From the NCBI RefSeq assembly GCF_902459745.1, contig NZ_CABPSJ010000004.1, positions 372,001 to 436,000 of the forward strand: a DNA stretch of 64,000 nt. The letters are read 5' to 3'. This document shows positions 1 through 64,000 of the stretch, one piece after another (position 1 is the first letter of the stretch; every line of letters begins with the position of its first letter). The notes under the pieces were generated by a model. That model made no database searches and was not told where the DNA came from. It worked only from the letters and a program-made list of their open reading frames with translations. The stretch is from Pandoraea communis (GTDB taxonomy: Bacteria > Pseudomonadota > Gammaproteobacteria > Burkholderiales > Burkholderiaceae). A program made the translations under genes and the position numbers.

Positions 1-88
1 CCAGGCCGAGGGCTCCGCGAAGGCGGGTTTTGGCATGAGGCTTGGCGGTGCCAAGCGTGTCTGCCGATTGGGAAGGGGCGTCGGGCAT
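1..88 (-). CDS. N-terminal fragment of an unidentified protein, cut by the left edge
   Basis: An ATG on the minus strand at 88 opens a frame that stays open to the window edge (29 codons; it begins MPDAPSQSADTLG and continues with a basic stretch AKTRLRGALGL). A polar N-terminus followed by Arg/Lys residues and then hydrophobic residues would suit the start of a membrane protein, but too little is visible to name it. No strong Shine-Dalgarno is present. It would be transcribed away from the pair at 615-1885. Confidence 0.4.
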   Translation of the reverse strand, partial: MPDAPSQSADTLGTAKPHAKTRLRGALGL

Positions 89-614
89 ACGTAGCGTCTC
101 TGCGTCTGAACTCTGAATGTCCTAGCGTAGGTGCGAATTCGCGTGTTCGTACCCGGCGAGGCTCATTTTTGGGGTAACCCTTAGTTCACTTTGAGCGACT
201 GGCTGATGCCGCGAGGTGGGGGCGCGGCAACGCCGATACGAGAAGAGCGCCCTGGCCTGATCGCGTGTCGCCGCAGCGATGCTTCAGGTTCTTGGGAATA
301 GTCTCAAAATTGTCTGTTGGAGAGCGAATGTAGGCATTTGCCGTTCACGATGGCGACCGATGCTGAACCTTCGCTATCTCTCAGGGGGTTGCCGGTGGTT
401 TTCATCAAACCGGCGTTGTGACGGGGGCGCGATATGACGGCGATATGACAACGTTGTTTGCGCACTTCTAGAGTCTCCGTTCTTTTCCGACCCCGTGAGG
501 GATTCCTAATGTAGACGTTTGACCCGCAGGTATCTGCGCTCCTGCCCGGCATGGCATGAGCGGCCTGTGCGGCAGTCTTTGCGCTGCGTCATCCGTATTT
601 CGAAAGGAGCCGAC
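89..614. other. Intergenic region, no supported gene
   Basis: About 525 bases between a possible minus-strand gene and the first plus-strand gene. Short frames here lack ribosome binding sites and recognisable protein sequence. A GCCGGT/ACCGGC inverted repeat with a 12-base loop lies near 389-412. A clear ribosome binding site (AAAGGAG, 603-609) appears only at the right end, serving the start at 615. Promoters for both flanks probably lie here, but I cannot pick out a convincing pair of hexamers. Confidence 0.5.
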
Positions 615-908
615 ATGCCGTCCAATGCACCGCCGTCACCTTTTCCTTTTCTTCCTGTCGTGCTTGAGTCGCCCACCGGCGCGCAAGGACGCGCACTGTC
701 CGCCGGTGATCGGGCTGCGCGTTCCTCCGACAAGACAACGCGCCAGTCGCCGCGCGGCAAGGGGCGCGCCGCATGCCGCAGCACCGCGAATGCAATGCAA
801 AGCGTGCCCGGCCTGTCGCTGGACGACGGGGCGGCGGCGCTTCGCGTGGAGGTCGTGCGACGCATCGATCCCGCGTGGGTGACGTTGCTCGGGGCCATCG
901 TCCGATGA
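615..908 (+). CDS. Small 97-aa protein of unknown function, translationally coupled to the next gene
   Basis: The ATG at 615 has a strong Shine-Dalgarno (AAAGGAG, 603-609) at good spacing, and the stop codon overlaps the next start as ATGA (905-908), so the frame is probably translated. The product begins MPSNAPPSPFPFLP, has a Pro-rich N-terminus, a basic Ser/Arg-rich middle (SSDKTTRQSPRGKGR), one Cys near residue 56, and a more ordered end containing VEVVRRIDPAWVTLLGAIVR. No signal peptide or membrane segment is obvious and I recognise no family. Tight coupling to a helical, possibly iron-dependent protein would be compatible with a substrate peptide or a small partner, but this is inference only. 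Confidence 0.55.
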   Translation: MPSNAPPSPFPFLPVVLESPTGAQGRALSAGDRAARSSDKTTRQSPRGKGRAACRSTANAMQSVPGLSLDDGAAALRVEVVRRIDPAWVTLLGAIVR

Positions 909-1885
909 GTGCCTCGATCATGTCATCGGTCGCCGACTCCACTTCCGGCTCGCACCCGACGCCGGAGGCATCCACCAAGGCGGTATGGGTCATCGTGTCG
1001 CCGCACGCGCGTTGGACGAGTGACACCCAGGCCGTCACCATCTCGTCGCATGAGGTGTCGTGCACATTGCACGGCGCGCCTGCCGACATTGCTGTCTGGC
1101 TCGATCGTCTGCGGCATGGTTTGTTGCTTGCCGAAGCGCCGGTGCCGGGCACATGGCTTGCCACGCTCGTCGACGAATCGCTGGTGCATGTGTTGCCCGC
1201 GACACGGTGCGATGTCGTTCCGGCATTCGGGAAGATCTGCGATGACTGGGTGCGCGGCATTTTCGCCGCACCGTTCTGGGCCCGGTTTCTGGCCGGCGAG
1301 TCGAGCGACATTCAGGTGCTGGCGTTTCTCGCGCAGCACTACCATCGCGCCGCCGGGGCCGATGTCCACAATCGCATTGCTGTCGAGCGCTGCACCGATG
1401 CGGCACTGCGGCCGTTGCTGTTACGTCAGTATCGTGAACAGCGCGGGCAGGCGACGATGCTCGCTGCCGGGCTTCTGCGCTGTGGTCCGACGGCCCGCAC
1501 GTTCCTCGACAGCGGCGCGTTCGATTCGACCCACGCGCTGATCGATTTCATCATCGACGCAGCGGGCGATATGCCGACTTACGTCGGCTGCTGTGCGCTG
1601 AGCCAGGCCCCGTCAACGGTGCGTGCAGCCAGCGAGATCGAGGCGCAATTCGATTCGCTGGCGCAGCGGTATCCGTCGGCTGCCGAAGGGTTTGCGGCGG
1701 TCTGTGCCCATGCGCGGCACGATGCGAGTGTTTGCGGCGGCACTTCGCTACTCTCGCAGTGGGTGGAGGAAGCCGGTGAGCTCGACGTCGCGGCGCGCTT
1801 GCGCATGTTGCGCGGTGCCTACGGCGTTGCGGCGGCCTACCGTGAGATGTTCGACGCGTTGCATCGACTCGACGAAGATATCTGA
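905..1885 (+). CDS. Probable heme-oxygenase-like (TenA/PqqC fold) protein with an extra N-terminal domain
   Basis: 326 residues from the ATG in the ATGA overlap with the upstream gene; the frame extends further 5-prime, but coupling favours this start. Residues about 25-105 form a compact beta/helix segment (with ADIAVWLDRLRHG and ATLVDESLVHVL) that reads like a small winged-helix domain. The rest is all-helical, with a His-rich helix (LAQHYHRAAGADVHN), a YREQRG helix and a late HARHD motif. This pattern resembles heme-oxygenase-like diiron or cofactor-free enzymes such as TenA and PqqC relatives. The assignment rests on motif spacing and is tentative; metal binding and substrate are unknown. 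It is preceded by a 97-aa peptide gene and followed by an independent exporter gene. Confidence 0.45.
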   Translation: MSASIMSSVADSTSGSHPTPEASTKAVWVIVSPHARWTSDTQAVTISSHEVSCTLHGAPADIAVWLDRLRHGLLLAEAPVPGTWLATLVDESLVHVLPATRCDVVPAFGKICDDWVRGIFAAPFWARFLAGESSDIQVLAFLAQHYHRAAGADVHNRIAVERCTDAALRPLLLRQYREQRGQATMLAAGLLRCGPTARTFLDSGAFDSTHALIDFIIDAAGDMPTYVGCCALSQAPSTVRAASEIEAQFDSLAQRYPSAAEGFAAVCAHARHDASVCGGTSLLSQWVEEAGELDVAARLRMLRGAYGVAAAYREMFDALHRLDEDI

Positions 1886-1928
1886 GGTCAGCGCCGGAGC
1901 CATGCCCCCGAATGGGGCATGTGACTCG

Positions 1929-1934
1929 TATAAT
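1929..1934 (+). promoter_or_regulatory. TATAAT hexamer upstream of the EamA gene
   Basis: A perfect -10 hexamer lies 53 bases before the start at 1987. It is preceded by an 8-bp perfect hairpin (CATGCCCC, 1901-1908, pairing with GGGGCATG, 1914-1921) just after the upstream stop codon; that hairpin has no T run. I see no matching -35 element at the usual distance, so promoter activity is uncertain. Confidence 0.3.
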
Positions 1935-1986
1935 GGCGTCCCAACGGCGGGGGCGGTTGCGACCCTGTGCCGTCCGCCCCCTGACC

Positions 1987-2880
1987 ATGACAACCGAACT
2001 TGCCTACCTCGCCGCGCTCGGCGCCGCCCTTTGCTGGGCCTGCAGCGGCATGATCGCCATCACGCCTGTACGTCAGGCGGGTTCCTTCCCCTTCAACTAT
2101 GCCCGCATGCTGCTGGTCTTCGCGATGCTGCTCATCGCGCTGGCGGTGCTGCGCGGCTGGCCGTCGCTGACCCTCGCGCAATGGCTGCGGCTCACGGCGT
2201 CGGGGCTGATCGGCATTCTGGTGGGCGACACGATTCTTTACACCTCGCTCGGCCGCCTCGGGCCGCGCCGCAACTCCATCGTCTTCGCGACGAACGCACC
2301 GATGACCGCCGTGCTTGGCTACTTCTGGCTCGGCGAGGCGCTCGGTTGGCGTGCCGTGGCAGGTGTGGCGCTCGTGACGGCGGGGGTGGCGCTGGCCATC
2401 GCGTTTGGCGGGCGTCGCGAGGATGCGCACCACTGGGAGTCCGTGCGGGGCGACGTGCGGGTGGGCGTGGCCATTGGCCTGACGGCGGCGCTGTGTCATT
2501 CCATCGGCACGTTGATCGCCAAGCCGGTCATGGCGGCAGGTGTCGATCCGGTAGGGGCGTCGGCCGTGCGCGTCGGGGTGTCGGCGCTGGGGCTCACGAT
2601 TGTCGCCGCGCGGCGCGGACGTGCCGTCTTCTCGGCCTTCACGCCGGGCACACTGGCGCTCACGGCCGCCTCGGGCTTCGTCGGTGTGGCCGTCGGCATG
2701 ACATTGCTGCTCTACGGCATGGGACATGGCAACACCGGCGTCATTGCGACGCTCTCCGCAACCACGCCGGTCATGGTGTTGCCGTTGTTGTGGCTTCGCA
2801 CCCGGCAGCGCCCGGCGGCAGGCGCCTGGTGGGGCGCGCTGATGGCAAGCGCGGGCGTGGCGTTGATCTTCAACCGGTGA
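1987..2880 (+). CDS. EamA-family (drug/metabolite transporter) membrane permease
   Basis: 297 residues from ATG 1987 (MTTELAYLAALGAALCWA). About ten hydrophobic segments are arranged as two EamA repeats of five, with the family-typical N-terminal ALGAALCWACSG and the start of the second repeat near VGVAIGLTAALCHSIGTL. Such proteins sit in the inner membrane and export or exchange small metabolites; the substrate cannot be read from sequence. The upstream in-frame extension of 25 codons lacks a ribosome binding site and is not used. It stands alone, converging on the minus-strand gene at 2932. Confidence 0.85.
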   Translation: MTTELAYLAALGAALCWACSGMIAITPVRQAGSFPFNYARMLLVFAMLLIALAVLRGWPSLTLAQWLRLTASGLIGILVGDTILYTSLGRLGPRRNSIVFATNAPMTAVLGYFWLGEALGWRAVAGVALVTAGVALAIAFGGRREDAHHWESVRGDVRVGVAIGLTAALCHSIGTLIAKPVMAAGVDPVGASAVRVGVSALGLTIVAARRGRAVFSAFTPGTLALTAASGFVGVAVGMTLLLYGMGHGNTGVIATLSATTPVMVLPLLWLRTRQRPAAGAWWGALMASAGVALIFNR

Positions 2881-2931
2881 GTGCTGCGTCGGACGGTGGT
2901 AGGGGGCGAGCGCATCGGCGTCGCCCGGCCG

Positions 2932-3759
2932 TCAGCGCGTGATGGGGGATTGCAGGGTGTCGGCGTTCGGGTGCGACGCATCGACGCTCGCGGCGGGCGG
3001 TGGTACTTCCTTTGCGGCTGCCGGGCGAGGCACGTCCGGCGTCAACAGACGCCGCAGCCACGCGGCAAATCGTTCGAAGACGCTCGGATCGTCGTTGAAC
3101 AACTCGGGACGCAGGACACGCAGATAGTCCAGCAACTGTTCGGATTCCTGAGCGCTGACCGAACCGTAAATCACGGCCAGATCGAGGAGCGCCCGCAACT
3201 CACCGAGTTTTTCCCTCGCTTGCAGCGCACGGGCGGACTCCACACTGCGCTTGGCTTCGAATACGCGTTCGCGCAGCACCGAAGCGGTGCGCCATGCCGG
3301 TGTCTGCAACGTCGCTTCGAGCGTGCGCAGGTCTTGCACCGAACTGACAATCTGCCCGGCGAGCGACTCCACGATACGTTCCTCGCCCTTCGCTTCCCGC
3401 ACAATGCCTTCGGCCCAGCGGCTGGCCTGACGCGACATGTCTTCGCGCGTCCATTCGGGGCGGGACACGAAATGGAACCCGTGCTGACGCGCCTGATTCA
3501 GGATGATCGAGACGACGTCCGGGAACTGCTTGTCGAACGTGCGCTTGGCCCATGCGTAGTGACCGCCTGCGAGCAGTTGGGCGACGGCGGCTTCGGTGAG
3601 CGGTACGGTGCTGTCGAGCAGGCGGGCGCGCAGGAAGTCGTCGAAAGGCGGCGGCGTGAAGTGGCGGTCGACGGCGGCGGAAATGCGCACGAAGGCGTCG
3701 AAGTCCTTCTGCAAATCGGCGAGTGCGGCGTCGGAGAGCGTCAGTGCAATGCGGCTCAT
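2932..3759 (-). CDS. Uncharacterised helical protein
   Basis: 275 residues from the ATG at 3759, chosen because the frame upstream is Arg-rich, non-protein-like sequence and a GGGAG lies nine bases before this start. The product (MSRIALTLSDAAL) is predicted mostly helical, with no signal peptide or membrane segment. Charged helices occupy about residues 110-220, and a Pro/Ala-rich tail (VPRPAAAKEVPPPAAS) looks disordered. I do not recognise a family. It converges on the EamA gene with about 50 bases between stops. Confidence 0.7.
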   Translation of the reverse strand: MSRIALTLSDAALADLQKDFDAFVRISAAVDRHFTPPPFDDFLRARLLDSTVPLTEAAVAQLLAGGHYAWAKRTFDKQFPDVVSIILNQARQHGFHFVSRPEWTREDMSRQASRWAEGIVREAKGEERIVESLAGQIVSSVQDLRTLEATLQTPAWRTASVLRERVFEAKRSVESARALQAREKLGELRALLDLAVIYGSVSAQESEQLLDYLRVLRPELFNDDPSVFERFAAWLRRLLTPDVPRPAAAKEVPPPAASVDASHPNADTLQSPITR

Positions 3760-4301
3760 CGTGACGGGCTCCCTGACGTGACGACGACGGCGTGAAGCCA
3801 CGGGGCGTGCGAGCGCGCGCCTGCCAGCCGAGCGTCTGTGTGAGTGCCGCGAGCTGCAGGCGCTACCGCCGAAGCTCGTGCCACGTGCATCCCCATTGCG
3901 CGTGAAATCATGTGCAGCGATACGTCGTGTCAACGGTGCGCTGCGGTCGTGGCCGCGCGCTGTGAAAATGGCCTGGAGGGAATACGCACCGGCGTTCCGG
4001 TGTGCCTGATCCTCGGGCGTTTATGGCGGCGATTCTTGCGTATCCGTTGCCAATGAATCGTCGCGCTGCCGCCGCGCCCGTCGGAATTCACATTTCGCAG
4101 GCCGCACAGCAGGTGTCTGCATGCATCAACGGCACAACGACGCCCAAACTTTAGCGATGTCGGCCAAAAAAAACCGGCCGTCATGCCGGACGGACGGTGC
4201 ACAGGCGATGAGCGCGTGACGCACACTCAGCGGGCGGGTGTCGTACGCAGATGAGGTCGGTGATAGCCGGCGCCATCGCCGTGCCGCGCGAAGCGGCTGG
4301 G
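3760..4301. other. Intergenic region with one terminator-like hairpin
   Basis: About 540 bases between the 275-aa protein gene and egtD, both on the minus strand. Short frames in the region have no ribosome binding sites or recognisable protein features. The only structure I can support is the hairpin and T run at 4166-4189. Promoter elements for the downstream minus-strand gene should be near 3780-3900 but are not clear. Confidence 0.5.
4166..4189 (-). terminator. Probable intrinsic terminator of egtB-egtD
   Basis: On the minus strand a CCGGC stem (4185-4189 pairing with 4174-4178) with a 6-base loop is followed by eight T (4173-4166). The stem is short, but the T run is long. It lies about 110 bases beyond the egtD stop codon, in the right orientation to end the ergothioneine operon. 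Confidence 0.5.
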
Positions 4302-5285
4302 TCAGCCGCCGGTGGCGGGGCGCAGCAGATAGATGGCGAAACGCGAGCGAGCGTCGAGCCAGACGCGTTCCACGTCCCATCCTGCCGAACTTGCCAGGGC
4401 GCGGAATTCCGTCTGACCGTATTTGTAGGAGTTCTCAGTATGGACAGATTCGCCTGTCATGAACGTGAAGCGATGGCCCAGCACACTCGCCTGGAAAGGC
4501 CGCTGTGCGACCAGATGCATCTCGATACGGCTTGCCGCCGCGTTGAAGCGGGCTTCGTGGCGGAAGGCGTCGAGCGGCAGGTCGCCGTCGAGTTCGCGGT
4601 TGATGCGGGCGAGCACATTCAGATCGAACTGCGCGGTGACGCCACGTGCGTCGTCATAGGCGGGCAATAGCGCGGCGGGGTCTTTGCAAGCATCCACGCC
4701 AACGACCATCCTGCTGCGCGGGCCGAGCATCTTGCCGACGTGCGAGAGAAATGCGGCCGCTTGCCCAGGGGCAAAATTGCCGATCGTCGAGCCGGGGAAG
4801 AAGCCGAGGCGCGGCCCCTGCTTGTCTTGCAACTGCGGTGGCAGGTGAAACGGCCGGGTGAAGTCGGCGCGTACCGGCAACATCGGAATGCCGGGGCAGC
4901 GGCGTGCGAGCGCGGCGACGGCGTCGTCGAAGAAGTCGCCGGCAATGTCGACCGGCACGTAAGCGTGCGGGGTGACGAGGGCGTCGAGCAACTGGGGGGT
5001 CTTGCGGCTCGAACCGCTGCCGAACTCGACGACGACGGCGTCCGGTCCAATGACATCGGCAATGGCGGCGGCGCACTCGCCGAGCAGTGCGGTTTCGGTG
5101 CGGGTCTGGTAGTACTCGTCGAGGCCGGTGATTTCCTCGAACAGTTCGCTGCCGCGCTGGTCGTAGAGCCAGACGCTGGGCAGCGACTTCGGGGTGTGGC
5201 CGAGACCGGCGAGAACATCGGTGGCGAAAGCGTTTTCCGGCAGTGACGGACAAACGAACGCCGTGGCTTGGGTAGCTTGCGACAT
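4302..5285 (-). CDS. egtD: L-histidine N-alpha-methyltransferase (ergothioneine biosynthesis)
   Basis: 327 residues. EgtD trimethylates the alpha-amino group of histidine with S-adenosylmethionine to give hercynine, the first step to ergothioneine, in the cytoplasm. Visible support: SAM-binding motif EFGSGSSRKT (87-96), EYYQTRTE (57-64) of the histidine pocket, and FFPGSTIGNF in mid-protein, all typical of the family; length is usual. The ATG at 5285 overlaps the egtB stop as TGATG, so the two genes are translationally coupled, with egtB first. egtA and egtC are not nearby, as in many proteobacteria. Confidence 0.93.
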   Translation of the reverse strand: MSQATQATAFVCPSLPENAFATDVLAGLGHTPKSLPSVWLYDQRGSELFEEITGLDEYYQTRTETALLGECAAAIADVIGPDAVVVEFGSGSSRKTPQLLDALVTPHAYVPVDIAGDFFDDAVAALARRCPGIPMLPVRADFTRPFHLPPQLQDKQGPRLGFFPGSTIGNFAPGQAAAFLSHVGKMLGPRSRMVVGVDACKDPAALLPAYDDARGVTAQFDLNVLARINRELDGDLPLDAFRHEARFNAAASRIEMHLVAQRPFQASVLGHRFTFMTGESVHTENSYKYGQTEFRALASSAGWDVERVWLDARSRFAIYLLRPATGG

Positions 5286-6610
5286 CAGCGGTCCTCCGCG
5301 AGCCTCAGGCCGCAGAATTGCCAGCGCTGATGGGGGTAGAAGAAATTGCGATACGTGGCACGTGCGTGCCCGGGCGGCGTGGCGAGCGAGCCGCCGCGCA
5401 GCACGAACTGTCCGCACATGAACTTGCCGTTGTATTCGCCGACGGCCCCCGCTGCCGTCCGGAATCCGGGATAGGCGACGTACGGACTTGCCGTCCACTG
5501 CCAGACCGGGCCATAGCATTGCGCCATCGCCGGCTGTGCGGATGCGGTAGTGCTGGCCGCCACCTCCCACTCTTGTTCTGTCGGCAGACGCTTGCCTGCC
5601 CAGCGAGCAAAGGCGTCGGCTTCGAAGTAGCTGATGTGCCGCACGGGCGCGTCGTGGTCGATCGGTTGCATGCCGGCGAGCGTCATGGACTGCCATTCGC
5701 CGTCGTGCAATTCCCAGTACAGCGGATGCCCCCAACCCTCGCGTTGCACCGTCGCCCAGCCGTCTGACAGCCAGAGGCCCGCCATGCGATAGCCGCCGTC
5801 TTCGATGAACGCGAGCCACTCGCCGTTCGTCACCACACGTGACGCGATGGCGAAGGGGCGCAGCAACACATCGTGCGCGGGGGTTTCGCAGTCGAACGCG
5901 AAATGGCCGCTGGATTCGCCCGGATGCCCGATGCGATGCTGCCCGCCGTCGTGTGTTATCCATTGCAGCGGTGCGGCGATTTCGCAGGCAGACGATGGAA
6001 GGCGATGTGCCGGACGCAAGGGATTCTGCGCGAAGAGATGCAGCAGGTCGGTGTGCATCAGTTCCTGATGCTGCTCCTCGTGATGTAGACCGAGGGTGAT
6101 GAGGGCGCGGACGTCGGCCGGTGGGTCGGCATGCAATAGCAACTCGTGCATGGCGGTGTCGACGTGCTGGCGGTAGCGCAGCACATCGTCGAGCGTGGGG
6201 CGCGTGAGCAAGCCGCGCTGCGGGCGTGGATGGCGTGGACCGGCGGCTTCGTAATACGAATTGAAGAGATAGGCGAAGCGCGGATCGTAGGGGCGGTAGC
6301 GTCTGCCGGACAGGGCGCCGGGCTCACCGAGCAGAAAGGCCTCGAAGAACCAGGTGGTGTGGGCGAGATGCCACTTGATGGGGCTCGCGTCGGGCATCGA
6401 CTGCACGGTGGCGTCGGCGTCCGAGAGGCCTAGCGCAAAGGCGACCGACGCGGCGCGTACGGTGTCGTAGCGGACGTGCAGCGGCGCCGGCGCCGTCGAT
6501 ACGTGAGCCGGCGGGCCGTCGCGTGCGGTGCGCGAGCGGGTGGTGTTCTGGGAGGTGCCGGAGGGCGCCTCGGCTTGCGACGTACAACAGGGGAGGGTCA
6601 TGGGACACAC
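5285..6610 (-). CDS. egtB: Hercynine sulfoxide synthase-type ergothioneine enzyme EgtB
   Basis: 441 residues. EgtB is a mononuclear iron enzyme that uses oxygen to join a thiol (gamma-glutamylcysteine or cysteine) to hercynine. The N-terminal DinB-like domain carries the iron ligands: His84 in WHLAHTTWF, and His177/His181 in HHEEQHQE (176-183). The C-terminal formylglycine-enzyme-like domain includes WEVAAS and FVLRGGSLATP. Starts at 6610 or 6601 are both possible; the first roughly 40 residues are Pro/Thr/Arg-rich and look disordered. It is the promoter-proximal gene of a two-gene operon with egtD. Confidence 0.92.
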   Translation of the reverse strand: MCPMTLPCCTSQAEAPSGTSQNTTRSRTARDGPPAHVSTAPAPLHVRYDTVRAASVAFALGLSDADATVQSMPDASPIKWHLAHTTWFFEAFLLGEPGALSGRRYRPYDPRFAYLFNSYYEAAGPRHPRPQRGLLTRPTLDDVLRYRQHVDTAMHELLLHADPPADVRALITLGLHHEEQHQELMHTDLLHLFAQNPLRPAHRLPSSACEIAAPLQWITHDGGQHRIGHPGESSGHFAFDCETPAHDVLLRPFAIASRVVTNGEWLAFIEDGGYRMAGLWLSDGWATVQREGWGHPLYWELHDGEWQSMTLAGMQPIDHDAPVRHISYFEADAFARWAGKRLPTEQEWEVAASTTASAQPAMAQCYGPVWQWTASPYVAYPGFRTAAGAVGEYNGKFMCGQFVLRGGSLATPPGHARATYRNFFYPHQRWQFCGLRLAEDR

Positions 6611-6709
6611 CGCGTTGTGAAACGTGCTGCCTATTGTAGACCCGTTGCCCGACGCCGTCTGTGACGGTTCGTAACCGCGGGCGGTGTCCGGGATGGGCGG
6701 GAAAACGTC

Positions 6710-7234
6710 CTACATCAGCCAGCCCGTAAGGCCGAGCAGGCTGCCGGCGGCGATGAGCCACAATGGGTTCCAGCGCGTGCGCAGCGTGACGACGATGGCC
6801 GCGAGCGTCACGAGTGTGCGTGCGACGTTGACGTCGACTTCCCGTGCGAGCACGGCGCTACTGGCCGCGAGCAGCCCGACGGTGATCGGCGCGAGGCCCC
6901 GCCGGACGGCGCGCACCCACGGGGACTGTTCGTGCCGGTCGACCCAGCCGCCGACGAGATAGGCCAGCAGCGAACTTGGCGCGCATTTGGCGAGGGTGGA
7001 GGTCAGCGCGCCGGGCAGACCGGCGGCTTGCAGGCCGATCAAGGTAACGGCCATGCCGTTGGGGCCGGGGGCGGCCTGAGCCAGCGAAAAGAACGTGACG
7101 AACTGGGCGTCGGTGATCCAGTGGCGGGTCTCGACGGCGTAGCGGTGGATATCCGCCAGCGTGACATTGGTGCCGCCGACGGCCAGCAGCGACCAGAGCG
7201 AGCCGTGCAGAAACAGGTCGATGAGCGTGTTCAT
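6710..7234 (-). CDS. Chromate transporter subunit, C-terminal-half type (CHR family)
   Basis: 174 residues, about five membrane segments. This is a short-chain CHR protein, each subunit equal to half of a full-length ChrA. The motif AAPGPNGMAV (about 53-62) matches the conserved GPN region of the family. Start ATG 7234 overlaps the stop of the partner gene by four bases (ATGA), so the two halves are probably made in equal amounts and act together in the inner membrane. Substrate in family members is chromate or sulfate-like anions; here it is inferred. Confidence 0.85.
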   Translation of the reverse strand: MNTLIDLFLHGSLWSLLAVGGTNVTLADIHRYAVETRHWITDAQFVTFFSLAQAAPGPNGMAVTLIGLQAAGLPGALTSTLAKCAPSSLLAYLVGGWVDRHEQSPWVRAVRRGLAPITVGLLAASSAVLAREVDVNVARTLVTLAAIVVTLRTRWNPLWLIAAGSLLGLTGWLM

Positions 7235-7794
7235 GGGGCGGGTTGTCGCTGACGCGCCAATCGATGGGCGGCCAGTACCGCACAGGGGCCGAGCACGCCG
7301 AGTACGAGCAGCAGGGGCAGGCCGAAAACGAAGCTGCCGATGAAGGTGACGGCGGCGAAGGTCAGTGTGCTCCAGTGCCGTTGCAGTCCGGCGAGCAGGC
7401 GCAGTGCGGTGGCGATCACCAGTCCGGTGGCGGCGGGCATGAGGCCGGAGAGGAGGTGCTGGACGAGCGCGGTTTGCCCCCATCGCGCGTAGGCGAAGCC
7501 GATCAGGATGATGGCGATGGTCGGGCAGAAGTAGAGACCGGCGACGGCTGCGGCGGCGCCACGTGGCCCTTGGAACCGGCGTCCCAATACGGTGGCGATG
7601 TTGGCGACGTTCGGCCCGGGCAGCAGTTGGGCGAGCGGCAGCAGTTCGGCGAATTCCCGGTCGGTCAGCCAGTGGCGCTGGTCGACCACCATGCGACGCG
7701 CCCACGGCAGCACGCCGCCGAAGCCTGTCGCGCCGACGGCGCCGAAGGCCACGGCCAATTGCCAGCAGGTGGGGCGGTGCGCAGGGGGCGCCAC
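7231..7794 (-). CDS. Chromate transporter subunit, N-terminal-half type (CHR family)
   Basis: 187 residues with a GTG start at 7794, two bases after the preceding stop codon. It shows the CHR N-terminal signature FGGVLPWARRM (about 25-35), the conserved LLPGPNVANIAT (about 57-68) and several hydrophobic helices. Together with the overlapping downstream gene it reconstructs a complete chromate/anion transporter from two short chains. The small cytosolic protein encoded just upstream is probably co-transcribed. Confidence 0.85.
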   Translation of the reverse strand: MAPPAHRPTCWQLAVAFGAVGATGFGGVLPWARRMVVDQRHWLTDREFAELLPLAQLLPGPNVANIATVLGRRFQGPRGAAAAVAGLYFCPTIAIILIGFAYARWGQTALVQHLLSGLMPAATGLVIATALRLLAGLQRHWSTLTFAAVTFIGSFVFGLPLLLVLGVLGPCAVLAAHRLARQRQPAP

Positions 7795-7796
7795 GA

Positions 7797-7994
7797 TTAC
7801 CCGTTGCTGATGGGACCGTGGAATTCGTGTTCGAGCCGCACCACTTCCTGGGCGACGAGTGCGATGGCGTTGCGAATTTCCATGAGCGCGGTGTAGAGGG
7901 CTTGTGCGTTCTGGGGGGATTCCAGGGCAACGTCACGGGCGGCGGCTTCGATGGCGTCGAGCGACATGGCGATACGGTCGAGATTCTCCAGCAT
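7797..7994 (-). CDS. Small helical protein of unknown function upstream of the chromate transporter genes
   Basis: 65 residues if started at the ATG at 7994 (MLENLDRIAMSLDAIEAAA); an ATG at 8033 would add 13 residues of less regular sequence. It appears to be a single amphipathic or coiled-coil-like helical hairpin, with no membrane segment or Cys. It ends two bases before the GTG of the transporter gene, suggesting one transcript. No family recognised. Confidence 0.55.
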   Translation of the reverse strand: MLENLDRIAMSLDAIEAAARDVALESPQNAQALYTALMEIRNAIALVAQEVVRLEHEFHGPISNG

Positions 7995-8046
7995 GGATCG
8001 ATCTCCGTTGGCGCGCGCAGAGCGTGCATACACTCATAATACTCAA

Positions 8047-8076
8047 CTGACGTATCTTGGTGGGGGATGTTAGAAT
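8047..8076 (+). promoter_or_regulatory. Probable promoter of tRNA-Leu
   Basis: CTGACG (8047-8052) and TAGAAT (8071-8076) are separated by 18 bases, and the tRNA begins 10 bases after the -10 element. Spacing and position fit a sigma70 promoter for a stable RNA gene. Confidence 0.5.
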
Positions 8077-8086
8077 GCGTGCCCTT

Positions 8087-8171
8087 GCCGGGGTGATGAA
8101 ATTGGTAAACATAGCGGACTTAAAATCCGCCGCCTTCGGGCTTGCCGGTTCAAGTCCGGTCCCCGGTACCA
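8087..8171 (+). tRNA. tRNA-Leu (anticodon TAA)
   Basis: 85 bases including an encoded CCA. The acceptor stem GCCGGGG pairs with CCCCGGT (the first pair is G-T, as in Escherichia coli tRNA-Leu UAA). The anticodon stem GCGGA/TCCGC (8114-8118, 8126-8130) encloses loop CTTAAAA with anticodon TAA at 8121-8123. A long variable arm (class II) and the T-arm sequence GGTTCAAGTCC confirm leucine identity. tRNA-Leu genes are frequent island integration sites, and the next 7 kb looks accessory. Confidence 0.96.
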
Positions 8172-8598
8172 CTTAGGCTTCGAGCCACATCAAGCCAAAC
8201 GCTGTAATCCCTGCTATTCCAGGGTATTGCGCGACATTCTCCGTTCCCTGACAGGTGCCGCAACATAGCCAGACACGGCTGTTTACGCGACTCAGTGCAC
8301 CAAATTTGCACCGGATATTGCACCGGGAAAAATTGGCGGCATATGTGAAGCGGAATGGTGGTTGGCCGGGGCAAGCGCGCTTTGCCCCAGCGTCTATTGC
8401 CGGGCGGACAGCGGCTGCTCGGGATACTGTCCGACTGGCCGCACCGGCTTGTGGATTCAACCGGTCGGTCCACATGGTGCGCACGAAACCCTGTCACATC
8501 CCGTCAAAGGTTCGATCTGCCATGAACGCGCTCGTCGAAGGATGCCCGCGCAGATTGGGTGCGGCTGCGACGAGCGCGTTGCATGACGCATGCCGCCG
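8172..8598. other. Non-coding stretch after tRNA-Leu, with a short repeated TGCACC motif
   Basis: About 430 bases with no convincing gene. TGCACC occurs at 8296-8301, 8307-8312 and 8319-8324, the last two within TTGCACCGG copies 12 bases apart. Small tandem boxes beside a tRNA 3-prime end can be arm-type sites left by a tyrosine integrase, but no integrase gene or second copy of the tRNA end is visible, so the link to an element is only suggestive. Confidence 0.35.
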
Positions 8599-9321
8599 TT
8601 ACAAAAGGCTGACCTTACCCGTGGCCAGATCGTACATGGCGCCGACCACTTTTACCCGGCCGTCCTTCACGTAGCGCCCGAGGATCGGTTTGGAGACAGT
8701 CAGGCGGCCGGCGTTGATACGCACATTCTCAATCGTGGCCCTCGCCGCCAGATCATCTTCACCCCCGTCATGTCTGGCGGCCAGAACGGCCGGCTTGATG
8801 GAACGCACCAAGTCACCCAAATGGCCCGGCATGACGGCGTTCTCCTGAATCATCTTCACTGTGGCCGACACTGCGCCGCAGTTGGTATGTCCGAGAACCA
8901 TGACCAGCGGTACGCTAAGAAACTTGACGCCATACTCGAGGCTTGCCAGTCCATCGTCGTTGACGAAGTTTCCTGCAACGCGCACGACGAAGAGGTCGCC
9001 GGGCCCCTGATCGAAAGCCAGTTCCGGAGCGACGCGCGCGTCCGCACAACTGACGATCGCGGCGATGGGGTATTGAGCCGTTACCCGTGCCGCGCGTCCA
9101 GCAGAGTAGTCTTTGTTCAAAGGCGCATTGGCGACGTAACGCGCATTGCCTTCCATCAGGCGGGCGAGCGCCGCATCGGGCGCAATCGCGTTCGGCGCCG
9201 GGCCGGCCGACGGTTCTGCTGCAAAGCCGTCCCGGGCGGTGACGCCACTGAGAGCCATCGCGGCGGCTCCGGCGAAAAGCATCTGACGGCGGGGCATCGA
9301 GGGAGCGTGATGGTCGCACAT
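8599..9321 (-). CDS. Exported beta-class carbonic anhydrase
   Basis: 240 residues. It interconverts CO2 and bicarbonate. The zinc site is complete: Cys92, Asp94 and Arg96 in SCADAR, then His145 and Cys148 in GHTNCGA. The N-terminus has a paired Arg followed by a hydrophobic stretch (MPRRQMLFAGAAAMALSG), so export to the periplasm, possibly by the Tat route, is likely. Start 9321 is supported by AAAGGA eight bases upstream; an internal ATG at 9297 is the alternative. It is divergent from the regulator gene at 9545 across an AT-richer spacer of 220 bases. Confidence 0.88.
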   Translation of the reverse strand: MCDHHAPSMPRRQMLFAGAAAMALSGVTARDGFAAEPSAGPAPNAIAPDAALARLMEGNARYVANAPLNKDYSAGRAARVTAQYPIAAIVSCADARVAPELAFDQGPGDLFVVRVAGNFVNDDGLASLEYGVKFLSVPLVMVLGHTNCGAVSATVKMIQENAVMPGHLGDLVRSIKPAVLAARHDGGEDDLAARATIENVRINAGRLTVSKPILGRYVKDGRVKVVGAMYDLATGKVSLL

Positions 9322-9544
9322 GATCGTTTCCTTTAGTTTTGGACTACGTTGTTTTGAGCAAATGCTTTTGGCCCTGGCGATTTTGTCTGGCGATCGGGAC
9401 GATGCAATCGTATCGAGGTCGGTATTGTTCGGGGAAGTCCAATTTTTGCATGTATATTTGACGCTATTCTTTAATGCACTTCGCTGTCGCAGAAACAGGG
9501 AAAAACAGAGCGCAAATTGATGTGGCCAAACGGGGGAAATTCGG

Positions 9545-10393
9545 ATGGAGCAACCGGAATTACCTTATGAACAGCTCATGCACGATTACTGCGATTCGCT
9601 GTTGCATCTATTCAGCGGTGAGCGGCTGCTCAATAAGCTGTTTGGGCGAGTGATGCAGTCGCATGCCTTGGGGCGCGTGATCATCATGCATTACGAATAT
9701 CTGGCAGGAACCGGTGAGCGCCCCACCTTGTCGCGGTTGCAAAACCTGATTGGCTATTCGCGTACACTGGCAAGCTTTTTTGCGGTACTGCGGGTGGTCA
9801 GGCTCATTTCGGTCGAGCCCGATCAGGACGACCGGCGCCTAAAGTATCTGGTACCGGGTCCGCGGACTATAGACGGTTTGCGCCAATGGCTGATAAAGCA
9901 TCTCGAATGCTGTGAATCGCTTGGGTTGATTGATCGGGGATGCGCCGACCGCATGCGGCGCGACGACATTTTCTTTTCGCATTACGTACTGCATTCGCGG
10001 CTGATTCTCGACAACGTTACGACGCAATTTCCACAATTTCCATTGGTCAACTGGGTCCATCAGAACGAATGCGGGGACCGGATTGTATTCTTCCTGTTGC
10101 GCGAGCATTTTCGTTGCGTACTGGCGAGCACCACTTCGCACGGTACCCGGCATTGGCTCAAGCTCAGTAGCAGCCAGATCGCATCGGATCTGGGCATTTC
10201 GAAATCTCACGTGCGCAATGTAATCAACGAAGCGGAGAAGTGCGGGGTGCTGACGCACAATGAGACCCGCCGTGCCGTGACGCTTTCAGATGAGTTTGTT
10301 TCCCAGGTGCATGGGTGGTTTGTCGGCACCCTGTCGTATTTCGCCGAGACAGCGCGGCGAGCGCTGGCGGACATGTCCGCCAGCGTCGATTGA
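9545..10393 (+). CDS. Transcriptional regulator with two winged-helix domains
   Basis: 282 residues. Two DNA-binding-like halves can be seen: residues about 20-110, with PTLSRLQNLIGYSRTLASFF as a helix-turn-helix and a following wing; and about 190-260, with KLSSSQIASDLGISKSHVRN, a classic helix-turn-helix, then INEAEKCGVLTH as the next helix. The ends are helical. A GGGGGAAA stretch lies just before the ATG. I cannot place it in a named family; a tandem MarR/Crp-type fold is a guess. GC is lower than in the core genes, which together with the tRNA neighbour hints at horizontal origin. It may regulate the divergent carbonic anhydrase. Confidence 0.65.
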   Translation: MEQPELPYEQLMHDYCDSLLHLFSGERLLNKLFGRVMQSHALGRVIIMHYEYLAGTGERPTLSRLQNLIGYSRTLASFFAVLRVVRLISVEPDQDDRRLKYLVPGPRTIDGLRQWLIKHLECCESLGLIDRGCADRMRRDDIFFSHYVLHSRLILDNVTTQFPQFPLVNWVHQNECGDRIVFFLLREHFRCVLASTTSHGTRHWLKLSSSQIASDLGISKSHVRNVINEAEKCGVLTHNETRRAVTLSDEFVSQVHGWFVGTLSYFAETARRALADMSASVD

Positions 10394-10545
10394 TGTCGCG
10401 CCAACAAGCGCCGCTGGCGAGATCCGTGAGGGCCTGCCTCGGTTTGCACCAAGCGCTTCGCTCGGCGCATCTGTCGCATGCGGGTCGGCAGCGGTCCGGG
10501 AGACTGACGACCGCCGCCGCCAGAACGAGCGCCGGACCTAGGAAT

Positions 10546-11253
10546 TCAGACGATGCGACGCGCAAGCATGGTTCTGATCTCGCCGATTGCCTTCGCCGGA
10601 TTCAATCCCTTCGGGCAAACGTCCGTGCAATTCAATATCGAGCGACAGCGGAACAGCCGATATGGGTCGTCAAGATTGTCGAGTCGCGCATTGGTGCCTT
10701 CATCCCGAGAGTCCACGAGGAACCGATAAGCCTGTAGGAGTCCTGCGGGGCCGACATACTTGTCGGGGTTCCACCAAAACGATGGGCAGGCGCTCGAGCA
10801 ACAGGCGCACAGGATGCATTCGTAGAGTCCATCAAGCTGGTCGCGTTCCTCCGGCGATTGGAGGCGCTCTCGTTCGGGCGGCGGCGTATCGTTGATCAGG
10901 TACGGCATGACCGAGTGATACTGCTTGAAGAATGCCGTCATGTCGACGATCAGGTCGCGGACGACCGGCAGGCCTGGCAAGGGGCGCAAAATCGTATGAC
11001 GTGGCAGATCGTGAAGGTTCGTCGTACAGGCAAGACCGTTCTTGCCATTAATGTTCATCGCATCTGAACCGCATACCCCTTCTCGACACGAGCGCCTGAA
11101 ACTCAACGTTTCATCGAGCGCCTTCAAGCGAATCAGCATATCGAGCAACATTCTGTCGGTCGGTGCAACGTCCATCTCGAATGTCTGCATGCGAGGCCCG
11201 GCGTCACGGTCCGGATCGTAGCGGAAGATTTCTAACGTTCTGGATTCGCTCAC
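10546..11253 (-). CDS. Orphan succinate dehydrogenase/fumarate reductase iron-sulfur subunit
   Basis: 235 residues, GTG start at 11253 with GGAG seven bases upstream. All expected cluster ligands are present: 2Fe-2S Cys56, Cys61, Asp64 and Cys76 (SCREGVCGSD, GLAC); 4Fe-4S and 3Fe-4S Cys146, 149, 152, 156, 203, 209 and 213. It should pass electrons between a flavoprotein and a membrane anchor, but no sdhC, sdhD or sdhA lies beside it, so this is probably a second, isolated copy rather than the housekeeping sdhB. It could work with another flavoprotein, or be a relic still under selection. Confidence 0.88.
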   Translation of the reverse strand: MSESRTLEIFRYDPDRDAGPRMQTFEMDVAPTDRMLLDMLIRLKALDETLSFRRSCREGVCGSDAMNINGKNGLACTTNLHDLPRHTILRPLPGLPVVRDLIVDMTAFFKQYHSVMPYLINDTPPPERERLQSPEERDQLDGLYECILCACCSSACPSFWWNPDKYVGPAGLLQAYRFLVDSRDEGTNARLDNLDDPYRLFRCRSILNCTDVCPKGLNPAKAIGEIRTMLARRIV

Positions 11254-11387
11254 GATGTATCTCCATCATGACATGCACCGGCGCGACCGGGCGGGGCATA
11301 GGCGCCACTGCGCGCATGGACTGAATGGCTAGTATCGGCGTGCCGTATCGAGATGTGAGGTAGTCCATGTGCGCCTGCGCAAACCCG

Positions 11388-12080
11388 TCACCTTCCGCGG
11401 CGACCGTACTGACGCAGCTTCTGTTGCTGCTCGGCGTTGAGGACACCCAAGATCTGCTTTTGGCTCTCCAACTGGTTACGCAACATCTGCAGACGAATCT
11501 CAGATATCGTCTTCGCCGTCTTCATCGCCGCATCCACGTCGACGGTCTGCGGGTCGAAACTGTGCCGGCCTGAGACCATCGCATCGTGCATTGACGTCAT
11601 CAGCGCCCACTGCTTTTTCTCCCGCGCTTCCTGAATCGCCTCGATTTGCTTGATTTGGGCATCGCTCAGATCGAGCGACGCAAGCATTGGCGTCGAGCCT
11701 CCAGGCCCAAAGTTGTATGCGCCCATCGTCCAGGGGGCCATTCCGTAGCCACCGCCGCCCATCATCCACGGTCCCATCCCCCAACTGCCGTATCCGCCGC
11801 CCATCATCCATGGACCCATACCGTAACCACTGTCCCAGCCACCCATCATGCCCGGTCCCATTGGCCACTCACCCGGCCCGTAGGGATGGCCATCGCTCGC
11901 TCCGCGCTGCGATGCTCCCGCTCCGTTGCCACCCATCATTCCGGGGCCCATGCCGTAACCCCGCCCGTCGGGTGATGCCGCGGGCGTGCCGGTGCTATTC
12001 GTGGACTGCGCCGATGCCGGAATGGATGCGAGCGCAAGTGCAGGGGCAACCACCAAGGCTGCAAAAATTTGGCTATTCAT
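11388..12080 (-). CDS. Exported Met/Gly-rich metal-sensor-like protein (Spy/CpxP/ZraP-like)
   Basis: 230 residues from ATG 12080 (GGAGAG upstream). A Sec signal peptide (MNSQIFAALVVAPALALASIPASA) is followed by a low-complexity segment, residues about 35-125, with repeated GMGPWMMGGG/GMGPGMMGG units rich in Met, Gly and Trp, then a helical C-terminal region (LDLSDAQIKQIEAIQEAREKK and later LRNQLESQKQILGVL) like the periplasmic LTXXQ/heavy-metal-resistance helices. Met-rich repeats suggest soft-metal (copper or silver) binding; the helical part suggests a periplasmic chaperone or sensor. Function is inferred from composition. Confidence 0.65.
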   Translation of the reverse strand: MNSQIFAALVVAPALALASIPASAQSTNSTGTPAASPDGRGYGMGPGMMGGNGAGASQRGASDGHPYGPGEWPMGPGMMGGWDSGYGMGPWMMGGGYGSWGMGPWMMGGGGYGMAPWTMGAYNFGPGGSTPMLASLDLSDAQIKQIEAIQEAREKKQWALMTSMHDAMVSGRHSFDPQTVDVDAAMKTAKTISEIRLQMLRNQLESQKQILGVLNAEQQQKLRQYGRRGR

Positions 12081-12222
12081 GTTCTCTCCATTGCTGCAAA
12101 GCGAAGGTGATAAAACCAAGATGTCATTGACCCGCGAAGCGCATCGCTGGAATTCCGCCTGGCTAGCCTTCGCCGCGATGCGATGGGGCAATATAGACCG
12201 GAGCAATCAAGGCTTGCGCGCT

Positions 12223-12483
12223 TCAGCCCTCTAGGTCCGCACGCCGCTTTTTGTATTCGTCGGCGTCGATCTCACCGCGCGCGTAGCGGTCGTCGAGTAT
12301 GTCAAGAGCGGACCGGCTTCGAGCACTCCGATCCCGTTGGCAATGTGAAGACCGGCGAAACAAACCGAGCGCCACAACGAAAACCGCGACAATTAAAAGC
12401 ACGAGCAGCCATCCGAAGCCGCCCCCCATCATCCCGTAGCCACATCCGCCCGGTTGTCCGAACCCCATCATTCGATGCTCCAC
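12223..12483 (-). CDS. Small membrane protein with a C-terminal SHOCT domain
   Basis: 86 residues from a GTG at 12483 (AAGG seven bases before it); ATG 12471 is an alternative. It has a Met/Gly-rich head (GYGMMGGGFG), one membrane helix (WLLVLLIVAVFVVALGLF), and a C-terminal SHOCT motif (ALDILDDRYARGEIDADEYKK, final residues). SHOCT modules are short oligomerisation or targeting pieces, often in envelope proteins. The shared MMGGG motif with the gene at 11388 suggests a common metal-related job. Confidence 0.75.
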   Translation of the reverse strand: MEHRMMGFGQPGGCGYGMMGGGFGWLLVLLIVAVFVVALGLFRRSSHCQRDRSARSRSALDILDDRYARGEIDADEYKKRRADLEG

Positions 12484-12771
12484 AACTTACCTTGGATAAA
12501 GTCTAGTTCGTCGCGCGGGATCTTCTTTGATTAATATCATTCAACTGACCGTTCTTCGCGGCAGACCCAAACACGAAGCTGAGGGCCGGTGACTCGGCAG
12601 GGGGCGTCAGCGTCTCCGGCGTCGCCTTTGGACATCGCCCGGTATTGGCCACCCCTTGTCGCCGGAAAGCTCTGCAATTCGCACGCGTTCGTGCAAAACG
12701 CATCGTGCCGGCGCAACAGCGTCGATTCGCGCAGCGCGACCGGTCACTGGCATCTTGGTCGTTGGCACGGC

Positions 12772-13320
12772 CTATTGCGCTGTCGATGAGTCCGTCGGAT
12801 GATGGTGCATCATTCCGGGATCGTGTCCTGCCACCGCATCGTGCCCGTGATCGGACAACTGGGCATCAAACCATTCGTGCAGCGCAGTGATGAGACGAGG
12901 CGCTTCCGTGCGGTAGACGATTTCGCCGCCATCGGGCAAGTCGCGATAGTCGATCTTCAGCTCGCCCGGCTTCGCGGTACGCAGCGCGGCCAAGCCCGGC
13001 ATGTCAATGCCGTGGATCTGCTCCGGCGCTTCGAAATGGCCTGCCGAGAACTGCCTGGCAATGATGGACAGATGTTCGCGAATTAGCGCGACCTGTTTCA
13101 GGTCGTGATGCTTCGTGACGACCTGCTGGATTCCGCCGTCGGCCGTCTTCGCAAAGATGTGGGTGGTAGCCGCAAGGGAGAACGGCATCACCTCTGCGCC
13201 GTGCCGTGACACGTCCATCCGGCGCGCCGTATCGTCGGCGACTGCAGACGACGAGAGAACGAAGACGCCGAGCAGGACGGAGGTCGATGCGGCGATGACA
13301 GGAGATAAAAGGCGCTTCAT
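12772..13320 (-). CDS. Exported protein of unknown function with a His/Met-rich tail
   Basis: 182 residues from ATG 13320, preferred over the ATG four codons upstream because GGAG lies six bases before it. A Sec signal peptide (LLSPVIAASTSVLLGVFVLSSSAVA) is followed by a mixed alpha/beta domain with MPFSLAATTHIF, a helix at ALIREHLSIIARQFSAG and YRDLPDGGEIVYRTE. The tail HGHDAVAGHDPGMMHHHPTD looks like a metal-binding sequence. Closely similar periplasmic proteins are, as far as I recall, of unknown biochemical role. It belongs to a run of three minus-strand genes with Met/His-rich motifs. Confidence 0.65.
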   Translation of the reverse strand: MKRLLSPVIAASTSVLLGVFVLSSSAVADDTARRMDVSRHGAEVMPFSLAATTHIFAKTADGGIQQVVTKHHDLKQVALIREHLSIIARQFSAGHFEAPEQIHGIDMPGLAALRTAKPGELKIDYRDLPDGGEIVYRTEAPRLITALHEWFDAQLSDHGHDAVAGHDPGMMHHHPTDSSTAQ

Positions 13321-13571
13321 GTTCCACTCCAATCGAAAGACGGCTTGCAGCCTAGCGCCAGTATCCTACTCTGACGACGATATGACTGAAATCATGCGCG
13401 GTGCGGCGATGTTTACCCGAGAGCTGGCCACACGGGGAATCGCGGACCAACGCGACCAGGCAAACGTCGTCAAACCTCACTATTCGTGCCCCCGACTGCC
13501 CCCGATTTTTACAGGGATAGCCGGTTTCGGAAGTGCGATTCCCGCCGGTTAAGCGGGCATCGGTTTTCGAA

Positions 13572-14483
13572 TCACTGAAGAAATGTAGTGATGGCTGTCA
13601 TCGTCGCTTGCGGTTGTTCTTCCATCAACCAGTGGCCGGCATTCGGAATCACAACGCCTTGCACGTTGCTGGCCGCCGCACGCGCGACCGTCTCCATCAT
13701 GGTGCCGAACGACTTTTCTTCGCCGATCGCGAGTACCGGCATTGGCAACGGCCCTTGGGTCAGAAATGCCCGGTTGTCGATCGCATCCTGATCGAAGGCG
13801 TGAAACTGTTCGAAGCCGGAATGCATCGCGCCAGGCAGCGCATAGAACTTTGCGTAATGCCGGCGCGAAGCTTCATTGAAATTCTTGGGGTCCGCCGAAA
13901 ACTCGTTCCAGAAGCGATCGAGGTAAATGCGCTCGCGGCCCTTGACCAGCCGCTCCATATCCGGCCCGCCGAAACGGAAGTGCCAGAGTAGCGGGCTCTT
14001 CAAGATTTCTTCCCACGGGCCGACGCCGGGAATCGGTGCATCCATGAGTACGAGTTTTGTCACGCGCTCAGGCTGCTCGGCCGCGAAAGCGTAGGCGACC
14101 ATGTTGCCGATGTCATGGGCCACCACGTCGACTTTGCCAATCCGGAGGGTATCCAGAACGCCGGCAATATCGCGTGCTTCGTTCTTTTTGTCGTAGCCTG
14201 TGGCCGGATGGTCGGAGAGTCCCATGCCGCGAAGATCGGGGACGATCACGGTGTGATTTGCAGCGAGTTTCGCGGCGAGTGGCGCCCACATGTCGCCGGT
14301 CTCGCCATAGCCGTGCAGCAATACGACGGCAGGCCCGTGGCCGCCGACGCGCACATATATTTTCGCGCCGTTGGTGGTCAGGGTCTGGTGCTTGAAATCG
14401 GCCGGAAACGCGAATACGTCGGCCGCCGCAGGAAAAGCGTGAAGAGAGACAAGCAACAACAGAAACGAGACGAGCTTCCGCAT
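13572..14483 (-). CDS. Exported alpha/beta hydrolase, epoxide-hydrolase-like
   Basis: 303 residues from ATG 14483 (GGGGG upstream). A Sec signal peptide (MRKLVSFLLLLVSLHAFPAAA) precedes an alpha/beta-hydrolase domain: oxyanion motif HGYGETGDMW, nucleophile elbow AHDIGN with Asp rather than Ser, and C-terminal NAGHWLMEE with the catalytic His. An Asp nucleophile is characteristic of epoxide hydrolases and haloalkane/haloacetate dehalogenases. The substrate is not predictable. The export signal makes it periplasmic, which is less usual for this group. Confidence 0.8.
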   Translation of the reverse strand: MRKLVSFLLLLVSLHAFPAAADVFAFPADFKHQTLTTNGAKIYVRVGGHGPAVVLLHGYGETGDMWAPLAAKLAANHTVIVPDLRGMGLSDHPATGYDKKNEARDIAGVLDTLRIGKVDVVAHDIGNMVAYAFAAEQPERVTKLVLMDAPIPGVGPWEEILKSPLLWHFRFGGPDMERLVKGRERIYLDRFWNEFSADPKNFNEASRRHYAKFYALPGAMHSGFEQFHAFDQDAIDNRAFLTQGPLPMPVLAIGEEKSFGTMMETVARAAASNVQGVVIPNAGHWLMEEQPQATMTAITTFLQ

Positions 14484-14649
14484 TTCTGACCCCCTGGGGT
14501 TGATCAAAACGATCTGCCTGTGGCGCGGATATTCTCACATCTTTCCGGATTACGGCGCTAAATCCGCATACGGACGGCCTGAATTGAAGGCACTCGCCTT
14601 CCGGCAGCTCGCACGTCAACGTCCCCGCGCATTACCGCCCCGTCTCATC

Positions 14650-15078
14650 TCACTTGAACGTGTGCAGGTAAGCGATCAGATCCGCGACCTTGCGTTCGTT
14701 GCCAATGCCCCAGAAGCGCATCTTTGTACCAGGCACGGTCTTGCCCGGATTGGCGATGAAGGCGGCGAGCGTCTTGTCGTCCCACACGATGCCCGACTGC
14801 TTCATCTCCTTCGAGTAATCGAAGTCCGGCAGACTGCCCGCGCGCCGGTTGGCAATGCCGTTGAGTTGAGGGCCGAAGCCCGACGCCGCCATCGGCCCGA
14901 CCGAATGACACGATGCGCAGCGTGAGGTGAACAGCGCCTTGCCGGCGTCGATATCCGGTGCGGCGAAGGCCGATGCGGCAAACGTGGCTAGGGCAAACGT
15001 CAACACGCCGATTCGCAGGCGCGCAGCGGGGGCAAGACGCTGGGCCGGCAAGCAAAGAGGGGTAGAGCGGGTAGTCAT
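14650..15078 (-). CDS. Periplasmic class I cytochrome c
   Basis: 142 residues with a long N-terminal signal (hydrophobic IGVLTFALATFAASAFA, cleavage near residue 40). There is one heme site, Cys54-Ala-Ser-Cys57-His58, with Met120 (GTKMRF) as the likely sixth ligand. Size and motifs fit the soluble cytochrome c2/c550 group, which carries single electrons in the periplasm. It stands alone; no oxidase or dehydrogenase partner is adjacent. Confidence 0.88.
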   Translation of the reverse strand: MTTRSTPLCLPAQRLAPAARLRIGVLTFALATFAASAFAAPDIDAGKALFTSRCASCHSVGPMAASGFGPQLNGIANRRAGSLPDFDYSKEMKQSGIVWDDKTLAAFIANPGKTVPGTKMRFWGIGNERKVADLIAYLHTFK

Positions 15079-15521
15079 TGGCGGGTGGAATGTCGGGGGA
15101 TCGGTGGTAACGGCAAACCGCTAAGTTACCGCTTTCCGCCGGGCACGGCCAGTGGTTCCCGCCCCGCGTCGTACAACATCGTGTCGTGAGCGCAGAGGTT
15201 GAGCACTTCGAGCGCGCCTGATGCCGAACCGGGGGCAGCATGCGTTCGCACCGTCATGACGGCAGTTCGCGATGCCTTTGGTCATGACGGGGGTATCCGC
15301 CTACGGTGCGGCCAGTACCTTCACGACGCACGCGCTGGCGTTGATCGCTTGGGCGAGTGCGGTGGCGATTGCCGTTGTGCTGCGCTCGGCGTTGGGATGG
15401 TGGGGGCGCGTGAGCTGGCTGCCGGTGACGCGTCGCTGGCGCCGTGAGTTGACTGCTGTGAGTCTGCAAAGGCCGTCAGCGCTTGTCTGCTAACGGCCGT
15501 TCGCGTGCGGTGATGGTGGTA
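15079..15521. other. Intergenic region
   Basis: About 440 bases between the cytochrome c gene and the ABC transporter operon. Apart from the doubtful small frame at 15284-15493, nothing is supported. No strong terminator is visible at the end of the ABC operon. Confidence 0.45.
15284..15493 (+). CDS. Possible small membrane protein (doubtful)
   Basis: 69 residues starting MTGVSAYGA, with one strongly hydrophobic segment (ALALIAWASAVAIAVVL) followed by a basic region (RVSWLPVTRRWRRE), the layout of a single-span inner-membrane protein. No ribosome binding site is evident, and the frame lies alone between two minus-strand genes, so it may be chance. Confidence 0.25.
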   Translation: MTGVSAYGAASTFTTHALALIAWASAVAIAVVLRSALGWWGRVSWLPVTRRWRRELTAVSLQRPSALVC

Positions 15522-16319
15522 TTACGCCGCGCCCTTCGTCACGCTGTCCGGCAAATCGCGGCCGTGATACTTCTTGTAGATCGCGTTGAGCTTGCCGTTC
15601 TTCAGGTTGGTCTTCACCCAGTTGTTGATCCAGTCCTTGAGCGCGGGCTGATTCTTGTTCAGCGCGATACCAAGATCGAATTCCTTCTGCGCGAATTTCA
15701 GTTCGAGGTTCTTGTCCGGTGCGCGCTTGATCATCTCGCCGAGGTTCGACGGCGTGCTCGAGAAGATATCGACCTGCCCCGTCACCATCGACGTGATGAG
15801 CGTGGCGTCGTCTTCATAGCGAACGATCTGTGCGCCCTTGGCGTTCTGCGTGGTGAGCGTATCGTTGACGGTCGCGCGCGTGAGGCCGATGCGTTTGCCG
15901 TTGAGGTCGTCATAGCCCTTGATGTTCACACTCTTGGGCCCGCCCACGATGATCGAAATGACGGCGTACGGAATCGAGAAGTCGATCACCTGCGCACGTT
16001 CCGGCGTAATCGAGAGATCGGCCACCACGATATCGGCACGGTTCGCTTGCAGCGTCGGCACGCGTGCGGCGTTCGTCACAGACACGATATCGAGCTTCAC
16101 GCCCAGATCCTGCGCCAGCAGCTTGGCAGTGTCGACGTCCGAGCCCGCCGGTTGCAGATTGGCGTCGGCGAACGAGTACAGCGGTGTGCCCATGGCGATC
16201 GCAACGCGAATCTTGCCCGCCTTCTTGATGTCGTCGAGCTGATCTGCGAAAGCGGTGTGCGCCATTGCACCGAGCAGGACGGCGGCGCAGGCCCGAGTGA
16301 GGAACGTCTTGAGTTTCAT
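15522..16319 (-). CDS. Amino-acid ABC transporter, periplasmic binding protein
   Basis: 265 residues, family 3 extracellular solute-binding protein. A signal peptide (FLTRACAAVLLGAMAHTAFA) is followed by GKIRVAIAMGTPLYSFAD and the ADIVVADLSITPERAQVIDFS segment characteristic of polar amino-acid binders. It captures an amino acid in the periplasm for the permease pair encoded upstream. It is the last gene of a four-gene minus-strand operon, 43 bases after the ATPase gene. Confidence 0.9.
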   Translation of the reverse strand: MKLKTFLTRACAAVLLGAMAHTAFADQLDDIKKAGKIRVAIAMGTPLYSFADANLQPAGSDVDTAKLLAQDLGVKLDIVSVTNAARVPTLQANRADIVVADLSITPERAQVIDFSIPYAVISIIVGGPKSVNIKGYDDLNGKRIGLTRATVNDTLTTQNAKGAQIVRYEDDATLITSMVTGQVDIFSSTPSNLGEMIKRAPDKNLELKFAQKEFDLGIALNKNQPALKDWINNWVKTNLKNGKLNAIYKKYHGRDLPDSVTKGAA

Positions 16320-16362
16320 GCAGTGGTCTCCTTGGAGTGATGTTGTTGTCGTGACTGCGTGC

Positions 16363-17091
16363 TTACAGCCCGTTGGCGAGGAATGCGCGCAGTTCGGGCG
16401 TTTGCGGGTTGTCGATCATTTCGCCCGGACCGACTTCCCATACCTTGCCCTGATGCATGTAGATGATCTGATCGGCCACGCGCTTGGCGAACGCCATCTC
16501 GTGCGTGACGAGCAGCATCGTCATGCCGTCGGCCGCGAGGTCTTCCATGACGCGCAGCACTTCGCCCGTGAGTTGCGGATCGAGTGCCGACGTCACTTCA
16601 TCGAATAGCATGACTTTTGGCGACATCGCGAGCGAGCGGGCAATGGCCACACGTTGTTGCTGGCCGCCCGAGAGTTGCTCGGGATAACTGTCGGCCTTAT
16701 CGGAAAGGCCCACTTGTGCGAGCACACGCTTGGCCACTTCCTCCGCTTCGCCGCGCGCCAGACGCTTCACGTGCCGTAGCGCAAGCATGATGTTCTCGCG
16801 CACGCTCAGGTGCGGAAACAAGTTGTAGCTCTGGAAGACGATGCCCACTTCGCGGCGCAGTTGATGCAGGTCGATCTGCGGATCTTCCACACGAATGCCG
16901 CACACTTCGATGGAGCCTTCGTCGATGGTTTCCAGGCGGTCGATACAACGCAGTGCCGTACTCTTGCCCGAGCCGCTCGCGCCGATGATGGCGACCATCT
17001 TGCCGCGCTCCACTTCGAACGACACGCCCTTGAGCACCGGGTTGTCGCCGAAGCGCTTGTGAATCTGGTTGACCTTAACGATTGCCGACAT
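16363..17091 (-). CDS. Amino-acid ABC transporter ATP-binding protein (GlnQ-like)
   Basis: 242 residues. Walker A GASGSGKST (37-45), signature LSGGQQQR, Walker B VMLFDEVTSALDP and the switch His in LLVTHEMAFA are all present. It energises the two permeases. The start at 17091 overlaps the end of the preceding permease gene by 17 bases. Confidence 0.93.
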   Translation of the reverse strand: MSAIVKVNQIHKRFGDNPVLKGVSFEVERGKMVAIIGASGSGKSTALRCIDRLETIDEGSIEVCGIRVEDPQIDLHQLRREVGIVFQSYNLFPHLSVRENIMLALRHVKRLARGEAEEVAKRVLAQVGLSDKADSYPEQLSGGQQQRVAIARSLAMSPKVMLFDEVTSALDPQLTGEVLRVMEDLAADGMTMLLVTHEMAFAKRVADQIIYMHQGKVWEVGPGEMIDNPQTPELRAFLANGL

Positions 17092-17728
17092 TGAGCCTGT
17101 CCTCCAGTGAAGCGCTCCAGCGCGAGAGTGGGTAGCACAGCACGAAATAAAAAACCCCCACCAGCGAGAACACGAGGAAGGGCTGGAAAATCGAGTTGTT
17201 GATGATCTGGCCGGCACGCGTGAGTTCCACGAAGCCGATGACCGACGCCAGCGACGTCATCTTGATGATCTGCACGAGAAAGCCGATGGTCGGCGGCAGC
17301 GACAGGCGCACGGCCTGCGGAATGATGACCAGACGCAGCGTCTGCCAGCGCGAGAGCGACAAGCACTCGGCAGCCTCCCACTGTGCACGCGGCATCGCTT
17401 CGACGCAGCCACGCCAGATGTCGCCCAGATAGGCGCTGGTGTAGACCATCAGCGCAAGCGCGGCGGCCACGATGGCGGGCAGCTCGAAGCCGTACACCGA
17501 CAACCCGAAGTAGACGATGAACAGCAGGATCAGCAGCGGAATTCCCTGAATCGCTTCGATGAACACCTGCGCGGGCAGTCGCAACCAGCGGCGCGGCGAG
17601 ATGCGCGCGAGCATCACGAGGAAGCCGCCTGCGCTGCCCAGCACGAACGCGATCAGGGAGAGCACCAGCGTCCAGCCGATGGACTGCACCAGATACCCGA
17701 AATAGGTCCACGAAAAGTTGCCGATCAT
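17075..17728 (-). CDS. Amino-acid ABC transporter permease
   Basis: 217 residues with about five membrane helices and the HisM/GlnP-type coupling loop EAAECLSLSRWQTLRLVIIP, which docks on the ATPase. The start ATG at 17728 overlaps the stop of the other permease gene by four bases. The two permeases probably form a heterodimer in the inner membrane. Confidence 0.9.
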   Translation of the reverse strand: MIGNFSWTYFGYLVQSIGWTLVLSLIAFVLGSAGGFLVMLARISPRRWLRLPAQVFIEAIQGIPLLILLFIVYFGLSVYGFELPAIVAAALALMVYTSAYLGDIWRGCVEAMPRAQWEAAECLSLSRWQTLRLVIIPQAVRLSLPPTIGFLVQIIKMTSLASVIGFVELTRAGQIINNSIFQPFLVFSLVGVFYFVLCYPLSRWSASLEDRLNVGNR

Positions 17729-18513
17729 GAGGCGCTCCGTTGTGCCGTATTGCTGCCCGCAGAGCCTGTCGCGTTCGGATTGGCTGCGCGCGAGGCGGCA
17801 GCGCGGCGGCGCGAGGCCTGAGCCGCCTGCGCTGCGGCGCGTCGCACGGTACGGCGGCGCTTGAAGAAGTACTCGCTGGCGGCCCACGCCACCAGCTTCA
17901 CCAGCAGCGACAGACCAAGGTAGAGCGCGGCCACGACGATGTACGTCTCGAGCGAGCGGAACGTGTCCGACTGCACAGTGTTGGCCACCGCGGTCAGTTC
18001 TTCGGCGGAAATCTGCGAGGCCATGGCGGAGGCCTGCATCATCAGAATGAACTGGGTGGTCAGCGCCGGGTACACCTTCTCGATGGACGGTTGCAGCATG
18101 ACGTGCCACGCAATGCGCCACTTCGACAGCCCCAGACACTCGGCGGCTTCGATCTGACCGCGCGGCACCGATTCGAGCCCGGCGCGAATGATCTCCGCCG
18201 CGTAAGCACCGATGTTGATCACCATCGCGATGACGGCGGCTGCAAACGTCGGCATATGTATGCCGAGACTCGCGAGGCCGAAGTAGAGCAGGAATATCTG
18301 AACGAGGAATGGCGTGTTGCGTACCGACTCGATGTAGATGTTGCAAAGGCGAACGAGCCATCGATGGCGGCTGCGCTTGGCAAAGGCGACCAGCGTGCCG
18401 GCAGCGGTGCCGATCACGACAGCGAGTACGGTCATCTTGAGCGTGAGCCACGCGCCTTCGAGGAAAACTGGCCAGTATGGAACCAGCGGGGCGAAATTCA
18501 ACGAGAAATGCAT
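17725..18513 (-). CDS. Amino-acid ABC transporter permease with a basic C-terminal tail
   Basis: 262 residues, first gene of the operon. The HisM/GlnP-type permease core spans residues about 1-218 with coupling loop EAAECLGLSKWRIAWHVMLQP. Unlike its 217-residue partner, it carries a roughly 40-residue low-complexity tail rich in Arg, Ala and Ser (FKRRRTVRRAAAQAAQASRR and beyond), probably cytoplasmic and disordered. The operon is divergent from an Lrp/AsnC regulator. Confidence 0.9.
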   Translation of the reverse strand: MHFSLNFAPLVPYWPVFLEGAWLTLKMTVLAVVIGTAAGTLVAFAKRSRHRWLVRLCNIYIESVRNTPFLVQIFLLYFGLASLGIHMPTFAAAVIAMVINIGAYAAEIIRAGLESVPRGQIEAAECLGLSKWRIAWHVMLQPSIEKVYPALTTQFILMMQASAMASQISAEELTAVANTVQSDTFRSLETYIVVAALYLGLSLLVKLVAWAASEYFFKRRRTVRRAAAQAAQASRRRAAASRAANPNATGSAGSNTAQRSAS

Positions 18514-18915
18514 GACAAACGCCTGTCTCCGGTGACGTTCGGGGCCGACGCGCCACGCCGCTTGCGTTGCGGTTATGACGTCCGCAGTAGCCGTGGTGGG
18601 TCTTTCTTGTACGTCGTCATATAAGTGATGTGATTTTGCGCATCGCCAATCGGCGTTGTCAATAGCCTGCCGTTGGGGAGATACCCTTGGCTATGGCCTT
18701 GATTGGACAAGGGTTAAAGGGCGTTTGCGCCGTGGGGCGGGGCACTTCGGATTGCGTGAGGCGACCTCAACGACAGGTTGATGGCAGCGGGTTTCGCAGG
18801 CTTGTCATCGTATCTCTCGTTGTGAGAGGCGACGGACCGCCTGACACGACGGCATGGTTTTATAATCGCGCTTTGCCGGTCTTTTGCCTCGCCCGGCATC
18901 TCTCGACGGAAAAAC
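18514..18915. other. Divergent control region of the ABC operon and the Lrp-type regulator
   Basis: About 400 bases. A TATAAT hexamer lies at 18861-18866 on the plus strand, 50 bases before the small frame at 18916; no good -35 element is spaced correctly. An Lrp-type regulator would be expected to bind here, but I cannot define a site. No other gene is supported. Confidence 0.4.
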
Positions 18916-19056
18916 ATGCAACAGATCAACGACTGCGGCGAGCGCGCGGCGGCGCACGCTCCGGACATGCGATATCGGGACGAGGAAATCGGGCGCGAGC
19001 CTGTCCGGCGCGGCGTGACGTTCCATGGTGGCGGCGACTTAAAGGGCGAAGTCTGA
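18916..19056 (+). CDS. 46-codon upstream ORF coupled to the Lrp-type regulator
   Basis: Starts MQQINDCGERAAAHAPDM and ends DLKGEV. The stop TGA (19054-19056) shares its last base with the regulator ATG (TGATG), a layout of translational coupling. It contains one Cys, is acidic then basic, and has no run of a single amino acid that would mark an attenuator. It could be a true small protein or a coupling leader; the ribosome binding site is weak (ACGGAAAAAC). Confidence 0.4.
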   Translation: MQQINDCGERAAAHAPDMRYRDEEIGREPVRRGVTFHGGGDLKGEV

Positions 19057-19517
19057 TGACGTTGTCTACGACGGCACTCGACGAACTCGACCGTAGCCTG
19101 CTCGCGCTGTTGCGCGTGAATGCGCGCGAGAGTACGGCCAATCTGGCGCGTCGCCTCGGTGTGGCGCGCACCACCGTGGTGGCTCGCATCGGCCGGCTCG
19201 AGCAGGCCGGGGTCATCGCTGGCTATACCGTGCGGCTGGGGCAGGATGCCGCAGGCGGCGGGTTGCAGGCCTGCGTGGGCATTAGCGTGCAGCCGCGCTC
19301 CGGGCGCGACGTGATGCGGCGTCTGAACAAGATGCCCGAGGTTCACTTGCTGTGTACCGTCAGCGGGGAGTTCGACTATGTGGCCTGGCTGCACGCCGCA
19401 TCACCGGATCAACTCGACGGACTGCTCGACACCATTGGTGAGATCGACGGCGTGACCCGCACTACGACGTCGGTCGTGCTGGCCCGGAAAATCGATCGAG
19501 GCGGTGTGCTGCCCTGA
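19056..19517 (+). CDS. Lrp/AsnC-family transcriptional regulator
   Basis: 153 residues. The N-terminal helix-turn-helix contains LDELDRSLLALLRVNARES, NLARRLGVARTTVVARI and GYTVRLG. The C-terminal RAM/AsnC domain includes CVGISVQ, EVHLLCTVSGEFDYVAWL and TRTTTSVVLARKI. Such proteins sense amino acids as octamers. Divergence from an amino-acid ABC importer makes control of that importer likely. The ATG at 19056 was chosen over a long upstream extension because the domain starts there and it overlaps the upstream stop. Confidence 0.9.
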   Translation: MTLSTTALDELDRSLLALLRVNARESTANLARRLGVARTTVVARIGRLEQAGVIAGYTVRLGQDAAGGGLQACVGISVQPRSGRDVMRRLNKMPEVHLLCTVSGEFDYVAWLHAASPDQLDGLLDTIGEIDGVTRTTTSVVLARKIDRGGVLP

Positions 19518-19788
19518 ACGTTGCCGGGCAGTGCACCGCGTTGCTTTGACCTGATTCGTTAGCTGGACCAGGACTTGGCCGCTGAGGTGCCGCGCGGTGG
19601 CGTGCGCCGATAATGGCGGGTGACAAGGCTGGTATGCGCCCGCAGGCTCGAAATTTTCAGCAAATCGTGCAATTCTGCCGCCGGTAATTTTCCGTAAACG
19701 GCCACTAAGAATCGCTGAGCGATCCCGCCGGTACTGGCGCACCCCTCGAATTTCCCGTTTCTCCCCGTGTTGCCTTGACTTCGCGCGT
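19518..19788. other. Spacer before the ftr promoter
   Basis: About 270 bases between the regulator stop and the first promoter element of the iron operon. No gene is supported. Nothing resembling a strong terminator for the regulator gene is visible. Confidence 0.4.
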
Positions 19789-19817
19789 TTGTCTGACGGT
19801 GGCGAAGGTGCTAAACT
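19789..19817 (+). promoter_or_regulatory. Candidate promoter of the ftr iron-uptake operon
   Basis: TTGTCT (19789-19794) and TAAACT (19812-19817) are 17 bases apart, about 50 bases before the first start codon. Both hexamers are imperfect, but spacing and position are good. Confidence 0.45.
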
Positions 19818-19820
19818 TAT

Positions 19821-19835
19821 TGAGAATTGTTTGCA
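19821..19835 (+). promoter_or_regulatory. Possible Fur box
   Basis: TGAGAAT-T-GTTTGCA matches the 7-1-7 Fur pattern TGATAAT-N-ATTATCA at 10 of 14 positions, and lies immediately downstream of the candidate -10 element. The surrounding sequence is distinctly AT-rich against a GC-rich background. Iron repression of a ferrous uptake operon would be expected. Confidence 0.4.
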
Positions 19836-19863
19836 TTAACTTATTCATCCATCTGGAGTGCGT

Positions 19864-20487
19864 ATGCGCGTGAAATCCCTCGTGGCAGCGGTGTTGCTTG
19901 CCGGTGCGGCCACCCTGGCTCAGGCTGCCGAGTTTCCCATTGGCAAACCGCTGAATGTGGCGGGCATGGAAATCAATACGGTGTATCTCCAGCCGGTCAC
20001 GATGGAGCCGGCTGGCATGATGCGCGATGCCGCCAAGTCGGACATCCACCTCGAGGCAGACATTCACGCGATCGCCAAGAACCCGAACGGTTACGCCGAA
20101 GGCGACTGGGTTCCCGGTCTGGAAATCACGTACAAGCTGCAAAAGATGAAGAGCGACGGCAAGACCGCCGATGGCGCTGCCATTGAAGGTTTGATGATGC
20201 CGATGGTCGCGAGCGATGGTCCGCACTATGGCGATAACGTCAAGCTGGCGGGCGTTGGCAAGTACAAGCTGACGATGGTCGTGAACGCGCCGGGCACGCT
20301 GCAGGAATTCGGTTGCAAGATGGGCGGCACGGCGGCCGCAGGCGCGCACGCCGGGCATGGCGGCATGGGCCCGTGGTGCTTCGGCCGTCACGTCGACAAG
20401 GAAACGGGCGTGGGTCCGTGGTTCAAGCCGATTACCAAGGAAGTCGATTTCACTTTCTCGGGTATTGGCAAGAAGGGTGGCTACTAA
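19864..20487 (+). CDS. ftrA: Periplasmic iron-binding protein, P19/FtrA type
   Basis: 207 residues. A signal peptide (KSLVAAVLLAGAATLAQAA) precedes the P19/Tp34 domain, with EFPIGKPLNVAGMEINTVYL, metal-ligand-like MRDAAKSDIHLEADIHA, SDGPHYGDN and a GMGPWCFGRHVDKETGVGPWF end. P19-family proteins bind iron and copper in the periplasm and feed ferrous iron to an FTR1-type permease. GGAG precedes the ATG. It is the first of four genes matching FtrABCD as described in Bordetella and Burkholderia. Confidence 0.88.
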   Translation: MRVKSLVAAVLLAGAATLAQAAEFPIGKPLNVAGMEINTVYLQPVTMEPAGMMRDAAKSDIHLEADIHAIAKNPNGYAEGDWVPGLEITYKLQKMKSDGKTADGAAIEGLMMPMVASDGPHYGDNVKLAGVGKYKLTMVVNAPGTLQEFGCKMGGTAAAGAHAGHGGMGPWCFGRHVDKETGVGPWFKPITKEVDFTFSGIGKKGGY

Positions 20488-20550
20488 GCCTGCATAACCC
20501 TGATTCAGCGTTGGCCTGGGGCCAGCGCTGTTTTCGTTTGGAGCACAAGG

Positions 20551-20907
20551 ATGAATCAGCGCATCGCGCGCCTGCTGGCCACGATGGCGGCCTTGGTGGC
20601 GACTTTGTTGGCATTGGGCGGCGCATCGCTCGCTCATGCCGACGACTTGCCCACCTTCAAGCTGGAAATGAACAACGGCAAGCTCAACCCGGCGCGCATC
20701 GAAGTGCCGGCCGGCAAACGCATCAAGATCGAGGTGCACAACACCGGAACGAATGCCGTCGAGTTTGAAAGTCTGCAACTGCGCAAGGAAAAGGTGCTGG
20801 CACCGGGCGCGCAGTCGTTTGTGGTGATCTCGCCGCTGCAGCCGGGCGAGTACAAGTTTTTCGACGATTTCCATCAGCAGGCGCAAGGCGTGATCGTCGC
20901 CAAGTAG
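20551..20907 (+). CDS. ftrB: Periplasmic cupredoxin-like protein, FtrB type
   Basis: 118 residues: a signal peptide (LLATMAALVATLLALGGASLAHA), then a small beta-sandwich with FKLEMNNGKLNPARIEVPAGK and LAPGAQSFVVISPLQPGEYKFFDDFH. The mature part has no Cys, so a classical type 1 copper site is absent; His and Met residues may bind a redox metal. In the Ftr system FtrB is thought to help oxidise Fe(II) before import. It lies 63 bases after ftrA. Confidence 0.85.
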   Translation: MNQRIARLLATMAALVATLLALGGASLAHADDLPTFKLEMNNGKLNPARIEVPAGKRIKIEVHNTGTNAVEFESLQLRKEKVLAPGAQSFVVISPLQPGEYKFFDDFHQQAQGVIVAK

Positions 20908-20966
20908 GCCACGCGGAAGTCGTTTCAGTCACACGGTAAGACACGCATCACGAGAGGAATCACCCG

Positions 20967-21803
20967 ATGGGTCAGGTCATGTTCATCGTCTGGCGCGAAA
21001 GCGTCGAGGCATTGCTGGTTGTCGGCATTCTCCATGCCTGGCTGGCGAACCCGGAGCACGGTGCCAAGCGCGGCCTGCCCTATCTTTGGACCGGCGTCGC
21101 ACTTGGCATCGCAGCAGCCGTGGCGCTGGGCGCCGCACTCGTCGGCTTCACCGAAGTGCTTTCGGGCGACGCGCAGGATTACTTCCAGACCGCCATGGTG
21201 TTGATCGCCTGCGTGCTGATCGTGCAGATGGTCTTCTGGATGAAGCGTCACGGGCGAACGCTCAAGCGCGACATGGAATCGTCGCTGCAGAAAAACCAGG
21301 ATCAGGGCACATGGTGGGGCGTGCTCGTGCTGGTAGCGCTGGCCATTGCTCGCGAAGGCAGCGAGACGGCCATCTTTCTGTATGGCATCGGCTTCGGCCA
21401 GCAAGGCAGCGTGCCGCTGTCGATGTGGCTCGCGGTGCTGATCGGCTTCGTGCTGGCGCTGTTCACGTTCTGGCTGTTGCAGTTGGGCGGAAAGATCTTC
21501 TCGTGGCGCCTGTTCTTCCGCGTCACCGAAATCATGCTGCTGTTCCTGGCGGCGGGGCTGCTCGAGTCGGGGCTTGATCGTCTGATCTCGCTCGAGCTTG
21601 TACCGACGCTGGTCGACCAACTGTGGGATACTTCCGCGATTCTTGACGATGCCAGCCCGTTCGGCAGCCTCGTCGCCACCCTGACGGGGTATCGCGCGCA
21701 TCCGGCCGGCATGAATCTGTTGGTGTACGCAGTGTATTGGATGTTCACGTGGGCGCTGCTCAAACGGGCAGGCGCTCCGCCCAAGCAGGTCAAGCCCGCG
21801 TGA
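20967..21803 (+). CDS. ftrC: FTR1-family iron permease
   Basis: 278 residues, about seven membrane helices. Both iron-coordinating RExxE motifs are present: RESVE (10-14) and REGSE (129-133). It moves iron across the inner membrane, probably as Fe(III) after oxidation by the FtrA/FtrB pair. It sits between ftrB and ftrD on the same strand. Confidence 0.92.
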   Translation: MGQVMFIVWRESVEALLVVGILHAWLANPEHGAKRGLPYLWTGVALGIAAAVALGAALVGFTEVLSGDAQDYFQTAMVLIACVLIVQMVFWMKRHGRTLKRDMESSLQKNQDQGTWWGVLVLVALAIAREGSETAIFLYGIGFGQQGSVPLSMWLAVLIGFVLALFTFWLLQLGGKIFSWRLFFRVTEIMLLFLAAGLLESGLDRLISLELVPTLVDQLWDTSAILDDASPFGSLVATLTGYRAHPAGMNLLVYAVYWMFTWALLKRAGAPPKQVKPA

Positions 21804-21948
21804 GCGGGTCACGCGCACCGGCGGGGAATGCGTCCCGGCCGGTGCGCCACAACGGTCTGAACGGAAGCGTCCGGGCAGGGTCCGCAAGATCCGCCGAATC
21901 GATAAGCGCCGTTAGCCGGTAGGTCATTCCCCGACGTACGAGTTGAGC

Positions 21949-23343
21949 ATGAGCATCGCCATACCTGTCCCGAACCGACTGGCCAGACTGGGCCTTTGGA
22001 TGCAACGCCACGGCAAGCTGATACGTGGCGTGCAGTGGGGCGTCGTGCTGGTTTATGCGTTCCTCATCTGCGTGCCGGTCATGATGCCGTTGCCTGACGA
22101 AACGGCGCACATCCTCGATAACCTCACCGTCTTCGCGCAGTTCACGTTCTGGGGCATCTGGTGGCCGTTCGTGCTCATCAGCATGGTGCTCATGGGACGT
22201 GTCTGGTGCGGAGTGCTGTGTCCGGAAGGCACGCTCTCGGAATTTGCGAGCCGCCATGGGCGCGGGCGCGCCATTCCCCGCTGGATGCGCTGGGGCGGCT
22301 GGCCGTTCGTGGCCTTCGCCGGCACGACCCTCTACGGTCAGATGGTCAGCGTCTACCAATATCCGAAGGCCGTGCTGCTGGTGCTCGGCGGTTCGACCGT
22401 CGGCGCGATGGTGATCGGCTATTTCTACGGGCGCGACAAGCGCGTGTGGTGCAAGTATCTGTGCCCGGTCAACGGCGTGTTCTCGCTGCTGGCGCGTCTG
22501 GCGCCGTTCCACTTCAAGGTCAACGAAGACGCCTGGCGCCGGTCGTATCACACTAACGGCCACAAGATCATCCCGATCAACTGCGCGCCGCTCGTGCCGC
22601 TGCGCAACATGAAGGGTGGGGCGCAGTGCCATATGTGCGGGCGTTGCGCCGGGCATCGCGACGCCATCGAACTCACGAGCCGCTCGCCGAGCGAAGAGAT
22701 CGTGAAGTTCGGTGCGACCGAGAACAATAGTGTGTGGGACAGCGTGCTCGTCATGTACGGTTTGCTCGGCGTGGCCATCGGCGCGTTCCACTGGACGGTG
22801 AATCCGTGGTTCGTCGCCACCAAGACCGTGCTGGCCACGTGGCTCATCGATCACAACATCATGTGGCCGTTCGAGACGAACGCCCCGTGGTTCGTGTTCA
22901 CCAATTACCCCGATCAGAGCGACGTCTTCACGTGGCTCGACGGCGGCATGGTCGTCACTTACATCCTGGGCAACGGCCTGCTGCTGGGCCTGGCCTTCAC
23001 GATCATCTTCGCGCTGGCCAACCGGGCGATGGGACCGTGGCAGACGTCGCGATTCAATCATCTGGTGCAGTCGCTCATTCCGATCGCCGGGGCCGGGGTG
23101 TTCATCGGTCTGTCGGCCACGACGATCAGCCTGCTGCGCGCCGAACATCTGCCGGTGTACTGGGCAAACGACGTGCGCGCGGCCATTCTCGCCGCGACCA
23201 CGCTGTGGAGTCTGTGGCTGGGCTGGCGCGTGACCGGCCGTCACGCACGCTCGTTCGGACGCCGTCTGGCCGGCATGGCGGGTGTCGTGGCGGCGCTGGC
23301 GCTAGTCAACTGGCTCTGGCTGCTGATGTTCTGGATCTGGTGA
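21949..23343 (+). CDS. ftrD: Polyferredoxin-like membrane protein, FtrD type
   Basis: 464 residues from ATG 21949 (a TTG two codons upstream is possible). Several membrane helices surround NapH/CcoG-like cysteine motifs CGVLCPEG, CKYLCPVNG and CHMCGRC, which can hold 4Fe-4S clusters. In the Ftr system FtrD is proposed to accept the electron released on iron oxidation and return it to the respiratory chain. There is a gap of about 145 bases after ftrC; it remains in the same operon by orientation. Confidence 0.88.
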   Translation: MSIAIPVPNRLARLGLWMQRHGKLIRGVQWGVVLVYAFLICVPVMMPLPDETAHILDNLTVFAQFTFWGIWWPFVLISMVLMGRVWCGVLCPEGTLSEFASRHGRGRAIPRWMRWGGWPFVAFAGTTLYGQMVSVYQYPKAVLLVLGGSTVGAMVIGYFYGRDKRVWCKYLCPVNGVFSLLARLAPFHFKVNEDAWRRSYHTNGHKIIPINCAPLVPLRNMKGGAQCHMCGRCAGHRDAIELTSRSPSEEIVKFGATENNSVWDSVLVMYGLLGVAIGAFHWTVNPWFVATKTVLATWLIDHNIMWPFETNAPWFVFTNYPDQSDVFTWLDGGMVVTYILGNGLLLGLAFTIIFALANRAMGPWQTSRFNHLVQSLIPIAGAGVFIGLSATTISLLRAEHLPVYWANDVRAAILAATTLWSLWLGWRVTGRHARSFGRRLAGMAGVVAALALVNWLWLLMFWIW

Positions 23344-23427
23344 CGCGGCGGGTGAGTAGCGCGTCCCGATGGCGAGCATTCGGCCCGTAGCCTACAATGT
23401 CGCCACAAGTCTTTCTGTGTGACGCCC

Positions 23428-24294
23428 ATGTTGCTCGCTCAACGCCTTCCGCTTTATTTCCGCCTCGTTCGCCTCGATAAGCCGATCGGCACCGTGCTGC
23501 TGCTGTGGCCGACGCTCGCGGCGCTGTGGATTGCATCGAACGGGCATCCCGACCCGCTGCTGCTCGCGATCTTCACGCTCGGCACGTTCCTGATGCGCTC
23601 GGCGGGTTGCGCCATCAACGATTACGCCGACCGCGACTTCGACAAGTTCGTCAAACGCACGAAAGAGCGTCCGATCACGTCGGGACGCATTCGCGCATGG
23701 GAAGCGCTCGCCGTGGCCGCGACGCTCGCACTCGTGAGCTTCCTGCTGATTCTGCCGCTCAACGCGCTGACCAAGGGGTTGTCGATTCCCGCGCTGTTCG
23801 TCGCGGGCACCTATCCGTTCACCAAGCGCTTTCTGGCGATTCCGCAGGCCTATCTCGGCGTGGCGTTCGGTTTCGGCATTCCGATGGCTTTCGCTGCCGT
23901 GCAGGATCAGGTGCCGGCCGTCGCATGGGTGCTGCTGCTCTCGAATGTGTTCTGGTCGGTGGCGTACGACACCGAATATGCGATGGTCGATCGCGACGAC
24001 GACCTGAAGATCGGCATCAAGACGTCGGCGATCACGTTCGGACGCTTCGACGTGCTGGCGATCATGCTCTGTTACGCCGGCGCACTCGGCATTCAGGCGG
24101 GCGTCGGCGTGTATCTGGGCTTCGGCTGGCCGTTCTGGCTGGGCATGGCCGTGGCGGTGAGCTTCGCCATTTACCACTACTTCCTGATTCGCGGACGCGA
24201 GCGCATGCCGTGCTTTGCGGCGTTCCGTCACAACAACTGGCTCGGTGCCGCCGTCTTCGCGGGCATCGCCGGACATTATCTGCTGACGGCATAA
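23428..24294 (+). CDS. ubiA: 4-hydroxybenzoate polyprenyltransferase
   Basis: 288 residues from ATG 23428. It joins the polyprenyl chain to 4-hydroxybenzoate in ubiquinone synthesis at the inner membrane. Both Asp-rich Mg-pyrophosphate motifs are present: NDYADRDFD (from residue 64) and [13 protein letters not shown] (from residue 180). Eight to nine hydrophobic helices and normal length. It is followed by a bidirectional terminator shared with the convergent proC. Confidence 0.95.
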
Positions 24295-24366
24295 GCGCGG
24301 GCGCAGCGTTCGCTGCATCCACTGCGTGCGTCGCGCTCACGCATCGTCAGGCAGACATGCCAAACA

Positions 24367-24390
24367 AAACGGCCCGCATGCGGGCCGTTT
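24367..24390. terminator. Bidirectional intrinsic terminator between ubiA and proC
   Basis: A perfect 12-bp palindrome, AAACGGCCCGCA/TGCGGGCCGTTT, with A residues on the left and T residues on the right, placed between the convergent ubiA (stop 24294) and proC (stop 24418). Confidence 0.85.
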
Positions 24391-24417
24391 GTCTTTGCTG
24401 CGTCTGACGAGCGCGTG

Positions 24418-25230
24418 TCAGGCGTCGCCCAACTCGTCGCCGAGTTCCTTGGCACGGGTGTTCGCCGCCTGCACGCCGCGCACGATGGCAGCCTTGATGG
24501 CGTCGCGCTCGAACGAGCTAAGCGCGGCAAATGTCGTACCGCCCTTGGACGTCACGCGCTCACGCAGCACGCTCACCGGCTCGCTCGACTGCGCGGCCAG
24601 TTGCGATGCCCCGGTGAACGTGGCGATGGCCAACTGGCGTCCCTGCTCGGGCGTGAAGCCCAGTTCCTGAGCTGCCTGCTCCAGCGCTTCGATGAAATAG
24701 AACACGTATGCCGGGCCGCTGCCCGAGATGGCCGTCACGCCGTCGAGCTGACTTTCCTTTTGGACCCAGACGATTTGCCCTGCGGCGCCCAGCACATTCT
24801 CTGCACGCTTGCGCTGGTCGGAATCGACGCCCGAGAGTGCGGCCAGACCGGTGATGCCCATGCCGATCAGCGCGGGCGTGTTCGGCATGCAGCGCACGAT
24901 CTGGTTATGGCCGCCGAGCCAGCGGGCCAGATCGGATGCGCGAATGCCCGCTGCGATGCTGATGACCAGTTGGCCGTTCAGGTGCGGTTGGAGGGCTTGC
25001 GCGACGTCCTTGAGCACTTGCGGTTTGACGGCCAGCACGAGTGTGTCGTAATCGCGCAGGCGGTCGTTGGGGGCGCTGGCGGTCTCGACGCCATACTGTT
25101 TGGCGAGGCCTTCACGGGTCGATTCGTTGACGTCGATCGCGAGAATGTCGCGCGGGGCAGTGCCGCGCTTGACGAGTCCGCCGATCAGGGCATTGGCCAT
25201 ATTGCCGCCGCCGATGAATGCAATTCTCAT
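24418..25230 (-). CDS. proC: Pyrroline-5-carboxylate reductase
   Basis: 270 residues from ATG 25230; the nine-codon upstream extension is not needed because the nucleotide-binding strand begins here (MRIAFIGGGNMANALIGG). It reduces pyrroline-5-carboxylate to proline with NAD(P)H. The conserved P5CR region SGSGPAYVFYFIEAL and C-terminal TSKGGTT are present. It follows the yggS-type gene by 82 bases, a very common pairing. Confidence 0.95.
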   Translation of the reverse strand: MRIAFIGGGNMANALIGGLVKRGTAPRDILAIDVNESTREGLAKQYGVETASAPNDRLRDYDTLVLAVKPQVLKDVAQALQPHLNGQLVISIAAGIRASDLARWLGGHNQIVRCMPNTPALIGMGITGLAALSGVDSDQRKRAENVLGAAGQIVWVQKESQLDGVTAISGSGPAYVFYFIEALEQAAQELGFTPEQGRQLAIATFTGASQLAAQSSEPVSVLRERVTSKGGTTFAALSSFERDAIKAAIVRGVQAANTRAKELGDELGDA

Positions 25231-25312
25231 AACCATCCTTTGCGTTGCGTATGTCATTACCTCTTACTGCGGTGAGCCGTCACGAGGCGCTCGCCGCCGG
25301 GGCACGCCGCGA

Positions 25313-26026
25313 TCAGGCCCGAGGGCCGTAATCGCGCGCACCGAAAATAGCGGTGCCAACACGCACCATTGTCGCACCCTCGGCAATTGCGGCCTCGAGA
25401 TCGCCCGACATGCCCATCGACAGTGTGTCGAGGGCCAGTCCATCGGCGCGCAGCGCGTCGAACAACTCGCGCACGGCCTTGAACGGTGCGCGTTGGCGAG
25501 CCGGATCGTCTTCGGGTTCGGGAATTGCCATCAGGCCGCGCAGTCGCAGATTCGGCAGGGCGGCGACGGCGCGCGCGACTGCGGGCACGTCCGCAGGCGC
25601 GACACCGCTCTTGCTCGCTTCGCCGCTGATGTTGACTTGCAGGCAGACTTGCAGGGGCGGGAGGTTCGCTGGCCGTTGGGCGCTCAGCCGTTCGGCGATC
25701 TTCAGTCGATCGACCGAATGCACCCAGTCGAAATGTTCCGCCACCGGCCGCGTCTTGTTGCTTTGCAATGGGCCGATGAAATGCCACTCGAGCGGTCGGC
25801 CGCCGACCGTCTCTCCTGACAGTGCGGCCATCTTGTCGAGCGACTCCTGCACGTAGTTCTCGCCGAAAGCGCGCTGTCCGGCGGCGAGCGCGTCGCGCAC
25901 GGCATCGGCGCCAAACGTCTTCGAGACGGCGAGCAAATGCACGCTACCCGCCGGGCGGCCGGCGTCGGCAGTGGCACGGGCGATCCGGGAGAGAACATCG
26001 TCGAGATGTGCTGCGATGGTCGACAT
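25313..26026 (-). CDS. PLP homeostasis protein, YggS/PROSC family
   Basis: 237 residues from ATG 26026. Family motifs: LLAVSKTF with the PLP lysine Lys36, FGENYVQE, WHFIGPLQSNK, VNISGEASKSG, and SMGMSGDLEAAI near the C-terminus. These single-domain fold-III proteins bind pyridoxal phosphate without known enzymatic activity and affect amino-acid pools. It is upstream of proC on the same strand. Confidence 0.93.
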   Translation of the reverse strand: MSTIAAHLDDVLSRIARATADAGRPAGSVHLLAVSKTFGADAVRDALAAGQRAFGENYVQESLDKMAALSGETVGGRPLEWHFIGPLQSNKTRPVAEHFDWVHSVDRLKIAERLSAQRPANLPPLQVCLQVNISGEASKSGVAPADVPAVARAVAALPNLRLRGLMAIPEPEDDPARQRAPFKAVRELFDALRADGLALDTLSMGMSGDLEAAIAEGATMVRVGTAIFGARDYGPRA

Positions 26027-26129
26027 GAGGCAGGTTCGGGCGTCGGTAGGGCGTCTGTAGGGCGGCGTCGTTGGCGCGGGGGGCGTTGCAACGGCATTGC
26101 AGGTCAACGATTATAGCTGTGCCCGCGCC

Positions 26130-26165
26130 CGAGGTGCTACCCGGGAAAAAACGAGGTGCTACCCG
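26130..26165. repeat. Two copies of a 14-bp direct repeat
   Basis: CGAGGTGCTACCCG occurs at 26130-26143 and 26152-26165, separated by GGAAAAAA, in the divergent spacer between the yggS-type gene and the glutathione peroxidase gene. The 22-base period (two helical turns) would suit tandem regulator binding, but a local duplication is equally possible. Confidence 0.6.
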
Positions 26166-26274
26166 CCCCCGTTTGCGCTGTTTTAGTCATTCAGTGAGCC
26201 TGACGCACATCGAACGGTCATGGCCTGCGGCTTGTGGCAGACTTCGCGGTGCCAACATCGACAGGGAGCCATAG

Positions 26275-26772
26275 ATGAACGCGAATTCGCAGCATGTGTA
26301 CGATTTTTCAGTCCAGACGCTGTCGGGCGAAACCGTCAGCCTGTCGCAGTACCGTGGCAAGGTACTGCTGATCGTCAACACGGCGAGCGAGTGCGGTTTC
26401 ACGCCGCAGTACGCTGGTCTGCAGACGCTCTACGAACAGCTCGGCCCGCGGGGTTTCGAGGTGCTCGCGTTTCCGTGCAATCAGTTCGGCAAGCAGGAGC
26501 CGGGCGACGCGCAGGCCATTCGCAGCTTCTGCGATCTACGCTTTCACGTCACGTTCCCGATGTTCGCCAAGGTCGACGTCAAAGGGCCGGACGCCGCACC
26601 GCTCTACGCCTATCTCACGCAGGAAAAGCGAGGCGTGCTGGGGACGAAGGCGATCAAGTGGAATTTCACGAAGTTTCTCGTCGACGCGCAGGGCAACGTG
26701 GTGGCGCGTTATGCGCCGACGGCAAAGCCCGAAGCCATCCGTGCGGACATCGAGAAGCTGCTGCCGGCCTGA
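26275..26772 (+). CDS. Glutathione peroxidase-family thiol peroxidase
   Basis: 165 residues. Peroxidatic Cys40 (NTASECGFTPQY), FPCNQFG with Cys68, and KWNFTKFLVD of the catalytic Trp/Asn region are all present. As in most bacteria, Cys replaces selenocysteine; many such enzymes use thioredoxin rather than glutathione. Cytoplasmic, no signal peptide. Confidence 0.93.
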   Translation: MNANSQHVYDFSVQTLSGETVSLSQYRGKVLLIVNTASECGFTPQYAGLQTLYEQLGPRGFEVLAFPCNQFGKQEPGDAQAIRSFCDLRFHVTFPMFAKVDVKGPDAAPLYAYLTQEKRGVLGTKAIKWNFTKFLVDAQGNVVARYAPTAKPEAIRADIEKLLPA

Positions 26773-26805
26773 ACGAGAGGCATTCGGTCAGGCGCCGGGA
26801 CTGAC

Positions 26806-27267
26806 TCAGAATCCGAATGACTTGCGAACGATCTGCCGCACACGAGCAGCGTAAGCGCGCAGCCCCGCGCGGCGATGGGCTTCGGCGACGTCTTCACGCA
26901 GGGCAACGCGGGCATCCGTGGCAGCGCTCAACGTCAGCCAGCCAGACGTCTCGGCCACATAGACCTGCCCGGCGGTCAGCGAGACGGCGCGTCGCCAGAA
27001 GCTCGCCGCCAGCCAGCGCGGCGCTGCCGTGAGCAGAACATCCCCTCGCTCGATATGGAGCACTGTGCCAAGGCCCACATAGGCGTAAAACGATTGCCCG
27101 CGTGCCAGAGAGAGGTGTGACGGGAGCTGGGCAGGCGAGCCGCTTTCGGCGTTGGCCGGCAAGGCGACGCGCGGCCGGGACAACGGCCAGTCGGCGCGCC
27201 TGGCGTCGCCGATATCTCGTACCCGCGTCGAATCGGAAGAAAAGAGGGGCGACTGGGGCTTTGCCAT
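26806..27267 (-). CDS. DUF2917-like protein of unknown function
   Basis: 153 residues from ATG 27267. The middle (residues about 55-115) has the pattern of the short DUF2917 beta domain: LARGQSFYAYVGLGTVLHIERGDVLLT, RRAVSLTAGQVYVAETSGWLTLSA. The N-terminus looks disordered and the C-terminus is a basic helix (HRRAGLRAYAARVRQIVRK). It is divergent from the MocR-type regulator, whose operator-like repeats lie in the shared spacer, so co-regulation is possible. Confidence 0.65.
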   Translation of the reverse strand: MAKPQSPLFSSDSTRVRDIGDARRADWPLSRPRVALPANAESGSPAQLPSHLSLARGQSFYAYVGLGTVLHIERGDVLLTAAPRWLAASFWRRAVSLTAGQVYVAETSGWLTLSAATDARVALREDVAEAHRRAGLRAYAARVRQIVRKSFGF

Positions 27268-27353
27268 GAGGGGCTCCGGGGGCGTTGAACAGATGGGTAC
27301 AGCGTATCGGTCGCCAGACGCTCCCGGTAGGCACACAGTTGCGCTGTTTCGCG

Positions 27354-27416
27354 CGTAACAGAGCGGCTTCCGGCAATCTGTTACGATGCCGATTCAACGA
27401 ATCTGTATCTGTTATG
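27354..27416. promoter_or_regulatory. Cluster of TCTGTTA(C/T)G repeats upstream of the MocR-type gene
   Basis: TCTGTTACG occurs inverted at 27354-27362 and direct at 27377-27385, and TCTGTTATG occurs direct at 27408-27416, with a partial copy (TCTGTATCT) from 27402. MocR-type regulators often bind such mixed direct and inverted half-sites near their own promoter. The cluster ends 28 bases before the start codon. Confidence 0.5.
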
Positions 27417-27444
27417 GTCGTGTGCAATACCCGATCATCTGCGC

Positions 27445-28989
27445 ATGGACGCCGTTACCCCCACGCTCGCCGCCCCGGACACCGAGCCGCTCATCGCGGA
27501 CGCTCCGAAGGCATCTCCCGCCGCCCCGACGCCACCGGCTTCGGAGGACCGCACGCCGCTATATCGTCAGCTAGCCGACCATTACCGCCACGCCATCGAG
27601 GCGGGCACGCTCGCGCCGGGCGACCGCATGCCGAGTGTGCGCACCTTGATGGAGCGGCATCAGGTCAGTCTATCGACGGCCTTGCAGACATGCCGCCATC
27701 TGGAGGCGCTGGGGGTGCTCGAGGCACGTCCGCGTTCGGGCTACTTCGTGCGCACACCTGCTCGTGCGAGCCTCGTGCCGGTGGCCGAACCGCGTCCGTG
27801 GGTGCCCGATCTGATGCAGTACGTGGGTATCAATCAGCGCGTGTCGTCGATCCTCGCGAGAGGGCTTCAGGCGGACGTCAAAGTCAATTTCGCGGTCGCC
27901 CATGGCTCCCCGTCGCTCTACCCGGTCAACGAACTTCGGCAGGCCACCATCCGGGCGTTGCGCGATAACCCGCTGCTCTACGGCACGCCGCCTCCCGGTG
28001 GTGGAGAAGCGCGTTTCCGTTGTGCGATTGCCCGGCGCGCGCTCGAAGCGCGCATGAACATCAATCCCGAGGAAATCGTCGTCACGCACGGCTGTATCGA
28101 GGCGATCAATCTCGCGCTGCGCGCGGTGGCATCGGCGGGCGATGTGGTCGCCGTCGAATCGCCGACGTACTACGCGCTGCTGCAAACGCTGGAGAGCATG
28201 GGCATGCGGGCGCTCGAAATTCCCACGAGTCCTCAGACGGGGATCTCGCTCGAAGCGCTTCAATTGGCGAGCGAGACCTACGACAACATCAAGGCCGTGA
28301 TCGTCGTGCCGCATTTCCAGAATCCGCTCGGGTCGGTCATGCCCGATTCGCACAAGGCGCGGTTGGTGAAGTGGGCGGAGTCGCGCGGCGTGGCGATCAT
28401 CGAAGACGACACTTACTCGGCGCTGGGCGATGACGGCAATATTCCGGCAGCCATCCGCTCATGGGATACGTCGGGCAACGTGATTCACTGCGCATCGCTG
28501 CACAAGACGATGGCGCCGGGCATGCGGCTCGGCTGGATCGCGGGCGGCAAGTGGCAGTGGCGAGTGGAGATGCTCAAGTACGCGCAGACGCGCCCGAACG
28601 AAGCGCTCGCGCAGATCGCGATGGGCGAATTCATGGATTCGCCCCGCTACGATCGTCACCTGCGCCGCTTGCGGGCGCAGCTACGCGAGCATCGGGCGGC
28701 GATGGCCGAAGCGATTGCCACCCATTTCCCGGCGGGCACCCGTCTGACATTGCCCGCCGGTGGACTGAGCCTGTGGGTGGAGATGCCGGGCAGCGTCAGC
28801 TCGGAGCGACTGTTCGATGCGGCGCTCGCCAAAGGGATTCGTGTCGCACCGGGCAGTCTTTTCTCGAACTCGTCGCGCTACGACCATTTCCTGCGCATCA
28901 ACGGCGGTCAGCCGTTCACGCGAGAGGTCGAGAAGGCGGTGCGCACACTGGCGACGGAAGTCTCGCGCTTGCTGGATACGAATGGCTGA
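27445..28989 (+). CDS. MocR-type regulator: GntR winged helix fused to an aminotransferase-like domain
   Basis: 514 residues. An Ala/Pro-rich N-terminus is followed by a GntR DNA-binding domain, residues about 35-105 (TPLYRQLADHYRHAIEAG, GDRMPSVRTLMERHQVSLST). A fold-I PLP domain fills the rest, with PLP lysine Lys354 in SLHKTMAPGMRLGW and EDDTYSAL before it. Such proteins sense PLP or PLP-adducts with amines. Target genes are unknown; the divergent DUF2917-like gene and itself are the nearest candidates. The next genes (glcE and others) are on the opposite strand, converging. Confidence 0.92.
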   Translation: MDAVTPTLAAPDTEPLIADAPKASPAAPTPPASEDRTPLYRQLADHYRHAIEAGTLAPGDRMPSVRTLMERHQVSLSTALQTCRHLEALGVLEARPRSGYFVRTPARASLVPVAEPRPWVPDLMQYVGINQRVSSILARGLQADVKVNFAVAHGSPSLYPVNELRQATIRALRDNPLLYGTPPPGGGEARFRCAIARRALEARMNINPEEIVVTHGCIEAINLALRAVASAGDVVAVESPTYYALLQTLESMGMRALEIPTSPQTGISLEALQLASETYDNIKAVIVVPHFQNPLGSVMPDSHKARLVKWAESRGVAIIEDDTYSALGDDGNIPAAIRSWDTSGNVIHCASLHKTMAPGMRLGWIAGGKWQWRVEMLKYAQTRPNEALAQIAMGEFMDSPRYDRHLRRLRAQLREHRAAMAEAIATHFPAGTRLTLPAGGLSLWVEMPGSVSSERLFDAALAKGIRVAPGSLFSNSSRYDHFLRINGGQPFTREVEKAVRTLATEVSRLLDTNG

Positions 28990-29061
28990 GCGGGCGGGAG
29001 GATAAGGCCCGGCGCGCTGCGGCATATCGCGCCATACCGCTGCATATTGCCGTGAATGCGC

Positions 29062-30144
29062 TCAGAACTCCGGATACATCCGCCCCGGATTGAAGATGCC
29101 CGCCGGGTCGAACACCGACTTCAGATTGCGGTGGATGCGCATGAGCGGTGCGGGCAGGGGCGTGAACACACCCACACCGGGCTCACCATAGCGGAAGAGT
29201 GTGGCGTGTCCGCCGTCCTGCCGCGCCGCCGAACGCACGATCTGCGCGTCGGCGTCGGTAATCCACCAACGCTGCGCGCCACCCCACTCGATGAGTTGTT
29301 TGCCAGGCAAGCGGTGAGGTTCGGCGGTCGACGGCACGGCCAGACGCCACAGTGCCTGGCCCGGCCCCGCATCGGCGAAGAAGCTGTCCGTTTGCTCGCG
29401 GATCGCGTGCCAGAACTTGGCGGCGTGAATGGCGTCGACCAATTCCCCGCCCATCTTCACGCGCGCGGCCTTGATCGCTGCCGATGCCCCCGCCAGACGA
29501 ATCACCAGCAAATCGTTGCGCCACGCACTGCCTGTGATCGGCAACGGTTGCCCGCCCCATTCATTGAGCTTGCGCACGGCATCGATGGCGTTCATTTCGA
29601 ATTGCAGCGTCAGTTCGGCAAATGGCTGCGGCAACACCTTGAGCGACACTTCGAGAATCAGGCCCAGCGTGCCCAGCGAGCCGGCGAGCATGCGCGAGAC
29701 GTCGTAACCGGCGACGTTCTTCATCACCTGACCGCCGAAATTCAGCACGTGAGCGCGCCCGTCCATCAATTTGGCGCCGAGTACGAAGTCGCGCACGGCG
29801 CCCACGGCACTGCGGCGAGGCCCGGCGAGCCCGGCAGCCACCGCACCGCCGATCGTCGCCCCCGGCCCGAAGTAGGGCGGCTCGAACGGCAGCAACTGAC
29901 TGCGTTCGGCGAGCGCCGTCTCGATGTCGGCGAGCGGCGTGCCGCAGCGCGCCGTGATGACCAGTTCTGCCGGGTCGTAGGCCACGATGCCGCGGTAGGC
30001 GCGTGTGTCGAGCACGTCCCCCACGCGTTGTTGGCCGTACCACGCCTTGGTGCCGCCGCCACGAAGCTGAAGCGGTGCACGGCGTGCCGTGGCATGTTCG
30101 ATGACGGCGCGGAAGTTCTCGAGAGTGTCGTTCGTGTCGGTCAT
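29062..30144 (-). CDS. glcE: Glycolate oxidase FAD-binding subunit
   Basis: 360 residues from ATG 30144 (MTDTNDTLENFRAVIEHA). GlcE pairs with GlcD and the iron-sulfur protein GlcF to oxidise glycolate to glyoxylate at the membrane. FAD-domain signature: LQLRGGGTKAWYG, then PYFGPGATIGGAVAAGLAGP. The start overlaps the stop of the K+ channel gene by one base (TGATG), so the two are translationally coupled. The gene is followed within about 70 bases by the convergent MocR gene; glcF is missing here. Confidence 0.9.
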   Translation of the reverse strand: MTDTNDTLENFRAVIEHATARRAPLQLRGGGTKAWYGQQRVGDVLDTRAYRGIVAYDPAELVITARCGTPLADIETALAERSQLLPFEPPYFGPGATIGGAVAAGLAGPRRSAVGAVRDFVLGAKLMDGRAHVLNFGGQVMKNVAGYDVSRMLAGSLGTLGLILEVSLKVLPQPFAELTLQFEMNAIDAVRKLNEWGGQPLPITGSAWRNDLLVIRLAGASAAIKAARVKMGGELVDAIHAAKFWHAIREQTDSFFADAGPGQALWRLAVPSTAEPHRLPGKQLIEWGGAQRWWITDADAQIVRSAARQDGGHATLFRYGEPGVGVFTPLPAPLMRIHRNLKSVFDPAGIFNPGRMYPEF

Positions 30145-31013
30145 CAGCTCGGTTCTGGCGGCGGTGGCGTGTCGGATTGATAGGGGGCCAGCTCGCTGCC
30201 GCAGTGCTTGCAGTAGCTCGCATCGGCGTCGTGCCCTTCGGTCAGGCATTGCTGGCAGGTGCGTGTGGTGACGGCATTCTTGCGCATGGCCGAATGGATT
30301 TCGGCACCCATGATGCCGGTGGGAATGGCAATCACGCTGTAACCGAGCAGCATCACGAAGCCGGTGATCGCCTTGCCCAGTCCGGTGACGGGCACCACAT
30401 CGCCATAGCCGGTGGTCGTGAGCGTGACGATGGCCCAGTAGATGCCCACCGGAATGCTCGTGAAACCGTGCTGCGGTCCCTCGATGATGTGCATGAGCGT
30501 GCCAAAGATCACCACGATGATCGAGATGAACCCGAGAAACACGAGGATCTTGCGGCGCGCGTTGTAGAGCGCGACGCTAAGCACACCGGCTTCGTTCACA
30601 TACGCCGTGAGCTTCAGAATCCGGAACGCGCGCATCAGACGCAGCAAACGCACGTCGATCAGCCCATGCAGTTCGGGCACGAGAATTGCGAGATATGTCG
30701 GCAGAATGGAGAGCAGATCGATGATGCCGTAGAACGACAGCGCGTAACGCAGCGGTCGATGCGCGCTCAGCAGCCGCGCGATGTACTCGGCCGTAAAGAG
30801 CAGGGTAAAGAACCACTCGAGAATCGCCATCGGCAGCGATGCCGTAGCCTGCACGGCAGGCACGCTCGAGACGATTACCGTAAGCACCGACAGCACGATG
30901 GCGATAAGCAGCGCGATGTCGAACAGCCGCCCTTCGCGCGTATCGGCCTCGAAGATGATGATGTACAGCCGCTGCCGCCAATCGTGCGGCATCCACTCTG
31001 ACAGCGGGCGCAT
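30144..31013 (-). CDS. Six-helix voltage-gated-type potassium channel
   Basis: 289 residues. Six membrane helices with a positively charged S4 (VRLLRLMRAFRILKL, 121-135) and the K+ selectivity filter TTTGYGD (199-205). After the last helix a C-terminal zinc-ribbon-like pair CQQC (253-256) and CKHC (268-271) is followed by a Pro-rich end. It is lodged between glcD (one base between stop and start) and glcE (one-base overlap), so all three share a transcript. It may balance charge or membrane potential during flavin-linked oxidation; that role is inference. Confidence 0.9.
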   Translation of the reverse strand: MRPLSEWMPHDWRQRLYIIIFEADTREGRLFDIALLIAIVLSVLTVIVSSVPAVQATASLPMAILEWFFTLLFTAEYIARLLSAHRPLRYALSFYGIIDLLSILPTYLAILVPELHGLIDVRLLRLMRAFRILKLTAYVNEAGVLSVALYNARRKILVFLGFISIIVVIFGTLMHIIEGPQHGFTSIPVGIYWAIVTLTTTGYGDVVPVTGLGKAITGFVMLLGYSVIAIPTGIMGAEIHSAMRKNAVTTRTCQQCLTEGHDADASYCKHCGSELAPYQSDTPPPPEPS

Positions 31014-31014
31014 A

Positions 31015-32550
31015 TCAGAACCTCGGCAGGTCGGGGTGTGGCAGCAGGCCGCCGCGCACGTGCAGTTTGCCGTATTCGGCGCAACGGGCTCGTGTGGGAA
31101 TTCCCTTGTCCGGATTGAGCAGCCCGACCGGATCGAACGCGCGCTTCACGCCGAAGAAGGCGTCGCGCTCCTCGGCCGAGAACTGCACGCACATCGAGTT
31201 GATCTTTTCGATGCCCACGCCGTGTTCGCCCGTGATGGTGCCGCCGAGTTCGACGCACGCTTCGAGAATGTCGCAACCGAACGCTTCGGCGCGATGCCAT
31301 TCGTCGAGGTCGTTGCCGTTGAAAAGAATGAGCGGATGCATGTTGCCGTCTCCCGCGTGAAAGACGTTAATACAGCGCAATCCGTATTGTTGTTCCAGAC
31401 CCTCGATGCGTTTGAGTAACGTCCCAATCGCCCGGCGAGGAATCGTACCATCCATGCAGTAATAGTCCGGCGAAATGCGTCCGGCCGCGGGGAACGCATT
31501 TTTGCGTCCCGACCAGAAGCGCAGGCGCTCTTCCTCACTGCGAGAGATCTGCAACCGTGTCGCGCCCGACGTGCGCAGCACATGGGAGATGCGCATGACT
31601 TCCTCGGCGACTTCTTCCGGCGTGCCGTCCGATTCGCACAGCAGGATCGCCGCGGCTTCAAGGTCGTATCCGGCGTGAACGAACTCCTCGACGGCTTGTG
31701 TGGCCGGCTTGTCCATCATTTCGAGTCCGGCGGGGATGATGCCGGCCGCGATGATCGCCGCCACGGCGTTACCACCGGTCTCCACATCGTCGAAGCTCGC
31801 CATGATCATCTGTGCCGTCTGTGCCTTGGGCACCAGCTTGACGGTGATTTCCGTCACCACGCCGAACATCCCCTCACTGCCGATGAACACCGACAGCAGA
31901 TCGAGTCCGGGCGCATCGGGGCCGAGCGAGCCGAATTCGATCGCTTCGCCGGACATCGTGATGGCGCGCACGCGCAGCACGTTGTGCACCGTCAGGCCGT
32001 ACTTCAGGCAGTGCACACCGCCCGAATTCTCCGCCACATTGCCGCCGATGGTGCAGGCGATCTGCGACGACGGATCAGGTGCGTAATACAGGCCGTAAGG
32101 CGCGGCCGCCTCCGAGATCGCCAGATTGCGAACGCCCGGCTGCACGGTCGCCGTCCGCGCGTAAGGATCGACCTCGACAATCTTCTTGAACTTGGCGAGC
32201 GAGAGCACCAGACCATCGGAGATGGGCATCGCGCCGCCAGAGAGGCTCGTGCCCGCGCCGCGTGGTACCACCGGAATGCCCAACTGATGGCAGGCCTGCA
32301 GAATGCGCTGAACCTGCGATTCGGACTCGGGCAGCACGACGGCGAGCGGCACGCGGCGATACGCGGCGAGACCATCGCACTCGTAAGGCGTGGTGTCTTC
32401 GCGGCGATGCAGAATGCAATGCGGCGGCAGGATCTGGGTGAGCGCGTCGAGTAACTGACGCTGACGCGCCTCGAGGGCGTCGGCGTCATTGGACGCGCCA
32501 CCCGCCTGGAGCGGGCCGGATTGACCTTGCGGGGTGACGGGCGCGTTCAT
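31015..32550 (-). CDS. glcD: FAD-linked glycolate oxidase subunit GlcD
   Basis: 511 residues from ATG 32550. It contains the FAD-binding PRGAGTSLSGGA segment, IGGNVAENSGG, and the C-terminal flavin-oxidase motifs FHAGDGNMHP and GEHGVG. GlcD carries the catalytic flavin oxidising glycolate or D-lactate. It begins seven bases after the stop of another FAD-linked oxidase gene and runs straight into the K+ channel gene. Confidence 0.92.
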   Translation of the reverse strand: MNAPVTPQGQSGPLQAGGASNDADALEARQRQLLDALTQILPPHCILHRREDTTPYECDGLAAYRRVPLAVVLPESESQVQRILQACHQLGIPVVPRGAGTSLSGGAMPISDGLVLSLAKFKKIVEVDPYARTATVQPGVRNLAISEAAAPYGLYYAPDPSSQIACTIGGNVAENSGGVHCLKYGLTVHNVLRVRAITMSGEAIEFGSLGPDAPGLDLLSVFIGSEGMFGVVTEITVKLVPKAQTAQMIMASFDDVETGGNAVAAIIAAGIIPAGLEMMDKPATQAVEEFVHAGYDLEAAAILLCESDGTPEEVAEEVMRISHVLRTSGATRLQISRSEEERLRFWSGRKNAFPAAGRISPDYYCMDGTIPRRAIGTLLKRIEGLEQQYGLRCINVFHAGDGNMHPLILFNGNDLDEWHRAEAFGCDILEACVELGGTITGEHGVGIEKINSMCVQFSAEERDAFFGVKRAFDPVGLLNPDKGIPTRARCAEYGKLHVRGGLLPHPDLPRF

Positions 32551-32557
32551 GCGGCGC

Positions 32558-33979
32558 TCAGCCCGCCGGGCGCAACCGGAAAATCTTGCCCGGATTGAGC
32601 AGATTGTGCGGATCGAGCGAGGTCTTGATCGCGCGCATGACATCGATGGCGCCTTCGCCGTGCTCGGTCACGAGAAAGCCCATCTTGTGCAGGCCCACAC
32701 CGTGCTCGCCCGTGCATGTGCCCCCCATGCGGATCGCGCGCTCGACGATGCGCTGGTTGAGCCGTTCGGCCTCTTCGATCTCTTCGGGCTTGGCCGGATC
32801 AATGAGGATCGCCACGTGGAAATTGCCGTCGCCGACGTGACCCACGATCGGGCACGGCAAACTCGACGCCCGCAGATCTTCCTCGGTCTCGCTGACACAC
32901 TCGGCCAGACGCGAGATCGGCACGCAGACGTCCGTCGTGACCGCGCGACAGCCCGGCTTGAGCTGGAGCATCGCGAAGTACGCGCTATGACGCGCGGCCC
33001 ACAGACGGTTGCGGTCTTCGGTGCGCGTGGCCCATTCGAAGCCGGTACCGCCGTTTTCCCTGGCCAGTTCCTCGACGGTCTCCGCCTGCTCCTTCACACC
33101 GGCATTGCTGCCGTGGAATTCGAAGAACAGCGTTTGCGTCTCGGGCAGTTCCATCTTGGAATGCTTGTTGATGGCGCGCACGGCCAGTGCATCGACGAAC
33201 TCGACGCGCGCCACCGGCACGCCCAACTGAATCGTCTGGATAACGCAGTTCACGGCATCCGTCATGCTGGGGAACGAGCAGATCGCGGCCGATACGGCTT
33301 CCGGCTGCGGATACAGACGCACCGTCGCTTCGGTGATGATGCCCAGCGTGCCTTCACTGCCGACGAACAGGCGCGTGAGGTCGTAACCGGCAGAGGATTT
33401 GCGTGCACGCGTGCCAGTGTGGATCACGCGGCCGTCTGCGAGCACGACGCTCAGCGCGAGTACGTTCTCGCGCATCGTGCCGTAACGCACGGCATTGGTG
33501 CCGGAAGCGCGCGTAGCACACATGCCGCCAATGCTGGCGTCGGCGCCGGGGTCGATCGGGAAGAACAGGCCGGTGTCGCGCAGGGCTTCGTTGAGCGCCT
33601 TGCGGGAGATGCCCGGTTGCGCGGTGACGGTCAGGTCTTCCGCATTGATCGACACGACCTGATTCATTTCCGAGAGATCGAGCGACAGACCGCCCTCGAC
33701 AGCGAGCAGGTGCCCTTCGAGCGACGAGCCGGCGCCGTACGGAATGATGGGGACGTCGTACTTGGCACACAGTTTGACGATCTGCGAGACTTCGTCGGTG
33801 CTGTGCGCGAAGGCGACGGCGTCGGGCAGCATGGGGTCGAACGGAGACTCGTCCCTGCCGTGATGCTCGCGCAGTGCCTCCTTGGTGCTCACACGCTCGC
33901 CCAGCAGGGCTTGCAACTCGGTAAGCAGGGCGTCCGGAAAGGGACGCTTGGCGGCGAACGGCAGATGGGGGTGATTCAC
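32558..33979 (-). CDS. FAD-linked 2-hydroxyacid oxidase, D-lactate dehydrogenase-like
   Basis: 473 residues from a GTG at 33979 with a strong AAGGAG seven bases upstream; the longer ATG frame is out of place. FAD motifs IIPYGAGSSLEGHLLA, SIGGMCATRASGTNA, GHVGDGNFH and GEHGVG mark a FAD-binding type 4 oxidase related to bacterial and mitochondrial D-lactate dehydrogenase (cytochrome). It is first gene of the operon with glcD, the K+ channel and glcE, so the operon may handle both D-lactate and glycolate. Confidence 0.88.
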   Translation of the reverse strand: MNHPHLPFAAKRPFPDALLTELQALLGERVSTKEALREHHGRDESPFDPMLPDAVAFAHSTDEVSQIVKLCAKYDVPIIPYGAGSSLEGHLLAVEGGLSLDLSEMNQVVSINAEDLTVTAQPGISRKALNEALRDTGLFFPIDPGADASIGGMCATRASGTNAVRYGTMRENVLALSVVLADGRVIHTGTRARKSSAGYDLTRLFVGSEGTLGIITEATVRLYPQPEAVSAAICSFPSMTDAVNCVIQTIQLGVPVARVEFVDALAVRAINKHSKMELPETQTLFFEFHGSNAGVKEQAETVEELARENGGTGFEWATRTEDRNRLWAARHSAYFAMLQLKPGCRAVTTDVCVPISRLAECVSETEEDLRASSLPCPIVGHVGDGNFHVAILIDPAKPEEIEEAERLNQRIVERAIRMGGTCTGEHGVGLHKMGFLVTEHGEGAIDVMRAIKTSLDPHNLLNPGKIFRLRPAG

Positions 33980-34324
33980 GGTTTTCTCCTTCAGGTCTCC
34001 GGGCGGCCAGCGCCAGCAGGCGATGGCAGGCTCCATATCGGGTGTGGGGTCTCGGGCACTGGCCGACAGCACCGAACGGTCAACGGTTCGGCGGGCCCAT
34101 ACCCTGACACCTCATGAGCGGGGATTTTACGCCGTGACGGCGTTTTTCCGCACCCTTTGCGTCATATCATACGGACTTGCCGCCAAGGCACGCCATCGGA
34201 ATTGCCTGAAAAATGGGCAGCGAGGGCAGCGGTGGTCAATTTCAATCAAAGAAGGCAGGTCGTCCGGCGGCCGAACGTGGGGCGCCGGCAGGCAAGATAT
34301 GCCGTAAGGGGTAGGTGTCAGAGG
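33980..34324. other. Divergent intergenic region of the glc operon and the cobalamin gene
   Basis: About 345 bases. An ACGCCG/CGGCGT hairpin with a 3-base loop (34129-34143) is followed by four to five T on the plus strand; it resembles a terminator, but no plus-strand gene ends before it, so it may be an operator-like palindrome. No cobalamin riboswitch landmark that I can recognise is present, and no gene is supported. Confidence 0.4.
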
Positions 34325-34888
34325 ATGAGTAATCGTTTGAGCAAGATCGTCACCCGCACGGGCGACGGTGGCAAGACCGGCCTTGGGGACGGCGCACGCG
34401 TGGACAAATTCAGTCTGCGTATCGTCGCCATCGGCGAGATCGACGAGACCAATTCACACATTGGCGTGTTGCTGTGCGAAGACCTGCCGCCGGACGTGCG
34501 TGCCATGCTGCTCGATATTCAGCACGATCTGTTCGATCTCGGCGGGGAATTGAGCATGCCGCGTCACACGTTGCTTGTCGATGCGCAGGTGGCCAAGCTC
34601 GATGGCTGGCTGGCGCATTACAACGCCGATCTGCCGAGTCTGAAGGAATTCATTCTGCCGGGCGGCACGCGTGCTGCGGCGCTGGCGCACGTGGTGCGGA
34701 CCGTGTCGCGCCGGGCCGAGCGCGCCATGGTGGCGCTCGGTGCCGAAGAGACGGTGGCCCCCGCGCCGCGCCAGTACGTCAATCGGTTGTCCGATCTGAT
34801 GTTCGTACTTGCCCGGGTACTGAACCGTGCGGGCGGCGGCACCGACGTGCTGTGGCAGCGCGACCGGGCCGAGGGCGGGGCGCAGTAA
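34325..34888 (+). CDS. Cob(I)alamin adenosyltransferase, PduO type
   Basis: 187 residues from ATG 34325. The ATP-binding N-terminus is KIVTRTGDGGKTGLGDG; later motifs FILPGGTRAAALAHVVRTVSRRAERAM and YVNRLSDLMFVLAR are diagnostic of the PduO/MMAB family. It transfers adenosyl from ATP to cob(I)alamin to make coenzyme B12. It stands alone, converging on aroG. Confidence 0.93.
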   Translation: MSNRLSKIVTRTGDGGKTGLGDGARVDKFSLRIVAIGEIDETNSHIGVLLCEDLPPDVRAMLLDIQHDLFDLGGELSMPRHTLLVDAQVAKLDGWLAHYNADLPSLKEFILPGGTRAAALAHVVRTVSRRAERAMVALGAEETVAPAPRQYVNRLSDLMFVLARVLNRAGGGTDVLWQRDRAEGGAQ

Positions 34889-34933
34889 GGCTCAGCGCGG
34901 CTCTGATTGCCGCCCTGGCTGCGCCCCCCGACA

Positions 34934-36007
34934 TCAGTTGCCTGTGCCGCGAGCCAGACGGCGCGCGCGCACGGCGTCGGCCAGCGTATCGAGCACCTTC
35001 AGGCTGTCTTCCCAGTCGATGCAGGCATCGGTGATGCTCTGACCGTAGGTCAGCGGCTTGCCCGGCACGTGATCCTGACGGCCGGCAACGAGGTGCGACT
35101 CGACCATCACGCCAATAATGCGGTCGTCGCCACCGGCGATCTGGCGTGCGATGTCCTCGCACACCGGGATCTGGTTCTCGTGCTTCTTCTGGCTGTTGGC
35201 GTGCGATGCGTCGATCATCACGCGCGCGGCCAACCCCGACTTGGCGATGTCGTCGCAGGCGATCTGCACGCTGGCCGCGTCGTAGTTGGGCGCCTTGCCG
35301 CCGCGCAGGATCAGGTGGCAGTCCTCGTTGCCCGACGTCGACACGATGGCCGAATGGCCGCCCTTGGTCACCGACAGGAAATGGTGCGGCTGCGATGCGG
35401 CCTTGATGGCGTCGACGGCAATCTTCACATTGCCGTCCGTGCCGTTCTTGAAGCCGACCGGGCACGAGAGGCCCGACGCCAGTTCTCGGTGCACTTGCGA
35501 TTCGGTGGTGCGTGCGCCGATGGCGCCCCACGACACGAGATCGGCGATGTACTGCGGGCTGATCATGTCGAGGTATTCCGTACCGGCCGGCAGCCCCATT
35601 GCGTTGATCTGGGCGAGCAGTTCGCGCGCGAGGCGCAGGCCGTCGTTGATCTTGAAGCTGTTATCCATGTGCGGGTCGTTGATCAGACCCTTCCAGCCCA
35701 CCGTCGTGCGCGGCTTCTCGAAGTACACGCGCATCACGATCTCAAGTTCGCCCTTCAGGCGCTCGCGCTGCTCGGCCAGACGCGCAGCATATTCCAGTGC
35801 GGCTTTCGTATCGTGGATCGAGCACGGGCCGATGATGACGACGAGGCGGTCATCCATACCATGCAGCACGCGGTGAATGGCACTGCGCGTGCGATGGATG
35901 AGGTCCGCGCTCTTTTCCGAGCAGGGGTACTCGCGAATCAAATGCGCCGGCGGCGTCAGTTCCTTGAGCTCACGAATACGAACATCATCGGTGTTGTGGG
36001 GAGGCAT
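34934..36007 (-). CDS. aroG: 3-deoxy-7-phosphoheptulonate synthase, class I
   Basis: 357 residues. It condenses phosphoenolpyruvate and erythrose 4-phosphate, the first step of aromatic amino-acid synthesis. Motifs: VVIIGPCSIHDTKAALEYAA, EKPRTTVGWKG, SHANSQKKHENQ with the metal His, and GVMVESHLVAG. The N-terminus (VRIRELKELTPPAHLI) matches the feedback-regulated AroFGH group. ATG 36007 has AGGAG upstream. Expression is very probably controlled by attenuation: a Phe/Tyr-rich leader peptide and a terminator lie directly upstream. Confidence 0.95.
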   Translation of the reverse strand: MPPHNTDDVRIRELKELTPPAHLIREYPCSEKSADLIHRTRSAIHRVLHGMDDRLVVIIGPCSIHDTKAALEYAARLAEQRERLKGELEIVMRVYFEKPRTTVGWKGLINDPHMDNSFKINDGLRLARELLAQINAMGLPAGTEYLDMISPQYIADLVSWGAIGARTTESQVHRELASGLSCPVGFKNGTDGNVKIAVDAIKAASQPHHFLSVTKGGHSAIVSTSGNEDCHLILRGGKAPNYDAASVQIACDDIAKSGLAARVMIDASHANSQKKHENQIPVCEDIARQIAGGDDRIIGVMVESHLVAGRQDHVPGKPLTYGQSITDACIDWEDSLKVLDTLADAVRARRLARGTGN

Positions 36008-36060
36008 GCTTTTTTCTCCTGGGCAGTACGGACTGCGGTGCGATTCTCGGGATGCGGGTC

Positions 36061-36088
36061 AAAAAAAAACCGCCAGACTCGCTGGCGG
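36061..36088 (-). terminator. Attenuator terminator in the aroG leader
   Basis: On the minus strand CCGCCAG (36088-36082), loop CGAGT, CTGGCGG (36076-36070) and nine T (36069-36061), 54 bases before the aroG start. The 5-prime arm, extended to CCGCCAGC (36088-36081), is perfectly complementary to GCTGGCGG (36145-36138) inside the leader ORF, giving an 8-bp antiterminator that excludes the terminator. A T run on the plus strand (36089-36093) could also let it act in the other direction. Confidence 0.85.
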
Positions 36089-36111
36089 TTTTTCAGGATT
36101 CGTTTCGGTGC

Positions 36112-36192
36112 TTACTGCTGCAACTCCCCCTCTCCTTCCGCCAGCGGTGTGAGATTCGCAAAAAAGTAAAAATAAAACTTATTGGCGGTCAT
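36112..36192 (-). CDS. aroG leader peptide with a Phe/Tyr run
   Basis: 26 codons beginning MTANKFYFYFFANL: codons 6-11 are Phe-Tyr-Phe-Tyr-Phe-Phe, a control run for attenuation. An in-frame ATG at 36210 would make it 32 codons; neither start has a strong ribosome binding site. Segment GCTGGCGG (36145-36138) lies in codons 16-19, just after the control run, so a ribosome stalled for lack of charged tRNA-Phe or tRNA-Tyr leaves it free to form the antiterminator, while one that proceeds to the stop codon covers it. Confidence 0.8.
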   Translation of the reverse strand: MTANKFYFYFFANLTPLAEGEGELQQ

Positions 36193-36245
36193 GAGGGATG
36201 TCGTTGACATTGCATGGCAAGCATTTTGCCGTGCACTGGAACCAC

Positions 36246-36274
36246 TTTATACGCCTAATCGAATGACGCTGCAA
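36246..36274 (-). promoter_or_regulatory. Probable sigma70 promoter of aroG
   Basis: TTGCAG (36274-36269) and TATAAA (36251-36246) are separated by exactly 17 bases on the minus strand. Transcription would start near 36239, about 30-47 bases before the leader peptide start codons. Confidence 0.75.
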
Positions 36275-36370
36275 CCGTGTCAGGCCGCTGAACGGCGGGA
36301 AAACGCGCGGAAATATTGCATTTTGTTCGGTATATTTGCTTCAAGTGAGCGTGATATTTGATAAACATGC

Positions 36371-36395
36371 GAAAACGCCCGGTTTGACCCGGGCG
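36371..36395 (-). terminator. Intrinsic terminator of tldD
   Basis: A CGCCCGG/CCGGGCG 7-bp stem (36395-36389 with 36382-36376), 6-base loop and four T (36375-36372) on the minus strand, about 70 bases after the tldD stop codon. It separates tldD from the aroG promoter. Confidence 0.75.
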
Positions 36396-36465
36396 CTTTG
36401 CTATGCTTTACGCATTTTTTGCGGTGCGCCATCCGACGCGTGACATTGGACGCGCCGGCTGCGCC

Positions 36466-37926
36466 TTACGCCGTGCCGCCGACCGTCATGTTTTCCATGC
36501 GCAGCGTCGGCTGGCCAACGCCCACAGGCACGCTCTGGCCTTCCTTGCCGCACACGCCGACGCCCGAATCGAGCGACATATCGTTGCCGATCATCGTCAC
36601 ATCCTTGAGCGATTCGGGGCCGTTGCCGATCAGCGTGGCGCCCTTGACCGGATACGTGATCTTGCCATCTTCGATCATGTAAGCCTCGGACATCGAGAAC
36701 ACGAACTTGCCGTTCGTGATGTCGACCTGTCCGCCGCCGAAGTTCACGGCATACAGACCATGCTTGACCGACGCGATGATTTCCTCGGGGTCCTTGTCGC
36801 CGCCGAGCATGTACGTATTGGTCATGCGCGGCATCGGCAGCGCGGCGTACGACTCGCGACGGCCGTTACCCGTGACCGGCATCTTCATCAGACGCGCATT
36901 CAGGCTGTCCTGCATGTAGCCACGCAGAATCCCGTCTTCGATGAGCGTGGTGCACTGCGTCGCATTGCCTTCGTCGTCGATGTTCAGCGAGCCGCGGCGG
37001 TTCGACAGCGTGCCGTCGTCAACCACCGTGACGCCCTTGGCGGCCACACGTTCGCCGAGGCGTCCGGAGAACGCCGAGGAACCCTTGCGGTTGAAGTCGC
37101 CCTCCAGCCCGTGACCGATGGCCTCGTGCAACAGCACGCCGGGCCAGCCCGGTCCGAGCACGACAGTCATCGCACCGGCCGGTGCCGGGCGCGCGTCGAG
37201 TTTGACGATGGCACCGTCTACCGCCTCCTGGACGTACTTTTCGAGCAGTTCGTCAGTGAAATAAGCGTAGTCGAGGCGTGCGCCGCCGCCGCTGTTGCCG
37301 ATTTCGCGGCGTCCGTTGGCTTCGACGATGACGGTGACCGACACGCGCACGAGCGGGCGCACATCGGCGGCGATCACGCCGTCGCTGCGCGCCACCAGCA
37401 CGACGTCGTATTCCCCGGCCAGACCCGCCATGACTTGCTGCACGCGCGGATCACGCGCACGGGCCAGCTTTTCGATGCGCTCGAGCAATGCCACCTTACC
37501 GTTGGCGTCGAGCGAGGCCAGCGGATCGGACGGCAGGTAGAGCCCGTTACCGGCGGCGTTGGCGAGCTTGCTGCCGACCTTCACACGTCCGCGTCCGGCC
37601 GTGGCGATGCTGCGAGTCGCAGCGGCCGCGTCCTTCAGGGCGATGTCGGAGATGTCGTCGGAGTAGGCGAAAGCGGTGCGGTCGCCCACGATGGCACGCA
37701 CACCCACGCCCTGATCGATCGAGAACGAACCCGATTTCACGATGCCTTCCTCGAGGCTCCACGCTTCGCTGCGCGTGTACTGGAAGTACAGGTCGGCGTA
37801 GTCCACGCGGTGCGTGAAAATGTCGCCAAGTGCGCGTTGCAGGTGGCTTTCGTCGAGGCCGTATGGCGTGAGCAGCAGCTCGCGGGCCGTGGCCAGGTTC
37901 TGGATGCCGGTATCGATGATTTTCAT
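36466..37926 (-). CDS. tldD: Metalloprotease TldD
   Basis: 486 residues. TldD with TldE (PmbA) trims peptides such as microcin B17 leaders and CcdA. Zinc motif HEAIGH (267-272) in [18 protein letters not shown], with the family C-terminal region [16 protein letters not shown]. Full length. It is the last gene of the run yhdP - nitrilase-like - tldD on the minus strand, 59 bases after the nitrilase gene, an arrangement common in beta-proteobacteria. Confidence 0.95.
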
Positions 37927-37985
37927 GCGGTGTCAGGCCAAGGAAATGTATTCGGTAAATGAGGGCGGAATCGGGGAAATCAACC

Positions 37986-38837
37986 TTACAGCACGCGATG
38001 CCGCCACGCGGGCAGGCTCTGACGTACACCGGTCATCCGGGCCGGGTCGATGTCGCCAATGACCACGCCGGCGCCGTCCGCTTCTCGCTGGGCGACGATG
38101 TCGCCCCATGGGTCGATCAGCATGGAATGCCCCCAGGTGCGCCGCCCGTTTTCGTGGTGGCCGCCCTGTGCGGACGCCAGCATGTAACACTGATTCTCGA
38201 TGGCCCGCGCACGCAGCAGGAGTTCCCAGTGCGCACGGCCCGTCGTGTAGGTAAAGGCGGCGGGTACGACCATGAGCGTACAGTCGCCCATGGCACGGTA
38301 CAACTCGGGAAAACGCAGGTCGTAGCAGACCGACAGGCCCACGCGCCCGAACGGCGCTTCAAACGTGCGTACGGCATCGCCCGGCCGAATGGTGCGCGCT
38401 TCGTCGTAGGCTTCTTCGCCTTTGACGAAGTTGAACAGGTGAATCTTGTCGTAGCGCGCGGCCGGCGTACCGTCGGGGCCGAAGACCAGCGTGGTGTTGA
38501 GCACGCGCTCCGGTTCGGGCGCGGCCAGCGGCAGCGTGCCGCCGATGAGCCACACGCCGTGACGGCGGGCGGTTTCGGCGAGAAAGTCCTGAATCGGCCC
38601 GTCGCCCGGGGTCTCGCGCAACGCGAGTTTGTCGGTGTCGTGCCGGCCCATGTAGCAGAAGTACTCGGGCAGCAGTACCAGTTGCGCGCCGGCGTCTGCC
38701 GCCTCGGCGACCAGACGGTCGGCTTCGCGGAGGTTTCGTTCGACGTCGGGGGCACTCACCATTTGCGCGGCCGCGACGCGCGCAATGGCGCCGGCGGGCG
38801 CGGGTACGGCGGCTGACTTCGTGTCGGGACTCGTCAT
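37986..38837 (-). CDS. Carbon-nitrogen hydrolase (nitrilase superfamily, Nit-like amidase)
   Basis: 283 residues. Catalytic triad Glu58 (LLPEYF), Lys131 (YDKIHLF) and Cys171 (VCYDLRFPELY). The sequence is close to the Nit1/YbeM-type group, which removes deaminated glutathione as a metabolite-repair reaction; I infer that from the CYDLRFPELYR context and general pattern. It lies between yhdP and tldD on the same strand. Confidence 0.9.
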   Translation of the reverse strand: MTSPDTKSAAVPAPAGAIARVAAAQMVSAPDVERNLREADRLVAEAADAGAQLVLLPEYFCYMGRHDTDKLALRETPGDGPIQDFLAETARRHGVWLIGGTLPLAAPEPERVLNTTLVFGPDGTPAARYDKIHLFNFVKGEEAYDEARTIRPGDAVRTFEAPFGRVGLSVCYDLRFPELYRAMGDCTLMVVPAAFTYTTGRAHWELLLRARAIENQCYMLASAQGGHHENGRRTWGHSMLIDPWGDIVAQREADGAGVVIGDIDPARMTGVRQSLPAWRHRVL

Positions 38838-38934
38838 GGAATGGCTGGATTCAGAGCGGATAACCGTGTCGGGCTTACAGGCGTCGGGGTTACAAGCGTT
38901 TCAAGCAGAGCGTATCGGAAGCCTCCGGATGCGC

Positions 38935-41900
38935 TCAGTTCCCGCGCATACCTATCGGCGGGACGCTGTTTTGCGCGTCAGGCCGAGTGACCGGGGATGC
39001 GTCGATCTTACTCTTATTGCCGCTGCCCTGTCCGATGACCGGATTGTCCCAGGAGCCCGTCACATGATAGGTCGTCGAGAGCGTACGCGAGAGCTGCTCG
39101 CCCAACGCCAGTTGCGCAAAGAACGAGCCGATGCCCAGCGCAGGGTTGATGATGGCCCACGCAAGCGACGCCGATGCCGCATTGATTTTCGGCAACACCA
39201 GCACGTTCAGGTCCTGCGTCTCGCGGGCGAGGTCGGTGTGCCCGTCGATCTTGATCGTCGCCGTACTGGAATTGATGGTCAGATCATCGGTGTTCGCCAC
39301 ACCGGCTTGCATGGTGGCGTTGCCTTCGATGCTGTCGAACGGCAGACCGCTGCCGATCACGCTGTTGAAGTCGAACGTCAGAATCTTGGCGAGCGTCTGT
39401 ACCGACAGAATGCCCAGCAGCTTGGCCAGTCCGGGGTCGGCCTTCAGAATCTGCCCGCGCTTGAGGTCGATCGCGACTTTGCCGCCGAGCGTGGGGTAAT
39501 CGATGGCGTCGGGGCCGCCGCGCCAGCCGAAGCGGCCCGAGACGGTGCCCGAGCCGTCCTTGAGTGTCTTGGGCAGGCCCAGACGATCAAGCAGCCCGCC
39601 CGCGTCCTTGACGTTGAGATTGAAGTCGAGCACCGTGCGTCGAGGCACATCGTCGTCACTGCCTGCTGCCGCCGCGCGGCGGCGCGCCGTGCGCCAGTTG
39701 CCCTTGACGTCGAGCGTGGCGGCGCTGTTGCTCAGTTCCAGCTTGGTGAGCTGCCACACGGGCACGCCGTCCTCGATATCGTTGTACGCATTCAACTGCA
39801 GGCGGCCCAGTGGCTTGTCGCGCAGCACGAAATCGTTGGCGACGAGATCGATGGCCGGGAATTCGTCGCTCGGCTCGTCGAGAACTTCCGTGAGCACGTC
39901 GTTGCCGTGGTCTTCGCGCGGGATCACCAGTTTCGCCAGCCGTGCGCGGATGGCGCCCGAAGGGTTCTTCGCATCCGGGGCATGCCATTCGGCGAAGCCG
40001 GAGACCAGTTCGGACGCCAGGCTCACCTGCCAGTCGCGATCGCTGCGTTGGGCGCCCACAACCAGTTCCGGCCACTGACGCGACATCAGGCGCACCTGCT
40101 TGGCATGCAGCGCCAGACGCGTCGGCAGGTAAGGCGTGATTGCCCCGAACTCGTCGCGTGCGGCGGCTGCCGTGGAGGCGGGCGCGGTGCCCGGAGCGGG
40201 TGGCGTGCCGGGCGTGACTGGCGTGGCGGCATCGCTGCTGAGCGCCGCGATCACACCGCGCCACGCGTCCACGTCGAGCGTGTCGAACTGCGCGGCGACC
40301 TGCACGCCATCGCGCGGTGCCGGCACCGGTTGGTTGATGCCGATACCGCCGCGCAGCACTTCGACGTGTCCGCTATTGCCGCTGGCACGTTGCTGAACGT
40401 AGTTACCCTGCACACTGCCGATGGCGAAGTCGAGTGTATCGATGCGGCGCCCGCCCGGGTTCGCCTGCGGGCGCAACGTGAAGCGCGCGGGCAGCGCCGT
40501 CTCGGCGCTCTTGCCCAGCGGTGACGGCAGGTTCACGGCCAGACCGGCGAGCGTGGATTGCACGGCCACATCGGTCATGCCCTGACGCACCGTGACCGCT
40601 GCCGTGTAGGGCGTGCTGCCCGTCATACGCTTGGCCAGTTGCGCCAGCGTGGCGTTCTCACGGTTCTCGCGCAGTCCCTGCGCGCTCATCGTGCCGTTGA
40701 TGTTCAGGGCGATGGTGCCGTCGTCGCGACTGCCGCCCGAGGCGCGCACGTCGCCGCCGAGGAACGTGCCGCGCAGATTGTTGAGCGAGATGCCACGTTC
40801 GGTGAACGCCAGTTCGCCGTCCACCGCGCCGAACGTCGGCAGCCCGCTCAGCAGCGTGACATCGTTGCGCAGGAATCGCGCGCGTCCCGTGACCTTCGAG
40901 CGGTCGGTGTGCTCAAGCGGCATCGACAACTGCATCGCCAACTGCGTTGTGCCGTTCGCGCGCGTCTCGTCGGTGAAGTCGCCGATCCAGTGGCCCACCG
41001 GGCTGCTGTTCAGGTACTTCACGAAATCTGCGGCCGGGCCGCGTGCGTCGCCCTTGAGGGTGAGCACCGAGTTGTCCTGTCCGATGTCGTTGATGTCGCC
41101 CAGCACCTGGGTGAGCGTCACGCCAAAGACCGAACCGCTGTCGATGGCGATGTGCAGCTTGTCGGCATCGAAGCGCAGATTGCCGCGCACTTTCTCGAAG
41201 GCGGGCCAGACTTCGGTGTAACCCGGACGCAACGGCGAGGGGTTGAAGGTGACGTCCGCCAGCGGGATGTCGAGGCGGAACTTGCCACCGCCCTTGCCGT
41301 AGGGGAAGTCCTCGAGATCGCCTTGCACGGCGAACGGCGCGTTCTGCACGGTGCCTGCGAGCAGGGCACGCTGCAAATAGTCGCGTACGCTCGCACCGAT
41401 ATCTGTCGGCAGATAGCGAGGCACCGTATTGGCGTTCGCGCGCACGATGCTGCCCTTCAGGTCGACGATGCCGTTGCCTTTGCCGCCGTTATGCCATGTG
41501 CCGCTCACATCGCCCGACAATTCGGCGTTTTGCAGATGCAGGGCATCGACCTGCACCTGCACATTCGCCGGGGCGTCGTGCTTGGTCGCCGGGTAGGACA
41601 CACGCCAGGACGTGCGTGCGGTGAACGTGTCGAGGTCGATGCGCGGCTGGTCGAAGCGGCCGGGGAAATCGAGCGTGGCGTTCTTTGCGCTCAACGTCAG
41701 GCTGCCGCGCGACTGATCGGCGTCGATGTGGCCGCTCAGGTTGGCAAAGCCGGGGCGCCCCGCGTTGGGGGTGCCGGGAGACGCGGGCGGATGCTGGCTC
41801 GGCGCGCTATCGACGCCCAGCGACTCGAAATCGGCCACCACCCGGTAGTGATCGCGTTCGGGCGGGAGTTGCTTGATGCCCGGCAGATCGCGCCAATTGC

Positions 41901-43320
41901 CCGGGCCGTGGGGCTTGGGCGCCTGATAGCTGATATCGAAATTGGCCAGGCGGCCGCGCGGCCGGAAGCTCGCGAGCGCGTCGCGCGTCTGGTTGTCGAT
42001 GGGCAGCGACGGCACGAGCGCCATGACGGCGCCGATGTCGAAGCGCGGGCCCGCGAGCGCCACGTGCAGACCGCGCGTATCGGTGCCGGGGATATAGGTG
42101 CCGCGCAGGTCGGGGATATCGAGCGACGGACGGCCCGCGGCCTGCAACGTCAGATCGCGGGCGCGCAGATTCCAGCCGGCGTCGGCCTGCGGTCCTGCAC
42201 GGGTCACGTCGATCCGGCCCTGTGTCGTGTCGAAGGTGAGTGGCGGCAGGTCGTCGGCCAATTGCACCGAGGTGTTCTCGCCGGCGGTGCGCAGCGTGGC
42301 CCCCGTGAGCGCACCGCTGTCGAAATCGACCCATGCGCGGGCGGCGACACGGCCGCGCGACCCCTTGCCTGGCAGGTCGACGTAGCGGGCCAACTGCGCC
42401 AGATCGAGCGTGCCGATATCGCCGTAGATCTGACCGCGCCAGCGTTTGACTTCACCGGGACGGGTGAACAGCGGATTGGTGAAGCGCGCACGAATGTCGA
42501 GCGGCGCGACGATACCCGCCGGCGGATTCGCCTGCATGCCGAAGCGGTGCTCAAAGCCGCGATTGCGCAGCATCGCATTGACCTGCGAGACGACCACCTC
42601 GGGCACATCTCGTGTGGCGTCGCGCCAGCGCACGGTGCCGTTGCGGACAACGATACGTGCCTGACGCATGAGCCAGTCGGCTGCCTTGGTGTTGGTCGCG
42701 CCGCCGTTACCGGTGACGGGTATGCCTGCGGCGAGGATCGTGCCGTCGGCGAGCCGTTCGACCGTGACATCCGGTTCGTACAGCGTGAGGCTCGACAGAC
42801 GGAGGTCGAAATGGATCAGGCTGGTCCACGAGAGCACGGCGTCGAGACGGTGCAGCGTCAGGCTGGGTTCGACGGGCGGTGGCGTACCGGGCGGATTGCC
42901 CGACGCCGCAGGTGCCGATGCACCGGACGCCTTGGATGGCGTCGTCCGGCGCGCGCTCGGCACCGGTGTGGCCCCGCGGGGAATCGCCGAGGCCTTGGGC
43001 GGTGCACTGGGCGCGGCGCGCGTGATGCGCACTTCGTCGAGCGTGAGGTAGGGGTGCCAGCCGCGCCAGACGGCGTCGACGCGGCCGATGGTGACGGGCA
43101 GGCCGATGGCGCGCGTCGCGGCCGCCTCGATTTGCGGGCGGTAATCCGACACGCGCGGAAGGATGACGTACCGGGTCGTGAGCACGACGGCGCCCAGCCC
43201 GAAATAGCCGATGACGATGAGCGCCAGCAGCCATTCCAGGCCTAGGCGCAAGCCACGCGGCAGTGACGAGAACCAGGACCGGGTCGCAGTCGGTGAGGCA
43301 GGCGGCTTACGGTCGGTCAT
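38935..43320 (-). CDS. yhdP: YhdP-family AsmA-like envelope protein
   Basis: 1461 residues. One N-terminal membrane anchor (LRLGLEWLLALIVIGYFGLGAVVL), then a very long periplasmic region of repeated beta-groove strands typical of AsmA-like bridge proteins (for example GVTLTQVLGDINDIGQDNSVLTLKG), and the AsmA-type C-terminal part near LAKLLGILSVQTLAKILTFDF. Proteins of this family move phospholipids from inner to outer membrane. A Pro/Ala/Ser-rich insertion lies at about residues 110-150. It starts the yhdP - nitrilase-like - tldD run and is divergent from glnE. Confidence 0.92.
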   Translation of the reverse strand: MTDRKPPASPTATRSWFSSLPRGLRLGLEWLLALIVIGYFGLGAVVLTTRYVILPRVSDYRPQIEAAATRAIGLPVTIGRVDAVWRGWHPYLTLDEVRITRAAPSAPPKASAIPRGATPVPSARRTTPSKASGASAPAASGNPPGTPPPVEPSLTLHRLDAVLSWTSLIHFDLRLSSLTLYEPDVTVERLADGTILAAGIPVTGNGGATNTKAADWLMRQARIVVRNGTVRWRDATRDVPEVVVSQVNAMLRNRGFEHRFGMQANPPAGIVAPLDIRARFTNPLFTRPGEVKRWRGQIYGDIGTLDLAQLARYVDLPGKGSRGRVAARAWVDFDSGALTGATLRTAGENTSVQLADDLPPLTFDTTQGRIDVTRAGPQADAGWNLRARDLTLQAAGRPSLDIPDLRGTYIPGTDTRGLHVALAGPRFDIGAVMALVPSLPIDNQTRDALASFRPRGRLANFDISYQAPKPHGPGNWRDLPGIKQLPPERDHYRVVADFESLGVDSAPSQHPPASPGTPNAGRPGFANLSGHIDADQSRGSLTLSAKNATLDFPGRFDQPRIDLDTFTARTSWRVSYPATKHDAPANVQVQVDALHLQNAELSGDVSGTWHNGGKGNGIVDLKGSIVRANANTVPRYLPTDIGASVRDYLQRALLAGTVQNAPFAVQGDLEDFPYGKGGGKFRLDIPLADVTFNPSPLRPGYTEVWPAFEKVRGNLRFDADKLHIAIDSGSVFGVTLTQVLGDINDIGQDNSVLTLKGDARGPAADFVKYLNSSPVGHWIGDFTDETRANGTTQLAMQLSMPLEHTDRSKVTGRARFLRNDVTLLSGLPTFGAVDGELAFTERGISLNNLRGTFLGGDVRASGGSRDDGTIALNINGTMSAQGLRENRENATLAQLAKRMTGSTPYTAAVTVRQGMTDVAVQSTLAGLAVNLPSPLGKSAETALPARFTLRPQANPGGRRIDTLDFAIGSVQGNYVQQRASGNSGHVEVLRGGIGINQPVPAPRDGVQVAAQFDTLDVDAWRGVIAALSSDAATPVTPGTPPAPGTAPASTAAAARDEFGAITPYLPTRLALHAKQVRLMSRQWPELVVGAQRSDRDWQVSLASELVSGFAEWHAPDAKNPSGAIRARLAKLVIPREDHGNDVLTEVLDEPSDEFPAIDLVANDFVLRDKPLGRLQLNAYNDIEDGVPVWQLTKLELSNSAATLDVKGNWRTARRRAAAAGSDDDVPRRTVLDFNLNVKDAGGLLDRLGLPKTLKDGSGTVSGRFGWRGGPDAIDYPTLGGKVAIDLKRGQILKADPGLAKLLGILSVQTLAKILTFDFNSVIGSGLPFDSIEGNATMQAGVANTDDLTINSSTATIKIDGHTDLARETQDLNVLVLPKINAASASLAWAIINPALGIGSFFAQLALGEQLSRTLSTTYHVTGSWDNPVIGQGSGNKSKIDASPVTRPDAQNSVPPIGMRGN

Positions 43321-43493
43321 GCTGCGCGTCTACGAGGGAATGTGGTAGTTTCTGTGGCAAAGACTGTAACACAAGCCCAAGGCCCTCCGAAGGCCAGACC
43401 GTAGGAGAAACAGACATGTGATCCGGCGTTTCATCGCGCCTCGGTAAGCATGCGAAAGTCTCTTCATTCTCATTGCTGACCGGAACCCCGCCA

Positions 43494-46367
43494 GTGAGTT
43501 CACCCGAAAACCCGATCGAAATCCCGTCGTACTCGCGCTATGCGGCGCGAATGCTCGCGAGCCGGCCCGCGCTCGCCGAGGCGTTGCCCGCGCTGGCGGA
43601 GCACCCTGTGGACGCGCGCTGGCTCGCGCGCCGCTTTGAAGCCATTACCGGCACTGTGCTCTCGCCGCCCGAGCAAGCCAGCGGAGTATCGGGCGTTGAC
43701 GAGGCGGGCCTTGCCCGGGCATTACGCGTCTTGCGCATCGAGGCGCTGTGCGCCGTCATGCAGCGTGATCTGGATGGTCGCGCCGAATTGTCCGAGGTCA
43801 CCGAAGCCATGACGGCACTGGCCGAGTTCGCCGTGCAGGCGGGCATCGCAGTGCTGTCGCGCGAACTGGAAGCCATTCACGGCGTGCCGCGCAATGCCGA
43901 AGGCGAGCGCCAGACGCTGAGCGTGGTGGGGATGGGCAAGCTCGGCGGGCGCGAACTGAACGTTTCGTCGGACATCGATCTGATCTTCTTATATGAAGAC
44001 GACGGCGACACGTCGGCGCCCGACGATGCCGATCCGGCCGCTGCGAACCGTCTGCGGCTGCTGTCGAACCACGAATTCTTCACGAAGCTCGGCCGCAAGC
44101 TGATCGGCATGATTTCCGAACTCACGCCGGACGGCTATGTGTTCCGCGTGGACATGCGTTTGCGTCCCAATGGCGATTCGGGGCCGCTGGTGTGCAGTCT
44201 GCCGATGCTCGAAGAGTATTTCTACGTGCAGGGGCGCGAGTGGGAGCGCTATGCGTGGATCAAGGGCCGCCTCGTCTCCGAGCTGGCAAGCGAGCCGGGC
44301 AAGCGCGTCGAGCGGCTGCTGACGTCGCTCGTCCAGCCGTTCGTGTTCCGTCGTTATCTGGATTACGGCGTGATCGGCGCGATTCGCGCGCTGCACGAGC
44401 AGATTCGTCACGAAGCGGAGCGTCGCGCACGGGCCAAACCCGCACGCATCAACGACATCAAGCTCGGGCGCGGCGGCATTCGGGAGGTGGAATTCTCGGC
44501 GCAGGTGTTCCAGTTGATCCGGGGCGGTCAAGAGCCGGAACTGCGCGTGCGGCCGACGCTGGCCGTGCTGGGCGTGGCAGCGCGACGCGGTTGGCTCGCG
44601 CAGAGTGTTGCCGACGAATTGGCGAACGCCTACGTCTTCCTGCGCAAGCTCGAACACCGCATTCAGTATCTGGACGATGCGCAAACGCACATCCTCCCCA
44701 GTACCGGCGAGGATCGTCTCGCGGTCGCTCGTGCGATGGGGTTCCCGGACGAAGCGAGTTTCATGACGGTGCTCGACGAGCATCGCGAATTCGTCGCCGC
44801 GCAGTTCGACGAGATCTTCGCGGACAAGGCGGGCGGCAGCGGACAAAAAGGCGGGAAGAAAGGGGCGTCCGGCACGGGCGACTGCGAATGTCCGCCCGAG
44901 CTGTGGAGCGAATGCCTCGCCGACGAGACGCAGACGGGCGATCTCGGCAATCAACTCACGCGTCTCGGGTTTGCCGACCCCGAAGGGGCGCTCGATCGTC
45001 TGCGTGCCGTGTGGACGTCGTCGCGCTACAAGGCGCTGGGCGAGATCAGCCGGCGGCGCTTCGATCAACTCGTGCAACGCGCGGTGGAAGGTGCGGCCGG
45101 CACAGGCGAAGCCGACGCGGTGCTCGCGCGCATGCTCGATCTGCTCTCTGCCATCAGCCGCCGCAGTTCGTATCTGGCGCTCCTCACGGAGTATCCGCGC
45201 GCGCTGGAGCGTGTGGTCAAGGTGCTGGCCGGTTCGCGTTGGGCGGCCGGCTATCTGATTAGCCATCCGCAATTGCTCGACGAATTGCTCGACGACGAAG
45301 CGCTCGCGGCGCCGTTCGACTGGCCGTCTTTCAAGACCCAGCTTCTGCTGAGCCTGAACTCGGCCGGGGCGTCGGGCAACGTCGAAGTGCAGATGGATAT
45401 TCTGCGGCGCGCACATCACGCCGAAGTGTTCCGCATTCTGCTGCTCGATTTGCAGGGCACGCTGTCGGTCGAAGCGATTGGCGATCGCCTCTCGGAGTTG
45501 GCCGACATCATCGTCGATGTGACGATCTCGACCGTCTGGCCGCACGTGGCGACACGCCACCGGGAGGTGCCGAAGTTTGCCGTCGTCGCCTACGGCAAGC
45601 TCGGTGGCAAGGAACTGGGCTACGCGTCCGATCTCGATCTGATCTTCCTTTACGACGATGACGACGATCACGCGCCAGACGCTTACGCCGCGCTCGCCCG
45701 CCGGTTCGTGACGTGGCTCACCACGCACACGGGCGCGGGCATGCTCTTCGATGTCGATCTGCGCCTGAGACCCAATGGTTTGTCGGGCCTGCTGGTGACC
45801 AACATCGAGAGCTTCCGCCAGTATCAATTCCGCGAGGGCAATGCGAATACCGCATGGGTCTGGGAGCATCAGGCGCTCACACGGGCGCGCTTCTGCGCCG
45901 GCGATGAGACCATTGGCGCTGCGTTCGAGAACATCCGTGCCCAGGTGCTTGCCACGCCGCGCGAAGCGTTGCCGCTCGCGCAGGAGATCGTGGCGATGCG
46001 ACGCAAGGTGTTGGAGGGGCACCCGAATCCCGGCAATCTCTTCGATCTGAAGCACGACCGGGGCGGCATGGTCGACATCGAGTTCACCGTGCAGTATCTG
46101 GTGCTGCTGTATTCGAGCGCGCATCCGACGCTGCTGCGCAATGCGGGCAACATCGCGCTACTTCGCGAAGCGGCCCAGCTTGGATTGATCGACACGAAAC
46201 TTGCCGACGATGCTGCTGCCGCTTATCGGACGTATCGCAAGCGTCAGCACAAGCTGCGGCTCGATGGCGTGGAAGCGGCACGTGTGCCGGCGACCGATGT
46301 CGAGGCCGAACGCGAGGCCGTCATGGCGTTGTGGGATTCGGTGTTTTCGGAAGCGGGGCCGGTCTGA
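43494..46367 (+). CDS. glnE: Bifunctional glutamine synthetase adenylyltransferase/deadenylylase
   Basis: 957 residues from a GTG at 43494; a TTG seven codons upstream is also open. It has two nucleotidyltransferase domains: GMGKLGGRELNVSSDIDLIF with Asp160/Asp162 (deadenylylation half), and AYGKLGGKELGYASDLDLIF with Asp713/Asp715 (adenylylation half). A Gly/Lys-rich linker (GGSGQKGGKKGASGTGD) interrupts the first half after about residue 440. It adjusts glutamine synthetase activity to nitrogen status, normally with PII. Confidence 0.95.
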   Translation: MSSPENPIEIPSYSRYAARMLASRPALAEALPALAEHPVDARWLARRFEAITGTVLSPPEQASGVSGVDEAGLARALRVLRIEALCAVMQRDLDGRAELSEVTEAMTALAEFAVQAGIAVLSRELEAIHGVPRNAEGERQTLSVVGMGKLGGRELNVSSDIDLIFLYEDDGDTSAPDDADPAAANRLRLLSNHEFFTKLGRKLIGMISELTPDGYVFRVDMRLRPNGDSGPLVCSLPMLEEYFYVQGREWERYAWIKGRLVSELASEPGKRVERLLTSLVQPFVFRRYLDYGVIGAIRALHEQIRHEAERRARAKPARINDIKLGRGGIREVEFSAQVFQLIRGGQEPELRVRPTLAVLGVAARRGWLAQSVADELANAYVFLRKLEHRIQYLDDAQTHILPSTGEDRLAVARAMGFPDEASFMTVLDEHREFVAAQFDEIFADKAGGSGQKGGKKGASGTGDCECPPELWSECLADETQTGDLGNQLTRLGFADPEGALDRLRAVWTSSRYKALGEISRRRFDQLVQRAVEGAAGTGEADAVLARMLDLLSAISRRSSYLALLTEYPRALERVVKVLAGSRWAAGYLISHPQLLDELLDDEALAAPFDWPSFKTQLLLSLNSAGASGNVEVQMDILRRAHHAEVFRILLLDLQGTLSVEAIGDRLSELADIIVDVTISTVWPHVATRHREVPKFAVVAYGKLGGKELGYASDLDLIFLYDDDDDHAPDAYAALARRFVTWLTTHTGAGMLFDVDLRLRPNGLSGLLVTNIESFRQYQFREGNANTAWVWEHQALTRARFCAGDETIGAAFENIRAQVLATPREALPLAQEIVAMRRKVLEGHPNPGNLFDLKHDRGGMVDIEFTVQYLVLLYSSAHPTLLRNAGNIALLREAAQLGLIDTKLADDAAAAYRTYRKRQHKLRLDGVEAARVPATDVEAEREAVMALWDSVFSEAGPV

Positions 46368-46384
46368 TATCCGGCGGATGACGC

Positions 46385-46465
46385 TCACGGGCGGCGGGGA
46401 CGACGCCCGTGACAACGTCGCCTGCGATTTGCAATTTACGGTTTGCGACGCGCGCCCCGCGCGTC
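46385..46465. terminator. Two hairpins between convergent glnE and recN
   Basis: A TCACGGGCG/CGCCCGTGA 9-bp inverted repeat (46385-46393 with 46404-46412) and a GACGCGCG/CGCGCGTC 8-bp inverted repeat (46447-46454 with 46458-46465) fill the 108-base convergent gap. Neither has a T run, so factor-independent termination is not certain. Confidence 0.4.
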
Positions 46466-46475
46466 ACGAACGCGC

Positions 46476-48140
46476 TCAGAGCGCGAGCATCTCCCGCGCG
46501 TGCTTGCGCGTCGTCGCCGTAATTTCGACACCGCCGAGCATCCGCGCAATCTCCTCGACGCGTTCCGTGCGGCCGAGCGGCTCGATTTCACTCATTGTCG
46601 TATCGCCGTCGCTGCGCTTCGTCACGCGCAGATGCTGATGGCCAAGCGCAGCGACCTGCGGCAAGTGGGTGACGCACAGCACCTGCCGTCCCTGACCGAG
46701 TTCGCGCAGCAGACGGCCGACCACTTCGGCCACCGCGCCGCCGATGCCGGAATCCACTTCGTCGAAAATCAGCGTCGGTGTGAGGCTCGCGCTGCTGGCG
46801 ATTACCTGCAATGCGAGGCTGATGCGCGCCAGTTCGCCGCCGGAGGCCACTTTGGCCAACGGCCGCGTCGGTACCCCCGGATGGCCGGCGACGAGAAATT
46901 CCACCGTCTCCAGACCAAACGATTGTGGCTCGGGCGTCGGACTCAGCATGACTTCGAAGCGCCCGCCGGGCATGGAGAGATCCTGCATGGCGCGCGTGAC
47001 TTCGCGTGAGAGCGATGCCGCCGCCTTGGCGCGCGCCTTCGACAACGCCTTCGCCAGCTTGAGATAGTCGGCGTGCGCGGCGTCGGCAGCGGCCTGCATG
47101 GCGGCCGTGTCCTGCGAGGCTGTCAGTTCTTCGAGTTGTGCGCGTCGTTCGGCATGCTCGGCGGGCAGTTGCTCGGGGGCGACGCGGAACTTGCGCGCCG
47201 CCGAATGCAATGCGTCAAGCCGTTGCTCGACAACGGCGAGGCGTTCCGGATCGAGATCGACGCGTTGCGCGTAATGGGTGAGCGAGTGGACGGCTTCGCG
47301 CAGTTGAATCTCGGCGGGCTCGAGTGCGGCCAGCGTATCGGCGAGGCCTGCATCGATCTCGGCCAGTTCGCGAATCTGATGCACCACGTGGCCCAACGAG
47401 GGGACGATAGCGCCATCGGCTTCGGCAAGCGTATCGAGTGCGCTTTGCACGCCGTTGATGAGGCTGGCGGCGTGCGAAAGCCGGCGATGTTCGGCGCTCA
47501 CGTCGTCCCATTCCCCTTCCTGCGGATTGAGCTTGTCGAGTTCCGACGTCTGCCATTCGAGACGTTCGCGCTCCAGTTGCAGCTCCCGATCGCGCCCGCG
47601 CGCTTCCTCGCATCGTTTGACGAGACGCCGCCATTCCTTGTGCGCCGCCGCTGTATCCGTGGTGAGCTGCGTGGCGCTGGCATGTGAGTCGAGCAGACGG
47701 CGTTGCGCATCGGGTCGCAGCAGTTGCTGATGTGCGTGCTGTCCGTGAATGTCGACGAGCATCTCGCCAAGTTCGCGCAACTGGGCGAGCGTGGCGGGTG
47801 TGCCGTTGATGAAGGCGCGTGAGCGTCCGCCCGAGTCGAGCACGCGGCGCAGCAGCACGCCGCCGTGCTCTTCGAGCGTGAGCGCCTGCGCCTGCAACCA
47901 GGCTTCGAGATCGGGGCGGGCTTCGGCGTCCGCCGCGAACTCGGCGGTGATGTCGGCGCGCGTCTGGCCGTTGCGCACCATGCTGGTGTCGCCGCGCTCG
48001 CCCATGGCCAGCGCCAGTGCGTCGATCAGAATCGACTTGCCCGCGCCGGTTTCGCCCGAGAACACGGTGAAACCGGCGGAGAATTCCAGGTCGAGACGAT
48101 CGACGATCACGAAATCGCGAATCGAGAGACTGCGTAGCAT
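46476..48140 (-). CDS. recN: DNA repair protein RecN
   Basis: 554 residues from ATG 48140. SMC-like ATPase: Walker A GETGAGKS (29-36) in the N-terminal head, long central coiled coils, ABC signature region KVASGGELARISLALQV, and Walker B TLIFDEVDSGIGG. It helps join broken DNA ends to the sister chromatid during double-strand break repair. Its start is 23 bases after the nadK stop, so nadK-recN is one operon. Confidence 0.95.
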   Translation of the reverse strand: MLRSLSIRDFVIVDRLDLEFSAGFTVFSGETGAGKSILIDALALAMGERGDTSMVRNGQTRADITAEFAADAEARPDLEAWLQAQALTLEEHGGVLLRRVLDSGGRSRAFINGTPATLAQLRELGEMLVDIHGQHAHQQLLRPDAQRRLLDSHASATQLTTDTAAAHKEWRRLVKRCEEARGRDRELQLERERLEWQTSELDKLNPQEGEWDDVSAEHRRLSHAASLINGVQSALDTLAEADGAIVPSLGHVVHQIRELAEIDAGLADTLAALEPAEIQLREAVHSLTHYAQRVDLDPERLAVVEQRLDALHSAARKFRVAPEQLPAEHAERRAQLEELTASQDTAAMQAAADAAHADYLKLAKALSKARAKAAASLSREVTRAMQDLSMPGGRFEVMLSPTPEPQSFGLETVEFLVAGHPGVPTRPLAKVASGGELARISLALQVIASSASLTPTLIFDEVDSGIGGAVAEVVGRLLRELGQGRQVLCVTHLPQVAALGHQHLRVTKRSDGDTTMSEIEPLGRTERVEEIARMLGGVEITATTRKHAREMLAL

Positions 48141-48163
48141 GGGATATCGGGGCAGGCGTGAGG

Positions 48164-49072
48164 TCAGGTCTGCGGCGTATCTTCGTCGGAGATATGCTCG
48201 TTCCAGTGCAGCTTGCGGCGCAGCGTCGCGTAGTAGTTGTAGCCGACCGGATGCAGGAACGTCACCTGATGTTCGGAACGGCTTACCAGAATCTGATCGC
48301 CTTGACGCAGTTCGGCAAACGACTGCATGTCGAAGTTGGCGCCGACTTCGCGCCCGCGCGTAATCGTGATGACGATGTCGCTCGAATCGGGCAGCACGAT
48401 GGGGCGGTTCGAGAGGGCATGCGGGGCGATGGGCACGAGCACCAGGCCGCCCAGGCGCGGATGCAGGATCGGGCCGGAGGCCGAAAGCGCGTACGCGGTC
48501 GAGCCGGTGGGTGTGGCGACGATCAGGCCGTCCGAGCGTTGCTTGTACATGAAGCGGCCGTCGACATCGACGCGCAGCTCGACCATGCCCGAGATGCCCG
48601 AGCGGTTCACGACCACGTCGTTGAACGCGAGCGTCTCGAAGAGCGTCTGGCCGTCGCGCTCGATGCGAGCTTCCAGCAGCGAGCGCTGCTCGCCTTCGAA
48701 ATGCCCTTCGAGCATGGACGGCACGACCTGTCGCATGTCGTCGAGCGGAATATCGGTGATGAAACCGACGCGTCCGTGGTTCACGCCGATGAGCGGTACC
48801 TTCGACGCCGCAAGCTGACGCCCGACGCCAAGCATCGTTCCGTCGCCACCAACGACGACGGCGACATCGACCTGCGTGGCGATTTCCTGAATGTCGAGGG
48901 TGCGGTACGAATCGGCGCTTGCGCCGATGTTGTGCGCCGTGTCGCGCTCGAAGACGACGTGATGCCCGCGCTGGGCAATGCATGCCGCCAGCGTGAGCAA
49001 TGGTTCGGCAACGCCGTCGGCATGGTATTTCCCGACGAGCGCTACGGTCTTGAAAGGGCTCCCTGTTTTCAT
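48164..49072 (-). CDS. nadK: NAD kinase
   Basis: 302 residues from ATG 49072; the 14-codon upstream extension is not needed. Conserved motifs GGDGTML (75-81), [10 protein letters not shown] and [16 protein letters not shown]. It makes NADP from NAD. It is divergent from hrcA, with recN downstream, the standard Burkholderiaceae order. Confidence 0.95.
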
Positions 49073-49189
49073 GCCGCCATTACACCATAAGTCGATGACA
49101 GCAACCATCGGCATGCGCCGCCGGCCGCGGTTCTTGCCTCGGGGTTTGCCGCACGCCGCGTGCGTACATTTCGCGTTACAATTTTTGCC

Positions 49190-50218
49190 ATGCTAGATCA
49201 ACGTGCGCAAGCTCTCCTCAAAACCCTGATCGAACGGTACATCGCCGATGGCCAACCGGTCGGGTCGCGCACGCTTTCCCGTTATTCCGGGCTCGACCTG
49301 TCTTCGGCGACGATTCGCAACGTGATGGCCGACCTTGAGGCGCTTGGCTTCGTGTCCAGCCCGCATACGTCCGCCGGTCGCGTGCCCACGCCGCGTGCCT
49401 ACCGTCTGTTCGTCGACACTATGCTGTCGGTGCGCCCCCTCGACGAAGCGGCGCATCGACTCGCGTCGCACGTGCAGAACCGGTTGCAACCGGCGGGGCC
49501 GCAGCAACTGGTTGCCTCGGCGGCGGAGGTGCTTTCGAATCTCTCGCAGTTCGCGGGCGTGGTGCTCACGCCGCGCCGCAGCCAGATCTTCCGGCAAATC
49601 GAGTTTCTGCGCCTGTCGGACAAGCGCGTGCTGCTCATCATCGTCACCCCCGACGGCGACGTGCAGAACCGTATCATCCTGACGGAAAAGGACTATTCCC
49701 CAGCCCAACTGGTCGAAGCGGCGAACTATCTGAACGCCCACTTCGGCGGCCACAGCTTCGATGACGTGCGGGGTTACTTGCGCGGTGAACTCGACGCGTT
49801 GCGCTCCGACATGAGTGCCTTGATGCAGGCCGCCGTTCAGGCGGGCAGCGACGCCATGGCCGACACCACACGCGAGAGCGTGCTGATTTCGGGCGAGCGC
49901 AATCTGCTGGGCGTGGAAGATCTGTCGTCGAACATGGAGCGGCTGCGCCGGCTGTTCGATGTGTTCGAGTCCAAGACCGGCTTGCTGCAACTGCTCGACG
50001 TGTCGAGCCGGGCGCAGGGCGTGCAGATCTTCATCGGCGGTGAGTCGAGCCTCGTGCCCATCGAAGAGATGACGGTCGTCACGGCACCGTACGAAGTCGA
50101 CGGCGAAATCGTCGGCACGCTGGGCGTGATCGGCCCGACGCGCATGGCTTACGAGCGTGTGATCCCGATCGTCGACATCACGGCGAAGCTGCTCTCCAAC
50201 GCCCTCAGCCAGCACTGA
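49190..50218 (+). CDS. hrcA: Heat-shock repressor HrcA
   Basis: 342 residues from ATG 49190. N-terminal winged helix: [48 protein letters not shown]. The dimerisation and GroE-interaction regions follow. There is no visible Shine-Dalgarno; a TACAAT hexamer (49177-49182) lies only eight bases before the ATG, so a leaderless message is conceivable. HrcA represses genes with CIRCE elements; I find no CIRCE before grpE or dnaK here, so its targets (usually groESL) are elsewhere. Confidence 0.94.
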
Positions 50219-50439
50219 CCGGCAGCGCGTGCCGGCGTGTCGCCGTCGCATCTCTTCGCCTTTGCGTTACAAACCCGTAGCATTCCTTTACACGCTGTCA
50301 CACATGGCAGGCTTACGCTTGAATCGTCACTTATGGCGAAGTTGCGATCATCGCGTTCGTCAAAGGATTCGGACAGAGCGACAAGGCAACGCGGCCAGCG
50401 CAGCGCGCGACGCGTGAACGGAAAAAGCCCGGAGTGTCT

Positions 50440-53010
50440 ATGAAATCCCTGATTTCCTGGCGGACGATGGTCCGTTATCTCGGCGTCGGGCTTGCGCTCG
50501 GGGCCTTGGGCGCCGCAGGTGTACCCGCGCTGGCGCAGGCGCAGAGCGCCGATCCCCCGGGCCGGGTGGCCCGTCTGAGCGAATTCGACGGCACCGTCAC
50601 CTATGCGCCCGCCGGCACCAGCGATTGGCGTTACGCCAACCGCAACCGGCCGCTGACCACTGGCGACGCCATCTGGGTCGACCGCAATGGGCGCGCCGAG
50701 ATGCACGTGGGGGGCACGGCGGTTCGTATGGGCGCGTCCACGAGTGTCGCGCTGTCTGCCGTGACCGACCAAAATGTGCAACTGAACGTAACGCAAGGGA
50801 CCGTGGGGCTGCGTCTGCGGACCTACGATCCGAATCAGCCGTACGAGATCGATACACCGAATCTCGCATTCGTCCCTCAACAGGCAGGGGAGTACCGCGT
50901 CGACGTCGATCCGAACGGCGTGACGACCGTGAGCGTTTGGCGAGGTGCGGCCACCGTGTACGGGCAGGGCGCTTCGGTGCCGCTGCAACAGGGGCAACGC
51001 GTGGCGTTCGTCGGTCAGAACCTGACGCAGCAACCGACGAATCCGCTCGTGGCAGATGCGTTCGACCAATGGGTACGCCAGCGCGACGCGCGCGAGGACG
51101 CGTCCGTCTCGGCTCGCTATGTGCCGCGCGACATGACCGGTTTTGAAAGCCTGGACGACTATGGTGCGTGGCAGGAAACCCCGACCTACGGCGCCGTCTG
51201 GGTGCCGTCGGATGTGCCTTCGGGCTGGGCGCCGTATCGCACCGGCCATTGGGTCTGGGTCGATCCGTGGGGCTGGACGTGGGTGGATGACGCCCCGTGG
51301 GGCTTTGCGCCGTATCACTATGGCCGGTGGGCGTATGTCGACGCGCGCTGGTGCTGGGTGCCGGGACCGGTTGCCGTCCGTCCGGTGTACGCCCCGGCGC
51401 TGGTCGGCTGGGTGAGCGGCAGCAGCGGCGGGAATCAGTGGGGCATCTCGTTTGCGGCAGGCGGCGTGGGCCTCGCGTGGTTCGCGCTTGGCCCGCATGA
51501 TCCGTACCGTCCGGCTTATCGCGCCAGTTCGTCGTATGTCACCAACATCAATCGGTCGACGGTGATCCAGACGACCAACGTCACCAACATCAACGTCAAC
51601 AACGTGTACGTGAATCGCAACGTGCGCGGCGCCGTGTCGACGATGCCCGCGCAGTCGTTCGTGCAGGGCCGCCCGGTAGGTGCGCCGGTGGCGTTGGCCG
51701 CACCGCATGCCGGTCAGACGTGGCGTGTCGGTAATACGCCGGGGGTCGCGCCGGTGCAGCAGAGCGTGTTCGGCAACAGCCGTCGTGCCGCAGGGGCCCC
51801 GCCGGCGGGCGTTTTCAACCGGCCGGTGCTCGCCACGCGCGCGCCGCAGGCTCGTGTGATGCCGTCGCGCGAGCTGACGAGCAATCTGCACGCGGTGCCG
51901 AATGCTGGCGGTGCGCCGTTGGTTTTCCCTCAGAACGCGCAACAAGCGCAGAACATGCGGCCGGGCGCCCCGAACGCGCAGGGGCGTGTGCAACCGCGTG
52001 TGACTGTCGTGGGCACGCACGGCCCGGTCGGTGCGCCGATTGGTGTGAATGGGGCGACGCCCGCACAACCAGCGCTCGGGCCAACCGGCGCCACGGGGAC
52101 AACGCCGGCGCACGGCGCATTGCCGCCGGCTGGCGGTGTTCCGCCGATGCTTGGTGCGCCAGGGGCGCCCGGCCAGCCGGGAGTTCCGGGGCGTCCGGGA
52201 GTACCGGGAGTACCGGGAGTACCGGGAGTACCGGGAGTACCGGGAGTACCGGGAGTACCGGGAGTACCGGGAGTACCCGGTGTGCCGCGAGCGCCAGGTG
52301 TTCCGGGTGAGCCGGGCGCGCCGGGATATGCGGGACATGGCGTTTATCAGAATCGTCCGGGGCAACCCGCGCCGCAGGCCCAACCGCCGGTGCGTGGTGA
52401 GCCGGCGGTGCCGTCCGGGGTGCCGCATCCTCCGGCAATGAATGCGCCGGGGCAGCCTGCCGCACGCGGCGAAGCACCGCAGGCGGTGCCGCAGCCCGGA
52501 CACGACGCGGCGCAACGCGATATGCAGATGCGCCGCCCATCGCCGCAGGCCCCGGCGGCACCGCCGGAAATGCGCAATGCACCCGTCCCGCCGGCACCGC
52601 AGCGTGTTCAACCGGAAGCGACAGAGCCGGCTCGCCGGCCGCAGCAGTGGCAGTCGCAGCCGCAGGTGCCGCAGCCACAGTTCCAGACGGCACCGCGAGC
52701 GCAGCCGCAGATGGAGCGTCCGCAGCCGCAGCCGCAGGTGGAGCACGTTCAACCGCGCCCGCAGCCGCAGATGGAGCGTCCTCAGCCGCGCCCGGAGCCG
52801 CAGATCGAGCGACCGCAAGCGCCACCGAGACCTCAGCCTCAGCCGGAGCGCCCGCAGGTGGCTCCTCATCCTCAGCCGCAAGAACCTGCGCACCCGCAAC
52901 CCGCACCGCGTGAGAGCAAGCCGGAAGGCGCACGCGCACCGTCGCACGAGGCAGAGCATCCGAGCGCCGCGCATCGTCCGGCAAAAGAAGACGATCATCC
53001 GCACGGCTAG
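50440..53010 (+). CDS. Large exported FecR/DUF6600-like protein with Trp-rich and proline-rich regions
   Basis: 856 residues from ATG 50440 (GGAG six bases upstream). Signal peptide ([21 protein letters not shown]); FecR-like beta domain about residues 45-190 ([30 protein letters not shown]); Trp-rich DUF6600-like region about 240-330 ([36 protein letters not shown]); an Asn/Val segment [15 protein letters not shown]; then about 450 residues of low-complexity Pro/Gly/Gln/Ala sequence, including a Gly-Val-Pro tandem repeat and [12 protein letters not shown]-type repeats, ending in a charged tail. It is probably periplasmic or cell-surface. It lies between hrcA and hemH, where related genomes usually have nothing, as I recall. 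Confidence 0.8.
52198..52278 (+). repeat. Nine tandem copies of a 9-bp unit encoding Gly-Val-Pro
   Basis: GGAGTACCG is repeated eight times without change (52198-52269), and a ninth copy ends CCC (52270-52278). The unit is in codon frame and flanked by less perfect GXP triplets (GRP, GAP, GEP), a collagen-like stretch. Perfect nucleotide identity suggests recent slippage; copy-number changes would keep the reading frame. Confidence 0.92.
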
Positions 53011-53108
53011 CGTCGAATCGCGTGGGCTCCCCTTGCGTCAAGCCTGGCTGGCGCAGGGGCAGCCCGTGTCCGCCGGATTCGGGCCGGGTTTGCGGTAAAG
53101 TACGATCC

Positions 53109-54284
53109 ATGCGCTTCGATCCCGAACCTATTTCGCATGGACAGTCCGGCAAGACCGCCGTTCTGCTGATCAACCTTGGCACGCCTGACGAGCCGCGCCC
53201 TGCGGCCGTGCGTCGCTATCTGCGCGAGTTTCTGTCGGACCCGCGCGTCGTGGAAATCTCCCCGTTGGTGTGGCAGCCGTTGCTGCGGCTGGTGATCTTG
53301 CCGTTTCGCTCGCGTCAATCCGCGCAGAAATATGCGACGGTCTGGACGCGCGACGGCTCCCCGCTCAAAGTGAACACCGAGCATCAGACGAACGCGCTAC
53401 GCGCCTTGCTGCATGCCAACGACTACGACGTGGTCGTCGATTACGCCATGCGCTACGGCAATCCGTCGATTCCCGAGCGCATTCGCGCGCTGCGGCAAAA
53501 CGGCGTGGAGCGCATTCTCGTCCTGCCGCTGTATCCGCAGTATTCAAGCAGCACGACGGCCACGGCCAGCGACGCCGTGTTCCGGGTACTCGGCCGGCTG
53601 CGTAATCAACCCGACGTGCGCACGGTGCGCGACTATCACGATCATCCCGCCTACATCGAGGCGTTGCGTCAGCAGGTCGAGGGCTATTGGCAGCAGCACG
53701 GCCGGCCGGATTTCGCTGCCGGCGAACGGCTGTTGCTGAGCTTTCACGGCGTACCTCGTCGTACGCTCGATCTGGGCGATCCGTACCATGACCAGTGTGT
53801 GAAGACGGCGCGCCTGCTGGCTGCCGCACTCGGTCTGGACGAAACCACCTGCCGTCTTACGTTTCAGTCGCGTTTCGGCAAGGCGGAATGGCTCCAGCCC
53901 TATACCGCACCGACGCTCGAAGAACTCGGCCGTGGCGGCACGCCGCGTGTGGACGTGTTCTGCCCCGGTTTTACCTCCGACTGCCTCGAGACGCTCGAAG
54001 AAATCAACATGGAAGGCCGCCACGCGTACCTGTCGGCAGGCGGCAAGGCGTTCCACTTCATCCCGTGTCTGAACGGTGCGAGCGCCTGGATTACGGCGCT
54101 TGGCGAGATTGCGGCGCGTCATCTGCAAGGGTGGCCAGTGCTGACGCCAGAGGGCACGGCGCAGGCGTCGTCGGCGGCGGTGGCCTCGACGCGTCAGCGC
54201 CAGGTCGCGGCCATGGCCGCATTCGACGAAGCCAGTGCAGCGGCCGCCGCCGCGGCGCAAAACCCGTCGGGAGCCAGTACGTGA
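53109..54284 (+). CDS. hemH: Ferrochelatase
   Basis: 391 residues from ATG 53109 ([10 protein letters not shown]). It inserts ferrous iron into protoporphyrin IX. Catalytic His213 in [35 protein letters not shown] and [17 protein letters not shown] are conserved. The C-terminus carries an extra Ala-rich tail of about 30 residues. The stop overlaps the next start (GTGA), coupling it to the S4 protein gene. Confidence 0.94.
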
Positions 54285-54682
54285 CGGTCAAGGTTGACGA
54301 TTCTCCGCAGGCCGCCACGCGCATCGACAAATGGCTGTGGGCCGCCCGTTTCTTCAAGACGCGCTCGCTTGCCACACAAGCGGTCGACCGTGGTCGCGTG
54401 CTTTGCAACGAAGCTCGCGTCAAACCGGCGCGCGACGTGCGCCCGGGCGACCTCGTCACCGTGGACAACGGCAGCACGCGCTGGGAAGTGCGGGTGAAAG
54501 CCATCGCCGAAGTCCGGGGCTCGGCGCCCGTCGCGCAGTCGCTGTATGAGGAAACGCAAGCCAGTATCCAGGCGCGGGCCGACGAGAGTGAGCGCCGACG
54601 TCTGTTTCAGGAGCCGGCGGCACAGATGCACGGGCGTCCGACGAAACGGGACCGACGGCGTCTGGGCGGCGTGAGCGAGTAG
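54281..54682 (+). CDS. hslR: S4-domain RNA-binding protein, Hsp15-like
   Basis: 133 residues from a GTG that overlaps the hemH stop by four bases. The S4 domain spans about residues 13-80: [41 protein letters not shown] basic C-terminal tail ends in [13 protein letters not shown]. Hsp15 binds stalled 50S subunits carrying peptidyl-tRNA after heat shock, in keeping with the neighbouring hrcA and grpE-dnaK-dnaJ genes. Confidence 0.88.
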
Positions 54683-54879
54683 CACGCGCCGGTTCTGACG
54701 ATCTCCCGATCCGCCCTCCATCGGCGGCATTTTCAACGCCCGAATGAACGCCGCCGCTGGCGAAGTGCGCAGCGGCGGGCGTAGAGGGGAGCGGAATTCA
54801 GCTGTCCCGCGAAAGGCGGAACGAACCGGGAAAACGGCTTCGCGCACAACGAAAACGTGTCGCGCGCGCCCCGGGGCGA

Positions 54880-55068
54880 TCAGCGCGAAGGGATTCCGGT
54901 GTTGGACGAGTGCGCCGGCATGCCCGGCATTTCGACATAGTGATGCAGTACGGCCCGCACGCTACCGTATTCGGTGTCGCGCCGGGTGACTGCGCCGGAC
55001 AAGCAGATCGTAATCGTCACCATCGTCACCAACGCAAGGATGAAGACAACAGCCAGTGGCAGCTTCAT
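54880..55068 (-). CDS. Small single-span membrane protein of unknown function
   Basis: 62 residues from ATG 55068, with AGGAG at good spacing. One N-terminal hydrophobic segment (LAVVFILALVTMVTITICL) may be a membrane anchor or an uncleaved signal; the remainder (TRRDTEYGSVRAVLHHYVEMPG) is short and polar. No family recognised. It is divergent from grpE. Confidence 0.6.
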   Translation of the reverse strand: MKLPLAVVFILALVTMVTITICLSGAVTRRDTEYGSVRAVLHHYVEMPGMPAHSSNTGIPSR

Positions 55069-55270
55069 GATGCGCTCCTGAAAGAACACTACGCCGGACG
55101 AAGGGTGTCCGGCGAGCGGCCGGGTCCAGCACGGCACATCCATCAACTGGACCGTAATTCATGTTAGGTCGCAGCAACGGCCGATACAATAGAGGACTCG
55201 TAACGCGTGTAACCGGATATTTACCGGAACGCCGCGCGCACCGGTATGGCGCATAGAATGCCCGCCAGCT

Positions 55271-55299
55271 CTTGAAATCGGTGTGAACGTCCCTACTAT
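55271..55299 (+). promoter_or_regulatory. Sigma32 (heat-shock) promoter of grpE
   Basis: CTTGAAA (55271-55277), 13-base spacer, CCCTACTAT (55291-55299): a perfect -35 element and a -10 close to the RpoH consensus CCCCATNT. It lies 69 bases before the grpE start, and suits heat induction of grpE-trx-dnaK. Confidence 0.75.
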
Positions 55300-55367
55300 G
55301 CAAAGGGATTTGAACCGGTGGCGCATCGTCGTGGTGCGCTGCAAGAACCTTTTGACGACTCAAGCTC

Positions 55368-55913
55368 ATGACTGAACAGCAAAACACCCCCGACCAGCCG
55401 ATTCCGTCCCAGGCCGAAGCGGCCCCGAACGACGCTGCGCTCGCGAACGACGCGCTGCCCTCGGTCGAGGCGCAACTTCTGGCGGCACAGGCCGAAGCGG
55501 CGAGCCTGCGCGACGATGCGTTGCGCGCCCGCGCCGAGATGGAGAACGTCCGCCGTCGTGCGGAAGATGAAGTGGCAAAAGCCCGCAAATTCGCGGTGGA
55601 AAACTTCGCGGAGAACCTGCTGCCGGTGATCGACAGCCTGGAGGCCGCAGCGGCCGACCAGAGCGGCGACGTGGCCAAACTGCAGGAAGGCGTCGCCCTG
55701 ACCCTGCGCCAACTCGTCTCCGCGCTCGAACGCAGCAAGGTGACGGTCATCGACCCGGCCGGCGCAAAGTTTGATCCGCATCAGCATCAGGCCATCTCCA
55801 TGGTGCCGGCCGAACAGGAGCCGAATACCGTAGTAGCAGTGCTGCAGAAAGGGTATCTGATTGCCGACCGCGTGCTGCGCCCGGCTTTGGTGACCGTCGC
55901 AGCGAGCAAGTAA
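55368..55913 (+). CDS. grpE: Nucleotide exchange factor GrpE
   Basis: 181 residues. An acidic, Gln-rich N-terminus is followed by a long helix ([25 protein letters not shown] region, about residues 55-80) and a C-terminal beta domain ([34 protein letters not shown]). It releases ADP from DnaK. A heat-shock promoter lies upstream. Confidence 0.95.
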
Positions 55914-56040
55914 CCGTGCTGCCATGACATCATGGCAAGCTTCGATCTTCGGATAGGCGAAGCGGTTGGCGCGCAAGGCATGGCAGGCGGCCGACGCGGG
56001 CATCGATGGACGGCTGGGCAACAGGTAAGGATCGGCGATC
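55914..56040 (+). other. grpE-trx spacer with a hairpin
   Basis: TGCCATGA (55920-55927) and TCATGGCA (55930-55937) form an inverted repeat directly after the grpE stop, with no T run. It may stabilise the grpE message 3-prime end. Nothing else is visible. Confidence 0.45.
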
Positions 56041-56469
56041 ATGGCAGGTGACCTTCCGGGCGTGGCGGGTATCGACGGCACGGCATTCGAGGTGTTTTCG
56101 ATGCAGGCGCTGACGACCGAAACGTTCGACGAAGGGCTGCGTGAGGCAGGCGGGGCGCTGGCGGTGGTGTTTTTCTGGGGCGTCGACTGTTTTAACTGCG
56201 AAGTCGCGAAAAAGACCATGCTCGCGCAGCGCGAGGCCATTGCCGCCTTGGGGTTGCGCTGGTTCCATGCCAACGTGTACGCCGATGCGGCGCTGGACAA
56301 GCGCTTCGGGTTACACGGCGTACCGACGTTTTTCTTCTTCCACGAAGGCAAGAAGCTTGGCCGGGCAACCGGCTGGCAGGGTTTGCCCCAGTTCCGGCTG
56401 GCGGTGGCCGCCGCACGCGAGAAAATCGCGGCGGCGGGGGGCAAAACCGGACAGCAGGAAGGGTCTTGA
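56041..56469 (+). CDS. Thioredoxin-family protein between grpE and dnaK
   Basis: 142 residues. Thioredoxin fold with active-site CFNC (Cys50, Cys53) in FFWGVDCFNCEVAK, and the cis-Pro in GLHGVPTFFFF. No signal peptide, so cytoplasmic. The atypical CxxC differs from the CGPC of thioredoxin 1. The gene regularly accompanies grpE-dnaK in Burkholderiaceae, as I recall, suggesting a redox or chaperone role in heat stress. Confidence 0.85.
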   Translation: MAGDLPGVAGIDGTAFEVFSMQALTTETFDEGLREAGGALAVVFFWGVDCFNCEVAKKTMLAQREAIAALGLRWFHANVYADAALDKRFGLHGVPTFFFFHEGKKLGRATGWQGLPQFRLAVAAAREKIAAAGGKTGQQEGS

Positions 56470-56565
56470 AATGCACCGGGCTGCACCCATATCTCGTGCA
56501 GATCAATGAATTGAATGGGCCGCAGGCCCGAAAGAAAGACGCAAAGGACGCTAGGAGAAATTCAA

Positions 56566-58491
56566 ATGGGCAAAATTATCGGTATTGACTTGGGCACCAC
56601 CAACTCGTGCGTGGCCGTCATGGAAGGCAATCAGGTCAAGATCATCGAAAACGCGGAAGGTGCCCGCACCACGCCGTCGATCATCGCGTACATGGACGAT
56701 GGCGAGATCCTGGTCGGCGCGCCGGCCAAGCGTCAGGCGGTGACCAACCCGAAGAACACGCTGTACGCTGTCAAGCGCCTGATCGGCCGCCGCTTCGAAG
56801 AAAAAGAAGTGCAGAAGGACATCGGCCTGATGCCGTACAAGATCGTCAAGGCCGACAACGGCGACGCCTGGGTGGAAGCGCGCGACCAGAAGCTGGCCCC
56901 GCCGCAGATTTCCGCTGAAGTGCTGCGCAAGATGAAGAAGACCGCCGAGGATTATCTGGGCGAACCGGTGACGGAAGCGGTGATCACGGTGCCGGCCTAC
57001 TTCAACGACAGCCAGCGTCAGGCAACCAAGGACGCCGGGCGCATCGCCGGTCTGGAAGTCAAGCGCATCATCAATGAGCCGACCGCAGCCGCACTGGCTT
57101 TCGGTCTGGACAAGAAAGAAGGCGGCGACCGCAAGATCGCCGTGTATGACCTGGGTGGCGGCACGTTCGACATCTCGATCATCGAAATCGCGGATGTGGA
57201 CGGCGAGCACCAGTTCGAAGTGCTGTCGACCAACGGCGACACGTTCCTGGGCGGTGAAGACTTCGACCAGCGCATCATCGACTACATCATCGGCGAGTTC
57301 AAGAAGGAACAAGGCGTCGATCTGTCGAAGGACGTGCTTGCGCTGCAACGCCTGAAGGAAGCGGCGGAAAAGGCCAAGATCGAACTGTCGTCGAGCCAGC
57401 AGACCGAAATCAATCTGCCGTACATCACGGCCGATGCCTCGGGTCCGAAGCACTTGAACCTGAAGATCACGCGCGCCAAGCTCGAAGCGCTGGTCGAAGA
57501 GCTGATCGAACGCACGATCGAGCCCTGCCGTCTGGCTATCAAGGATGCCGGTGTGAAGGTGGGCGACATCGACGACGTGATTCTGGTCGGCGGTATGACC
57601 CGTATGCCGAAGGTGCAGGACAAGGTCAAGGAGTTCTTCGGCAAGGAGCCGCGCAAGGACGTGAACCCGGACGAAGCCGTGGCCGCAGGTGCCTCGATTC
57701 AGGGTTCGGTGCTCTCGGGCGACCGTAAGGATGTGCTGCTGCTCGACGTGACCCCGCTCTCGCTCGGTATCGAAACGCTGGGCGGCGTGATGACGAAGAT
57801 GATCACGAAGAACACCACGATCCCGACGAAGCACTCGCAAGTGTTCTCGACGGCGGACGACAACCAGCCGGCTGTGACGATCAAGGTGTATCAGGGTGAG
57901 CGCGAAATGGCTGCCGGCAACAAGTCGCTGGGCGAGTTCAACCTCGAAGGCATTCCGCCCGCCGCACGTGGCACGCCGCAGATCGAAGTGACCTTCGACA
58001 TCGACGCCAACGGCATTCTGCATGTGGGCGCGAAGGACAAGGCCACGGGCAAGGAAAACAAGATCGTCATCAAGGCGAACTCGGGCCTGTCGGATGCCGA
58101 GATCGAGCAAATGGTGAAGGATGCCGAGCTGAACGCCGAAGAAGACAAGAAGGCTCGCGAACTGGCCGATGCCCGTAACCAGGGCGACGCGCTGGTGCAC
58201 AGCACCCGCAAGGCGCTGACCGAGTACGGCGACAAGATCGAGGCCTCGGAGAAGGAAGCGATCGAATCGGCCATCACGGCATTGGAAGGCGCACTGCGCG
58301 GTTCGGACAAGGCAGATATCGATGCCAAGGTCGAAGCGCTGGGCACCGCGAGCCAGAAGCTCGGCGAGAAGATGTACGCCGATATGCAGGCCCAGGCCGG
58401 CGCTGCGGGTGCCGCAGGCGCCGAGCAAGGCAAGCCGCATGACGATAACGTCGTCGACGCTGAAGTAAAAGAAGTCAACGACAAGAAGTAA
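56566..58491 (+). CDS. dnaK: Chaperone DnaK (Hsp70)
   Basis: 641 residues from ATG 56566 (AGGAGA upstream). ATPase motifs [47 protein letters not shown]; substrate domain [17 protein letters not shown]; disordered Gly/Ala end and terminal VNDKK in place of the usual EEVKD-type end. It folds proteins with DnaJ and GrpE. Confidence 0.97.
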
Positions 58492-58504
58492 GGTGTGCAT
58501 GGCG

Positions 58505-58582
58505 CGCGGCGCACACCGATGTGCGCCGCGTGTAGGCCGGGTATCGGAGTTCTCTGAAAAGGGAATCTCGACCCGGCTTTTT
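58505..58582 (+). terminator. dnaK 3-prime hairpin and intrinsic terminator in the dnaK-dnaJ spacer
   Basis: An 11-bp perfect hairpin (CGCGGCGCACA, 58505-58515, with 58520-58530) is followed by a longer stem closed by GCCGGGT/ACCCGGC (58536-58542 with 58571-58577), its interior also largely paired, then TTTTT (58578-58582). This reads as a terminator that could limit dnaJ expression relative to dnaK. Confidence 0.75.
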
Positions 58583-58618
58583 GCCTGATGGCGACATGCA
58601 ACAACATTGGAAAGACTT

Positions 58619-59764
58619 ATGTCCAAACGTGATTACTACGAAGTCCTTGGCGTCGCCAAGAACGTCGAAGACAGCGAAATCAAGAAGGCGTATCGCAAGC
58701 TGGCGATGAAGTACCACCCGGACCGCAATCCGGACAGCAAGGATGCCGAAGAGAAATTCAAGGAGGTCAAAGAGGCCTACGAGATGCTCTCCGATCCGGA
58801 AAAGCGTGCTGCGTACGACCAGTACGGTCACGCGGGCGTCGACCCGAATATGGGCGGCTTCGGCGGTGCGGGCGGTCAGGGCTTCGGTGGCTTCGCAGAT
58901 GCGTTCGGCGATATCTTTGGCGACATCTTCGGTCAGGGCGGTCCCGGCGGCGGCCGTGGCGGACGGGCCGGTCCGCAGGTGTATCGCGGCGCGGATCTGC
59001 GCTACAACATGGAGATCACGCTCGAGCAGGCGGCGAACGGCTTCGACACGCAGATTCGTGTGCCGAACTGGGAAGAATGCGAGATCTGCCACGGTAACGG
59101 CGCGAAGCCGGGCACGAAGCCCGAGACCTGCCCGACCTGTAGCGGTTCGGGGACGGTGCGCATGTCGCAGGGCTTCTTCAGCATTCAGCAGACCTGCCCG
59201 AAGTGTCACGGCACTGGCTCGTACATTCCCGAGCCCTGCACGAACTGCCACGGCTCGGGCAAGATCAAGAAGACCAAGACGCTGGAGATCAAGATCCCGG
59301 CGGGTATCGAAGACGGCATGCGCATCCGTTCGTCCGGCAACGGCGAGCCGGGGGTGAATGGCGGTCCGGCGGGCGACCTGTATGTGGAAATCCACATCAA
59401 GGCGCACAACGTGTTCGAGCGCGACGGCAACGATCTGCATTGCCAGATGCCGATTTCGTTCGTCACGGCAGCCCTCGGCGGCGACATCGACGCCCCGACG
59501 CTACACGGCAAGGTGACCTTCGAGGTGCCCGAAGGCACGCAGACGGGCAAGACGTTCCGCCTGCGCGGCAAGGGCATCAAGGGCCTGCGCGAGAGCTATC
59601 CGGGCGATCTGTACGTGCACGTGCAGGTGGAGACGCCGGTCAAGCTCGACGACAAGCAGAAGCAGATGCTGCGTGACTTCGACACCTCGCTCAAGGCGGG
59701 CGGCGCTCGTCACAGCCCGCAGTCGAAGGGCTGGTTCGACCGTGTGAAGCAGTTCTTCGAGTAA
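58619..59764 (+). CDS. dnaJ: Chaperone DnaJ (Hsp40)
   Basis: 381 residues from ATG 58619. J domain with HPD at 33-35, Gly/Phe-rich linker, four zinc-finger repeats ([32 protein letters not shown]) and the C-terminal substrate domains. Full-length type I DnaJ. It follows dnaK after a spacer with a terminator; no separate promoter is clear. GGAAAG is the only ribosome-binding-like sequence. Confidence 0.97.
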
Positions 59765-59768
59765 TTCC

Positions 59769-61703
59769 ATGCAAAGTGAAGCGCCTTTGGCCGCATTCGC
59801 GCTGTTGGACGACAGCGCGGATCCGGCCGGCGAGGCGCGTCTGTATACCGGGCTCGTATGCGAGGTGACTTGCGACGAGCCCGGTGTGCTTTCCGACGCG
59901 CTTCGCGAAGTGGAAGACGCCTCGCGTCAGGGCCTGCATGCCGTGCTGTTGACCGACTACGAGTTCGGTGTGCGTCTGGGCGGCGTGCATACGGTAACGA
60001 CGCGTCGTGCGCCGGGCCAGTTTCGCGCGCTGCTGTTCCGTGAATTGCAGCGGCTCGACGCCACGCAGACGCAAGTGTGGTTGTCGCGGCAGGAAGCGGC
60101 GTATGCCGGCGATGGCCTGACGCCTGCGCCTGCCATGGGCGGCAGCGACGAGATTCACCGCCCAGGCGTTGCCGGTGTGGCGGCGCTGCAAGCCGACGTC
60201 AGCGAAGCTGGCTTCGACGACGCCATTGCCCGCATTCACGAGTGGCTCGCTCAGGGCGAGTGCTATCAGATCAACTACACCTACCGTCTGAATTTCGACG
60301 CGTTCGGCTCTCCCGTGGCGCTATACCGACGGTTGCGCGCGCGTCAGCCGGTGCCTTACGGCGCGCTCATCATGCTGCCCGGTGCGCAGGGTGTCGCAGG
60401 CCGCGCGATCCTTTCGCTCTCGCCCGAACTGTTTCTGCGCCATTCGCGGGGCCGGATCGAGGCGCGGCCGATGAAAGGCACGGCCCCCGCCAGTGGCGAC
60501 GCGGTGGAGGATGCCAAGCGCAGTGCCGCACTCGCCGCAGACGAGAAGAATCGCGCCGAGAACCTGATGATCGTCGATCTGTTGCGCAACGATCTCGGGC
60601 GCATCGCGACGCCGGGGTCGGTCAAGGTACCGAAACTCTTCGAAGTGACGCGCTTCGCGAGCGTGTTGCAGATGACGTCGACGGTCACGGCGGCGCTGCC
60701 CCAAGCCACCTCGTTCGCCGACGTCTTACGTGCGCTTTATCCGTGCGGTTCGATCACCGGCGCGCCGAAGCATCGCACGATGCAACTGATCGGCGAACTG
60801 GAAGTGTCGCCGCGCGGGCTGTATACCGGCGCAATCGGTTGGCTTGACGCACGCGAAGACGACCCGCAAGCGCTTGGCGACTTCTGCCTGTCCGTCGCTA
60901 TTCGGACGCTGGAACTCGACGCCCCGGATGCCAGCGGACTGCGGCGAGGCAGGCTCGGTGTCGGTGCGGGAATCGTGCTCGACAGCAAAGCGGAGGAGGA
61001 GCGCGAAGAGTGCAAGCTCAAGGCGCGTTTTCTTAGCGCGCTCGATCCGGGCTTCGAACTCTTCGAGACGATGCGGGCGACGCGAGGCGATGGTGTGGCG
61101 CGTGTCGAGCGACATCTCGCGCGTCTGGCGGCATCGGCGGCGTATTTCGGTTTCCGCTTTGATGGCATGGCGTTGCGTGCACAACTCGACGCGGTTGTCG
61201 CAACCCTTATGGAGGACACCGTTCACCGGGTTCGTCTGGCGCTCTCACACGACGGCGAGACGGCCATCACGCATGCGGTGCTGGCGCCCCTTCCGGACAA
61301 AACGGTGTCGGTGCTGCTACTTGCGGAGAATGCAAGTGCCACACGAGCGGCTGACCTGTTCCTGCGTCACAAAACCACTGTGCGCGCGCAATACGACGAC
61401 GCCTGGCGTGCCGCAGAAGCGAAGGGTGCCTTCGACGTGCTGTTCTTCAACAAACGGGGCGAGTTGACCGAGGGCGGGCGCAGCAACGTGTTCGTCAAGC
61501 GAGACGGTATCTGGATGACGCCGCCGTTATCGTCCGGCGTGCTGCCGGGTGTGATGCGCAATGTGATGCTCGCCGATCCGGCGTGGGCGGCGGTAGAGGC
61601 TGTGCTTACGCGCGAAGACGTGCTGAACGCACAGGCGATCGTTGTGTGCAACGCGCTACGCGGGGCACTTCCTGCGCGTTTGGTTGCCGCCGCAGACGCG
61701 TGA
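59769..61703 (+). CDS. pabB: Fused aminodeoxychorismate synthase component I / aminodeoxychorismate lyase
   Basis: 644 residues. The chorismate-binding PabB part (residues about 1-410) contains GECYQINYTYR, RPMKGTAP, NLMIVDLLRNDLGRI and GSITGAPK. A class IV aminotransferase-like PabC part (about 430-644) has the PLP lysine Lys535 in RHKTTVRAQYD and GELTEGGRSNVF. The two steps from chorismate to p-aminobenzoate for folate are thus joined in one chain, with glutamine amidotransferase PabA elsewhere. It starts four bases after dnaJ. Confidence 0.93.
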   Translation: MQSEAPLAAFALLDDSADPAGEARLYTGLVCEVTCDEPGVLSDALREVEDASRQGLHAVLLTDYEFGVRLGGVHTVTTRRAPGQFRALLFRELQRLDATQTQVWLSRQEAAYAGDGLTPAPAMGGSDEIHRPGVAGVAALQADVSEAGFDDAIARIHEWLAQGECYQINYTYRLNFDAFGSPVALYRRLRARQPVPYGALIMLPGAQGVAGRAILSLSPELFLRHSRGRIEARPMKGTAPASGDAVEDAKRSAALAADEKNRAENLMIVDLLRNDLGRIATPGSVKVPKLFEVTRFASVLQMTSTVTAALPQATSFADVLRALYPCGSITGAPKHRTMQLIGELEVSPRGLYTGAIGWLDAREDDPQALGDFCLSVAIRTLELDAPDASGLRRGRLGVGAGIVLDSKAEEEREECKLKARFLSALDPGFELFETMRATRGDGVARVERHLARLAASAAYFGFRFDGMALRAQLDAVVATLMEDTVHRVRLALSHDGETAITHAVLAPLPDKTVSVLLLAENASATRAADLFLRHKTTVRAQYDDAWRAAEAKGAFDVLFFNKRGELTEGGRSNVFVKRDGIWMTPPLSSGVLPGVMRNVMLADPAWAAVEAVLTREDVLNAQAIVVCNALRGALPARLVAAADA

Positions 61704-62054
61704 AGCGAGCCAAGCACTAGCGCCACATCCATCTTCCATGAGGTAAACCGCGCAACGCGGTTTGTGCACTGCACGGCACATCAATCCACTGGGAAAATTC
61801 TTAATAGAGCCTTCTTCTGCCCCGCGCACTGCGGGGCTTCCCGTCTATACGGCCATCGGTCGTCGTTGCCCCGCTGGCCCGTACTTCACCGACGAGCGCG
61901 GTGGCGTCGTCGGCAAAATCACTCCCTCTCTCGTGGAAGTCGACCTCTGTTGATAGTCATTGGGCTGCCGGGGTGCCGATGTGTCAGTGCATTTCTCGCA
62001 CAGAATCCTTGGAGCCGGCGTCCGATGTTTATTTGACTCTAGGAGCGAGAAAAC
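61704..62054. other. Intergenic region before the Gly-X-Gln repeat gene
   Basis: About 350 bases with lower GC. Two hairpins: AAACCGCG/CGCGGTTT (61745-61763), and GCCCCGC/GCGGGGC (61819-61837) followed by TTCCCGTCT, a weak terminator-like end for the dnaJ-pabB transcript. A good ribosome binding site (AGGAGCGAGAAAAC) precedes 62055. The promoter of the repeat gene must lie here, but no clear hexamer pair was found. Confidence 0.5.
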
Positions 62055-62966
62055 ATGAACGAGAACGATCTTGAACTGCAGCTTAACGAAGACCAGATTC
62101 GCCATATTCAGGCGATGACCGGACAACGTATCGGGGCGATTCGAGTGGTGTCGAATTTCCCGGGGCTTCAAGGGATACAGGGTGTGCAGGGCGTGCAAGG
62201 TGCACAGGGTATGCAAGGTGCGCAAGGCTTGCAGGGAGTCCAGGGGGTGCAAGGCCCGCAAGGTATGCAGGGTATTCAGGGTGTGCAAGGGCCGCAGGGT
62301 TATCCGAACGCTCAAGGCATGCAAGGCCCGCAAGGCATGCAGGGTGTTCAGGGCATGCAAGGGCCGCAGGGATATCAGCACGCTCAAGGTGTGCAAGGCC
62401 CGCAAGGCATGCAGGGTGTTCAGGGCATGCAAGGGCCGCAGGGTTATCAGCACGCTCAAGGCGTGCAAGGCCCGCAAGGCATGCAGGGTGTTCAGGGCAT
62501 GCAAGGGCCGCAGGGTTATCAGCACGCTCAAGGTGTGCAAGGTCCGCAAGGCATGCAGGGTCCGCAGGGATATCAATACGCGCAAGGCGTGCAAGGCCCG
62601 CAAGGTATGCAGGGTCCGCAGGGTTATCAGCACGCTCAAGGTGTGCAAGGTCCGCAAGGTATGCAGGGTCCGCAGGGATATCAATACGCGCAAGGCGTGC
62701 AAGGCCCGCAAGGTATGCAGGGTCCGCAGGGTTATCAGCACGCTCAAGGTGTGCAAGGTCCGCAAGGTATGCAGGGTCCGCAGGGATATCAATACGCACA
62801 AGGCGTGCAAGGTCCGCAAGGTATGCAGGGTCCGCAGGGATATCAACACGCCCAAGGTGTGCAAGGCCCGCAAGGCATGCAAGGCGCTCAGGGCGTGCAA
62901 GGACCGCAGGGTGTTCAGGGTTCGGAACAGGTTCAAGGGATTCAAGGCGCCCAAGGGCTGCATTGA
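62055..62966 (+). CDS. Collagen-like protein of 89 Gly-X-Gln triplets behind a 36-residue head
   Basis: 303 residues. The head ([20 protein letters not shown], ending NFPG) is amphipathic and lacks a secretion signal or membrane segment. From residue 37 to the end everything is triplets: Gly-(Val/Met/Pro/Ala/Ile/Leu)-Gln, with ten interruptions of type GYQ-HAQ, GYQ-YAQ or GYP-NAQ that keep register, and one GSE-QVQ near the end. The commonest block is [18 protein letters not shown]. Gln at nearly every third position is unusual for bacterial collagen-like proteins, which use mixed residues. Without a signal peptide, the head could be a leader for a modifying enzyme or special exporter; the PP-loop enzyme gene follows in the same direction. 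Confidence 0.8.
62163..62963 (+). repeat. Tandem repeat array encoding the Gly-X-Gln domain
   Basis: Nine-base-periodic coding repeats grouped into higher-order units of 72 bases (three copies, residues containing [15 protein letters not shown]) and then 54 bases, alternating GYQHAQ and GYQYAQ versions. Near-identical nucleotide sequence between units points to recent unit duplication; the alternation in the 3-prime half implies that pairs of 54-base units (108 bases) were copied together. Confidence 0.9.
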
Positions 62967-63036
62967 TCGCAATGCCGATGTCTACGGCACGGGAGTGCGC
63001 AGAGGGCTTGCGCTCTCGTGTTCGTTGACAAACTGG

Positions 63037-63065
63037 GCGGCTCGGCAGCCGATTCGCCGAGCCGC
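63037..63065 (+). other. Strong hairpin between the repeat gene and the PP-loop gene
   Basis: GCGGCTCGGC (63037-63046) and GCCGAGCCGC (63056-63065) form a perfect 10-bp stem with a 9-base loop and no T run. Placed 50 bases before the next start codon, it could differentially stabilise the repeat-protein message or reduce read-through. Confidence 0.65.
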
Positions 63066-63115
63066 GAATCCCTGATGAGATATCGCTTTCGATAGCTCAC
63101 ATTGGAGTTGCGATC

Positions 63116-64000
63116 ATGTCGTCAACCCTCATGAATTTGTCGGCGGAACAACGTGCGAAGTTGTTCGATACCACTGGCGCGCCGTTGCGCAGACTTCGTG
63201 TCGACGCCGTCAGCGGCACTGCGCAGGCGATCGATCGCTACTGTCAGCGGTGTTTGCTCACAGAGGACTTACCCGGCGTGCATATCGCACCGGACGGCAT
63301 CTGCGATGCCTGTCATACCTTCGCTGCGGAATCCGCGCGCGGCGATTACACGCAGCGCAAACTTCTCGATGTGGTGGCCGCGTGCCGGGGCACGGGAACA
63401 CCGGATTGCGTGCTGGCATTCTCGGGAGGAAAGGACAGTGCCCTCACGTTGCTGCTCGCCGTCAAGGAGTTGGGCCTGCATCCCGTCGCCGTGCTCGTCG
63501 ACAACGGGTTCATTCCCGATGAAGTCAAGGACAACGCGTCATCGTTCTGTGCGCGCTTCGGTGTGTCGCTGGTGATCGAAAAGATCGATATTCGCAGGAT
63601 TGCCCGCGAGTCTCTGCAATCGGCCTCGGGGCGTATTCCCTGCTCATCGTGCATCAGCGGCGTCTTTGCCGCGATGGCGAAGACCTGCCGGGCACTCAAT
63701 CTTCGTTTCATCCTCAGTGGTCATCGGTTTCCGCCGCTTGCCTATCCCGTGAGCGGCTTTACGAAGCGTGAAGCGGACAACGGCTTCATCTGCGCCTCGC
63801 CGCTTCTGGCCAGACAGCTCACCGAGGCAGAGCAAATGCAATGGATTCGAGATGCGGGCTGGAAGCCCGTGTCAATCGCCGGCAACACATCGAATTGCAA
63901 ACTGATCGGTGTCGTGGAGCAGCATCTCTACGACGTACAGGGTTTCAATCCGCATATCTATGAGGTCTCGAAGGAAATTCGAGCCGGCTTCTACGATCGC
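63116..64000 (+). CDS. Zinc-ribbon PP-loop ATPase, N-acetyl sugar amidotransferase/LarE-like (runs off the right edge)
   Basis: 295 codons are visible from ATG 63116 (GGAG upstream), still open at the end. A zinc-ribbon-like pair CQRC (43-46) and CDAC (63-66), the ATP pyrophosphatase PP-loop SGGKDS (103-108), a further CSSC pair (176-179) and SGHRFPP (201-207). The order of ribbon then PP-loop resembles N-acetyl sugar amidotransferases of the WbpG/PseA type; LarE and thiolation enzymes share the PP-loop. All adenylate a carbonyl and replace it with N or S. No sugar-polymer genes are visible nearby; the neighbour is the Gly-X-Gln repeat protein, which makes peptide modification worth considering. 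Confidence 0.8.
   Translation, partial: MSSTLMNLSAEQRAKLFDTTGAPLRRLRVDAVSGTAQAIDRYCQRCLLTEDLPGVHIAPDGICDACHTFAAESARGDYTQRKLLDVVAACRGTGTPDCVLAFSGGKDSALTLLLAVKELGLHPVAVLVDNGFIPDEVKDNASSFCARFGVSLVIEKIDIRRIARESLQSASGRIPCSSCISGVFAAMAKTCRALNLRFILSGHRFPPLAYPVSGFTKREADNGFICASPLLARQLTEAEQMQWIRDAGWKPVSIAGNTSNCKLIGVVEQHLYDVQGFNPHIYEVSKEIRAGFYDR

Follow-up and report, generated by a model that had tools for sequence, protein, structure and literature searches.

The stretch of DNA analysed here (the window, 64,000 nucleotides) corresponds to positions 372001-436000 of a Pandoraea communis contig, labelled G000:C4 and belonging to a genome of 5.7 Mb, and it stops inside a block of five genes on the same strand, of which it holds the first two. 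The contig runs 289 kb further to the right of the window, and this right flank was read as locus L002 (window coordinate = L002 coordinate + 57999). Gene 1 (62055-62966, + strand) is an open reading frame for a Gly-X-Gln (GXQ) collagen-like protein of 303 residues, composed of a leader-like head of 36 residues (62055-62162) and a collagen-like core of 89 in-register triplets (62163-62963). Gene 2, also on the + strand and assigned from NCBIfam WbuX and LarE matches and a structure match, encodes a zinc-ribbon PP-loop enzyme of 331 residues; it begins at 63116, fills the window to its last base (64000) and continues for 111 bases past it (L002:5117-6112). There follow, in the orientation of the PP-loop gene, a gene for a DUF6445 protein (L002:6109-6675; Pfam PF20043), an open reading frame for a small protein of 120 residues (L002:6708-7070) and the gene of a radical SAM enzyme (L002:7087-8247; NCBIfam and Pfam Radical_SAM), beyond which a substrate-binding protein gene in the opposite orientation faces the block (L002:8355-9410; right-flank reading). 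The preliminary description of this DNA had asked whether an exporter, a glutaminase or further enzymes lie to the right. Further enzymes do, namely the DUF6445 and radical SAM proteins, but neither an exporter nor a glutaminase was found in the five-gene block.

The core of the GXQ protein comprises 267 residues, that is 89 triplets in a single register, of which 75 are exactly GXQ and 78 begin with Gly, the X of GXQ being mostly Pro (22), Val (19), Met (16) or Tyr (9). The array had been described earlier as 89 uninterrupted triplets ending almost always in Gln, which holds for the Gln (86/89) but not for the lack of interruption, as 11 triplets are without an initial Gly. Most of these exceptions are ordered, with a Tyr at X and Gly replaced by His, Tyr or Asn in the next triplet; ten of the 11 fall in GYQ-HAQ (six), GYQ-YAQ (three) or GYP-NAQ (one), and the relatives carry further variants of the interruption (GHQ-YAQ, GNQ-HAQ, GYQ-QAQ, GYQ-PAQ, GYQ-NAQ, GYQ-HPQ, GYL-HAQ and GYQ-YGQ). 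The Pfam Collagen model matches the protein at 123.3 bits (cut-off 27.2), and the Gly and Gln codons differ at the wobble base (GGT 37, GGC 25, GGG 9 and GGA 7; CAA 49 and CAG 38). These two findings, together with head changes that are synonymous only in six genomes (see below), rule out that the array is a chance or frame artefact. No secretion signal or surface anchor was seen on the GXQ protein by reading its sequence. A 375-codon open frame antisense to the repeat array (61845-62972, - strand) probably follows from the repeat codon pattern and is no gene.

The head is under purifying selection and the array is variable in length. In six genomes all 36 residues of the head are identical, and any two of these genomes differ synonymously at 1 to 6 of the 36 codons. 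Against the head of the host, that of the more distant L039 shows 18 synonymous and 2 non-synonymous codon differences, and that of P. terrae (L042) 18 and 13, respectively. Complete cores measure 245-348 residues in ten Pandoraea genomes and 128 residues in Roseateles, a variability between genomes that is expected of tandem DNA repeats. A conserved leader joined to a separate core is also how a gene-encoded, RiPP-like precursor is laid out.

The PP-loop enzyme carries, in the same direction as the GXQ gene, the CxxC...CxxC plus SGGKDS already noted in the preliminary description. We place these at residues 43-46, 63-66 and 103-108 on the + strand, as the tetracysteine zinc-ribbon motif C43xxC46...GxC63xxC66 (63242-63313) and the PP-loop SGGKDS (63422-63439), each present in 12/12 homologues. 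The N-acetyl sugar amidotransferase (NASAT) family is marked by CXXC-Xn-[GN]XCXXC and SGGXDS (PMC10607449, in the part available), motifs that all 12 homologues possess, and the enzyme has a structure match of 242 residues to the NASAT 8wex. Its NCBIfam matches, to WbuX (TIGR03573; 8.4e-28, 97.8 bits, cut-off 203.2) and to LarE (TIGR00268; 4.4e-9, 36 bits, cut-off 150), both stay below cut-off. Three further cysteines, C176xxC179 (63641-63652) and Cys 261 (63896-63898), form a CXXC-C set of candidate [4Fe-4S] ligands, which is the motif given for the [4Fe-4S]-dependent sulfur transferases LarE and TtuA in the accessible part of PMC9283937. The CXXC aligns residue for residue with a CxxC of the [4Fe-4S] LarE 8cnz/8cp4 (E=7.7e-6), in an alignment that omits the third Cys and for which the presence of a cluster at the aligned 8cnz CxxC is judged from the title of the entry and from the LarE motif. 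All three cysteines are kept in 11/12 homologues (the Paraburkholderia ribeironis copy is without the second), and all three are absent from the seven NASAT-like relatives that were aligned (L015-L021). The enzyme here is therefore like LarE and TtuA in its PP-loop plus CXXC-C with a LarE-aligned CXXC, but adds a head-like N-terminal segment and a NASAT-type zinc ribbon and scores below the LarE cut-off (PMC9283937, seen in part). It is like WbuX, WbpG and LpNASAT in both family motifs and in fold, but adds the CXXC-C set together with the head-like segment, lies outside a glycan cluster and again scores below cut-off (PMC10607449, seen in part). The combination of NASAT motifs with a CXXC-C set whose CXXC aligns to LarE suggests insertion of sulfur (or nitrogen) into a carbonyl; going by these motifs, sulfur is the somewhat favored prediction, and nitrogen is possible with a distinctly lower probability. 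In the predicted model of the enzyme, pLDDT is below 50 at residues 1-37, 172-177 and 253-308, which covers the head-like segment, C176 and C261.

The product of gene 3 matches DUF6445 (PF20043) above cut-off (1.1e-13, 52.1 bits, cut-off 24). This is a putative oxygenase family, the protein having a match to 2OG-FeII_Oxy_5 that stays below its cut-off (14.5 bits, cut-off 27). Its H85xD87...H163, an HxD...H pattern of the 2-oxoglutarate/Fe type, is invariant in 9/9 sequences, as are H168 and R177. In the small protein, F93-A94-A95-H96-[TS]-K98 is invariant, with L99, in 12/12 sequences, and the C-terminus is predicted, at low confidence, to be without secondary structure. The gene 5 product is matched by Pfam Radical_SAM, and all of its NCBIfam matches are below cut-off: YhhB (6.9e-91, 304.9 of 445 bits), FxsB (4.6e-86, 289.1 of 370), GrrM (95.3 of 310) and HxsB (47.4 of 370). 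C29xxxC33xxC36 and C298, C332, C335, C341 and C362 are invariant in 6/6 sequences, and the best solved relative is ChlB (9gm3, 5.7e-65), for which the title of a reference uses the name multiple cyclophane synthase (PMC12636437). YhhB and HaaB are described as three-residue cyclophane-forming enzymes; according to the available part of PMC11002830, YhhB links Tyr C3 and His C2 to an Arg beta-carbon, and HaaB links His C2 to an Ala beta-carbon. With their Tyr/His cross-linking chemistry, YhhB, HaaB and ChlB represent the nearest radical SAM families, from which the system here is set apart by sub-cut-off scores, by a putative substrate that is a 267-residue collagen-like array and by the added PP-loop enzyme (PMC11002830, PMC12636437, both seen in part).

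A search for the PP-loop gene in 398 genomes of the bacterial family gave some match in 52. Identity of at least 70% was reached in 11, all within the genus, and the other matches listed were weak and general, at 39% or less. The head profile, in turn, picks out 11 of the 32 genus genomes (E<1e-20; the next hit has E 0.006), the very 11 that carry the PP-loop gene, so that the co-occurrence of head and PP-loop gene, put forward earlier as a check, is exact. A radical SAM orthologue (E<1e-200) is present in 10/32 genus genomes, all within the 11, and any radical SAM match in 18/32 (best non-orthologue 5e-41). The one genome of the 11 without the gene is Pandoraea terrae (G245), where cyanophycin synthetase-like genes are found instead. 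The DUF6445 and small genes adjoin the PP-loop gene in 10/10 other loci read; in L034 the contig end cuts the array, and the head was found on another contig.

The block occurs in three contexts. In seven genomes (the host's own and L033-L038) it lies beside the substrate-binding gene, with a pabB-like gene on the other side in 6/7, L034 ending before that point. In the second context (L047, L048, L049 and L052) it lies beside LysR-type and RND transporter genes, and in the third, Roseateles terrae (L051), all five genes stand in order, precursor included; the head of the precursor ORF there lacks an ATG, and GTG is assumed as the start. No gene besides the five is common to the contexts (compared over nine loci, each about 20 kb long, with ORFs counted from 240 bases upward), and we therefore regard the five genes as the unit; nor is any exporter or leader protease common to them across the same nine loci. 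The block is portable, being found in two Pandoraea neighborhoods that are unrelated to each other as well as in Roseateles terrae. In Paraburkholderia ribeironis (L050, a contig of 5.3 kb), the PP-loop, DUF6445 and small genes are present, the radical SAM gene is broken, and the GXQ precursor is absent from this contig. ORFs named as transposase-like by reading lie at both of its ends, and with these, the broken gene and one candidate cluster Cys missing, the copy looks decayed. Among the neighbors of the second context, genes assigned as cyanophycin synthetases stand at the opposite flank of the block in L048, L049 and L052 (two at L048:13275-18658, family names being searched on L048), and proximity to the maker of another kind of polymer may be a chance neighborhood. 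Some 5.5 kb upstream of the Roseateles block there is a giant ORF with LSTxQLxAL-like repeats (L051:2-3952).

The head motif LxLNxxQxxxIxxxTGxxIxxIRVV reappears within the block, where similar segments are found in the PP-loop enzyme at residues 5-31 (LMNLSAEQRAKLFDTTGAPLRRLRVDA; 63128-63208, + strand) and in the small protein at residues 13-34. Profile comparison with hhalign gave P values of 2.4e-5 (head-PP-loop), 2.2e-4 (head-small) and 0.0047 (PP-loop-small), and the observed scores were reached by 0/300, 0/300 and 1/300 column-shuffled targets, respectively (head-PP-loop score 23.35 vs a column-shuffle maximum of 15.27), all in comparisons of few, similar sequences with shallow alignments (Neff 1.3 to 2.9). 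The head profile scores 24.1 on the PP-loop N-terminus and 22.7 on the small protein, as compared with 13.8 for the best of 49 control N-termini from window ORFs; the DUF6445 and radical SAM N-termini are not among the 14 best scores. On the Roseateles copies, the small protein scores 21.8 and the PP-loop enzyme 15.2, the latter barely over the best control. Single-sequence alignments of the head with the two N-termini are weak when taken alone. At the head-like segment, the predicted structures of both proteins show a helix and then a strand, with good confidence in the small protein only. We infer that the shared motif could be a common recognition or assembly element.

What has been computed, namely gene content, conserved linkage, purifying selection on the head, the shared head motif, and enzyme families with their motifs, leads us to propose that the five-gene cassette probably makes and post-translationally modifies a collagen-like GXQ polypeptide, in a RiPP-like manner with an unusually long and repetitive core. 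Within this proposal, it is likely from the sequences that the GXQ protein is the substrate of the block enzymes. The candidate peptide-modification system of the preliminary description is strengthened by the further enzymes, by the co-occurrence of head and PP-loop gene and by the order kept in three contexts. The head would serve as a recognition or docking element, and through the copies of its motif in the PP-loop enzyme and in the small protein, precursor, enzyme and adaptor would be kept in one assembly. At GYQ-(H/Y)AQ, aromatic side chains would be cross-linked by the FxsB/YhhB-like radical SAM enzyme, with a bond from Tyr or His to the beta-carbon of the second residue after it. An amide carbonyl (of the Gln side chain, or of the backbone) would be adenylated by the PP-loop enzyme and its O exchanged for S via the three-Cys [4Fe-4S] cluster, or for N in the manner of the enzyme's sugar relatives. 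For the DUF6445 protein, the putative reaction is hydroxylation, of Pro or Gln for instance; as predicted from its motif, such a hydroxylase activity is about evenly balanced between true and false. The complete product, a collagen-like polymer with Gln or backbone amides thiolated or converted to amidines, Tyr/His cyclophane-stapled and hydroxylated by enzymes that bear the docking motif of their substrate, is a tentative picture that we would not expect to hold in every part.

A plain GXQ array puts Gly, which is without a beta-carbon, at +2 of an aromatic X, and the interruptions remove exactly that Gly. Leaving aside the two C-terminal residues of every core, the core aromatics are followed at +2 by a residue other than Gly in 19/19 cases in L002, 22/22 in L033, 4/4 in L034 (partial), 18/18 in L035, 17/17 in L036, 22/22 in L037, 24/24 in L038, 11/13 in L039, 7/8 in L040 and 3/4 in L041; in P. 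terrae, where the radical SAM gene is absent, the count is 4/25. Since the array units are tandem duplicates, the counts are not independent. In Roseateles terrae, the figure is 0/6 despite the presence of the radical SAM enzyme, and the cyclophane site in its present form thus fails for that species. Of the arrays from genomes with the enzyme, the 10 of Pandoraea contain aromatic-X-X sites whose third residue has a beta-carbon and that of Roseateles contains none; aromatic cross-links in the GXQ protein have a probability a little short of even.

The Roseateles array also bears on another assignment of the precursor, in which the small 120-residue protein would be the true radical SAM precursor, with FAAH[TS]KLMA as its core, and the GXQ protein would serve as a scaffold or carrier to which the enzymes attach through the shared head motif. 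Roseateles keeps the FAAH[TS]K motif while its array has no aromatic-X-nonGly sites; moreover, the small gene is the immediate upstream neighbor of the radical SAM gene, the residues invariant in 12/12 sequences contain the aromatic-X-X motifs F-A-A and H-T-K, and these lie in a protein whose C-terminus is predicted, as said, as unstructured with low confidence. However, P. terrae retains the motif without having the radical SAM gene, and the N-terminal half, for which the prediction is of higher confidence, has equally many invariant residues. We consider this assignment the main alternative, though an unlikely one. It is less probable still that GXQ is an ordinary bacterial collagen-like protein, forming a surface or intracellular filament, with the neighboring enzymes constituting a separate small pathway. 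Such a protein would be expected to match Pfam Collagen above cut-off, as GXQ does, and across three species of Burkholderia there are 13 kinds of collagen-like protein, each dominated by one or two sorts of triplet (PMC4565658, in the part available). An ordinary collagen, however, hardly accounts for presence in the identical 11/32 genomes, for an order fixed across three contexts and two genera, or for a head motif common to two neighbor proteins. The Burkholderia Bucl proteins are like the GXQ protein in their uniform collagen-like triplet arrays of strain-variable length, but their triplets are GAN, GAS, GTS, GIH and others, not GXQ, and the available text of PMC4565658 mentions no modifying enzymes.

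Finally, the PP-loop enzyme could be an N-acetyl-sugar amidotransferase in a block that decorates a glycan, the collagen-like protein being a glycosylated or surface partner. This is the least probable of the three alternatives, and we regard it as very improbable: the TIGR03573 score is less than half of its cut-off (97.8 vs 203.2), the NASAT-like relatives L015-L021 are without C176, C179 and C261, and no glycosyltransferase is common to the contexts. The contrary outcome envisaged at the outset, a lipopolysaccharide or capsule cluster to the right with the repeat gene absent from related clusters, was looked for and not found, no LPS or capsule genes being seen beside the Pandoraea copies in the loci read.

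Repetitive proteins matured by radical SAM enzymes are familiar from the His-Xaa-Ser (Hxs) and GrrM systems, in which repeat and partners are unlike those of the modification cassette proposed here. The GXQ protein itself matches HxsA4 at 20.6 of 55 bits, below cut-off. The nearest described system that we found is the tvg RiPP pathway (TvgA, a TVGG-repeat precursor; TvgB, a radical SAM enzyme; TvgC, an Fe/2OG oxidase), which likewise has a repetitive core, a radical SAM enzyme and a 2OG/Fe-type enzyme within one block (PMC9062424, in the part available). TVGG repeats and two transporter/peptidase genes are found in tvg only, whereas the PP-loop enzyme, the collagen-like core and the shared head motif, none of which appears in the available text of PMC9062424, belong to the block here. 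We did not find the combination of a collagen-like Gly-X-Gln chain with three modifying enzymes described in the literature. What the cassette adds to radical SAM RiPP systems with repetitive precursors is the PP-loop enzyme, the small partner protein and the shared head motif. If the proposal is true, bacteria build a long, periodically modified collagen-like chain from a compact and portable gene set. PP-loop insertion of sulfur or nitrogen would then join RiPP chemistry outside the existing YcaO route, cyclophane chemistry would reach from short peptides to a polymer, and a docking motif would be common to substrate and enzyme.

Two further observations concern relatives of the enzymes. Another PP-loop family within the same bacterial family (L022, L023, L024 and L032) has SACWPC...GACSSNC, which resembles the CXXC-C set. 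A class-wide draw for YhhB-like enzymes covered 350 genomes, of which 6 matched, the host included and none above cut-off, and seven loci were read. No Tyr/His-X-Gln upstream ORF was seen in five of these seven. The other two have precursor-like ORFs just upstream of the YhhB-like gene (L072, about 881-1280; L073, about 1014-1235), with YRQ, YSQ and YTQ repeats and YNQ, HTQ and YTQ repeats, respectively, which are aromatic-X-Gln like HAQ and YAQ and count in favor of the proposed modification. Their radical SAM proteins are only 29% (L072) and 34% (L073, a short match, in a frame with a stop) identical to that of the host, and the two Tyr/His-X-Gln ORFs are possible uncharacterised precursors.
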